This document shows, piece after piece, positions 1-33,719 of a DNA stretch of 33,719 bases. Position 1 is the stretch's first letter, and the number at the start of each line of letters is the position of its first letter. The notes under the pieces are model-generated. The model saw nothing but the letters and a program-made list of their open reading frames with translations, searched no databases and was not told the DNA's origin. The position numbers were made by a program, and so were the translations under genes. The stretch lies in assembly GCA_947377275.1 (NCBI GenBank), contig CANCFV010000023.1:1-33719 (forward strand), written 5' to 3'. Source of the DNA: Burkholderiales bacterium. GTDB taxonomy: Bacteria; Pseudomonadota; Gammaproteobacteria; Burkholderiales; Burkholderiaceae_C.

Positions 1-573
1 CGTCGTCAAGATGATGGTCACGCCCGACTGCTGCAGGCGCCGCACCAGCGCCCACATGTCGCGGCGCAGGTTCACGTCCACGCCGGCGGTGGGCTCGTCC
101 AGAAAGAGGATGCGGGGCTCGTGCGACAAGGCCTTGGCGATCATCACCCTGCGCTTCATGCCGCCCGACAAGGTCATGATCTTGCTGTCCTTCTTGTCCC
201 ACAAGGACAGGTCTTTGAGCACCTGCTCGATCAACGCCGGGTTCTTGGCTTTGCCAAACAGGCCACGGCTGAAGCTCACCGTGTTCCAGACCGTCTCGAA
301 AGCGTCGGTCGTCAGCTCTTGCGGCACCAGGCCGATGAGGCTGCGGCTTTGGCGATAGTCTTTGACCGAGTCAAACCCGCCCACGGTGACGCGGCCTGCG
401 CTGGCCGTGACGATGCCGCACACGATGCTGATCAGCGTGGTTTTGCCCGCGCCATTGGGGCCCAGCAAGGCCAGGATCTCGCCCTGGCGGATGTCCAGGT
501 TGACGCCTTTGAGCGCCTCAAAGCCCGATGCATAGGACTTCGAGAGGCCTTGCACCGAAATGATGTTTTGCAT
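1..573 (-). CDS. ABC transporter ATP-binding protein, ABC-2 export type (3' end outside window)
   Basis: Nucleotide-binding subunit of an ABC transporter; it would hydrolyse ATP in the cytoplasm to drive a membrane permease. The visible 191 residues begin [17 protein letters not shown]. They carry Walker A GPNGAGKT (about residues 38-45), a Q-loop in LIGLVPQEL, the signature LSGGMKRR and Walker [13 protein letters not shown]; the H-loop region is just reached at the window edge. The family resembles YadG/NodI/CcmA-type ATPases of ABC-2 exporters (inference from the sequence pattern). The next gene, outside the window, would be expected to encode the ABC-2 permease. The ATG at 571-573 is the first start that gives the normal N-terminus. 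The gene lies 91 bases downstream of parE on the same strand, with a possible terminator between. The substrate cannot be told. Confidence 0.9.
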
Positions 574-630
574 GGGGGCTGACACCGGGTGTCGGCTGCG
601 GCCTCAAGGGCGGGAGCCCAGCATAACAAA

Positions 631-654
631 GCGCCGGCCAGCGTGTGCTGGCGC
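631..654 (-). terminator. Possible terminator downstream of parE
   Basis: Read on the minus strand, a GC-rich hairpin (stem GCCAGC/GCTGGC with loop ACAC, extended imperfectly by GGCGC/GCGCC) is followed by TTTGTTATG. The T-tract is short and interrupted, so termination may be partial. It lies between the parE stop and the ABC ATPase start. Confidence 0.4.
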
Positions 655-664
655 CCACACCGCT

Positions 665-2668
665 TCAGACGTCGATCTCGACCTCGTCGCCGTGCAGCTC
701 CATCAACTCGCGGCGCGAGGCGGCCTCGCCCTTCCCCATGAGCTTGTTGAACGAGGTCTCTGTCAAATCAAAGCCGGGCTCGCCATAGGCCACGGGCAAC
801 AGACGGCGCGTGTCGGGGTTGAGGGTGGTGTCCCACAACTGTCCGGCGTTCATCTCGCCCAAGCCCTTGAAGCGGCTGATGCTCCAGGCGCCTTCACGGC
901 AGCCCTCTTTGCGCAGCTTGTCAAGAATAGCCGTCAACTCGCCTTCGTCCAATGCATACAGCTTGGCGGCGGGCTTTTTGCCACGCGCCGGTGCATCGAC
1001 ACGGAACAGCGGTGGGCGCGCAATGTAGATGTTGCCCGCCTCGATCAGCTTGGGGAAGTGCCTGAAAAACAGCGTCAGCAGCAGCACCTGGATGTGCGAG
1101 CCGTCCACGTCCGCGTCCGACAAGATGCAGACCTTGCCGTAGCGCAGGCCACTCAAGTCAGGCGAATCGTTGGGGCCGTGCGGATCGACGCCAATGGCTA
1201 CCGAGATGTCGTGGATTTCGTTGTTCTTGAACAAGAGGTCGCGCTCGACCTCCCAGGCGTTCAGCACCTTGCCGCGCAAGGGCAAGATGGCCTGCGTCTC
1301 TTTGTTGCGGCCCATCTTGGCGCTGCCACCGGCCGAGTCCCCTTCCACCAAGAAGACCTCGTTGAGGCTGAGGTCGCGGCTTTCGCAGTCGGTCAGCTTG
1401 CCGGGCAAGACGGCCACGCCCGAGCCCTTCTTCTTCTCGACCTTCTGGCCAGCGCGCTGGCGAGCCTGCGCTTGCTTGATCACCAGCTCGGCCAGCTTCT
1501 TGCCAAACTCAACGTGCTGGTTGAGCCAAAGCTCGAGCGCGGGCTTCACGAAGGTGCCCACCAGGCGCACGGCATCGCGGCTGTTCAAACGCTCTTTGGT
1601 CTGCCCCTGGAACTGCGGGTCCAGCACCTTGGCGCTCAACACGAAGCTGGCGCGGCTGAACACGTCATCGGGCATGAGCTTGACGCCCTTGGGCATCAGC
1701 GAGTGCATCTCAATGAAGCCCTTGATGGCGTTGAACAGGCCGTCTTTCAGGCCTGACTCGTGCGTGCCACCGGCGACCGTGGGAATCAGGTTGACGTAGC
1801 TTTCGCGCATGGGCGAGCCTTCTTCGGTGAAGGCCACACACCAAGCCGCGCCCTCGCCTTCGGCAAAGGTCTCGTCTGAGCCAGAGGCGTATTGTTCGCC
1901 CTCGAACAGTGGGATCACCGGCTCGTTGTTGAGCGACTGCGAGAGGTAGTCGCGCAGGCCGCCTTTGTAGAGCCAGGTTTGCACATCGCCGGTTTTTTCG
2001 TGCGTCAACGTGATCGTCACGCCGGGCATCAACACCGCTTTGCTGCGCAGCATGTGCACCAGCTCGCTCTTGGGCAGCTCGGCGCTTTCAAAGTACTTGG
2101 CATCGGGCCAAGCGCGCACGCTGGTGCCGTTCTTGCGGTCGCCGGACGTGGCGGGCCGCACGGTGACAGGCTCGATCACATCGCCACCGCTGAAAGCCAG
2201 TTGCGCCACCTGCTTGTCGCGGCACACGCTCACTTGCAGGCGGGTCGACAAGGCGTTGGTCACGCTCACGCCCACGCCGTGCAGGCCACCCGAGAAGCTG
2301 TAAGCCCCGCCCGAGCCCTTGTCGAACTTGCCACCGGCGTGCAGCCGGGTGAACACGATCTCAACCACGCTCACGCCTTCTTCAGGGTGCAAGCCGAACG
2401 GGATGCCCCGGCCGTCGTCTTCCACGCCAATCGAACCATCGGTGTGCAAGGTGACGGCGATGCGTTTGCCGAATCCGGCCAAGGCCTCGTCGGCCGCGTT
2501 GTCGATCACCTCTTGGATGATGTGCAGGGGGTTGTCGGTCCGGGTGTACATGCCCGGGCGCTGCTTGACGGGCTCCAGGCCCTTGAGGACACGGATCGAG
2601 CCCTCGCCGTAAGCGGCGGTGGGCTGCGTGGAGGAAGCGGAGGCTTTGGCGAGGGGCTTGGTCGACAT
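665..2668 (-). CDS. parE: DNA topoisomerase IV subunit B
   Basis: ATPase subunit of topoisomerase IV, which with ParC decatenates daughter chromosomes. At 667 residues it is a little longer than E. coli ParE (630). The GHKL ATPase domain shows EVIDNAADEALAG (about 53-65, Mg/ATP residues), DDGRGIP (84-90) and GGLHGVGVSVTNALS. The TOPRIM domain shows EGDSAGGSAK (about 443) and DADVDGSH (about 516), and the C-terminal part ends with QLWDTTLNPDTRRLLPVAY. ParE rather than GyrB is inferred from the short length (no GyrB-type insertion) and the ParE-like motifs. The ATG at 2668 gives MSTKPLAKAS; an in-frame upstream ATG at 2746 lies inside the preceding gene and would add 26 unrelated residues. A TAGAAT hexamer lies 8 bases upstream of the start. 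The phosphoesterase gene ends only 20 bases upstream, so read-through from it is possible. Confidence 0.97.
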   Translation of the reverse strand: MSTKPLAKASASSTQPTAAYGEGSIRVLKGLEPVKQRPGMYTRTDNPLHIIQEVIDNAADEALAGFGKRIAVTLHTDGSIGVEDDGRGIPFGLHPEEGVSVVEIVFTRLHAGGKFDKGSGGAYSFSGGLHGVGVSVTNALSTRLQVSVCRDKQVAQLAFSGGDVIEPVTVRPATSGDRKNGTSVRAWPDAKYFESAELPKSELVHMLRSKAVLMPGVTITLTHEKTGDVQTWLYKGGLRDYLSQSLNNEPVIPLFEGEQYASGSDETFAEGEGAAWCVAFTEEGSPMRESYVNLIPTVAGGTHESGLKDGLFNAIKGFIEMHSLMPKGVKLMPDDVFSRASFVLSAKVLDPQFQGQTKERLNSRDAVRLVGTFVKPALELWLNQHVEFGKKLAELVIKQAQARQRAGQKVEKKKGSGVAVLPGKLTDCESRDLSLNEVFLVEGDSAGGSAKMGRNKETQAILPLRGKVLNAWEVERDLLFKNNEIHDISVAIGVDPHGPNDSPDLSGLRYGKVCILSDADVDGSHIQVLLLTLFFRHFPKLIEAGNIYIARPPLFRVDAPARGKKPAAKLYALDEGELTAILDKLRKEGCREGAWSISRFKGLGEMNAGQLWDTTLNPDTRRLLPVAYGEPGFDLTETSFNKLMGKGEAASRRELMELHGDEVEIDV

Positions 2669-2676
2669 GGTGCGCG

Positions 2677-2682
2677 ATTCTA
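2677..2682 (-). promoter_or_regulatory. Candidate -10 element for parE
   Basis: Minus-strand TAGAAT lies 8 bases before the parE ATG, so transcription would start almost at the start codon. No convincing -35 hexamer is visible 15-18 bases upstream, and no Shine-Dalgarno sequence precedes the ATG. Confidence 0.3.
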
Positions 2683-2688
2683 CGAACT

Positions 2689-4053
2689 TCAGGGCGCAGA
2701 AACCGTCGACATGAAGACGTCGGTGATGGGCTGCAAGTTGAGCCACTCGCGCTCGGCCTCGGAGCCGCTGCCTTCGACGACCTGGTGGAAGCGCTTGAAA
2801 TCAGCCTTGAACCGCTCCAATGCGCCCTGTTGCCACAGCACCGTGGCCAGCAAATTGAGGTGGTCGATGCGCTGCGCCGACTCGCCCTGACGCACGCCCG
2901 CGCCCACAAACAAGGTGGGGATGCGATGGGTGCCCAGCACATAGGGGTCGCCCTTGCTGCGATCGGTGCTGCCGTCTTCGTCGAAAGTGACGATCAGCAG
3001 GCTGTTGTTCTGCATGGCCCAGTCGGCGTAGGCACCCAGGTTGCGGCGCAACCAATCGTCGGCCACCCTCGCGCTGTTGCTGTGGGCGTCATGCTGCTCG
3101 TTGGGCACCACGATGCAGACGGTCGGCAGCTGGTCAAAAGGCAAGGGCTGGCCATCGGGGTCGCGCGCGAAGCCTCTGAACGCTTGCTTGAGGATCGGGT
3201 CCAGCGTGGGTTCGAACCCGAGGTTGACACCCACAGGCAGCACGTTCTGCTCCAGATCGCCCAGCAAGCCACGCGGGGTGGTGGGGGCGTTCTGGTCGGT
3301 CCAATTGATGGCGGGGTTGTGCTTGCGGCGGTAGTCGTCGGTGGGCGCGAAGGTGGCGTTGCACGGCACCAGGCGCGAGTCGGTGCCACAGTTCCAAGAG
3401 GGGTAAGGCAAAGACTCCGAAAAACTCAGGAAGGTGCCGCCGCTTTGCACGAGGGCCGCGCCCAAGTTGGGCGACATCAAGGGCAGCCACTCGTTGGGCA
3501 GGTTGTTGTTGGCCACGCCCACTTTGGTCAGCACGCGTTCGGGCAAGGGCTGGCCGTCTTTGGCCCGCAGCGCGAAACCGCCGTAGGGCGAGCGGCTGTC
3601 TTCAAACCACGCAGGCAACACCCCCTGGTGATGGCCAGAAAACAGGTACAGGTAATTGGGCTGGCTGGGGCGGGTGGGCAGATCCGAGTGGTAAGGCGTG
3701 CGGGTGAAATGCGCGTTGGTGAAGCGCATGCCACGGCTGGCCAACTCATTCAGGTAGGACCAATCAGCGCTGGGCGCGTAAACGGGCGCGTTGCGCGCGC
3801 TCAATTGGCTGGCCGTTGCATCGAAAGCCGACAGGTTTTCGAGCACGACGATCACCGTGTGGTCGGGTCGCCAGGTGGACGCAGCGAGGTCGGAGGCAGC
3901 GCCTGAGACAGCTGCGGCGGCCTCAAGGGTGGCTCTTTGCGCCCGCACCCCGCCAGTGGCGGCGAACAAGCCGGCCCCCAGGGCACGGAGCAAGATGCGA
4001 CGGCGCGCACGCTGCGCAGCCGAACGGCGCTCAAGGTGAGGAGGCTTGTTCAT
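2689..4053 (-). CDS. Exported phosphoesterase (acid phosphatase / phospholipase C-like)
   Basis: The 454-residue protein resembles the phosphoesterase family that includes AcpA-type acid phosphatases and bacterial phospholipase C. It begins with an arginine-rich n-region (ERRSAAQRARRR) followed by the hydrophobic ILLRALGAGLFAA, consistent with a Tat or Sec export signal, so a periplasmic or secreted location is likely. Family-like motifs are VIVVLENLSAFD near residue 57, PTRPSQPNYLYLFSG (about 120-134), PNEQHDAHSNS, and TFDEDG (about 353-358) followed by GTHRIPTLFVG; the E, D and H residues fit the family's metal site. The ATG at 4053 is chosen because it places the signal at the N-terminus; an in-frame start at 4209 would add 52 residues ahead of it. 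It is divergent from the PEP-CTERM-like gene (158-base gap) and just upstream of parE. Substrate unknown. Confidence 0.85.
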   Translation of the reverse strand: MNKPPHLERRSAAQRARRRILLRALGAGLFAATGGVRAQRATLEAAAAVSGAASDLAASTWRPDHTVIVVLENLSAFDATASQLSARNAPVYAPSADWSYLNELASRGMRFTNAHFTRTPYHSDLPTRPSQPNYLYLFSGHHQGVLPAWFEDSRSPYGGFALRAKDGQPLPERVLTKVGVANNNLPNEWLPLMSPNLGAALVQSGGTFLSFSESLPYPSWNCGTDSRLVPCNATFAPTDDYRRKHNPAINWTDQNAPTTPRGLLGDLEQNVLPVGVNLGFEPTLDPILKQAFRGFARDPDGQPLPFDQLPTVCIVVPNEQHDAHSNSARVADDWLRRNLGAYADWAMQNNSLLIVTFDEDGSTDRSKGDPYVLGTHRIPTLFVGAGVRQGESAQRIDHLNLLATVLWQQGALERFKADFKRFHQVVEGSGSEAEREWLNLQPITDVFMSTVSAP

Positions 4054-4211
4054 GGCGCATGAGGTTACCGAGAGATCGAAGTGTCGGCCGTGAAAGCGTT
4101 GAATCAAAGGGTAAACGAGCGTTTTTTCCCATGGTGGAAGTGCGGCGATCGCGCTACCCTGGCTCATTGTTACCACGCCCGACGTGGAAACCAAAATAGG
4201 GACTGTCAACC

Positions 4212-4802
4212 ATGCGCAAACGCACCGTCATCGCCTCGTTGCTGGCGTCCACCTTGAGCTCATTGGCCATGGCCAATGCAAGCTACACGGTCGCCACCCC
4301 AAGCCCTGCCCCGTACCAACGCTTCGAAAACAGCGTTGCACCAGGCGCTTTCACTGACACGTTTGACTTCACGTTGACGCAAGCCAGCAGTGGCTACATT
4401 TGGCTGTTTGCCCGGCAAGACGCCTGGTTCGGCTTCGATGCCGTCGAGAACACCAAAAACATCAAGCTGACACTGGTCAACAACAGCACCGAGACCCAGC
4501 AATTTGGCGTGCTTTACCCACAAGCCCGTGAGACGGTGCCGTTTTACGCACCCGGCTTTCTGAGCCTGGCTGTCAGCGGTTTCGACCCCAACCGGTCTTT
4601 GTTCATCGACGGCGACTTTGCACCCGGTCGTTACACGGCCCTGATCGAAGGCATTGCCACGGGCAGCGCCGGCTCCAGCTACATCGCCAAGTTCGCCTTG
4701 ACGCCCACCGTGCCCGAAAACAGCACCTCGCTGCTGATGGCCCTGGGGCTGGCGGGGGTGGTGTTGTCGACCCGCAGACTGAAGGCGTCGGCGTCCGCCT
4801 GA
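4212..4802 (+). CDS. FxDxF-type PEP-CTERM-like exported protein with a degenerate PEN sorting motif
   Basis: The 196-residue protein has a Sec signal (MRKRTVIASLLASTLSSLAMANA) and a C-terminal tripartite sorting tail: the motif VPENST, a hydrophobic helix (LLMALGLAGVVLS) and a basic end (TRRLKASASA). This layout is that of PEP-CTERM proteins, which exosortase processes for the cell surface or extracellular matrix. The second proline of PEP is replaced by Asn. The early segment GAFTDTFDFTL matches the FxDxF pattern of one PEP-CTERM subgroup. The body is beta-rich with no catalytic motif seen, so the role is unknown, perhaps surface or biofilm matrix. A Shine-Dalgarno-like AGGGA precedes the ATG by 9 bases. 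A strong terminator follows at 4837. No exosortase gene lies in the window. Confidence 0.8.
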   Translation: MRKRTVIASLLASTLSSLAMANASYTVATPSPAPYQRFENSVAPGAFTDTFDFTLTQASSGYIWLFARQDAWFGFDAVENTKNIKLTLVNNSTETQQFGVLYPQARETVPFYAPGFLSLAVSGFDPNRSLFIDGDFAPGRYTALIEGIATGSAGSSYIAKFALTPTVPENSTSLLMALGLAGVVLSTRRLKASASA

Positions 4803-4836
4803 TGCCATCGGCCGCTCAACGGCCCGCACCACCAAC

Positions 4837-4861
4837 AAAGCGCCCTGCCCGGGCGCTTTTT
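4837..4861. terminator. Rho-independent terminator between the PEP-CTERM-like gene and fliR
   Basis: Perfect 9-bp stem AAAGCGCCC / GGGCGCTTT with a 5-base loop, followed by further T residues on the plus strand. The A-run on the other arm makes it usable in both directions. It lies between the convergent ends of the PEP-CTERM-like gene (4802) and fliR (4866). Confidence 0.85.
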
Positions 4862-4865
4862 GCTG

Positions 4866-5624
4866 TCAGAAATAGCCCATCATCCGCTCCAGCGCGATGG
4901 TCAGAGGGGTCTGCATCATCGGCAGGGTGAGCCACAGCCCGGTGAAGCCCACGCCCAGGGTGATCGGAAAGCCGATCGAAAAGACGTTCATCTGCGGCGC
5001 AACCCGAGACACCAAGCCCATCACCAAGTTGACCAGCGAGAGCATGGCCATCACGGGCAAGGCAATCCACAAGCCCATCTTGAACAGCTCGGCGCCCCAG
5101 GCCTGTGGCTGGATCACCCGCAAAAAGCCCAAGGGCTCGGGCGCCACAGGGAACACCGTGAAGCTGTGCAGCACCGCACCGGTCAACAAGAGGTGGCCGT
5201 TCATGACCACGAACAGCCAGGCCGCAGCGGTGCCATAGAAGCGGCTGACGGCCGTGATTTGACCGCCACTGACGGGGTCAAAAAAGGCGGCGAAGTTCAG
5301 GCCCATGTGCAGGCCAATCAGCTCGCCCGCGAACTCGACCGCAGCGAACACAACCCGGGCGGCAAAGCCCAAGGTCACGCCGATCAGCAACTGTTGTGCG
5401 ATCACCATCAGCGTTTCGGCGCTGTTCATGCCGATGCCGGGCATCTGGGGCAAGCTGGGCTGGGCGGCCATCACGATCAGCAAGGCCAAGCTGAGCCGCA
5501 CGCGGCGTGGAATGGCCTTCATCGACAGCACCGGGGCCGAAGTGAACAGGCCCAGCACCCGAAAAAAAGGCCACAACCATGGCGCGATCCACGCCAGCAC
5601 CTGGGCCTCAGAGAAGCTGACCAT
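4866..5624 (-). CDS. fliR: Flagellar type III export gate protein FliR
   Basis: Inner-membrane component of the flagellar export gate, assembling with FliP and FliQ into the helical core through which rod, hook and filament subunits pass. The 252 residues begin MVSFSEAQVLAWIAPWLWPF and contain several hydrophobic segments; the family stretches PRRVRLSLALLIVMAA, ELIGLHMGLNFAAFFDPVSG and APQMNVFSIGFPITLGVG are recognisable. Length is normal for the family (about 260). The start directly abuts the fliQ stop codon (5625-5627), which supports translational coupling. It is the last gene of the fliLMNOPQR unit and ends at the shared terminator at 4837-4861. Confidence 0.96.
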   Translation of the reverse strand: MVSFSEAQVLAWIAPWLWPFFRVLGLFTSAPVLSMKAIPRRVRLSLALLIVMAAQPSLPQMPGIGMNSAETLMVIAQQLLIGVTLGFAARVVFAAVEFAGELIGLHMGLNFAAFFDPVSGGQITAVSRFYGTAAAWLFVVMNGHLLLTGAVLHSFTVFPVAPEPLGFLRVIQPQAWGAELFKMGLWIALPVMAMLSLVNLVMGLVSRVAPQMNVFSIGFPITLGVGFTGLWLTLPMMQTPLTIALERMMGYF

Positions 5625-5894
5625 TCAGCCCACCACGCTGGGGATCGATTGCAACACGCGCTGGATGTAGTCCACCAGGGAGCTGATCATCCAAGGGCCG
5701 GCCACGCCCAGGGTGGCGAATGCCGCCAGCAGCTTGGGCACAAACGACAAGGTGGTTTCGTTGATCTGTGTGGCCGCCTGCAAGATGGACACCAGCAAAC
5801 CGACCACCAGCACCACCATCACGATCGGCCCGCACACGGTCAGCAGGGTCAACAAACCGTCGCGGCAAATGGTCAGGACTTGTTGGGAATCCAT
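5625..5894 (-). CDS. fliQ: Flagellar export gate protein FliQ
   Basis: Small 89-residue inner-membrane protein of the FliPQR export gate. It has two transmembrane hairpin helices (about 15-38 and 50-72) and the family segment SILQAATQINETTLSFVPK between them, ending near LQSIPSVVG. Length matches E. coli FliQ (89). It lies 37 bases after fliP and abuts fliR with no gap. Confidence 0.97.
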   Translation of the reverse strand: MDSQQVLTICRDGLLTLLTVCGPIVMVVLVVGLLVSILQAATQINETTLSFVPKLLAAFATLGVAGPWMISSLVDYIQRVLQSIPSVVG

Positions 5895-5931
5895 GGTGGG
5901 CTTTCAGGTGGTTTGGCTCGGTTCAGCCCGG

Positions 5932-6723
5932 TCATTGCACGAAGCTGGCGGCCAACGAGCCCAGCAGCAGGTTCCAGCCATCGGCCATCACGAACAGCAT
6001 CAGCTTGAAGGGCAGCGAGACCATCACGGGCGACAGCATCATCATCCCCAGGCTCATGAGCACGCTGGCCACGATCATGTCGATCACCAGGAAGGGAATG
6101 AAGATGAGGAAGCCGATCTGGAAGGCCGACTTGAGTTCGCTGGTGACAAAGGCCGGCACCAACACGCGAAAGGGCACGGTCTCGGGCTTGACGTCGCCTT
6201 CGAGGCGGGCGAGCTTGGCAAACAGACCCAGGTCAGACTGCCGGGTTTGCTTGAGCATGAAAGAGCGCATCGGGACCTGTCCGCGCTCCAGGGCCTCGTT
6301 GAAGCTGATCTGGTTGGCAGCGAAGGGCTCGTAGGCGTCTTTGTAGACTTTGTCGAGCGTGGGGCCCATCACGAAGAAGGTGAGGAACAGCGACAAGCCC
6401 ACCACCACCTGGTTGGGCGGCGCCGCCTGCGTGCCCAGCGCCTGACGCATCAAGCCCAGCACGATCACGATGCGGGTGAAGCCCGTCATCATCAACAACA
6501 GCGCAGGCAAGAAGCTCAGGGCCGTGAAGAACAACAAGGTTTGCACGGGCACCGAATAGTTGGTGCCGCCCGCGCCCTGCCCCACCAGCAAGGGCAAGTT
6601 GCTGCCCACGTTGGGCGCCACAGACTGCGCCAAGGTGGCACCGGCAAAGAGGCTCAAACCCAAGGCCATCAGCGCGCGAACCCAACGCTGACGAAGCACG
6701 GGCGATGTGGAGAGACCGCTCAT
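5932..6723 (-). CDS. fliP: Flagellar export gate protein FliP
   Basis: Core of the flagellar export gate; five or six copies with FliQ and FliR form the secretion channel. The 263-residue protein has an N-terminal signal-like segment ([20 protein letters not shown]), then transmembrane and family segments [37 protein letters not shown] and, near the C-terminus, [19 protein letters not shown] and [19 protein letters not shown]. The ATG at 6723 overlaps the fliO stop by ATGA, typical of coupled flagellar genes. The reading frame stays open further upstream to 7041, but that extension lies inside fliO and is not FliP-like. Confidence 0.97.
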
Positions 6724-7067
6724 GCCGCGTCCTTCATGCCCAGCGAGCGGCGCAAGATCGAGGCGAAGTTGGGCACTTCGCCCGGTGTGGCATCCAATGC
6801 GACGCCTGCAGGCATCGTGTGCAAGGTGTTGATCTGCTGAGCGGTCACGCCCAAGACCAACCAGGTGCGGGCATCGCCAGAGCCCACTTCGACCGTGACC
6901 AGGCGCTGGCCTGGGCCGATGTTGAGCTGGCTCACAGGCTTGATCAGGCTGGCATGGGCGCCCACGCCGCCCGTGGCCAAGCCAGAGCGCTTGAGCAACC
7001 ACAGGGTGATGGGGATCAGGGCCACGATGACCACGAACCACAAAACCGTCAATCCGCTCGATGCCAT
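6720..7067 (-). CDS. fliO: Flagellar biosynthesis protein FliO
   Basis: Small bitopic membrane protein that helps FliP assemble in the export gate. It has 115 residues from the ATG at 7067; one transmembrane helix (about 5-25, [20 protein letters not shown]) is followed by a cytoplasmic domain with [18 protein letters not shown]-like features (here [19 protein letters not shown]), which is the conserved FliO core. A TTG six bases upstream, overlapping the fliN stop (TTGA), is an alternative start that would add two residues. It ends in a 4-base overlap with fliP. FliO is poorly conserved, so position between fliN and fliP is part of the evidence. Confidence 0.92.
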
Positions 7068-7069
7068 GC

Positions 7070-7579
7070 TCAACCGCCCTTGCTCAAGCGGCGCATGCGC
7101 TCTGACGGGGTCACGATGTCGGTCAGGCGGATGCCGAAGCGGTCATTGACCACCACGACCTCGCCCTGCGCGATCAGGAAGCCATTGACCAGCACGTCCA
7201 TGGGCTCACCAGCCATCGCGTCCAGCTCCACCACCGAGCCTTGCGCCAGTTGCAGGATGTTCTTGATGGGGATGCGGGTGCGGCCCAGCTCCACCGTCAG
7301 CTGGACGGGGATGTCCAGGATCATGTTGATGTCGTTGCCGGCCGCGTTGCCAGCCTGTGGGGCCGAGGCAAAGTTGGCAAAGGCAGCGGGCGTCATCTGT
7401 GGCGCGGCGTTGGTCACCTCGCTGGCGGAGCCGGCAGAAGAGGTTGCGGCGGCAAAGGCGTCGTCGGTGGCGGCGCCAGTGGTGGTCTGCTGGGCCAGTG
7501 CGGCCTCCCACTCGGCGGCCATGGCATCTTGCTCGGCATTGCCCTCGGCGGGGGGGAATTCGGCTGCGGGGTCAGACAT
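7070..7579 (-). CDS. fliN: Flagellar motor switch protein FliN
   Basis: C-ring subunit that with FliM and FliG sets rotation direction and docks the export ATPase complex. The 169-residue protein has a variable Ala/Thr-rich N-terminal half and a C-terminal SpoA/SURF domain: [46 protein letters not shown]-like [19 protein letters not shown] and [11 protein letters not shown]. The ATG at 7579 is chosen because GGAG sits 7-8 bases upstream; it overlaps the end of fliM by 8 bases. An upstream TTG (7591) is in frame but less likely. It is longer than E. coli FliN (137) because of the N-terminal extension. Confidence 0.96.
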
Positions 7580-8573
7580 GTTGGTCTCCAAGCCAATTGA
7601 CTTGATTGGCGGTCAGTAACTTGTCGATGCGAAGGGAGTACTTGCCGTTCGAGGTGCCGTAATAGCAATCGAACACAGGCACACCATCGACCTTGGCTTT
7701 GATGATCTGTTCGAGGTCCAGCTCGATGAAGTCGCCCGGCTTGAAAGCCAGCAACTGCTCGACGGTGGCGGGCGCATGGCCCAGCTCGGCCACCAGGTCG
7801 ACTTCGGCCGACTGGATCTGCTGTGTCAGCAACTTGACCCAACGGCGGTCGGGCTCGGCCGAGTCGCCCTGGATGGACGAGAACAGGATGTCGCGGATGG
7901 GCTCCAGCGTGGCGTAAGGAATGCAGATGTGGATGGTGCCGCTGGTGTCCCCGATTTCCAGGGTGAAAGAGCAGCACACCACGATCTCGCTGGGCGTGGC
8001 CACGGTGGCGAATTGGGGCTGCATCTCCGAGCGCTGGTAGTCCAGCTCGACCGGGTAGATGCCTTGCCACGACCTTTTGTACTCGGCGGTGATGACCTCG
8101 ACCAGGCGCAAGATGATGCGTTGCTCGGTGGCCGAAAAATCACGCCCTTCGATGCGGGTGTGGAACTTGCCGGCGCCACCGAACAAGGAGTCGATGACGG
8201 CGAACACCAAGGTGGGGTCGCACACGATCAGGCCAGAGCCGCGCAGCGGCCGCACCGCCATGATGTTGAAGTTCGTGGGGACCACGATTTCGCGCAGGAA
8301 GGCGCTGTACTTTTGCACCTTGATGCCGCCCACCGACACTTCGGGCGACTTGCGAATCAAATTGAACAAGCCGATGCGGATGTTGCGGGCGAAACGCTCG
8401 TTGATGATCTCCATCGTGGGCATGCGCCCCCGAACGATCCGCTCCTGGTTGGCCAGGTTGTAGTCGCGAATGCCCTCCTTGGGGGTGTCGTCCTGCTCCA
8501 ACTTCTGGCTCTCGCCAGTGATGCCTTGCAAGAGGGCATCAACTTCGTCTTGAGAGAGGATTTGTTGGTTCAT
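7572..8573 (-). CDS. fliM: Flagellar motor switch protein FliM
   Basis: C-ring protein that receives phosphorylated CheY and transmits the signal to FliG. The 333 residues start MNQQILSQDEVDALLQGITG, the classic CheY-binding peptide. The middle domain has the signature GGAGKFHTRIEGRDFSATEQ region and the C-terminal SpoA domain is visible as ELGHAPATVEQLLAFKPGDF followed by IELDLEQIIKAKVDGVPVF. Length matches E. coli FliM (334). It follows fliL by 42 bases and overlaps fliN. Confidence 0.98.
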   Translation of the reverse strand: MNQQILSQDEVDALLQGITGESQKLEQDDTPKEGIRDYNLANQERIVRGRMPTMEIINERFARNIRIGLFNLIRKSPEVSVGGIKVQKYSAFLREIVVPTNFNIMAVRPLRGSGLIVCDPTLVFAVIDSLFGGAGKFHTRIEGRDFSATEQRIILRLVEVITAEYKRSWQGIYPVELDYQRSEMQPQFATVATPSEIVVCCSFTLEIGDTSGTIHICIPYATLEPIRDILFSSIQGDSAEPDRRWVKLLTQQIQSAEVDLVAELGHAPATVEQLLAFKPGDFIELDLEQIIKAKVDGVPVFDCYYGTSNGKYSLRIDKLLTANQVNWLGDQHV

Positions 8574-8615
8574 GGCCTGGACTTCTCGGACCGTTGTCGA
8601 AGGGTCAGCAACCGC

Positions 8616-9269
8616 TCACTGGATGATGAAGTTCGCGTAGTGCACCTGCACGATCGGGTTGTAAGACTCGACCTTCTTTTTCTTCTTCTTTTTCTTTTTG
8701 CCAGATGCTTCGGCAGCCTTGGCGGCTTCGTCTTCGTCTTCTGGATCTTCGATTTCGTAGCCCATGGCACGGGCGGCCTCGCGCTTGATCTCTTCGGCCA
8801 GCTTTTGCTTGCCTTCGACGGAGAGCAGCTCTTCAGAGGTCTTGTGCGAGAGGATCAGCAACACCGCGTTGCGGATGGCGGGCATGTAGGCCTTCATCTC
8901 TTCGGCCAGGTGGGCGTCGTCGAGCTGCAGGTTGATGCCGACCTGGGCAAAGCGCTCGGTCTCGCGGTCGGCCAGGTTGACGACGAAGGGCTCTAGGGGC
9001 ACGAAGGTTGGCGGGCCCTTGTGCTCTTCCTTGCCGTGCTCAGGCTTCTTGGCCTCTTTGGCTGGCGCGGCGTGTTCGCCACCGCCATCGCCGTCTTCAC
9101 CTTCTGCGGCAGCAGCGGCCTCGGCGTCGGCCTTTTTCTTCATCATGAAGAAAGCGCCACCACCACCCACCACCAACAGCAGGACCACCGCGGCGATGAT
9201 GATGATGAGTTTCTTGGAGCCCTTTTTGGGGGCTTCGCCTTCGGCCGGTGCGGCGGGGGCTGCTGACAT
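8616..9269 (-). CDS. fliL: Flagellar basal body-associated protein FliL with a nine-lysine tract
   Basis: Single-pass inner-membrane protein that surrounds or supports the MotAB stator. The 217 residues include a transmembrane helix (about 24-46, LIIIIAAVVLLLVVGGGGAFF), an acidic and Lys-rich linker, and the periplasmic stomatin-like domain beginning PTFVPLEPFVVNLADRE and ending VQVHYANFIIQ. It is longer than E. coli FliL (154). Two parts explain this: the linker after the membrane helix and an insertion before the C-terminus made of an acidic stretch (EDPEDEDEAAKAAEASG) then nine consecutive lysines (residues 191-199). The ATG at 9269 has AGGAG eight bases upstream; an in-frame TTG at 9290 is less likely. 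It opens the fliLMNOPQR group; 143 bases separate it from fliK, with no promoter recognised there. Confidence 0.95.
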   Translation of the reverse strand: MSAAPAAPAEGEAPKKGSKKLIIIIAAVVLLLVVGGGGAFFMMKKKADAEAAAAAEGEDGDGGGEHAAPAKEAKKPEHGKEEHKGPPTFVPLEPFVVNLADRETERFAQVGINLQLDDAHLAEEMKAYMPAIRNAVLLILSHKTSEELLSVEGKQKLAEEIKREAARAMGYEIEDPEDEDEAAKAAEASGKKKKKKKKKVESYNPIVQVHYANFIIQ

Positions 9270-9412
9270 GCGCTGATCTCCTGGTGTCAAGACCGAGGCT
9301 CACAGATGCGCCAAGGTCATGAGGGGATTATTGGAAGTCAGCGGTTTATCGATGGATCAATAAGCGACGTGAAACACAGTCGATTCCCGGCGGCCTGTCC
9401 GCGTGACAAAGC

Positions 9413-10840
9413 TCACGCGTACAGGTCCAGTCCACCCAGACGACCCGAGCGCGGCACGCTGACTTGGCGCACGCTCAGGGCATCGGGCTCACCAGCAGCC
9501 TCGCCAAGGCCCGTCCCGCGGCCACCACGGCCCGAGGCGCCCGGCATCCCTGGTGCGTTCTGTTGAGACTGGGCGAACTGCTGCTGTGCGGTTTGCGACG
9601 ACACATCGCCCCCGGTCATGCTCAAGCCCACGTCGCTCAGGGCGGACGACAAGGTCGACAAGCTGGCCTCAATGGCCTGCCTCGTTTCTAACGCGGCGGC
9701 AGCGAAGTCCACCTGCGCCACTGAGCCATCGAGTGAAATTTTCACGTTGATGGGCCCCATCTCGGCCGGGTTGAGGTGCAACTCGGCGGTCATCGGGCCC
9801 TCGGTCACCGACTTGCTCACCCACAGGCTGACCTGATCGCTCAGGGCTTGGGTGAAATCAGGGCTGTTCAGCGGCGTCGGCAGGGTGGCCGATTCCTGGC
9901 GAACGCCTTGGGCGTCGCTCAACGTTTGTTTGAAGCTGGCGGCCTGGGCACCGCTGACGCTGGCCAAAGGGTCCAGGTCCGCTCGCCCTTCTTTGCCAGC
10001 ACGCGTGGCCGCACCCGTGAGGGCTTCGCTTTGCAGTGCGGTCGTTGCGTTGGCGCCGTGCCACGCGCGGGCCTCCAGTGTCATGCCCTGACCTTTTCCG
10101 TCAGTGGGTCGGGCATCTGCCTTGGGGTCGCCCTTGCCCACGGCGGCCAAGCCGCGCTCAGTGCCCGCTTCGCCCTCTGTTGCTTTGGCGCCCTCGCCCT
10201 CCTGCGCGACACCGGCCTGTTGCGCGTGACCGTGCGTGAACGACGCCAGCCACGCCATCATCCCGGCCGAATCGCCCGCCTGGATGGTGGGCGGAGGCGT
10301 GAGTTCACGCACAACGGCAGCGCCCTCACCCATCGCGGTGCTGAAATTGACTTCGTCTTCTTTCTTGGCCGCTGACGCCTCGGCGGCCTCTGCCGGGTCT
10401 TTCTCGGCGGCCTCATTCGGGCGTGCGGTGGCGTTGCCTTTGGCAACCGGCTTGCCCTGGTTGCTGGCGGTGGCGGCCTTGGCTGACGACGATGGCGACG
10501 CAGAAGCACTTGTGCTGCTCGCCCCCGAAGGCGCCGGCTTCGCCTGTGGCCCCGCCTGTTGGCGCGCACGTGCCATGGCCTGCTCGGTCAAGCGGTTGGC
10601 CGCAGGTGCCTTGGCCGAATTCAGGGTGCCAGGCGCAGGGGCTGCAGGTTTGGCCGCTTCGCTGGGCTGAGCCGCCTTGTCCGGCAAGATGGCGTGCTTT
10701 TCAAGCCAGCGCGAAAACGCTGCCTGATCGCTGTTGCCACTGCCTTGCGCGTTGAGGCGAGCCATCAAGTCGTTGGTTGACGGGCTACCGTTGGTCGCGC
10801 CGCTGCCGTTGATGCCTGAAGATTTGATCGGTGTCGACAT
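9413..10840 (-). CDS. fliK: Flagellar hook-length control protein FliK
   Basis: Secreted molecular ruler that measures the hook and switches export from hook to filament proteins. The 475-residue protein has a long low-complexity Ala/Pro/Ser/Gly/Gln-rich N-terminal part, as FliK ruler regions do, and a conserved C-terminal switch domain. That domain includes ALSDQVSLWVSKSVTEGPM, the signature AELHLNPAEMGPINVKISL, then VDFAAAALETRQAIEASL and LRDALS-type LSSALSDVGLS. The tail is Gln-rich (TAQQQFAQSQQ). An AAGGAA Shine-Dalgarno sequence precedes the ATG. It is the last gene of the fliFGHIJK run, 51 bases after fliJ. Confidence 0.94.
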   Translation of the reverse strand: MSTPIKSSGINGSGATNGSPSTNDLMARLNAQGSGNSDQAAFSRWLEKHAILPDKAAQPSEAAKPAAPAPGTLNSAKAPAANRLTEQAMARARQQAGPQAKPAPSGASSTSASASPSSSAKAATASNQGKPVAKGNATARPNEAAEKDPAEAAEASAAKKEDEVNFSTAMGEGAAVVRELTPPPTIQAGDSAGMMAWLASFTHGHAQQAGVAQEGEGAKATEGEAGTERGLAAVGKGDPKADARPTDGKGQGMTLEARAWHGANATTALQSEALTGAATRAGKEGRADLDPLASVSGAQAASFKQTLSDAQGVRQESATLPTPLNSPDFTQALSDQVSLWVSKSVTEGPMTAELHLNPAEMGPINVKISLDGSVAQVDFAAAALETRQAIEASLSTLSSALSDVGLSMTGGDVSSQTAQQQFAQSQQNAPGMPGASGRGGRGTGLGEAAGEPDALSVRQVSVPRSGRLGGLDLYA

Positions 10841-10891
10841 GGTGAAGGGTTCCTTGCTGATGCGGGGCCGCCTCGCGCTGCATGGGTCGGA

Positions 10892-11371
10892 TCAAGCCGA
10901 GCCCGATGCCAGCGAGCCGCCTGTGCCCATGAAGTGCGACAAGCGCGCCAATCTGGCCGCCATTTCGTCAGTGGCTTTTTGCTCCTGGCGGTTTTGCTTG
11001 TGCAACAACTCCGCCTGGCGTTTGTCGATCAGTTGCGCCACCGCCGCCACCTTGCGTTCGCGCTCTATCAATTCCACACGGCCCAGCGCCACATGGCGCT
11101 CGGCCTGCGCCACACGGCGCTCTTGGTCACCCACGGCCTCGGCCAGGCGGTTCATGAAGTCTTGGTAGCAACGGATGATCTCCATGCCGCCAGACTGCTT
11201 GAACTGTGTCTGCCAACGCTGTTGGTACTCCTTGCGCCAGTCGTCCAGCGACTGGGCCTGCTGCCTGGCCGCCTCATGCGCGCGGCGGCGGCTCTCCAAC
11301 TCGGACATCGCCTCGTCGCGGGCTTTCTCTGCCGTTTCCAACACCATCAGCAGGGCCTGGTTGGCACTCAT
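10892..11371 (-). CDS. fliJ: Flagellar export chaperone and ATPase-stalk protein FliJ
   Basis: Coiled-coil protein that forms the central stalk of the FliI ATPase ring and helps escort substrates. The 159 residues are almost entirely helical, rich in Arg, Glu, Gln and Ala, with heptad-like spacing from about residue 5 to 140 (for example AEKARDEAMSELESRRRAHE). Recognition rests on this composition, its size (E. coli FliJ 147) and its position between fliI and fliK, as the family is weakly conserved. It lies 42 bases downstream of fliI. Confidence 0.9.
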   Translation of the reverse strand: MSANQALLMVLETAEKARDEAMSELESRRRAHEAARQQAQSLDDWRKEYQQRWQTQFKQSGGMEIIRCYQDFMNRLAEAVGDQERRVAQAERHVALGRVELIERERKVAAVAQLIDKRQAELLHKQNRQEQKATDEMAARLARLSHFMGTGGSLASGSA

Positions 11372-11413
11372 GTGATCTCACTCCTGCCCCAGCGGGCGCT
11401 GCATGCGGGTACG

Positions 11414-12844
11414 TCAGGTGGACACGGTGTGGTGCAACTGCTCGACGCTGTCGCCCATGAACGCGGGCTCGTTCATGCCTTGCTGTAACAACCCCACCAT
11501 GGCCGGGTGTGCGCGCACAGCTTGGTCCAGGTCGTGGTCATGGCCGGGTGAGTAAGCACCCAACTGGATCAGGTCGCGGGCCTTGCTGTACTTCGACCAC
11601 ATTTGGCGGAAGCGTCGCGCATCATCGATATGGTGAACGTCTGCGACGTTGTGCATCACCCGAGAAGCACTGCGTTCGATGTCTATTGCTGGGAAATGGC
11701 CTGACTCGGCCAGCTCACGCGAGAGCACGATGTGGCCATCCAAAATGGCGCGGGCCGCATCTGCAATGGGGTCTTGCTGGTCATCGCCCTCAGACAGGAC
11801 GGTGTAAAAGGCCGTGATCGAGCCGTGCCCATTGAGGCCATTGCCGCTGCGCTCAACCAGCTGAGGCAGTTTGGCGAAGCACGATGGCGGGTAGCCCTTG
11901 GTGGCGGGCGGCTCACCAATGGCCAGCGCGATTTCACGCTGGGCCATGGCGTAGCGCGTGAGCGAGTCCATCAACAAGAGCACATGCAGGCCCTGGTCGC
12001 GGAAATGCTCGGCCACGGCGGTAGCGTAGTTGGCGCCTTGCATGCGGGTCAGGGGCGGCGCGTCGGCCGGAGCGGCCACCACCACCGAGCGGGCCAGCCC
12101 GTCTTCGCCCAAGATGTCTTCGATGAATTCTTTGACTTCGCGGCCCCGCTCGCCGATCAGGCCCACCACGATGACGTCGGCCTGCGTGTAGCGGGCCATC
12201 ATGCCCAGCAGCACGCTCTTGCCCACGCCCGAGCCGGCGAACAAGCCGATGCGCTGACCACGGCCCACGGTGAGCATCGAATTGATGGCGCGCACGCCCG
12301 TGTCCAGCGGCAGGCGCACCGGGTCGCGCTCCATCGCGTTGATCGGGCGACGTGCCAGGGGCTCGCTGCGCACGTGCTGCAGCGCGCCTTTGCGGTCCAT
12401 GGGCTCGCCTTGGGCATTGACCACGCGGCCCAGCAGGCCACTGCCAATGGGCAAGTGGCGCGTGCGGTCTTCGCTGCGGCGCCAAGGGTGGTTCGGGCGA
12501 CCCAGCACCGGCGGGTTGATCGGGATGGTGCGGGGCACCACGCGGGCGCCGCTGGACAGGCCGTGCACCTCGGCCGTGGGCATCAGGTAGGCACGGTCGC
12601 CAGCAAAGCCCACCACCTCGGCCAGCGCTGGGGTGGATTCGAGCCGGGTTTCAGAATGGATCTCGCACACGGCGCCCACCGGCAAACGCAGGCCCGCAGC
12701 CTCCAGCACCAGGCCGGCCACACGCACCAGCTTGCCCTGGTTCTCCAGCGGCAGCCGCGCACCCGCGCAGGCATCCAGGTCGTCCAGGAAGCGGCTCCAG
12801 CGGTCCATCTCAAGATCTTGACGGCCGCGAATGGGCATGTTCAT
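11414..12844 (-). CDS. fliI: Flagellum-specific ATPase FliI
   Basis: Cytoplasmic F1-beta-like ATPase that energises the flagellar type III export system. The 476 residues show Walker A AGSGVGKS (about 199-206), the family block LIGERGREVKEFIED with its catalytic Glu, Walker B VLLLMDSLTRYA (about 280-291) and GEPPATKGYPPSCFAKLPQL. The first ATG (12844) overlaps the fliH stop by ATGA and has a strong GGAGGA six bases upstream, which decides the start over the ATG two codons later. Slightly longer than E. coli FliI (457). Confidence 0.98.
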   Translation of the reverse strand: MNMPIRGRQDLEMDRWSRFLDDLDACAGARLPLENQGKLVRVAGLVLEAAGLRLPVGAVCEIHSETRLESTPALAEVVGFAGDRAYLMPTAEVHGLSSGARVVPRTIPINPPVLGRPNHPWRRSEDRTRHLPIGSGLLGRVVNAQGEPMDRKGALQHVRSEPLARRPINAMERDPVRLPLDTGVRAINSMLTVGRGQRIGLFAGSGVGKSVLLGMMARYTQADVIVVGLIGERGREVKEFIEDILGEDGLARSVVVAAPADAPPLTRMQGANYATAVAEHFRDQGLHVLLLMDSLTRYAMAQREIALAIGEPPATKGYPPSCFAKLPQLVERSGNGLNGHGSITAFYTVLSEGDDQQDPIADAARAILDGHIVLSRELAESGHFPAIDIERSASRVMHNVADVHHIDDARRFRQMWSKYSKARDLIQLGAYSPGHDHDLDQAVRAHPAMVGLLQQGMNEPAFMGDSVEQLHHTVST

Positions 12845-13893
12845 GCGGGTTCCTCCGGCAGGGTGGATTCGGCAGGCCAGCTGTCCATGTCGTCTTCACC
12901 TTGGGGCAGTTGCACCTCTGTGGAACCCACCGCCTCGCGGCCACCGTCCCACGGCGCTGTGTGCCCCAGTGAAGCCGCGGCGCGGTCCCAACGGGCTTGC
13001 ACGGTGGCGTCCACCACCGCGATGTCTGATTCCACCAAACACCCCCCGCGGGTGATCGCCGGATCAGCCACCAAACGCGCCCCCTTGACCTGCAACACCT
13101 CGGCCAGCTGAGCCTGTGCCAAGGCATGGTCGTCGGGGTTGAGCCTGAGCACGATCTGGCGGGCCGAGCCCAACAGGACGCCCAGGGCCTCGTCGGCCAC
13201 GTCCACCACCACCTCGGGATTCTGGTGCAGCTCGGTGCGCACCACCTGGCGGGCCAGCTCCAAGGCCACGCCTGCAATGCGACCGGCCAATTGCTGCTCA
13301 AGGGATTCGAGCCGGCGGTGAAAGTCAGAGGCCAGCGCACCCACCTGGTCGCTCATGTAGGCGGCCATCTGCGCGGCTTGGGTCTGCTTGTAGCTCTCTA
13401 AAGCGGCCAGGCCATTGCGGTAACCGTCTTGGTAGCCCGACTGGCGGGCGCTGTTGACCAGCTCGTCCACATTGGGTGGCGGCGGTGCATCTTCTTTGGC
13501 TGCGGCAGCCTTCTCTTCGGCTTGGGCCTGGCCGGGCATGCCACCCACGATGGGGCGGCGCGGTGCCGCAGGCTTGCTGGCTGCGGTGGGCTGCGCGTGG
13601 GGTCTGGCTGCTTGAGTGGTGCCAGGCGCTGCCGAGGGCCGCGCACCGACGGGCGAGCCGGCAGACACCGGTGCGTGCTGCGCCGTGCCCGGCTTCATGC
13701 TCGGGCGGATCTCAGCGGCCGCACGCTCGGCCAGCGTGGGCTTGCGCACGCCCGCTTCGGCTGCCGGTGGGACGGGCTGAGGCTCGAAGGTTTGCGGTGC
13801 CCAGGCCGAGAACGAGCCCAGCTCCTCGCGCGGAATGAAGCGCGCGTAAGTGTTGGGCACGCCGTTTGGCGGGTTGGAATTAGACGTACTCAT
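12841..13893 (-). CDS. fliH: Flagellar assembly protein FliH with extended Pro/Ala-rich N-terminus
   Basis: Negative regulator and peripheral-stalk-like partner of FliI that docks the ATPase on the C ring. The 350 residues are longer than E. coli FliH (228). About 140 N-terminal residues are Pro/Ala-rich and look disordered, and a conserved C-terminal half starts near VDELVNSARQSGYQDGYRNG, with the Gly-spaced motif typical of FliH. It continues with VALELARQVVRTELHQNPEV, VLRLNPDDHALAQ and GGCLVESDIAVVDATVQARW. The start overlaps the fliG stop by 14 bases, and the end overlaps fliI by 4. Confidence 0.94.
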   Translation of the reverse strand: MSTSNSNPPNGVPNTYARFIPREELGSFSAWAPQTFEPQPVPPAAEAGVRKPTLAERAAAEIRPSMKPGTAQHAPVSAGSPVGARPSAAPGTTQAARPHAQPTAASKPAAPRRPIVGGMPGQAQAEEKAAAAKEDAPPPPNVDELVNSARQSGYQDGYRNGLAALESYKQTQAAQMAAYMSDQVGALASDFHRRLESLEQQLAGRIAGVALELARQVVRTELHQNPEVVVDVADEALGVLLGSARQIVLRLNPDDHALAQAQLAEVLQVKGARLVADPAITRGGCLVESDIAVVDATVQARWDRAAASLGHTAPWDGGREAVGSTEVQLPQGEDDMDSWPAESTLPEEPA

Positions 13894-14875
13894 CGTCGCC
13901 TCCGCTGCTCAACACGATCTGGCCTTCGTCAGACAAACGACGCACGATCTTGAGCAATTCCTTCTGTTCAGCTTCCACTTCTGACAGTTTGACGGGACCG
14001 CGCGATTCCAGATCCTCCTTGAGGGTTTCCGCTGCGCGAGAGGACATGTTCTTGAACACTTTGTCACGAATCTCGGGCGACCCACCCTTGAGCGCGATGA
14101 TGAGCGACTCGGTCTGCACCTCTTTGAGCAGCGACTGGAAGCCCTTGTCGTCCAGCTTGGCCAGGTCATCGAAGGTGAACATGTTGTCCATGATCTTCTG
14201 CGCCAGATCGCCATCGGCCTCGCGGATGTAGTCCAGCACCGAGGTCTCCAGGCTCGAACCCATCAAGTTGATGATTTCGGCTGCGGGCTTGACCCCGCCC
14301 AGCGACGACTTTTTGAGCTGGGTGCCGCCCGCCAGCACACGCGACAGCACCTCGTTGAGGTCCTTGAGCGCCGAAGGCTGGATGCCGTCGAGCGTGGCAA
14401 TCCGCACCATCACCTCGTTGCGGTGGCGATCGCTGAAGGCCTTGAGCACCGATGAAGACTGGTCCGGATCCAAGTGAACCAAGATGGCCGCCACGATCTG
14501 CGGGTGCTCGTTGCGCAGCAGTTCAGCCACCGAGCCAGGGTCCATCCACTTCAGGCTTTCGATGCCGGTCACATCGCTGCCCTGGATGATCCGGTCGATC
14601 AGCAAATTGGCCTTGTCATCGCCCAGCGCCCTGCGCAGCACCGACTTGATGTACTCGTCGGTGTCGGGCACCAACATGCCCATCTCGGTCGACTCTTGGG
14701 CAAAGCGCCCCAGCACCGACTCCACCCGCTCCCTGGTCACGGTCTTGAGCTTGGCAATCGTCTCGCCCAGGTGCTGAACCTCCTTGGGCTCCAGGTGCTT
14801 GAACACCTCGGCTGCTTCTTCCTCGCCCAGCGACATCAGCAAAATGGCGGCGTCTTCGAGGCCTTGATCGTCCAT
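13880..14875 (-). CDS. fliG: Flagellar motor switch protein FliG
   Basis: C-ring protein that contacts the stator and transmits torque. The 331 residues match E. coli FliG in length and show MSLGEEEAAEVFKHLEPKEV at the N-terminus, the EHPQIVAAILVHLD motif in the middle domain, the hydrophobic-patch motif MFTFDDLAKLDDKGFQSLL, and the C-terminal charged torque helix region (GSPEIRDKVFKNMSSRAAE). It begins 15 bases after fliF and overlaps the start of fliH by 14 bases. Confidence 0.98.
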   Translation of the reverse strand: MDDQGLEDAAILLMSLGEEEAAEVFKHLEPKEVQHLGETIAKLKTVTRERVESVLGRFAQESTEMGMLVPDTDEYIKSVLRRALGDDKANLLIDRIIQGSDVTGIESLKWMDPGSVAELLRNEHPQIVAAILVHLDPDQSSSVLKAFSDRHRNEVMVRIATLDGIQPSALKDLNEVLSRVLAGGTQLKKSSLGGVKPAAEIINLMGSSLETSVLDYIREADGDLAQKIMDNMFTFDDLAKLDDKGFQSLLKEVQTESLIIALKGGSPEIRDKVFKNMSSRAAETLKEDLESRGPVKLSEVEAEQKELLKIVRRLSDEGQIVLSSGGDDEYV

Positions 14876-14890
14876 GAGGCGCTTTCAGTG

Positions 14891-16612
14891 TCAGTTGTTC
14901 ATCCAGCCGCGCATGACCGTGGCCATGGCCAGGGGGTTCTCGCGGGCCAGTTTTCGGGCGGCTTCGAGGCGGGCGTCCACGCCGGGCGCCTCCAGTGCCT
15001 GCAGCGGTTGGCCATCGGGGCCCAGCGCGACGTTGCCGTTTTGCAAAGCAGGCAACTCTTCGGCGTCGTTGACCACGGCGTTGAGCTTGGGCTTGTCGTC
15101 TTCGGCCGCCGGCACCGGCTTGGCAGCCTGGATCGCAGGACGGATGGCGCCAAACACCACGATCAGGGCCGCCAGGGTCAAGGCACCAGGCACGGCCAGC
15201 GTGCGGATCAAGTCAATCGTTTCGGGCTGCTTCCACAGCGGCGTGTTGTCAGGCTCTTCTTTCGTGACTTGGAAGGGGGCAGTGATCACCTTCACCGAAT
15301 CGCCACGCTTGTCGTCCACACCGATCGACTCGCGCACCAACGCCGTCAGCTTGTCCAACTCTTCTTGCGGGATCGCCTCGGTGGTGGTCTTGCCCTTCGC
15401 ATCGGTCTTCGTGCGGTGGTTCAGCACCACGGCCGCGTTCAGGCGTTTGATGGTGCCGGTGCCCGTGCGCGTCACACGCACCGTCTTGTCCACCTCGTAA
15501 TTGGTCACCGCCTCACGGCGGCTGTTGCCCGAGGCGGCACCCGCACCAGCGGCTTGCAAAGGCTGTGAGGCGCCATTGACCGGCGCCGTGGCCGGCGTGG
15601 GCGGCTGGTTGCTTTGCGCACCCGGCACACCCGTGGCCGGCGCGCCGCTTTGGCCCACTTGCTCGCTGGTTTGCTGGCTGCGCACCGTCGATGGCGCCGA
15701 CACACCCTGGTTCGGCTTGTACTCTTCGGCGGTCGATTCGATCTGCGAGAAATCCACCTCTGCCGTCACCTGCGCCCGCAGGTTCTCCTTGCCCAGCACG
15801 GGCTCCAGGATGTCGCGGATGCGCTGGGTGTAGTTGTTCTCGATCTGGCGCACGTACTGCAGTTGCTGCGCATCCAGGCCGCCTTGGTCGGCGCCTTCTT
15901 GCGCGGCCGAGATCAGCGCGCCCGTCTGGTCCACGATGCTGACCGCCTTGGGCGACATCTCCGGCACGCTGGACGACACCAGGTGCACGATGCCCGCCAC
16001 CTGCGCGCGGTCCAGGGTCCGACCGGGGTACAGCGTCAGCACCACCGAAGCCGAAGGCTTTTGCTGCTCGCGGAAAAAGCCATTCTGATTGGGCAAGGCC
16101 AAATGCACGCGGGCGCTCTGCACGCTGGCAATGCCTTGCATCGAACGGGTCAACTCACCCTCCAGGCCGCGCTGAAAGTTCAGGCGCTCTTGGAACTGCG
16201 TCACCCCGAATTTCTGGGACTCCATCAGCTCGAAGCCCACCACCGAGCCCTTGGGCAGCCCGGCCGAAGCCAGCTTCAAGCGCACGTCATGCACCTTGTC
16301 GGCCGGCACCAAGATGGCCGCACCGCCATCGGCATGCTTGTAAGGCACCTGCATCTGCTGCAGCTGGGCGAGGATTGCGCCACCGTCCTTGTCAGACAAG
16401 TTGGTGTAGAGCACGCGGTAATCGCCCTCACGGCCCCACATCATCATCGCAGCGAAGATGGCCAGCAGCACTGCGATGCCACCGCCCAGCATCATCTTGC
16501 GCTGGGCAGGCAAAGCCATCACGCGCTGCACAAAACCGTTCGGCACGGCTTCGATCACCTGGCCAGAGGGCGCTACAGCAAGGGCTTGAGGTTGAGCAAC
16601 AGTGACGTCCAT
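14891..16612 (-). CDS. fliF: Flagellar MS-ring protein FliF
   Basis: Forms the MS ring, the membrane base on which the motor and export gate assemble. The 573 residues have two transmembrane helices (about 41-60, MMLGGGIAVLLAIFAAMMMW, and near 465-485, LAVPGALTLAALIVVFGAI) around a large periplasmic part. That part contains LYTNLSDKDGGAILAQLQQM, the ring-building-motif segment PFIREQQ-like NGFFREQQKPSASVVLTLYP, and a low-complexity Gln/Pro/Ala loop. The C-terminal tail after the second helix carries the FliG-binding end (ENPLAMATVMRGWMNN). The ATG at 16612 (MDVTVAQPQ) is preferred; a further 18 in-frame upstream codons lie in the promoter gap. A sigma-54-type promoter lies about 100 bases upstream. 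Confidence 0.97.
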   Translation of the reverse strand: MDVTVAQPQALAVAPSGQVIEAVPNGFVQRVMALPAQRKMMLGGGIAVLLAIFAAMMMWGREGDYRVLYTNLSDKDGGAILAQLQQMQVPYKHADGGAAILVPADKVHDVRLKLASAGLPKGSVVGFELMESQKFGVTQFQERLNFQRGLEGELTRSMQGIASVQSARVHLALPNQNGFFREQQKPSASVVLTLYPGRTLDRAQVAGIVHLVSSSVPEMSPKAVSIVDQTGALISAAQEGADQGGLDAQQLQYVRQIENNYTQRIRDILEPVLGKENLRAQVTAEVDFSQIESTAEEYKPNQGVSAPSTVRSQQTSEQVGQSGAPATGVPGAQSNQPPTPATAPVNGASQPLQAAGAGAASGNSRREAVTNYEVDKTVRVTRTGTGTIKRLNAAVVLNHRTKTDAKGKTTTEAIPQEELDKLTALVRESIGVDDKRGDSVKVITAPFQVTKEEPDNTPLWKQPETIDLIRTLAVPGALTLAALIVVFGAIRPAIQAAKPVPAAEDDKPKLNAVVNDAEELPALQNGNVALGPDGQPLQALEAPGVDARLEAARKLARENPLAMATVMRGWMNN

Positions 16613-16715
16613 GGGCACTCTAGGTAGGGGGCCGTGCACCGAAACAACACGGTGCCGCAAACCCACGAGAACGAACCCATTATTCGGAGTCAGACGCCTT
16701 CAAATTGCCGCGAAC

Positions 16716-16731
16716 AGCAAGCCATTTGCCA
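16716..16731 (-). promoter_or_regulatory. Sigma-54 (RpoN) type promoter for fliF
   Basis: Minus strand reads TGGCAAATGGCTTGCT. Against the RpoN consensus TGGCACGNNNNTTGCW it keeps the -24 GG, the -12 GC and the exact ten-base spacing, and differs at two positions (the C and G after TGGCA). Transcription would start near 16705, giving a leader of about 93 bases to the fliF ATG. Confidence 0.6.
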
Positions 16732-16807
16732 AGCACTTTCGCCCATCGCCCCCCAGGTAAATGCGTACATTGGCTCCTGTGGTGAACTGCATCACGACCT
16801 GTCGGGG

Positions 16808-16835
16808 TTATCGGCACCATGGACCTCAAACTCAA
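16808..16835 (-). promoter_or_regulatory. Possible FliA (sigma-28) promoter reading toward fliF
   Basis: A perfect GCCGATAA -10 element lies on the minus strand at 16808-16815, with TTGAGTTT (6 of 8 matches to TAAAGTTT) at 16828-16835 as a -35. The spacer is 12 bases rather than the usual 11. The -35 lies inside the first codons of fliE. The consensus used is the enterobacterial one. Confidence 0.35.
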
Positions 16836-17169
16836 GCCCTTTGATTTCGCCCAAGCCGCTGCCAAAGCCGGCATGGCCGACGTCGCCCGGCGCGTCGAGG
16901 CCAAAACCCGGCTGGACGCCGCAGCCCAAAGCGGCGCGGTCGAAAAACCCAACTTCCAGTCGGCCTTCACCGGGGCGCTCAACTCCATCAGCCAGGCGCA
17001 GGCCACGGCCAGCACCATGCAGCGCGAAGTGCAGTTCGACAACCCCACCGTCAGCCTGGAAGAAACCATGATCGCCATGCAAAAGGCGCAGCTGGGCTTC
17101 CAATCGGCCGTGCAGGTGCGCAACAAGCTCGTTCAGGCATACACCGATATCATGAACATGCAGATCTGA
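16819..17169 (+). CDS. fliE: Flagellar hook-basal body protein FliE
   Basis: Rod-proximal adaptor joining the MS ring to the rod. The 116 residues end in the conserved FliE C-terminus: PTVSLEETMIAMQKAQLGFQ followed by VRNKLVQAYTDIMNMQI. Its length is close to E. coli FliE (104). It is divergent from fliF, the same arrangement as in E. coli. The Shine-Dalgarno sequence is weak (GGGG about 11 bases upstream), and no promoter could be recognised on the plus strand. It is followed after 25 bases by the unrelated MFS gene. Confidence 0.97.
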   Translation: MDLKLKPFDFAQAAAKAGMADVARRVEAKTRLDAAAQSGAVEKPNFQSAFTGALNSISQAQATASTMQREVQFDNPTVSLEETMIAMQKAQLGFQSAVQVRNKLVQAYTDIMNMQI

Positions 17170-17194
17170 CGCCCCACGCGCCCATCTGCCGGAC

Positions 17195-18475
17195 ATGAAC
17201 ACACCTGAGCGCGCCCAGCCCCCGGGCTCTTTGCCATTGACCCAGATGCTGCTGTGCGGCGCCCTGGTCGTCACCCTGTCCATGGGCATCCGACACAGCT
17301 TTGGCCTGTGGCTGCAACCCATCACCATGGCCCATGGCTGGACCCGCGCGGATTACTCCATGGCCATGGCCGTGCAAAACCTCGTCTGGGGCGCTGCCGG
17401 GCCCTTGGTGGGACTGTGGGCCGACCGCAGCGGCGCCTTCAAAGTGTTGCTGCTGGGTGCCCTGCTCTACGCAGCCGGCCTGTTTGGCATGGCCAACACC
17501 GAACACAGTATGCCCTTCATGCTCAGCACCGGCGTGCTGATCGGCCTGGCGCAAGCCTGCAGCACCTATGCCGTGATCTACGGCGTGCTGGGGCGCAACA
17601 TCAGCGCCACGCAACGCTCGTGGGCCATGGGCATCACGGCCGCCGCCGGATCCTTTGGTCAGTTTTTGATGGTGCCCTTGGCCAGTTGGCTGATTGCCCA
17701 TGTCGGCTGGGACAAGGCCTTGATGTGGCTGTCGAGTGCCGCTCTGCTGATCGCACCGCTGGCCTGGGGCCTGCGCGAGAACGCCCAAACGCTGGCGCAA
17801 CGCCGCGCCAGTCAGCCCGCAGCAGGCACTTTGGCCGACACGGCTGCGGGCCCCAGCAGCGCGGGCGCCGCCTTGAAAGAAGCCCTCGGCCACCGCGACT
17901 ACCTCTTGCTCACCGGTGGCTATTTCGTGTGTGGCTTCCAACTCGCCTTCATTGGCGTGCACCTGCCCAGCTACCTCAAAGACCACCAACTCGAACCTCA
18001 ACTGGCCACCACCGCGCTGGCCCTGATCGGGCTGTTCAACGTGCTGGGCACCTATGCGGCAGGCGTGCTGGGCCAGCGCCTGCGCAAAACCTGGATCTTG
18101 TCCAGCATCTACGCCTCGCGCGCCGTGGCGATGACGCTGTTCGTGCTGTGCCCGCTGACACCCGTCAGCGTGTGCCTGTTTGCCGCCACGATGGGTGCGC
18201 TGTGGCTGTCCACCGTGCCCCCCACCAACGCGGTGGTGGCGCAGATGCTGGGCGTGCGCAACCTGTCGATGTTGGGCGGGGTTGTGTTCTTTTCACACCA
18301 GATTGGATCGTTTTGCGGCGTCTGGCTTGCAGGGCATTTGTACGATCTCACTGGCGGCTACCAGGTCGTTTGGTGGCTGGCCATCGCCTTGGGCGTGCTG
18401 GCAGCCTTGCTGAACCTGCCCATCCGCGAACACCTGGCACCGGCGCGCCGGCTCCTCACAGCGAGTGCCGCATGA
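17195..18475 (+). CDS. Major facilitator superfamily transporter (monocarboxylate/oxalate-formate antiporter-like)
   Basis: The 426-residue polytopic inner-membrane protein has about twelve hydrophobic helices in two halves separated by a loop around residues 195-230 (ENAQTLAQRRASQPAAGTL). The first half has the MFS loop 2-3 motif in GLWADRSGAFKVLL, after an N-terminal helix with MGIRHSFGLWLQPIT; that pattern is common in the oxalate/formate antiporter and monocarboxylate porter-like MFS group (inference). The C-terminal half includes GGVVFFSHQIGSFCGVWLAG. The substrate cannot be assigned. The stop codon overlaps the start of a 41-residue microprotein gene (ATGA), which in turn overlaps an SDR gene, so the three are probably one translational unit. 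Confidence 0.88.
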   Translation: MNTPERAQPPGSLPLTQMLLCGALVVTLSMGIRHSFGLWLQPITMAHGWTRADYSMAMAVQNLVWGAAGPLVGLWADRSGAFKVLLLGALLYAAGLFGMANTEHSMPFMLSTGVLIGLAQACSTYAVIYGVLGRNISATQRSWAMGITAAAGSFGQFLMVPLASWLIAHVGWDKALMWLSSAALLIAPLAWGLRENAQTLAQRRASQPAAGTLADTAAGPSSAGAALKEALGHRDYLLLTGGYFVCGFQLAFIGVHLPSYLKDHQLEPQLATTALALIGLFNVLGTYAAGVLGQRLRKTWILSSIYASRAVAMTLFVLCPLTPVSVCLFAATMGALWLSTVPPTNAVVAQMLGVRNLSMLGGVVFFSHQIGSFCGVWLAGHLYDLTGGYQVVWWLAIALGVLAALLNLPIREHLAPARRLLTASAA

Positions 18476-18597
18476 AGCCCATCGCCCGCACAGGGTGGCG
18501 CCTGCTCGCCGCCCTGGTCCTCACTTTGGTTTTTGCCCTGTACGGGAACCCCCACTTGGTGGTGGACATGGCCGGGCGCTTATGGAGTTGCATCTGA
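18472..18597 (+). CDS. 41-residue single-helix membrane microprotein
   Basis: A short reading frame of 41 codons whose ATG overlaps the MFS stop (ATGA) and whose TGA overlaps the SDR start (TGATG). This double coupling argues that it is translated. The product has a basic N-terminus (MKPIARTGWR), one transmembrane helix (about 11-24, LLAALVLTLVFALY) and a distinctive tail NPHLVVDMAGRLWSCI. The basic residues before the helix predict an N-in orientation. No function is known to me. It could be an accessory subunit of the transporter or a membrane tether for the dehydrogenase. There is no Shine-Dalgarno sequence of note, as expected for a coupled gene. Confidence 0.7.
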   Translation: MKPIARTGWRLLAALVLTLVFALYGNPHLVVDMAGRLWSCI

Positions 18598-19403
18598 TGA
18601 GCGTGGTCATCGTCACGGGTGCGTCTGACGGCATTGGCGCCGAACTGGCCAGGCAATTGGCCCAAACCGAACCAGGCGACCTGATCCTGGTGCTCGCCGC
18701 GCGCAGCGCCGACAAACTCGAAGCCGTGGCCCAGCAATGCCGAAAACTGGGCGCACATGTGCTGGTTCGCCCCACCGACGTCAGCCAAGAAGCCGACTGC
18801 CGTGGCCTCATCGATGACACCGTCAAAGCCTTCGGCCGCATCGACACCCTGGTCAACAACGCCGGCATGTCGGCCCACGCGCTGCTGCAAGACGTGAAAG
18901 ACCTGGGCTGGTACGAGCAACTCATGCGCATCAATGTGTGGGGCAGCATCTGGTGCACCCATGCCGCCCTGCCCCACATCATGGCCAGCCGCGGCCGCTT
19001 GGTGGGCGTCTCCAGCCTGGCTGGGCTGGTGGGCGTGCCCGGCCGCACCGCGTACAGCACCACCAAGTTCGCCATGAACGGCTTTTTCGAAGCCTTGCGC
19101 ATCGAGATGGCCCCGCACGGGGTCTCGGTCACCTTGGCCTACCCCGGCGTGGTCGCCACAGAAATCCGCTACCGCGGCTTTGACGCCCAAGGCAAGGCCG
19201 CAGGCAAAAGTGGTTTGGACGAAAGCGGCGCCATGAGCGTCGAAACATGCGCGCGCCTCATCCGCGTAGGGATGCAAAAACGACAACGTGACGTCTTCAT
19301 GTCAGCCAAAGGCAAGCTGAGCCGTTGGATGAAGCTGTTGGCCCCCAAGCTGGTTGACCGGCTGGCCCTTGCTGCGCTCAAACGCGAAGTCCAGCCTCAT
19401 TGA
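18597..19403 (+). CDS. Short-chain dehydrogenase/reductase (classical SDR)
   Basis: NAD(P)-dependent oxidoreductase of 268 residues. The Rossmann motif TGASDGIGAELA (about 8-19), the NNAG motif (about 86-89), catalytic Ser in VGVSSLAGLVG and the YxxxK pair in AYSTTKFAMNGF are all present, so the active site looks intact. The Arg in LAARSADKLE after beta-2 suggests NADP(H) preference (inference). The PG motif region AYPGVVATEI follows. The ATG at 18597 has GGAG nine bases upstream and overlaps the microprotein stop; an in-frame ATG at 18582 is an alternative. The C-terminus (SRWMKLLAPKLVDRLALAAL) is amphipathic and may contact the membrane, as in DHRS7-like SDRs. Substrate unknown. Confidence 0.92.
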   Translation: MSVVIVTGASDGIGAELARQLAQTEPGDLILVLAARSADKLEAVAQQCRKLGAHVLVRPTDVSQEADCRGLIDDTVKAFGRIDTLVNNAGMSAHALLQDVKDLGWYEQLMRINVWGSIWCTHAALPHIMASRGRLVGVSSLAGLVGVPGRTAYSTTKFAMNGFFEALRIEMAPHGVSVTLAYPGVVATEIRYRGFDAQGKAAGKSGLDESGAMSVETCARLIRVGMQKRQRDVFMSAKGKLSRWMKLLAPKLVDRLALAALKREVQPH

Positions 19404-19410
19404 ACCCTGG

Positions 19411-19439
19411 CTTTGCGAGTGCGCACAGCCCGGTAGAAT
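19411..19439 (+). promoter_or_regulatory. Probable sigma-70 promoter of dapA-bamC
   Basis: A TAGAAT -10 lies at 19434-19439, with CTTTGC 17 bases upstream or TTGCGA 15 bases upstream as a weak -35. It sits in the 57-base gap before dapA, giving a leader of roughly 15 bases that carries an AAGGAAG Shine-Dalgarno sequence. Confidence 0.5.
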
Positions 19440-19460
19440 TGCAAGATTGAAGGAAGCAGC

Positions 19461-20342
19461 ATGAAACCCATTTTTGGCAGCATCGTGGCCCTGGTCACGC
19501 CCTTGTTTGAAGACGGCAGCGTCGACTACGACACCCTGCGCAAACTGATCGACTGGCACATCGCCGAAGGCACCCACTGCATTGGCGTGGTCGGCACCAC
19601 GGGCGAGTCGCCCACCGTGTCGGTCGACGAGCACCGCGAAATCATCCGCGTGGCCGTGGAACAGGCCGCAGGCCGCGTGCCCATCATGGCCGGCGCCGGC
19701 GCCAACTCCACCCGCGAAGCCATTGAGCTGTCCGAGTACGCCAAGAAGGTCGGCGCAGACTGCACCTTGCAGGTCGTGCCCTACTACAACAAGCCAACGC
19801 AAGAAGGCATCTACCAGCACTTCAAGGCCATCGTCGAAGCCGTCGACATCCCTGTAGTGCTCTACAACGTGCCTGGCCGCACCGTGGCCGATATGTTGCC
19901 CGAGACCGCCCTTCGCCTGGCCCAGCTGCCCGGCGTCATCGGCATCAAAGAAGCCACCGGCAACCTCGAGCGCGCTGCCTATTTGATCAAGAACGCCCCC
20001 AAGGGCTTCTCCATCTACTCGGGTGATGACCCCACCGCTTTCGCCTTGATGCTGCTGGGCGGACACGGCAACATCAGCGTGACCGCCAACGTTGCGCCTC
20101 GCGAGATGGCCGAGCTGTGCAATGCCGCCATCGCACAAGATGCGAAAAAGGCCGTTGCGCTGCACATGAAGCTCTTGTCGCTGCACCGCAACCTGTTTGT
20201 GGAGCCCAACCCGATCCCGGTGAAGTGGGCGCTGGCGCGCATGGGCAAGGTTGGTGGTACGCTGCGGCTGCCATTGACGCCGCTGTCGGCGTCGGCCCAA
20301 CCTGTTGTCGAAGCCGCCCTGCGCGAATCCGGGGTGTTGTAA
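19461..20342 (+). CDS. dapA: 4-hydroxy-tetrahydrodipicolinate synthase
   Basis: Condenses pyruvate with aspartate semialdehyde in the first committed step of lysine and meso-diaminopimelate synthesis, in the cytosol. The 293 residues match the family length. The substrate-binding GTTGES motif (about 43-48), YYNKP (Tyr108-109), the catalytic Tyr135 in LYNVPGRT and the Schiff-base Lys163 in GIKEATGN are all present. GTG/ATG choice is clear: ATG at 19461 with AAGGAAG upstream. bamC follows after 57 bases, the same neighbourhood as in E. coli. Confidence 0.98.
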
Positions 20343-20399
20343 CCCCTTCGACCCCTCCCCTGGCCCTGTGCTGGCGGAGAGGTCTGCACCTGATTACCC

Positions 20400-21536
20400 A
20401 TGTCGATCACCACACGTCACCCGACCACACTCGCCCTGGGCGCGGTGTTGGTATCCGCTGTTGCCACCTCTGGCTGCTCCTCTGTCGGCGACCTCTTGTC
20501 TGGTGACAAGGTCGACTACCGCGCCAGCGGCAACCAAACCGTCCGCCTGGACGTGCCGCCCGACCTGAGCCAACTGCCCGGTCAAACGCGGTTTGGCCAA
20601 GTCACGTCGTCAAGCGTGTCCGCCAGCACCTTGATGCGCGGCGACAAGGTCGACGCTGCAGCACCGGCGGCCAAGTCTGAGGTGCTCGTCAAGCTGGAGC
20701 GCCAAGGCCAGACCCGCTGGCTGTCGGTCAATCTGCCCGCAGAGAAGGTCGCCGAAGAAGTGCGCGCCTTCTGGACTGAAATGGGCTTTGAGCTGACCAC
20801 CGACAAGCCTGAACTGGGCCTGTTCGAAACCAGCTTCAGTGAAAACCGCGCCAAGGTGCCGCAAGATGGCGTGCGCAAAGCGCTCGGCAAGGTCTTTGAA
20901 GCCTTGTATGACACGGGCGAGCGCGACCAATACCGCACCCGCATCGAACGCACCGCCACCGGCAGCGAGATCTACATCACGCACCGCGGCTTGAGCGAAG
21001 AATTCGAAGACGCCAAGAAAGAGCGCACGACCTGGAAGGCACGCCCAAGCGATCCTGGGCTCGAAGCTGAAATGCTGTCGCGCCTGACGGCCAAGCTGGG
21101 CGCGCCCAAAGAAACGGTCGCAGCCATCAAAGCTGCCGCTGCCCCAATGGCTGCCGCCCCCGCGCTGGCCCGCTTGGCAGCCGACGGCGTGAGCCTGACG
21201 GTGGACGCCGACTTCGACACCGCTTGGCGCCGTGTGGGCCTGGCCCTTGACCGCAGCGGTTTCACGGTTGAAAACCGCGACCGGAAATCGGGCAGCTACG
21301 AGGTTCGCCTGTCTGACAGCGATGTGGAAGCCAACAAGCCAGGCTTCTTCAAGCGCCTGTTCAGCTTTGGCAGCACGAACGCCAACTACGACGGCCTGAG
21401 CCGCTACATGGTGAAGGTGTCTGGCCAGAGCCGAAGCAGCACGCAGGTCACGGTGATGGACGACAAGGGCCAACTGGCCAGCAAGTCGGACACGGCCAAG
21501 CGCATTGGCAAACAGTTGCTCGAAGAGCTGAACTGA
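20400..21536 (+). CDS. bamC: Outer-membrane assembly lipoprotein BamC (NlpB)
   Basis: Accessory lipoprotein of the BAM complex, which inserts beta-barrel proteins into the outer membrane. The 378 residues start with a lipoprotein signal; the lipobox Ala-Thr-Ser-Gly-Cys places the lipidated Cys at residue 26. The flexible N-terminal segment DYRASGNQTVRLDVPPDLSQ is the conserved BamC lasso that binds BamD. Two helix-grip domains follow (about 95-200 and 260-375, the second with LDRSGFTVENRDRKSGSYEV). It is longer than E. coli BamC (344). The Shine-Dalgarno (GGAGAGG) is unusually far from the ATG. A strong terminator follows at once. Confidence 0.95.
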   Translation: MSITTRHPTTLALGAVLVSAVATSGCSSVGDLLSGDKVDYRASGNQTVRLDVPPDLSQLPGQTRFGQVTSSSVSASTLMRGDKVDAAAPAAKSEVLVKLERQGQTRWLSVNLPAEKVAEEVRAFWTEMGFELTTDKPELGLFETSFSENRAKVPQDGVRKALGKVFEALYDTGERDQYRTRIERTATGSEIYITHRGLSEEFEDAKKERTTWKARPSDPGLEAEMLSRLTAKLGAPKETVAAIKAAAAPMAAAPALARLAADGVSLTVDADFDTAWRRVGLALDRSGFTVENRDRKSGSYEVRLSDSDVEANKPGFFKRLFSFGSTNANYDGLSRYMVKVSGQSRSSTQVTVMDDKGQLASKSDTAKRIGKQLLEELN

Positions 21537-21553
21537 AAACAGCTCACCTATGG

Positions 21554-21582
21554 AAATCCCGGCCTTGAGCCGGGATTTTTTT
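21554..21582 (+). terminator. Rho-independent terminator of dapA-bamC
   Basis: Ten-bp perfect stem AAATCCCGGC / GCCGGGATTT, loop CTTGA, then a run of seven T in total; 17 bases after the bamC stop. Confidence 0.93.
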
Positions 21583-21637
21583 CGCCTGCTGTTCAGCAAT
21601 TGATGACAAATTGCGCATCAAGACCGAGAACAGGCAT

Positions 21638-21666
21638 AAAAAAAGCCGCTCCGAAGAGCGGCTTTT
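21638..21666 (-). terminator. Rho-independent terminator of the alanine-rich lipoprotein gene
   Basis: Perfect 11-bp stem (AAAAGCCGCTC / GAGCGGCTTTT) with a CGAA/TTCG tetraloop. On the minus strand it is followed by a seven-T run, and it lies 20 bases after the lipoprotein stop. The 55 bases between this and the bamC terminator hold only a GCAATT/AATTGC inverted repeat (21596-21614). Confidence 0.92.
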
Positions 21667-21685
21667 CGTACCATCAAACTGAAGA

Positions 21686-21904
21686 TCAGTTCGAGGCAGC
21701 GCTGGCGGCAGCCGAAGCAGCTTCAGAAGCAGCTTCAACAGCAGCCGAAGCAGCTTCAGAAGCGGCCGAAGCAGCTTCAACAGCAGCCGAAGCCACTTCA
21801 GAAGCGGCCGAAGCGGCAGCGTCAGCGGCTTGTTCAGCCTTCTTACCGCAAGCGGCCAGGGCCATGGCAGCGATCACCGAAGCCAGCAGGAGCGACTTTT
21901 TCAT
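21686..21904 (-). CDS. Small alanine-rich repeat lipoprotein
   Basis: The 72-residue precursor has a lipoprotein signal (MKKSLLLASVIAAMALAAC) with lipobox Leu-Ala-Ala-Cys, lipidated Cys19, followed by GKK. The mature 54 residues are almost only Ala, Ser, Glu and Val, in a 14-residue repeat (SEAASAAVEAASEA-like) with negative residues at regular spacing. A long amphipathic helix, perhaps a coiled coil in the periplasm as in Lpp, is the simplest reading (inference). There is no Asp at +2 of the mature protein, so outer-membrane sorting is expected. GAGGA seven bases before the ATG gives a good ribosome site. It has its own promoter candidate (22038-22043) and terminator, so it is a single-gene unit. 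Function unknown; similar small lipoproteins are frequent in related bacteria by my recollection. Confidence 0.85.
   Translation of the reverse strand: MKKSLLLASVIAAMALAACGKKAEQAADAAASAASEVASAAVEAASAASEAASAAVEAASEAASAAASAASN
21726..21809. repeat. Two tandem 42-bp repeats inside the lipoprotein gene
   Basis: Copies at 21726-21767 and 21768-21809 differ at two bases out of 42. Partial, more diverged units lie on both sides. Each unit encodes 14 residues, so copy-number change keeps the frame. Confidence 0.9.
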
Positions 21905-22037
21905 GCTTGTATCCTCAAAGGAGTGTCAATAAAACCGGGGTTCTTGGAACTATGCGCAAAGCCCACAGTCCCATAGGAATACGAGACGAGGGCAAAGGAT
22001 GCATTGCAACAATGCGTTGCGCCACATTCAGCCACTG

Positions 22038-22043
22038 ATTATA
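22038..22043 (-). promoter_or_regulatory. Candidate promoter -10 of the lipoprotein gene
   Basis: Perfect TATAAT on the minus strand, 134 bases upstream of the lipoprotein ATG. No good -35 is seen at 16-18 bases. The leader would contain the inverted repeat GCATTG-CAA-CAATGC at 22001-22015. Confidence 0.4.
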
Positions 22044-22062
22044 CGTCGCATCGGGCTATTCC

Positions 22063-22578
22063 CTATAGGCCCAGGGTAGTAGGAGGCATTGCCTCGTGAG
22101 AACGTTGCAAAATTACGTCAATTTCTTGCTGCCACACCCTCAAGTCGGCCTTGTCTCGGGTCCAAATACCTGCGCCGTGGCGTGATTCGATCAAACGCAA
22201 GCCCAGCGAGTCTTGCAAGATCAAAGTTGGTTGCAATTTGCTCATCCATTCTGGTGGCACCTCGTGACACCCCACTCGGTGGCCCCAACGCATGCGCCAT
22301 GTCACCCAACGCGGGTGCGTGAGGGCAAACGCACTGAAGTCGCCCGCCACGAGCGTGCAGGTGTGCCCCCTTGAGGCCAGCGCCCACTGCTGAAAAGCCT
22401 CCACCACATTGCGCTGGCCGAGTGGCCATTTGGCGAAGTCGGTGTCGATGAGGGTGACGCTGCCGCAGCCCGCCGCCGCGACGGCCATGGCGGCACTCAC
22501 CCGATCAGCAAAGTCACGCCAGCTGCCGATGCGCCCATGGGGTGCGTCGTCCACGGCATCCAAGGAGGCTTCCGTCAT
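22063..22578 (-). CDS. Uncharacterised conserved-looking protein, 171 residues
   Basis: I do not recognise a characterised family. The protein is soluble-looking, with no signal or membrane helix. It shows a beta strand and Asp motif SVTLIDTDFAKWPLGQRNVV (about 40-59), a second beta segment HTCTLVAGDFSAFALTHPRW and a Trp/Arg-rich piece WVTWRMRWGHRVGCHEV. The order strand-Asp, helix, strand, HPRW, WRxxWxH suggests an alpha/beta fold in which His, Trp and Arg residues could bind a ligand (inference). Start ATG at 22578 has AGGAG seven bases upstream. It lies 48 bases downstream of the cupin gene on the same strand, so co-transcription with that ribosomal oxygenase-like gene is likely. Confidence 0.8.
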   Translation of the reverse strand: MTEASLDAVDDAPHGRIGSWRDFADRVSAAMAVAAAGCGSVTLIDTDFAKWPLGQRNVVEAFQQWALASRGHTCTLVAGDFSAFALTHPRWVTWRMRWGHRVGCHEVPPEWMSKLQPTLILQDSLGLRLIESRHGAGIWTRDKADLRVWQQEIDVILQRSHEAMPPTTLGL

Positions 22579-22626
22579 GAACCCGCTCCTCTCAAGGTGA
22601 ATCGGCAGCGGCCGGCGGCCGCAACT

Positions 22627-23901
22627 TCAGGGGGCTGGGTGCAACCAGCCGTCCTCAGACCACTGGTTGAGCAGCTCGCGCACATCGTCGCTGACCTGGC
22701 CCATGGCCTTGGCGCTCAAAGCGCGGTGATCGGCCAAGGCGCGCAGGTGCTTGGCGTCCTTGCCGGCCGCACGCCAGGACTCACCATTGGCAAAGATGCG
22801 CTCGTCGTCGTAGAGCATGCGGGTGCGCGGGTCCAGGCGAACCCCCACACCGTCGGGCAGCACGTCGCCAGACTCGAACCACACGCGGGGCTTGGGTTCG
22901 GTCAGGATCTCGCCCAACGCCGACTGCATGCCCTCGCGGTCTTTGAGCAAGCGCTCAATGGCGTCGGTGGTGAAGCTTTGCAGATCAGATGGGATCAGAC
23001 CGGTGTGCTTGACGGCAGGCTGCTTCGGGTCTTGGTACAGGCGGCGCTTGGGAGCATCTTCCATGCCCTCGATCCAGCGCACCAGCACCTCCTTGGCCAG
23101 CTCGGTGGCGTCAGGCACCCGAAAGCCAATCGAACAGGTCATGCACTCGCCCTGTGCGATGCCGTCATGAGCCCAACGCGGCGGCAAGTACAGCATGTCG
23201 CCGGGCTCCAGCACGTGCTCCTCTTCGGCCTCGAAGTGGCTGAGGATCTTGAGCGGCACGCCGCTTTGCAGGCGGTCGTCCTTGAGGCGCCCGATGCGCC
23301 AACGACGCGTGCCGTGCACTTGCAGCAGGAACACATCGTAAGAGTCGTAATGCGGGCCCACGCCGCCGCCATCGGTGGCGTACGAGATCATCAGGTCGTC
23401 CAACCGGGCTTCGGGCACAAAGCGGAAGCGCTGAAGCAGATCGTGTGCGGCCGGCACGTGCAGGTCGAGGCCCTGCACCAGCAGCGTCCAGCCACCTTGT
23501 TTGAGCGGTGGCAGGCTGCGGCGGTTCACCGGGCCGTGTTCAAGCTTCCAACCAGCCTCGGCATTCGCCTTGGCCGATGGCTTTTGTGAAGTCGTCTGCA
23601 CGATCAAACGCGACTCGACGTCTTCTTTGGCGGCCAGGTCAAAGAGGCTGGCACGGTCAATGGGCGACTGCACGCCCGCAATCGCCTGACGGATCAGCAG
23701 CGGCTTTTTCTGCCAATGCTTGCGCATGAATTGCGATGGCGACAAGCCGGCCAGCAGCGGCGTGGCCTGGTCGATGTCGACGGGTTGCGAACTCGGTGAG
23801 GCACTGGCCTGGGCCGGCGCTTCGGGCGCGGCGATGGCTTGTGCGGGCGCAACTTTGGCGCGGCGTGGGGCGGCGGGCTTGGATGTGGAGCGAGAGGTCA
23901 T
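22627..23901 (-). CDS. Cupin (JmjC-like) ribosomal oxygenase, YcfD/RoxA type
   Basis: 2-Oxoglutarate- and Fe(II)-dependent oxygenase; the characterised E. coli member, YcfD/RoxA, hydroxylates an arginine of ribosomal protein uL16. The 424-residue protein has an Ala/Pro-rich variable N-terminus (about 1-55), then the family start LLAGLSPSQFMRKHWQKKPL. The iron triad H184-x-D186 (in GPHYDSYDVFLLQ) and H245 (in PRWAHDGIAQ) is intact, followed by a C-terminal winged-helix-like region (ALADHRALSAKAM to the end). The ATG at 23901 is preferred; an in-frame ATG at 23949 would leave only 14 bases to the divergent slyD-like start. The same strand continues with the 171-residue unknown gene. Confidence 0.9.
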   Translation of the reverse strand: MTSRSTSKPAAPRRAKVAPAQAIAAPEAPAQASASPSSQPVDIDQATPLLAGLSPSQFMRKHWQKKPLLIRQAIAGVQSPIDRASLFDLAAKEDVESRLIVQTTSQKPSAKANAEAGWKLEHGPVNRRSLPPLKQGGWTLLVQGLDLHVPAAHDLLQRFRFVPEARLDDLMISYATDGGGVGPHYDSYDVFLLQVHGTRRWRIGRLKDDRLQSGVPLKILSHFEAEEEHVLEPGDMLYLPPRWAHDGIAQGECMTCSIGFRVPDATELAKEVLVRWIEGMEDAPKRRLYQDPKQPAVKHTGLIPSDLQSFTTDAIERLLKDREGMQSALGEILTEPKPRVWFESGDVLPDGVGVRLDPRTRMLYDDERIFANGESWRAAGKDAKHLRALADHRALSAKAMGQVSDDVRELLNQWSEDGWLHPAP

Positions 23902-23963
23902 GCGCGCATTGTGCGACGAGCCGCACGCCTCGGCTTGCACTTGGATCATGAGATGATCACGCC

Positions 23964-24488
23964 ATGATCATTTCTTCGCCCTGTGTAGTGAGCCTGATGT
24001 GGCGTCTGGAAGACGCCCAAGGCGTGTTGATTGACGAGCTGACCGAGCCGATGGAGTTCCTCTTGGGGGGCGACGATCTGCTGGCCAAAGTCGAGCAAAG
24101 CCTGATCGGGCAGAGCACGGGCTTTGAGGCGCATTTGAGCCTGGAGCCCGAGGACGCGTTTGGCGACTACAACGCCGAGCTGGTGTTTTTCGAGACCCGC
24201 GACATCTTCCCGCCCGAGGTGTCGCAAGGCATGCAGTTCGAAGGTCCGCCGGAAGGCTCGACCACGCCCGACTTGCCGCAAGACGTGATCTACACGGTCA
24301 CCGAGGTGTACGACTCGCATGTGGTGCTCGATGGCAACCACCCGCTGGCCGGTGTGGGTCTGCGCTTGTCGCTGACGGTGTGCGATGTGCGTGAGGCCAC
24401 GGCCAAAGAGCTGGAACAAGGCTCGGTGTCAGACGGCTCGCCTTTCGCGCTGGCCCCGTCGGTGCCGCCCGACGAAACCATCCACTGA
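23964..24488 (+). CDS. FKBP-type peptidyl-prolyl isomerase, SlyD-like
   Basis: Prolyl isomerase and chaperone of 174 residues. Family segments seen are GVLIDELTEPMEFLLGGDDL, the flap-containing insert EPEDAFGDYNAELVFFETRD, VTEVYDSHVVLDGNHPLAG, and the end VGLRLSLTVCDVREAT, matching SlyD order. The C-terminal tail is short and acidic (VPPDETIH) and lacks the His/Cys-rich nickel-binding region of E. coli SlyD, so a metal-chaperone role is not supported. The ATG at 23964 is preceded by a four-codon mini-frame (ATG ATC ACG CCA TGA) that overlaps the start. The gene converges on dut with only 17 bases between and no visible terminator. Confidence 0.92.
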   Translation: MIISSPCVVSLMWRLEDAQGVLIDELTEPMEFLLGGDDLLAKVEQSLIGQSTGFEAHLSLEPEDAFGDYNAELVFFETRDIFPPEVSQGMQFEGPPEGSTTPDLPQDVIYTVTEVYDSHVVLDGNHPLAGVGLRLSLTVCDVREATAKELEQGSVSDGSPFALAPSVPPDETIH

Positions 24489-24505
24489 AGCGCTTGGCGT
24501 TTGGC

Positions 24506-24955
24506 TCAGGCCCGACCGGTCGAGCCGAAGCCGCCTTCGCCGCGCTCGGTGGCGTCGAACGAATCAACCTGACGGAAGGTGGCCTGCACCACCGGCACGA
24601 TCACCAGTTGGGCGATGCGCTCCAGCGGGTTGATCGTGAACGCCGTCTGGCCCCGGTTCCAGCAGCTCACCATCAGCGGGCCCTGGTAGTCAGAATCGAT
24701 CAAACCGACGAGGTTGCCCAAGACGATGCCGTGCTTGTGACCCAGGCCCGAGCGAGGCAGGATCATGGCCGCCAAACCCGGGTCGCCCAGGTGCATGGCC
24801 AAGCCGGTTGGGATCAAGGTGGTTTGACCGGGCTCCAGCACAAAGGGGGCATCGAGGCAAGCGCGCAGGTCCAGCCCGGCGCTGCCAGGGGTGGCGTACG
24901 CGGGCAGTGCATCGCCCACACGGGCGTCCAGGATCTTGATGTCGACGGTGGTCAT
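24506..24955 (-). CDS. dut: Deoxyuridine 5'-triphosphate nucleotidohydrolase
   Basis: Trimeric dUTPase, which hydrolyses dUTP to dUMP and pyrophosphate, keeping uracil out of DNA and feeding dTMP synthesis. The 149 residues contain the five family motifs: [43 protein letters not shown] and the flexible C-terminal GEGGFGSTG, which closes on the active site. Length fits E. coli Dut (151-152). The start overlaps the coaBC stop by four bases (ATGA); coaBC-dut is the same order as in E. coli. Confidence 0.98.
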
Positions 24956-26184
24956 GGGGCTACGGCTTGAAGTCGCTGGGCCAGCTCAGCCATCAAGGCG
25001 CGGGCCAGCGTGAGTTTGTCGGTGGGGCTGCCATCGGCAGGCAGCGCGTGGTGGGTTTGAGCGTCGACAACCAGCAGCGCGTTGTCGTCACGGCCAAAGG
25101 TAGCTGGGCCCAAATTGCCAATGATCAAGGGAATGCCTTTGCGCTGCAGCTTGGCGCGGGCGTGCTCCAGCAGGCGCTCGCTTTCGGCTGCGAAGCCCAC
25201 GCAGTAGGGGCCTTGGGGCACCTGGGCCACGGCGGCCAGGATGTCGGGGTTCTCGGTGAGCTCGAACGTGGGCGCCACCTTCTTGCCCTCTTTCTTGATC
25301 TTGTGCTCGCTGAGGCTGGCTGGGCGCCAATCGGCCACCGCCGCGGTGGCAATGAACACATCGTTCTGAGCGGCCAGCGGCAGCACGGCATCGAACATTT
25401 GCAGCGCGGTCATCACATTGATGCGCGCCACGCCACGCGGTGTGGGCAGGTGCACAGGGCCGGCTACCAGGGTGACCTGCGCGCCAGCTTCTTGCGCGGC
25501 ACGGGCCAAGGCGAAACCCATCTTGCCGCTGGAATGGTTGGTGATGCCACGCACCGGGTCGATGGGCTCAAAAGTGGGGCCGGCGGTGATCAGCAGGCGT
25601 TGGCCTTGCAGCACCTTGGGCTGGAAGAAGGCAATCAGCTCGTCGAGCAGTTCGGCAGGCTCGAGCATGCGGCCATCACCCACCTCGCCACAAGCTTGGT
25701 CACCCGAGCCTGGGCCCAGCACGTGGGCACCGTCTTGCAGCAGGGCCTGTGCATTGCGTTGGGTGGCGGGGTGCGACCACATCTCGCGGTTCATGGCCGG
25801 GGCCACCAACAGCGGGCATCGTTCGCGGGGGCGCGCCAAACACATCAGGCTGAGCAGTTCATCGGCCCTGCCCTGCACCAGCTTGGCCATGAAGTCGGCG
25901 CTGGCGGGGGCAATGACAATGGCATCGGCCTCGCGGCTGAGGTTGATGTGCGCCATGTTGTTGGGCTCGCGCGCATCCCACTGGCTGCTGACCACAGGTC
26001 GTCCCGACAGCGCCTGCAGGGTCACCGGTGTGATGAAAGCTTCGGCCGCTTCGGTCATGACGACCTGCACGGTAGCGCCCGCTTTGGTGAGCAGGCGGAC
26101 CAGTTCGGCCGATTTGTAGCAGGCGATGCCGCCGGTCAGGCCCAGGACAATGTGCCGGCCTTGGAGATCTGTGCGTTCTGGCAT
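24952..26184 (-). CDS. coaBC: Bifunctional phosphopantothenoylcysteine decarboxylase / synthetase
   Basis: Catalyses two consecutive steps of coenzyme A synthesis. The N-terminal CoaC flavoprotein (about 1-185) shows [37 protein letters not shown], the substrate motif PAMNREMW and the [15 protein letters not shown] loop with its catalytic Cys. The C-terminal CoaB part (about 190-410) has [28 protein letters not shown] and the KIKK segment. Size (410) matches E. coli Dfp (406). It overlaps dut by four bases. An AraC gene ends 29 bases upstream on the same strand, so transcription may come partly from there. Confidence 0.97.
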
Positions 26185-26213
26185 GGCCCGGACTCTAGCA
26201 GGCCTTGCAACGC

Positions 26214-27281
26214 TCAGGCCTGTTGGGCGAGCTGGAGCACAGAAGTGGCCACCAGCGTAGGGGGCGAGCCAAGCTGCGCACGGTATGCGCTGGGTGCCAG
26301 GCCCGTCCAGCGCTTGAAGGCGAAGGTGAAGGCGCGACGGTCAGAAAAGCCCAGCTCGGTGCTGATGGACTCCATGCTGATCGCGCGTCGGCGCAACATG
26401 GTTTGGGCTCGGTGGCGCTTGGCGTCAGACTGGATGTCGACGTACTTGACACCTTCGGCCTGCAAGCGGCGTTGCAGCGTGCGGGGGTGCAGCCCCATGG
26501 CCGCGGCCGTGGCTTCGAGGCCCTCTCGCAGCAACTCGGGGCGGCGCTCAAGCGCCCAGCGCACCTCTTCGAGGATCCGCCGATCGCCCATCTCTCGCGA
26601 CAGGCGGCGCTCAACCAGTTGCCGTGCCTGGGTCATGGCATCAGGCGCGCAGATGCCGATGGGTTGGTCCAACCAGCGCCGGTCCATCACCAGCGCGTCT
26701 GCGGTTTCGCCAAAAAAAATGGGCACGCCAAAGTGGTCACTGAAATGCTGTGGGTGCTCGGGTTGCTTGGATCGAACACGCACAGACAGCAGCCAATTGG
26801 CACCCCGGGTGGCACGACGGGCCAGTTGGTGAACGGCGGCCAGCACGGCTTCGCGCACATGCGACATGCCTCTGGCATTGGGCACATTGGTCTCGACGCG
26901 CAAGTGCGCTTCAGAGCCGAATTCATCGAGGTGCAGGGTCATCCAAGGTGCCAGCAGGCCTTTGGCCCAGCACGCCACCTCCAGGATGTCGCGGATGCTG
27001 GTGCAAGAGGACATGAAGGTGTCGAGCTCAGCGAAGTGCTCGAACACAAAAGCTTCGCCCAGCGCAAACGGGAAGTGCCTGTCGCGGGCCCGGGTCATGC
27101 ACATGGAAAAGGCTTTCAGCAACTCGGCCGGAGCCAGGTGGTGCTGGACCTGTGGATCGGCCACGCCAATGCCCACTTCTTTGAACACAGGATCGATGGA
27201 GAAGCCGCATTGCGATGCGGCCTGACGCCAACTGCCCATGGCGGGCACAGGGATGGGTTGAGAGAGGAACGCTGGATTCAT
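26214..27281 (-). CDS. AraC-family transcriptional regulator (OruR/ArgR-like, arabinose-binding-type N-domain)
   Basis: 355-residue DNA-binding regulator. The N-terminal two-thirds resemble the PF12625-type ligand domain found in OruR-like AraC proteins (QCGFSIDPVFKEVGIG, HFGVPIFFGETADALVM). The C-terminal AraC domain has two helix-turn-helix units, LEATAAAMGLHPRTLQRRL and SISTELGFSDRRAFTFAFK, then RWTGLAPSAYR. It is clearly paralogous to the AraC protein at 30677-31741. The ATG at 27281 is preferred to a start at 27386 because the extension is Cys/Arg-rich and unlike the family. No target can be named; the adjacent genes upstream are the gbsR-cydAB operon and downstream coaBC. Confidence 0.88.
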   Translation of the reverse strand: MNPAFLSQPIPVPAMGSWRQAASQCGFSIDPVFKEVGIGVADPQVQHHLAPAELLKAFSMCMTRARDRHFPFALGEAFVFEHFAELDTFMSSCTSIRDILEVACWAKGLLAPWMTLHLDEFGSEAHLRVETNVPNARGMSHVREAVLAAVHQLARRATRGANWLLSVRVRSKQPEHPQHFSDHFGVPIFFGETADALVMDRRWLDQPIGICAPDAMTQARQLVERRLSREMGDRRILEEVRWALERRPELLREGLEATAAAMGLHPRTLQRRLQAEGVKYVDIQSDAKRHRAQTMLRRRAISMESISTELGFSDRRAFTFAFKRWTGLAPSAYRAQLGSPPTLVATSVLQLAQQA

Positions 27282-27624
27282 GGCAGAGACAACACCTGAT
27301 TCTTCGTGACCACAGCCACATCTGACAACACTTGTGCGCAAATAAGCCTCGCGACGAGGGCACGCGGATTTCGGGGCCCAGTGCACCTTTTTAATCTAGG
27401 CGCAGCCCTGTCAACCCACAAGCGCTGGCGTGCACAGATCAGGGTGATTTCACGTCATAAAGACAACCGTGAGATGTTCACCCCCTGGGAAGGCGGGGCT
27501 GAAAACCCTTGATGACCGGGTGAATCGGCGTCACGACACTGGGGCGAGGGGCCGGCTTGTGGTGATGTGACACATGCCGTCATCACTTAACCCACACCCT
27601 CCTCATTTCATGGAATTGCGTATT
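27282..27624. other. Intergenic region between divergent AraC and gbsR-cydAB genes
   Basis: No convincing gene was found here. The gap has lower GC content in places and several inverted repeats: an imperfect one at 27477-27503 (TTCA-C-CCCC / GGGG-C-TGAA) and GTGATG/CATCAC arms at 27562-27567 and 27581-27586. No FNR/Anr box of the TTGAT-N4-ATCAA form was seen, although such a box is common before cydAB in other bacteria. Confidence 0.6.
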
Positions 27625-27649
27625 TTCAGTAATTACTGAATTTTCAGTA
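27625..27649. promoter_or_regulatory. Operator: 16-bp perfect palindrome plus third half-site before gbsR-cydAB
   Basis: TTCAGTAATTACTGAA (27625-27640) is a perfect palindrome. The sequence ATTTTCAGTA occurs at 27622-27631 and again at 27640-27649, giving three half-sites in an 18-bp periodic arrangement. A GATAAT -10-like hexamer follows immediately (27650-27655), so the sites cover the expected -35 and spacer. This is a layout expected for repression, most simply autoregulation by the adjacent MarR-type protein (inference). Confidence 0.65.
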
Positions 27650-27684
27650 GATAATTGAGCCACATCAAGCAACGGAGCCCTCTC

Positions 27685-28263
27685 ATGAGCACCCTCAGCC
27701 CCCTGGTTCGCAGCTTCGTCTCGCACTTTGGCGAGATGGGCAGCCGCTGGGGCATCAACCGCACCGTGGGGCAGATCTACGCCCTGATTTTCGTCTCGCC
27801 CAAGCCGCTCAATGCCGACGAGATCGCCGAGGCCCTGGAGTTCAGCCGCTCGAACGTCAGCATGGGCCTCAAAGAGCTGCAATCGTGGCGCCTGGTGCGC
27901 CTCAAGCACCTGCCGGGCGACCGCCGCGAGTACTTCGACGCGCCTGCCGACGCCTGGGAGATCTTCCGCACCCTGGCCGAAGAGCGCCGCCGCCGCGAGG
28001 TCGAGCCGACCATGTCCATGCTGCGCAACGCCCTGCTGGAACCCGCTTCGACGGACGAAGACCAGATCGCCCAGACCCGCATGAAGGGCATGTACGACGT
28101 GATCGAGTTGCTGATGCGCTGGTTCGACGACGTGCAGCGACTGGACCCCAACACCTTGTCGCAGCTGATGAACATGGGCTCCAAAGTGGGCAAGCTGCTG
28201 GAGTTCACGGGCCAGGTCAAGCGCCTGGGTGGCCGCGCAAGTGGCACATCGACCAAGGAGTGA
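27685..28263 (+). CDS. GbsR/MarR-family transcriptional regulator of the cydAB operon
   Basis: 192-residue winged-helix regulator of the GbsR type. It begins MSTLSPLVRSFVSHFGEMGS; the DNA-binding part is seen in LNADEIAEALEFSRSNVSMG (about 45-64) and the wing VRLKHLPGDRREYFDAPA. The C-terminal half is helical (VIELLMRWFDDVQRLDPNTL) and likely the dimer domain. The ATG at 27685 has GGAG seven bases upstream; a TTG at 27655 is in frame but lies in the promoter. cydA starts three bases after its stop with the Shine-Dalgarno AAGGAG inside its last codons, so the two are one operon and this protein probably controls the oxidase. Ligand unknown. Confidence 0.9.
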   Translation: MSTLSPLVRSFVSHFGEMGSRWGINRTVGQIYALIFVSPKPLNADEIAEALEFSRSNVSMGLKELQSWRLVRLKHLPGDRREYFDAPADAWEIFRTLAEERRRREVEPTMSMLRNALLEPASTDEDQIAQTRMKGMYDVIELLMRWFDDVQRLDPNTLSQLMNMGSKVGKLLEFTGQVKRLGGRASGTSTKE

Positions 28264-28266
28264 GCC

Positions 28267-29625
<1,359 letters not shown>

Positions 29626-29627
29626 GC

Positions 29628-30635
29628 ATGGACTTCAACACCTTTTTGCCGGTGCTGTTCTGGCTGCTGATGGGCACGGCCATGCTGGTCTACGTCATTT
29701 TGGATGGCTACGATCTGGGCGTGGGCCTGCTGCTGCCCTGGACGAAAGACGACGCTGAGCGTGACCTGATGGTTGCCTCCATCGGGCCCTTCTGGGATGC
29801 CAACGAAACCTGGTTGGTGCTGGGCGTGGGCCTGCTGTTGGTGGCCTTCCCCAAGGCGCAGGGTGTGGTGCTGGGCGCGCTGTACCTGCCCGTGGCGGCC
29901 ATGCTGCTGGGCCTGATCGTGCGGGGCGTGGCCTTTGACTTTCGCGTCAAGGCGCATGCACAGCACAAGCCTTTGTGGAACCGCTTGTTCGCCGCAGGCT
30001 CTTTGCTGGCGTCGGTGTCGCAGGGCTGGATGCTGGGACGCTATGTGATGGGCTTGGCCGACACGCCGGCCGCCTGGGTGTTTGCCGCGCTGATTGCGGT
30101 GGCGCTGCCCGTGACCTACGCCTTGCTGGGGGCGTGCTGGCTGATCCTCAAGACCGAAGGGGCGCTGCAGGCCAAGGCCGTGCAATGGGCCAAGCTGGCG
30201 TGGCCGGCCATGGTGGTGGCTTTGCTGGCCGTGTCGGTGGTCACGCCCTTGTTCAGCGCCACGGTGCGCGAGCGCTGGTTCAGCTTCCCCAATGTGCTGG
30301 CGCTGCTGCCAGTGCCCGTGATGTCAGGGCTGGCGCTGGTGGCGCTGCGGGGCTTGTTGAACTCGCACCGCATTGTGGGCGATGCTGGCAAGCTGTGCTG
30401 GCTGCCCATGGTGTTGGCCATTGGGGTGATGCTAGTGGGCGGCATGGGCCTGGCTTACAGCCTCTACCCCTACGTGGTGCTGGACCAGATCACCGTGTGG
30501 CAAGCGGCCAGCGCACCGGGCTCGCTCAAGATGCTGCTGGTGGGGGTTTGCATCAGCCTGCCTGCAATCGCAGCGTACACGGTGTTTGTGTACCGCGTGT
30601 TCGGGGGCAAGGCACAAACCTGGCACTACGCTTGA
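29628..30635 (+). CDS. cydB: Cytochrome bd-type quinol oxidase subunit II
   Basis: Membrane partner of CydA, 335 residues with about eight helices. The conserved start is seen: LPVLFWLLMGTAMLVYVILD followed by GYDLGVGLLLPW, then the block GPFWDANETWLVLGVGLLLV with VRGVAFDFR. The ATG at 29628 has AAGGAG eight bases upstream and lies two bases after the cydA stop (an overlapping TTG at 29622 is less likely). No third subunit gene (CydX or DUF2474-like) follows: the next gene, on the other strand, ends 41 bases downstream. Confidence 0.95.
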   Translation: MDFNTFLPVLFWLLMGTAMLVYVILDGYDLGVGLLLPWTKDDAERDLMVASIGPFWDANETWLVLGVGLLLVAFPKAQGVVLGALYLPVAAMLLGLIVRGVAFDFRVKAHAQHKPLWNRLFAAGSLLASVSQGWMLGRYVMGLADTPAAWVFAALIAVALPVTYALLGACWLILKTEGALQAKAVQWAKLAWPAMVVALLAVSVVTPLFSATVRERWFSFPNVLALLPVPVMSGLALVALRGLLNSHRIVGDAGKLCWLPMVLAIGVMLVGGMGLAYSLYPYVVLDQITVWQAASAPGSLKMLLVGVCISLPAIAAYTVFVYRVFGGKAQTWHYA

Positions 30636-30676
30636 TCGGCGTGCGCCAGGCCTGAAGCGGCCACCGCGGCGACGCC

Positions 30677-31741
30677 TCAGTTCTGCTTGTCGCGCCAGGC
30701 GCTGGGGGTGGCACCTTCCCAGCGCTTGAACGCGGCCGTGAAGGCGCGGCGGTCTGAAAAGCCCAGGCGTGCGCTGATGTCGTCGATCGAGACCTCGCCC
30801 TGGCGCAGCCATTGGCAAGCAAGTCGGTGGCGCATGCGGGCCTGCACGTGCAAGTAGCTGTCGTTCTCGTCCTTGAGGCGACGCTGCAGCGTGCGGGGGT
30901 GCAGGTTGAGCCGATCGGCCATTTCTTCGACGCCAAGGGCCAACAAGGCGGGTTCGCGGGTGATGAACTCTTCGATCTCGGCCGCCACGCCCTGGCGGCG
31001 CGCTTCTTTGCCCACACGTTGCTCGGCCAAGAACTGCGCTTGCTCGTGCAGCGCCGGGAAAGCGCCCTCAAGCGGGATGTCGAGGATGCGTCGCTCAAAC
31101 ACCAAGGCGTCAAACGGTGCGTTGAAGGTCACAGGCACGCCAAAGAAGGGCTCGAACTGCGCCGCGTAAGGTGGTGCATCGCCCTTGAGCGTCACGCCCA
31201 CAAAGCCCTCTTCGCTTCCCTGCAATGTGCGGCCGAACTTGCGAATACAGGCCAGCAAGGCTTGCGTCACCAGGTGCAAGGGCAGACCAAAGGCTTCGAT
31301 GTTAGGGAGGGGCACATCCAAACCCACCAAGACCCGAGCCACATCGCCTTCTTCTTTGACCTCCAGCGTCAACCAAGGCAACACGATGCGGCGGGCCAGA
31401 TCGGCCACACCCAAAGCCTCTCGCAAAGTCGAGCTGGTGGTCAGGAGCGTTTCAAACTCGGGCAGCGACTCGAATGCGAACGTGTCACCCAAGACCAGCG
31501 GGAAATGCTTGTCGGGCGACAGGGCCACGCACTGTTCCAGCAGCGAAACGAGCTGCAAAGGCGAAACGCGCGCGTCTTCCAAGCGGATCAAGTCAATCTT
31601 GATGCCTGCTTCTTTGAACAAAGGCTGGACATTGAAGCCACACTTCGCCGAGGCCTTGATCCAGGCCGACAGCATGAACAGCGGGATGGGCTTGATGCCA
31701 AGGGCTTCAAGCACGGCAGTGGGGGGCAGTGGAATGCGCAT
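30677..31741 (-). CDS. AraC-family transcriptional regulator, paralogue of the 26214-27281 gene
   Basis: 354-residue regulator. The N-terminal ligand domain starts MRIPLPPTAVLEALGIKP and has KCGFNVQPLFKEAGIKI. The C-terminal AraC domain shows VEEMADRLNLHPRTLQRRLK and DISARLGFSDRRAFTAAFKR, then WEGATPSAWR. The motif GFSDRRAFTxAFKRW and the NLHPRTLQRR/GLHPRTLQRR segments are shared with the first AraC protein, so they are paralogues. The ATG at 31741 is preferred; a GTG at 31756 (5 codons upstream) is in frame. A perfect 9-bp inverted repeat lies 10 bases upstream of the ATG. It is downstream of two tandem diiron-like 'hydrolase' genes on the same strand and converges with cydB. Confidence 0.88.
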   Translation of the reverse strand: MRIPLPPTAVLEALGIKPIPLFMLSAWIKASAKCGFNVQPLFKEAGIKIDLIRLEDARVSPLQLVSLLEQCVALSPDKHFPLVLGDTFAFESLPEFETLLTTSSTLREALGVADLARRIVLPWLTLEVKEEGDVARVLVGLDVPLPNIEAFGLPLHLVTQALLACIRKFGRTLQGSEEGFVGVTLKGDAPPYAAQFEPFFGVPVTFNAPFDALVFERRILDIPLEGAFPALHEQAQFLAEQRVGKEARRQGVAAEIEEFITREPALLALGVEEMADRLNLHPRTLQRRLKDENDSYLHVQARMRHRLACQWLRQGEVSIDDISARLGFSDRRAFTAAFKRWEGATPSAWRDKQN

Positions 31742-31750
31742 AAACGAAAT

Positions 31751-31775
31751 CGGCACACCCGGATGAGGTGTGCCG
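31751..31775 (-). promoter_or_regulatory. Perfect 9-bp inverted repeat before the AraC gene
   Basis: CGGCACACC / GGTGTGCCG with a 7-base spacer. On the minus strand it is followed by ATTTCGTTT, then the ATG. It could be a terminator for the upstream hydrolase-like gene, an operator, or a leader hairpin close to the ribosome-binding region. Confidence 0.5.
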
Positions 31776-31837
31776 AAGTCTAACCAACTACGACAAAGTG
31801 AATCGGTGAAATTTCAACGCCCCTGCAGGGCGCTCAC

Positions 31838-32725
31838 TCATCGCGCCATGGCCGCGCGCATCAGTTCGCTGGCTTCGATCGGATCGTTGTGCTTGTTGAA
31901 CGCGGCCAGCCATTCCTCGTAGCCAGGCTGCTCGGTTTCTTGCCAGGGGTGGTAGCCGGGCTTGTAGTACTGCACGTAGTGCTTGTACAGGGGCGCCACG
32001 AAACCGGCGGGCTTGAGCAACCACCAAATGCCCTTGGCGAACAGCTTGGCGCGTTGCAGCAAGCCGTAGCCGTCGGCCTTGAGCATCTCGTTGGTGAACA
32101 TCAAGATCACATACGGGAAGATGAAGGTGGCATGCAACAGCGCGGCAGCGCGCTTGAAGTAGCCCACCTTGGCGTAGTCGATCATGACGTCGTACGCAAC
32201 GCCCTTGTGCTCGACTTCCTCAATGGAGTGCCAGGCGTACATGGCGCGCACTTTGGGGTGCGCCGAGGCCATGATGTCGCGCTCGTCGAACATGGCGTGG
32301 GCGCCCAAGGCCGTGAAGTGCTCGAGCGCACCCGTGATGGCCAAGGTGTATTCGCGGCTGAAGCGGCTGCGGTACTTGTCAAACAGCAGCTTGTCGAGCC
32401 AGCCAATCAAGCGTTCAACGGGCATGCCTTGCTTGCGCAGCACGTCGTTGTACTGGGCGTGGACCATGCTGTGTTGGGCTTCCTGACGGTTGAAGTCCTT
32501 GATGTCTTGCAGCAGCTTGGGGTCGTTGATCTGGTCACGAAAGTCGCGCACCGTCACCATGAAGAACTTCTCGCCGGGCGGGAAGATCAGCGACATGGCG
32601 TCAAAGAAGCGCGTCTTGAAGGCGTCACCACCAAACCAGTACTTTGGGATGCTGGGGTCGTCCAGGCCAAAGTCCAGCTTTTCACGCGGGATGATGGGGT
32701 GTTGTTTGTCTGTGTTGTGAGCCAC
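31838..32725 (-). CDS. 'Predicted metal-dependent hydrolase' (PF10118-like) with a diiron-type Glu/His pattern, copy 1
   Basis: Of unknown biochemical function. The 295-residue protein resembles the PF10118 family, named a metal-dependent hydrolase without, as far as I know, a proven reaction. The conserved metal-binding candidates are Glu52 (GEKFF), E82AQH85 in NRQEAQHSMVH, Glu135 (in ALEHFTALGAH), and E170VEH173 in HSIEEVEHKGVAYD. They are spaced 30, 53 and 35 residues apart. That pattern is E, ExxH, E, ExxH, as in diiron carboxylate enzymes. A hydrophobic helix LLHATFIFPYVILMF is near residue 198. The GTG at 32725 is preferred; the ATG at 32827 is in frame, but its extra 34 residues look non-coding. 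Copy 2 starts beyond the terminator upstream. Confidence 0.8.
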   Translation of the reverse strand: MAHNTDKQHPIIPREKLDFGLDDPSIPKYWFGGDAFKTRFFDAMSLIFPPGEKFFMVTVRDFRDQINDPKLLQDIKDFNRQEAQHSMVHAQYNDVLRKQGMPVERLIGWLDKLLFDKYRSRFSREYTLAITGALEHFTALGAHAMFDERDIMASAHPKVRAMYAWHSIEEVEHKGVAYDVMIDYAKVGYFKRAAALLHATFIFPYVILMFTNEMLKADGYGLLQRAKLFAKGIWWLLKPAGFVAPLYKHYVQYYKPGYHPWQETEQPGYEEWLAAFNKHNDPIEASELMRAAMAR

Positions 32726-32883
32726 GGTGTGAGCCTTTGGATGTTGTCTCCACGATGGCTCAACTGTAAGCACGGGCGAAGCGTTTCCACAGGATGAAGG
32801 GTGACAGCAGGGTTTCGGCAACGACATTCACTGCCAGGTACTTTCACTAGGTTTGACGTGGACTTAGCGGCGTGTCTCACATG

Positions 32884-32911
32884 AAAAAGGGCCCCCAACG
32901 GGCCCTTCTTT
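32884..32911 (-). terminator. Rho-independent terminator between the two hydrolase-like genes
   Basis: Perfect 8-bp stem AAGGGCCC / GGGCCCTT, loop of five bases. Read on the minus strand it is followed by a five-T run, including bases of the stem. It lies about 30 bases after the copy-2 stop, so the two copies are separate transcripts or only weakly linked. Confidence 0.8.
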
Positions 32912-32939
32912 ACCGGCTTTCAGCGCCGCTTGATCCGGG

Positions 32940-33719
32940 TCAAACCGACAGCGCCAGATCCTTGCGCATTTGTTCGCTGGCCTGGATGGGGTCTTGGCGC
33001 AGATTGAACGCGGCCAGCCACTGTTCGTAGCCGTGCTGCTCCGTCTCTTGCCAGGGGTGATAGCCCGGCTTGTAGTAGGTCAGGTAGTGCTTGTACATCG
33101 GTGCCAGCAAACCACCTGGCTTGAGCAGCCACCACATGCCCTTGGCCATGATGCCCATGCGTTGCTTGAAGCTGAACCCGTCGTGGATCAGCAGTTTGCG
33201 TTGGATGTGGAAGATCGTGGCAGGGAACAGCACGCTGGCGTGCAGCAGGCCCAGCACGCGCTTGAAGTAGCCGGCCTTGGCGTAGTCGATCATGACGTCG
33301 TAGGCCACGCCCTTGTGCTCGACCTCTTCAATGGCGTGCCAAGCGTACATGGCGCGCACGCGGTGGTCGGCGTGTTTCATCACGTCGCGCTTGTCGAACA
33401 GGCTGTGCGCGATGATCGAGGTGAAGTGCTCCAAGGCCGATGTGACCGACAGCGTGTGCTCGCGGGTGTACTTGCTGCGGTACTCGGTGTTGAGCAGGTT
33501 GTTGACGTATTGCGTCAGCGCGTCCACGTCGACGCCTTGCTTGCGCAGGCGCTCGTTGTCTTGGCGGTGGACCATGCCGTGCTGCGCTTCCTGACGGTTG
33601 AAGTCACGGATGTCTTGCAGCATCTTCGGGTCTTGGATCTGGTCGCGGAAATCGCGCACGCAGTTCATGAAGAACTTTTCGCCGGGCGGGAAGATGATCG
33701 ACAGGGCATCCCAGAAGCG
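32940..33719 (-). CDS. 'Predicted metal-dependent hydrolase' (PF10118-like), copy 2, N-terminus beyond the window
   Basis: Paralogue of the gene at 31838-32725; well over half of aligned residues are identical by eye. The visible 259 residues run in from the window edge (RFWDALSIIFPPGEKFF). They contain the same metal candidates in the same spacing: the Glu in GEKFF, NRQEAQHGMVH, ALEHFTSIIAH and AIEEVEHKGVAYD. The C-terminus MYKHYLTYYKPGYHPWQETE is also shared. Tandem duplication is the simplest origin. The start lies outside the window, so its promoter is not visible. Confidence 0.85.
   Translation of the reverse strand, partial: RFWDALSIIFPPGEKFFMNCVRDFRDQIQDPKMLQDIRDFNRQEAQHGMVHRQDNERLRKQGVDVDALTQYVNNLLNTEYRSKYTREHTLSVTSALEHFTSIIAHSLFDKRDVMKHADHRVRAMYAWHAIEEVEHKGVAYDVMIDYAKAGYFKRVLGLLHASVLFPATIFHIQRKLLIHDGFSFKQRMGIMAKGMWWLLKPGGLLAPMYKHYLTYYKPGYHPWQETEQHGYEQWLAAFNLRQDPIQASEQMRKDLALSV

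Follow-up and report, generated by a model that had tools for sequence, protein, structure and literature searches.

Proteins named as metal-dependent hydrolases have the predicted fold and candidate metal ligands of O2-using diiron enzymes

Two genes in the window (the whole 33,719-nucleotide stretch of Burkholderiales DNA analyzed here) encode proteins of the Pfam family PF10118 (Metal_hydrol), whose title, "Predicted metal-dependent hydrolase", is the source of the hydrolase label on both. Judging from sequences and structural models, the data are much better explained by a ferritin-like diiron carboxylate protein than by a hydrolase. It is probable, in our view, that both copies are COQ7/AurF-like, O2-activating diiron oxygenases that act on a lipid or hydrocarbon and are induced by way of an AraC-type sensor, the metal, reaction, and substrate being those that we infer.

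Results

Family membership, conserved residues, helical fold, kinship with COQ7 and AurF, and gene order were all computed here. Both proteins score above the curated cut-off of PF10118 (245.3 and 216.4 bits versus 33.2), and copy 2 shares 65% sequence identity with copy 1. At the position matching the GTG first codon of copy 1, the relatives L036–L038 have ATG (M). The gene of the AraC-type regulator (Table 1) is listed from the GTG at 31756 but more probably starts with the ATG at 31741. The terminator-like stem between this gene and copy 1 is weak evidence, since the scan found 2 sites in the region against 1.8 expected by chance; the hairpin that follows copy 2 is a possible terminator. 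The order of the regulator and the paired copies is kept in all three close relatives, which makes plausible the suggestion, put forward in a preliminary description of this DNA, that they form one system. A true COQ7 gene is encoded separately by the source genome.

Table 1. Coordinates of the PF10118 genes, their candidate ligand codons, and neighboring features in the window
Feature	Coordinates	Strand	Remarks
Copy 1, PF10118 protein, 295 aa	31838..32725	minus	GTG start 32725; PF10118 E 9.8e-73
Copy 2, PF10118 protein, 259 aa seen	32940..33719	minus	5' end beyond window edge; PF10118 E 6.6e-64
AraC-type regulator with Arabinose_bd domain	30677..31741	minus	PF12625 E 2.3e-24; HTH_18 E 1.3e-18
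Terminator-like 11-bp stem with T-rich tail, between copy 1 and regulator	31750..31776	minus	from scan
8-bp GC-rich hairpin followed by Ts, 3' of copy 2 stop	32887..32907	minus	found by eye; absent from scan output
E52 codon, candidate ligand	32570..32572	minus	helix 35-60; invariant 46/46
E82xxH85, candidate ligands	32471..32482	minus	helix 69-98; preceded by Q81; E82 and H85 46/46
E135 codon, candidate ligand	32321..32323	minus	helix 124-147; 46/46
H166xxE169-E170xxH173; candidate ligands H166, E170, H173	32207..32230	minus	helix 157-184; all four 46/46

Both copies hold the succession Glu, ExxH, Glu, ExxH that the preliminary description had pointed out, with the residues at the positions and spacings given there: E52, E82, H85, E135, E170, and H173 in copy 1, spaced by 30, 53, and 35 residues, and the equivalent E14, E44, H47, E97, E132, and H135 in copy 2. 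ExxH motifs occur in copy 1 only at 82 and 170 and in copy 2 only at 44 and 132. All six residues are conserved throughout an alignment of 46 PF10118 proteins with 20–90% identity to copy 1, from which two L003 duplicates of L001 had been dropped (48 rows initially). Its 12 invariant columns (P49, E52, E82, H85, H89, E135, H136, H166, E169, E170, H173, and D179) include 10 of the 30 Glu and His residues of copy 1. A second set of 43 sequences, comprising the window copies, relatives from the related-locus search, and relatives on viral contigs, keeps E82, H85, E135, H166, E170, and H173 in 43/43 and E52 in 42/43; the one row without E52 is truncated and has a gap there. Gln is found at position 81 in 42 of the 46 aligned members, with Glu in the other 4, and in all 43 of the second set. 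H166, matched by H128 in copy 2, is a seventh invariant candidate ligand that was absent from the preliminary description.

When the residues of copy 1 were shuffled, the six-residue pattern appeared with similar spacing in 1,677 of 100,000 shuffles, and the pattern with the extra His in 62 of 100,000; given this frequency, the Glu/His pattern alone is weak evidence, and the strong evidence is its conservation. The set E52, E82xxH85, E135, H166xxxE170xxH173 is a putative 3-His/4-Glu site of the AurF/CmlI/DnfA type, the presence of H166 being what makes the ligand set AurF-like.

AlphaFold2 yielded confident, helical models of both copy 1 (pLDDT 91.0, pTM 0.90) and copy 2 (pLDDT 89.5, pTM 0.85). 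In both, the candidate ligands lie on four long helices; together with the conservation, the models thus point to the fold class in which E, ExxH, E, and ExxH are carried by four helices. Among the PDB matches of copy 1 listed by Foldseek (50 of 361), all 50 are dinuclear-metal carboxylate proteins, castor and ivy stearoyl-ACP desaturases among them; the match statistics are weak, with no match at E ≤ 0.001, a best E of 0.068, and TM values of 0.3–0.5. A PDB sequence search with copy 1 gave one chance match (ornithine carbamoyltransferase, E 0.47), and a search with the 46-row profile gave only alpha-actinin (0.078) and MCM3 (0.33).

These matches bear on the Pfam name, according to which the proteins would be genuine metal-dependent hydrolases or proteases. 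Besides the name itself, this reading can draw on the PF10118 group Prot_241, which an excerpt of PMC8960859 lists as a candidate lanthipeptide protease on the grounds of genomic correlation and co-expression. That evidence is correlation only, however; the 50 fold matches listed (of 361) include no hydrolase, and the helices and ligand order are those of diiron carboxylate proteins. We therefore regard a hydrolase as very unlikely. The preference for a diiron carboxylate protein over a hydrolase, already expressed in the preliminary description, is supported by the invariant residues, the four helices, the 50 listed PDB matches, and the COQ7 and AurF profiles.

Profile comparison, which had been proposed as a way of finding ferritin-like kin, identified COQ7 as the family nearest to PF10118 (E 1.2e-5, probability 81%), followed by AurF (E 0.0035, and E 0.007 for the AurF set in which all seven ligands align) and, at about the AurF level, ribonucleotide reductase R2 (E 0.0074), with hhalign probabilities of 5–9% for AurF and R2; PaaA/PaaC gave no signal (E 0.41). 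COQ7 and the four-row AurF set scored above 100 of 100 column shuffles, a control that covers these two sets only. The sequences compared numbered 13 for COQ7, 12 for AurF, none for CylC, and one for the desaturases. Rows were chosen by open-frame length, with R2 L172, COQ7 L193, PaaAC L207, and also L204 left out; the 12-row AurF set contains some over-long frames and excludes L139, L140, and below-cut-off loci. In Pfam, copy 1 scores 18.1 bits for AurF (PF11583), below the cut-off of 29.6, and copy 2 has no match; neither copy matches COQ7 (PF03232) at E up to 10, and a COQ7 match was found in 1 of the 46 members (E 0.044). Since weak Pfam matches are noisy, one member matching Pox_G5 (E 4.6e-4) and three matching DUF592, single matches were given no weight.

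Acyl-ACP desaturases had initially been taken as the closest likeness, and by the numbers of the preliminary description stearoyl-ACP desaturase (PF03405) does share the ligand order and middle spacing of PF10118. This assignment had to be abandoned: the COQ7 spacings fit better, there was no Pfam PF03405 match, and hhalign gave E 0.2, the level of the control, for L157, the only strong desaturase sequence obtained from 200 genomes.

Members of PF10118 were found in 23 of 150 genomes sampled from the phylum and in 31 of 31 genomes of the window's genus, where there are 2–14 copies per genome; large phages carry a lineage of their own. It is also found in 79 of 72,556 plasmid records, the genes in the rows listed being annotated as metal-dependent hydrolases. 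On an Acinetobacter plasmid, it forms a cassette with a CypR regulator, a ferredoxin, a P450, a reductase, and thioesterases; in the phylogenetic tree, this copy is the closest outside Burkholderiales and sister to the window's group (support 100/99). In Rhodococcus fascians, the PF10118 gene is followed by an FNR-type reductase, and one copy of the source genome lies directly downstream of an acyl-CoA dehydrogenase. PA0830, a Pseudomonas aeruginosa relative, is reported to be up 16.9-fold, beside alkB2, at the hexadecane–water interface (PMC5736630) and is about 4-fold lower in PA2572 and PA2573 mutants (PMC3411652). The hexadecane response and the Acinetobacter cassette support a role in lipid or hydrocarbon metabolism, at which the other two contexts also hint.

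The response of PA0830 to hexadecane is a correlation in one strain. Many PF10118 copies have unrelated genes as neighbors, as in L087, L089, L090, L092, and L114. In a neighborhood count that left out the G114 regions and in which several G078/G032 copies were not all included, an AraC gene was near PF10118 in only 17 of 58 cases, and no cluster with a ferredoxin or reductase was shared by at least four loci. The excerpts of papers on alkane regulators (PMC3664771, PMC4763211, and PMC11784139) do not mention PF10118, nor does that of the GliR paper (PMC8151288), and we found no paper in the open-licence PMC literature that calls PF10118 a diiron protein. PMC4428276 places a "metal-dependent hydrolase" beside prmABCD, to which no weight is given here, and PMC6610081 and PMC7969949 contributed nothing to the argument.

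Discussion

In the mechanism that we favor, two metal ions, most likely iron, would be bound by E52, E82, H85, E135, H166, E170, and H173 on the four long helices, with the invariant E169 and the near-invariant Q81 in the second shell. The site would be reduced directly by NADH or via a ferredoxin-type reductase, activate O2, and oxidize a C–H bond, with hydroxylation as the first choice and desaturation as the second. The substrate would be hydrophobic, e.g., an alkane, a fatty acyl chain, or a similar lipid, and the hydrophobic helix 189–217 may anchor the protein to membrane or oil. The adjoining AraC regulator would detect substrate or product and switch the genes on. As with metal, O2 chemistry, and substrate, we infer both electron donor and regulation. 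Several results count against this reading: the weak Foldseek E-values, the fact that no protein of the window reaches the Pfam cut-off of AurF and that copy 1 lacks a Pfam COQ7 match, the low hhalign probabilities for AurF and R2, the Arg opposite E52 in the four-row AurF alignment, the many copies with unrelated neighbors, and the lower PA0830 level in the PA2572 and PA2573 mutants.

"Metal-dependent hydrolase" is probably wrong as a name for the whole PF10118 family, because the fold predicted for both copies and their candidate metal ligands are those of O2-using iron enzymes. More tentatively, PF10118 could represent an unrecognized family of O2-dependent diiron oxygenases with COQ7-like spacing and an AurF-like 3-His/4-Glu site, apart from AlkB, CYP153, AlmA, and the soluble methane-type monooxygenases, that oxidizes long-chain alkanes or fatty acyl or alkyl lipids under AraC (CypR/OruR-type) control, and of which the multiple copies in the genus and the phage lineage would be part. 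If PF10118 proteins are indeed O2-using diiron enzymes, the annotation of lipid and hydrocarbon metabolism would gain an oxygenase family, PA0830, an induced yet unexplained gene, would obtain a testable role, and COQ7-like spacing with a third histidine would offer a new diiron site for comparison. The hydrolase name has already placed PF10118 on a candidate protease list in one study, as its excerpt indicates (PMC8960859).

Comparison with known dimetal enzymes

PF10118 has in common with ribonucleotide reductase R2 and the R2-like ligand-binding oxidases (R2lox) the fold class found by Foldseek and six aligned ligands; R2 has Ile where PF10118 has the third His. R2lox structures come up often in the 50 PDB matches listed (of 361), and an annotated R2lox lies near a PF10118 gene on one mycobacterial plasmid, as might be expected of a diiron or Mn/Fe protein that has no small-molecule oxygenase role and is instead a peroxide or O2 scavenger or a self-oxidizing, R2lox-like ligand-binding oxidase. 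However, R2 scores below COQ7 in the profile comparison and is without the third His, and several PF10118 contexts look catabolic, making such a role distinctly unlikely.

The dimetal halogenases CylC/NocO, compared by description only, share QExxH and the third His with PF10118 and act on acyl chains; the excerpt of PMC12101540 characterizes them by QExxH, HxxDExxH, and nine conserved residues. That PF10118 proteins are C–H halogenases or related dimetal enzymes acting on acyl chains would agree with QExxH and HxxxExxH and with the conservation of Q81 (42/46 and 43/43). Yet their second motif is HxxEExxH rather than HxxDExxH, none of the gene contexts seen was noted as a biosynthetic cluster, and Q81 is not diagnostic of a halogenase because the COQ7 row L182 also has QExxH, as PF10118 does; we consider this reading very unlikely. 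DtpC belongs to a different, heme-oxygenase-like class, according to the excerpt of PMC13232832.

AurF, CmlI, and DnfA have a seven-ligand 3-His/4-carboxylate set, and all seven ligands align between PF10118 and the AurF-type L134, whose ligand numbers are identical to those printed for DnfA (PMC9478400); H166, E169, E170, and H173 of PF10118 fall opposite H209, D212, E213, and H216. In the four-row AurF alignment, E52 stands opposite Arg rather than Glu. The same fold and site could act on nitrogen, as an AurF/CmlI/DnfA-like N-oxygenase or hydroxylamine oxidase, and Pfam AurF matches in 16 of the 46 members (E ≤ 1, the lowest being 9.2e-6) speak for this. In contrast, the second-shell Asp residues before E136 and E227 of AurF, the roles of which are described in the excerpt of PMC12101540, are replaced by Gln81 and Glu169, the AurF-type score of copy 1 lies under the Pfam cut-off, the contexts seen suggest lipids and hydrocarbons, and the stronger profile match is COQ7, a C-hydroxylase. 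Chemistry on nitrogen is thus unlikely.

The closest likeness is to COQ7, of which E48, E78, H81, E130, E164, and H167 align with all six of E52, E82, H85, E135, E170, and H173, at spacings of 30/52/34 versus 30/53/35. The invariant H166 of PF10118 is Phe in the COQ7 row L182, and the C-terminus of PF10118 is about 100 residues longer than that of COQ7.

The PF10118 pair and its regulator

Both copies match the Pfam family PF10118, 'Predicted metal-dependent hydrolase' (E 9.8e-73 for copy 1 and 6.6e-64 for copy 2), and an NCBIfam scan of the two yielded no fitting model. The closest public relatives found share 89–91% identity and carry the labels Aquabacterium parvum, Comamonadaceae bacterium 2PF and Burkholderiales MAG. 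For the regulator, ATG 31741 is a likelier start than the listed GTG 31756, because the latter sits within an 11-bp stem. Six PF10118 copies are present in this genome, and 2–14 in each of the 31 genomes of its genus (31/31, this genome included), where the family is strongly multiplied and frequently arranged in tandem. On the plus strand adjoining the regulator (28267–30635), two neighbouring genes resemble, by eye, cytochrome bd-type oxidase subunits; related genes occur near the same PF10118 pair in the comparison loci L036–L038.

Genes of the PF10118 locus
Feature	Positions	Strand	Remark
Copy 2, PF10118	32940-33719	minus	First in transcription order; cut by window edge
Copy 1, PF10118	31838-32725	minus	Second in transcription order
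AraC-type regulator with Arabinose_bd domain	30677-31756 (as listed)	minus	Third in transcription order

Fold and conserved residues

AlphaFold2 yielded confident, all-helical models of copy 1 (pLDDT 91.0, pTM 0.90) and copy 2 (pLDDT 89.5, pTM 0.85). In the copy 1 model, helix 35–60 bears E52, helix 69–98 bears E82 and H85, helix 124–147 bears E135, and helix 157–184 bears H166, E170 and H173; the equivalent residues of copy 2 lie on helices 2–22, 31–60, 86–109 and 119–146. A Foldseek search with copy 1 against the PDB returned 361 matches, all with E above 0.001 (lowest E 0.068, TM about 0.3–0.5). The best 50 are all dinuclear-metal carboxylate proteins, among them ribonucleotide reductase R2, R2-like ligand-binding oxidase, methane monooxygenase hydroxylase, AurF, CmlI, stearoyl-ACP desaturase and aldehyde deformylating oxygenase. 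Among the 50 listed of 93 fold matches to viral models, eight have a probability of at least 0.95, and the seven named ones are six R2 subunits and one rubrerythrin-type protein. Judging from the predicted models, the fold class is clear, and no single nearest structure within it is.

The six Glu and His residues of copy 1 and their spacings are exactly as the preliminary description gave them, and equivalents are present in copy 2. By itself, this pattern is not rare: when copy 1 is shuffled 100,000 times, a similarly spaced one arises in 1,677 cases, and one with an additional histidine of the H166 type in 62. The strong test is conservation, rather than the pattern alone. Across 46 PF10118 members spanning 20–90% identity to copy 1, just 12 alignment columns show no variation, and these include all six residues as well as H166, H89, H136 and E169. 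In a second set of 43 sequences, including viral-contig relatives, the candidate ligands are found in 43/43, save for E52 in 42/43, the exception being a truncated row. We regard a diiron fold and site in PF10118 as highly probable, and the earlier view that the pair is no ordinary hydrolase is very probably right. Among the papers listed in our search of the open-licence PMC literature, none describes PF10118 as a diiron or COQ7-AurF-like family; the sole paper found under this accession handles it as a candidate protease.

Descent and gene context

In a tree of 62 rows, whose bootstrap is not fully settled, copies 1 and 2 belong to two different groups, both supported (100/99 and 100/97, respectively), and L036, L037 and L038 contribute orthologues to each; the pair therefore predates these species, and both copies have been kept. 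The copy-copy-AraC order is kept in all three loci, and a second PF10118 pair in this genome likewise adjoins an AraC gene. An AraC gene of the regulator's kind lies within 1.5 kb of PF10118 in 17 of 58 stretches (the window, 7 relatives, 10 plasmids and 40 from genomes); its Arabinose_bd domain has 12 matches in the whole genome.

The closest non-Burkholderiales row to the window's group (100/99) is an Acinetobacter plasmid copy. Its cassette encodes, in order, an AraC protein scoring 507.3 bits against the CypR model (cut-off 500), a 2Fe-2S ferredoxin, a P450, a ferredoxin reductase, the PF10118 protein, a TetR regulator, a BtrH-like protein and two PaaI thioesterases. CypR controls alkane P450 genes, and the model name hints likewise. 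Within several kb of mycobacterial plasmid copies are genes for fatty acyl-CoA ligase, NDMA-dependent alcohol dehydrogenase, flavin monooxygenases or SDRs. In Rhodococcus fascians, PF10118 is followed by an FNR-type reductase (top NCBIfam matches PaaE and MmoC, both below cut-off) and a limonene-epoxide-hydrolase-like gene. One copy in this genome is immediately downstream of an acyl-CoA dehydrogenase gene, with an acyl-CoA ligase 4 kb beyond. Against a lipid context, however, other copies adjoin glycolysis, translation, glutamate synthase or efflux genes. Neighbour clusters common to at least four loci, labelled mostly by eye, include SDR, acyl-CoA ligase, acyl-CoA dehydrogenase, TetR, RND and flavin monooxygenase, with no ferredoxin or reductase seen among them.

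The mycobacterial plasmid pMyong1 (L164, 6004–6879 and 12267–12774) carries a PF10118 gene and, roughly 5 kb away, a gene annotated as R2-like ligand-binding oxidase; the interval between the two contains genes for a BtrH-like protein, an NDMA-dependent alcohol dehydrogenase and a fatty acyl-CoA ligase. BtrH-like genes also occur near PF10118 on L084 and L165. Four IMG/VR contigs of 259–345 kb carry PF10118 genes (L044 9980–10756, L048 9917–10735, L054 9959–10741, L055 9965–10759). In three of the four, neighbours include Mtd_N (major tropism determinant) and papain- or subtilisin-like proteases, and in two of those three also pectate-lyase folds. Of the 41 viral loci found, five are represented in the tree, where they group together (100/100), and PHROGs gave no clear match. 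These genes would place a probable diiron protein in the tail-fibre regions of large phages.

Expression and proposed reaction

By position, the P. aeruginosa relative adjoining oruR is PA0830, since oruR is PA0831 (PMC2714965) and residue 244 of the plasmid-borne protein is Tyr, in agreement with the listed PA0830 variant Y244H (PMC10804958). Table 1 of PMC5736630 gives PA0830 as 16.9-fold up in PAO1 at the hexadecane-water interface, second among induced genes; alkB2, flavin monooxygenase PA1538, SDR PA3427 and acyl-CoA dehydrogenase PA2550 appear in the same list. For PA0830, a drop of about 4-fold is listed in two chemotaxis/signalling mutants (PMC3411652). All of this expression evidence is correlation.

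We propose that the seven residues E52, E82, H85, E135, H166, E170 and H173 would bind two irons, that this site would activate O2, and that a C-H bond of a hydrophobic chain would be oxidised. The hydrophobic stretch of helix 189–217 (19-residue Kyte-Doolittle maximum 1.82 in copy 1 and 1.49 in copy 2) could attach the protein to membrane or oil; 27 of the 46 members have their maximum at this helix, and in 18 of the 46 the maximum is at least 1.6. Reduction might be direct by NADH, as in COQ7, or via shared ferredoxins, either of which fits a family that has no reductase as a regular neighbour. O2-using oxidation is likely, a lipid or hydrocarbon substrate is somewhat favoured, and the chances that the reaction is hydroxylation rather than another outcome are even.

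Relation to known diiron families

With E values allowed up to 1, 16 of the 46 members match Pfam AurF (best 9.2e-6), three match Rubrerythrin and one matches COQ7; because unrelated models turn up too, such as Pox_G5 once at E 4.6e-4, single matches count as weak. In profile-profile comparisons with the 46-row alignment, COQ7 scored best (E 1.2e-5, probability 81%), followed by AurF (E 0.0035 with four HxxDExxH rows, 0.007 with twelve), R2 (0.0074) and PaaA/PaaC (0.41); the order below COQ7 is loose because AurF and R2 probabilities are low (5–9%). Nine controls (eight unrelated families and a reversed AurF set) gave E 0.13–0.54, and reversed COQ7, R2 and PaaA/C profiles 0.26–0.42. Neither COQ7 nor the four-row AurF set was equalled by any of its 100 column shuffles, the best of which reached E 0.036 and 0.038, respectively. 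The acyl-ACP desaturase to which the pair had been likened reached only E 0.2, with one desaturase sequence, and should be replaced by COQ7 and AurF as the comparison.

On L165, a mycobacterial plasmid, an annotated ferritin-like protein (8633–9556) has a weak AurF match (E 3.3e-4); its gene is two genes from PF10118, flanked by SDR and flavin monooxygenase genes.

The twelve-row AurF alignment places all seven candidate ligands on E88, E123, H126, E182, H209, E213 and H216 of L134 (1474–2433), a protein encoded by a genome of the same taxonomic family as the window; the four-row alignment misplaces E52. The ligand numbers printed for DnfA, a 3-His/4-carboxylate enzyme (PMC9478400), are exactly these seven, so L134 looks DnfA-type and, from its sequence, is probably a hydroxylamine oxidase of that type. 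In the COQ7 alignment, E52, E82, H85, E135, E170 and H173 stand opposite E48, E78, H81, E130, E164 and H167, with spacings of 30/52/34 in COQ7 versus 30/53/35 in PF10118, whereas COQ7 has Phe in place of H166. AurF has two second-shell Asp residues where PF10118 has Gln81 and Glu169. CylC/NocO halogenases are described as having QExxH together with HxxDExxH (PMC12101540). From the COQ7 and AurF alignments, PF10118 thus combines COQ7-like spacing and QExxH with an AurF-like third histidine.
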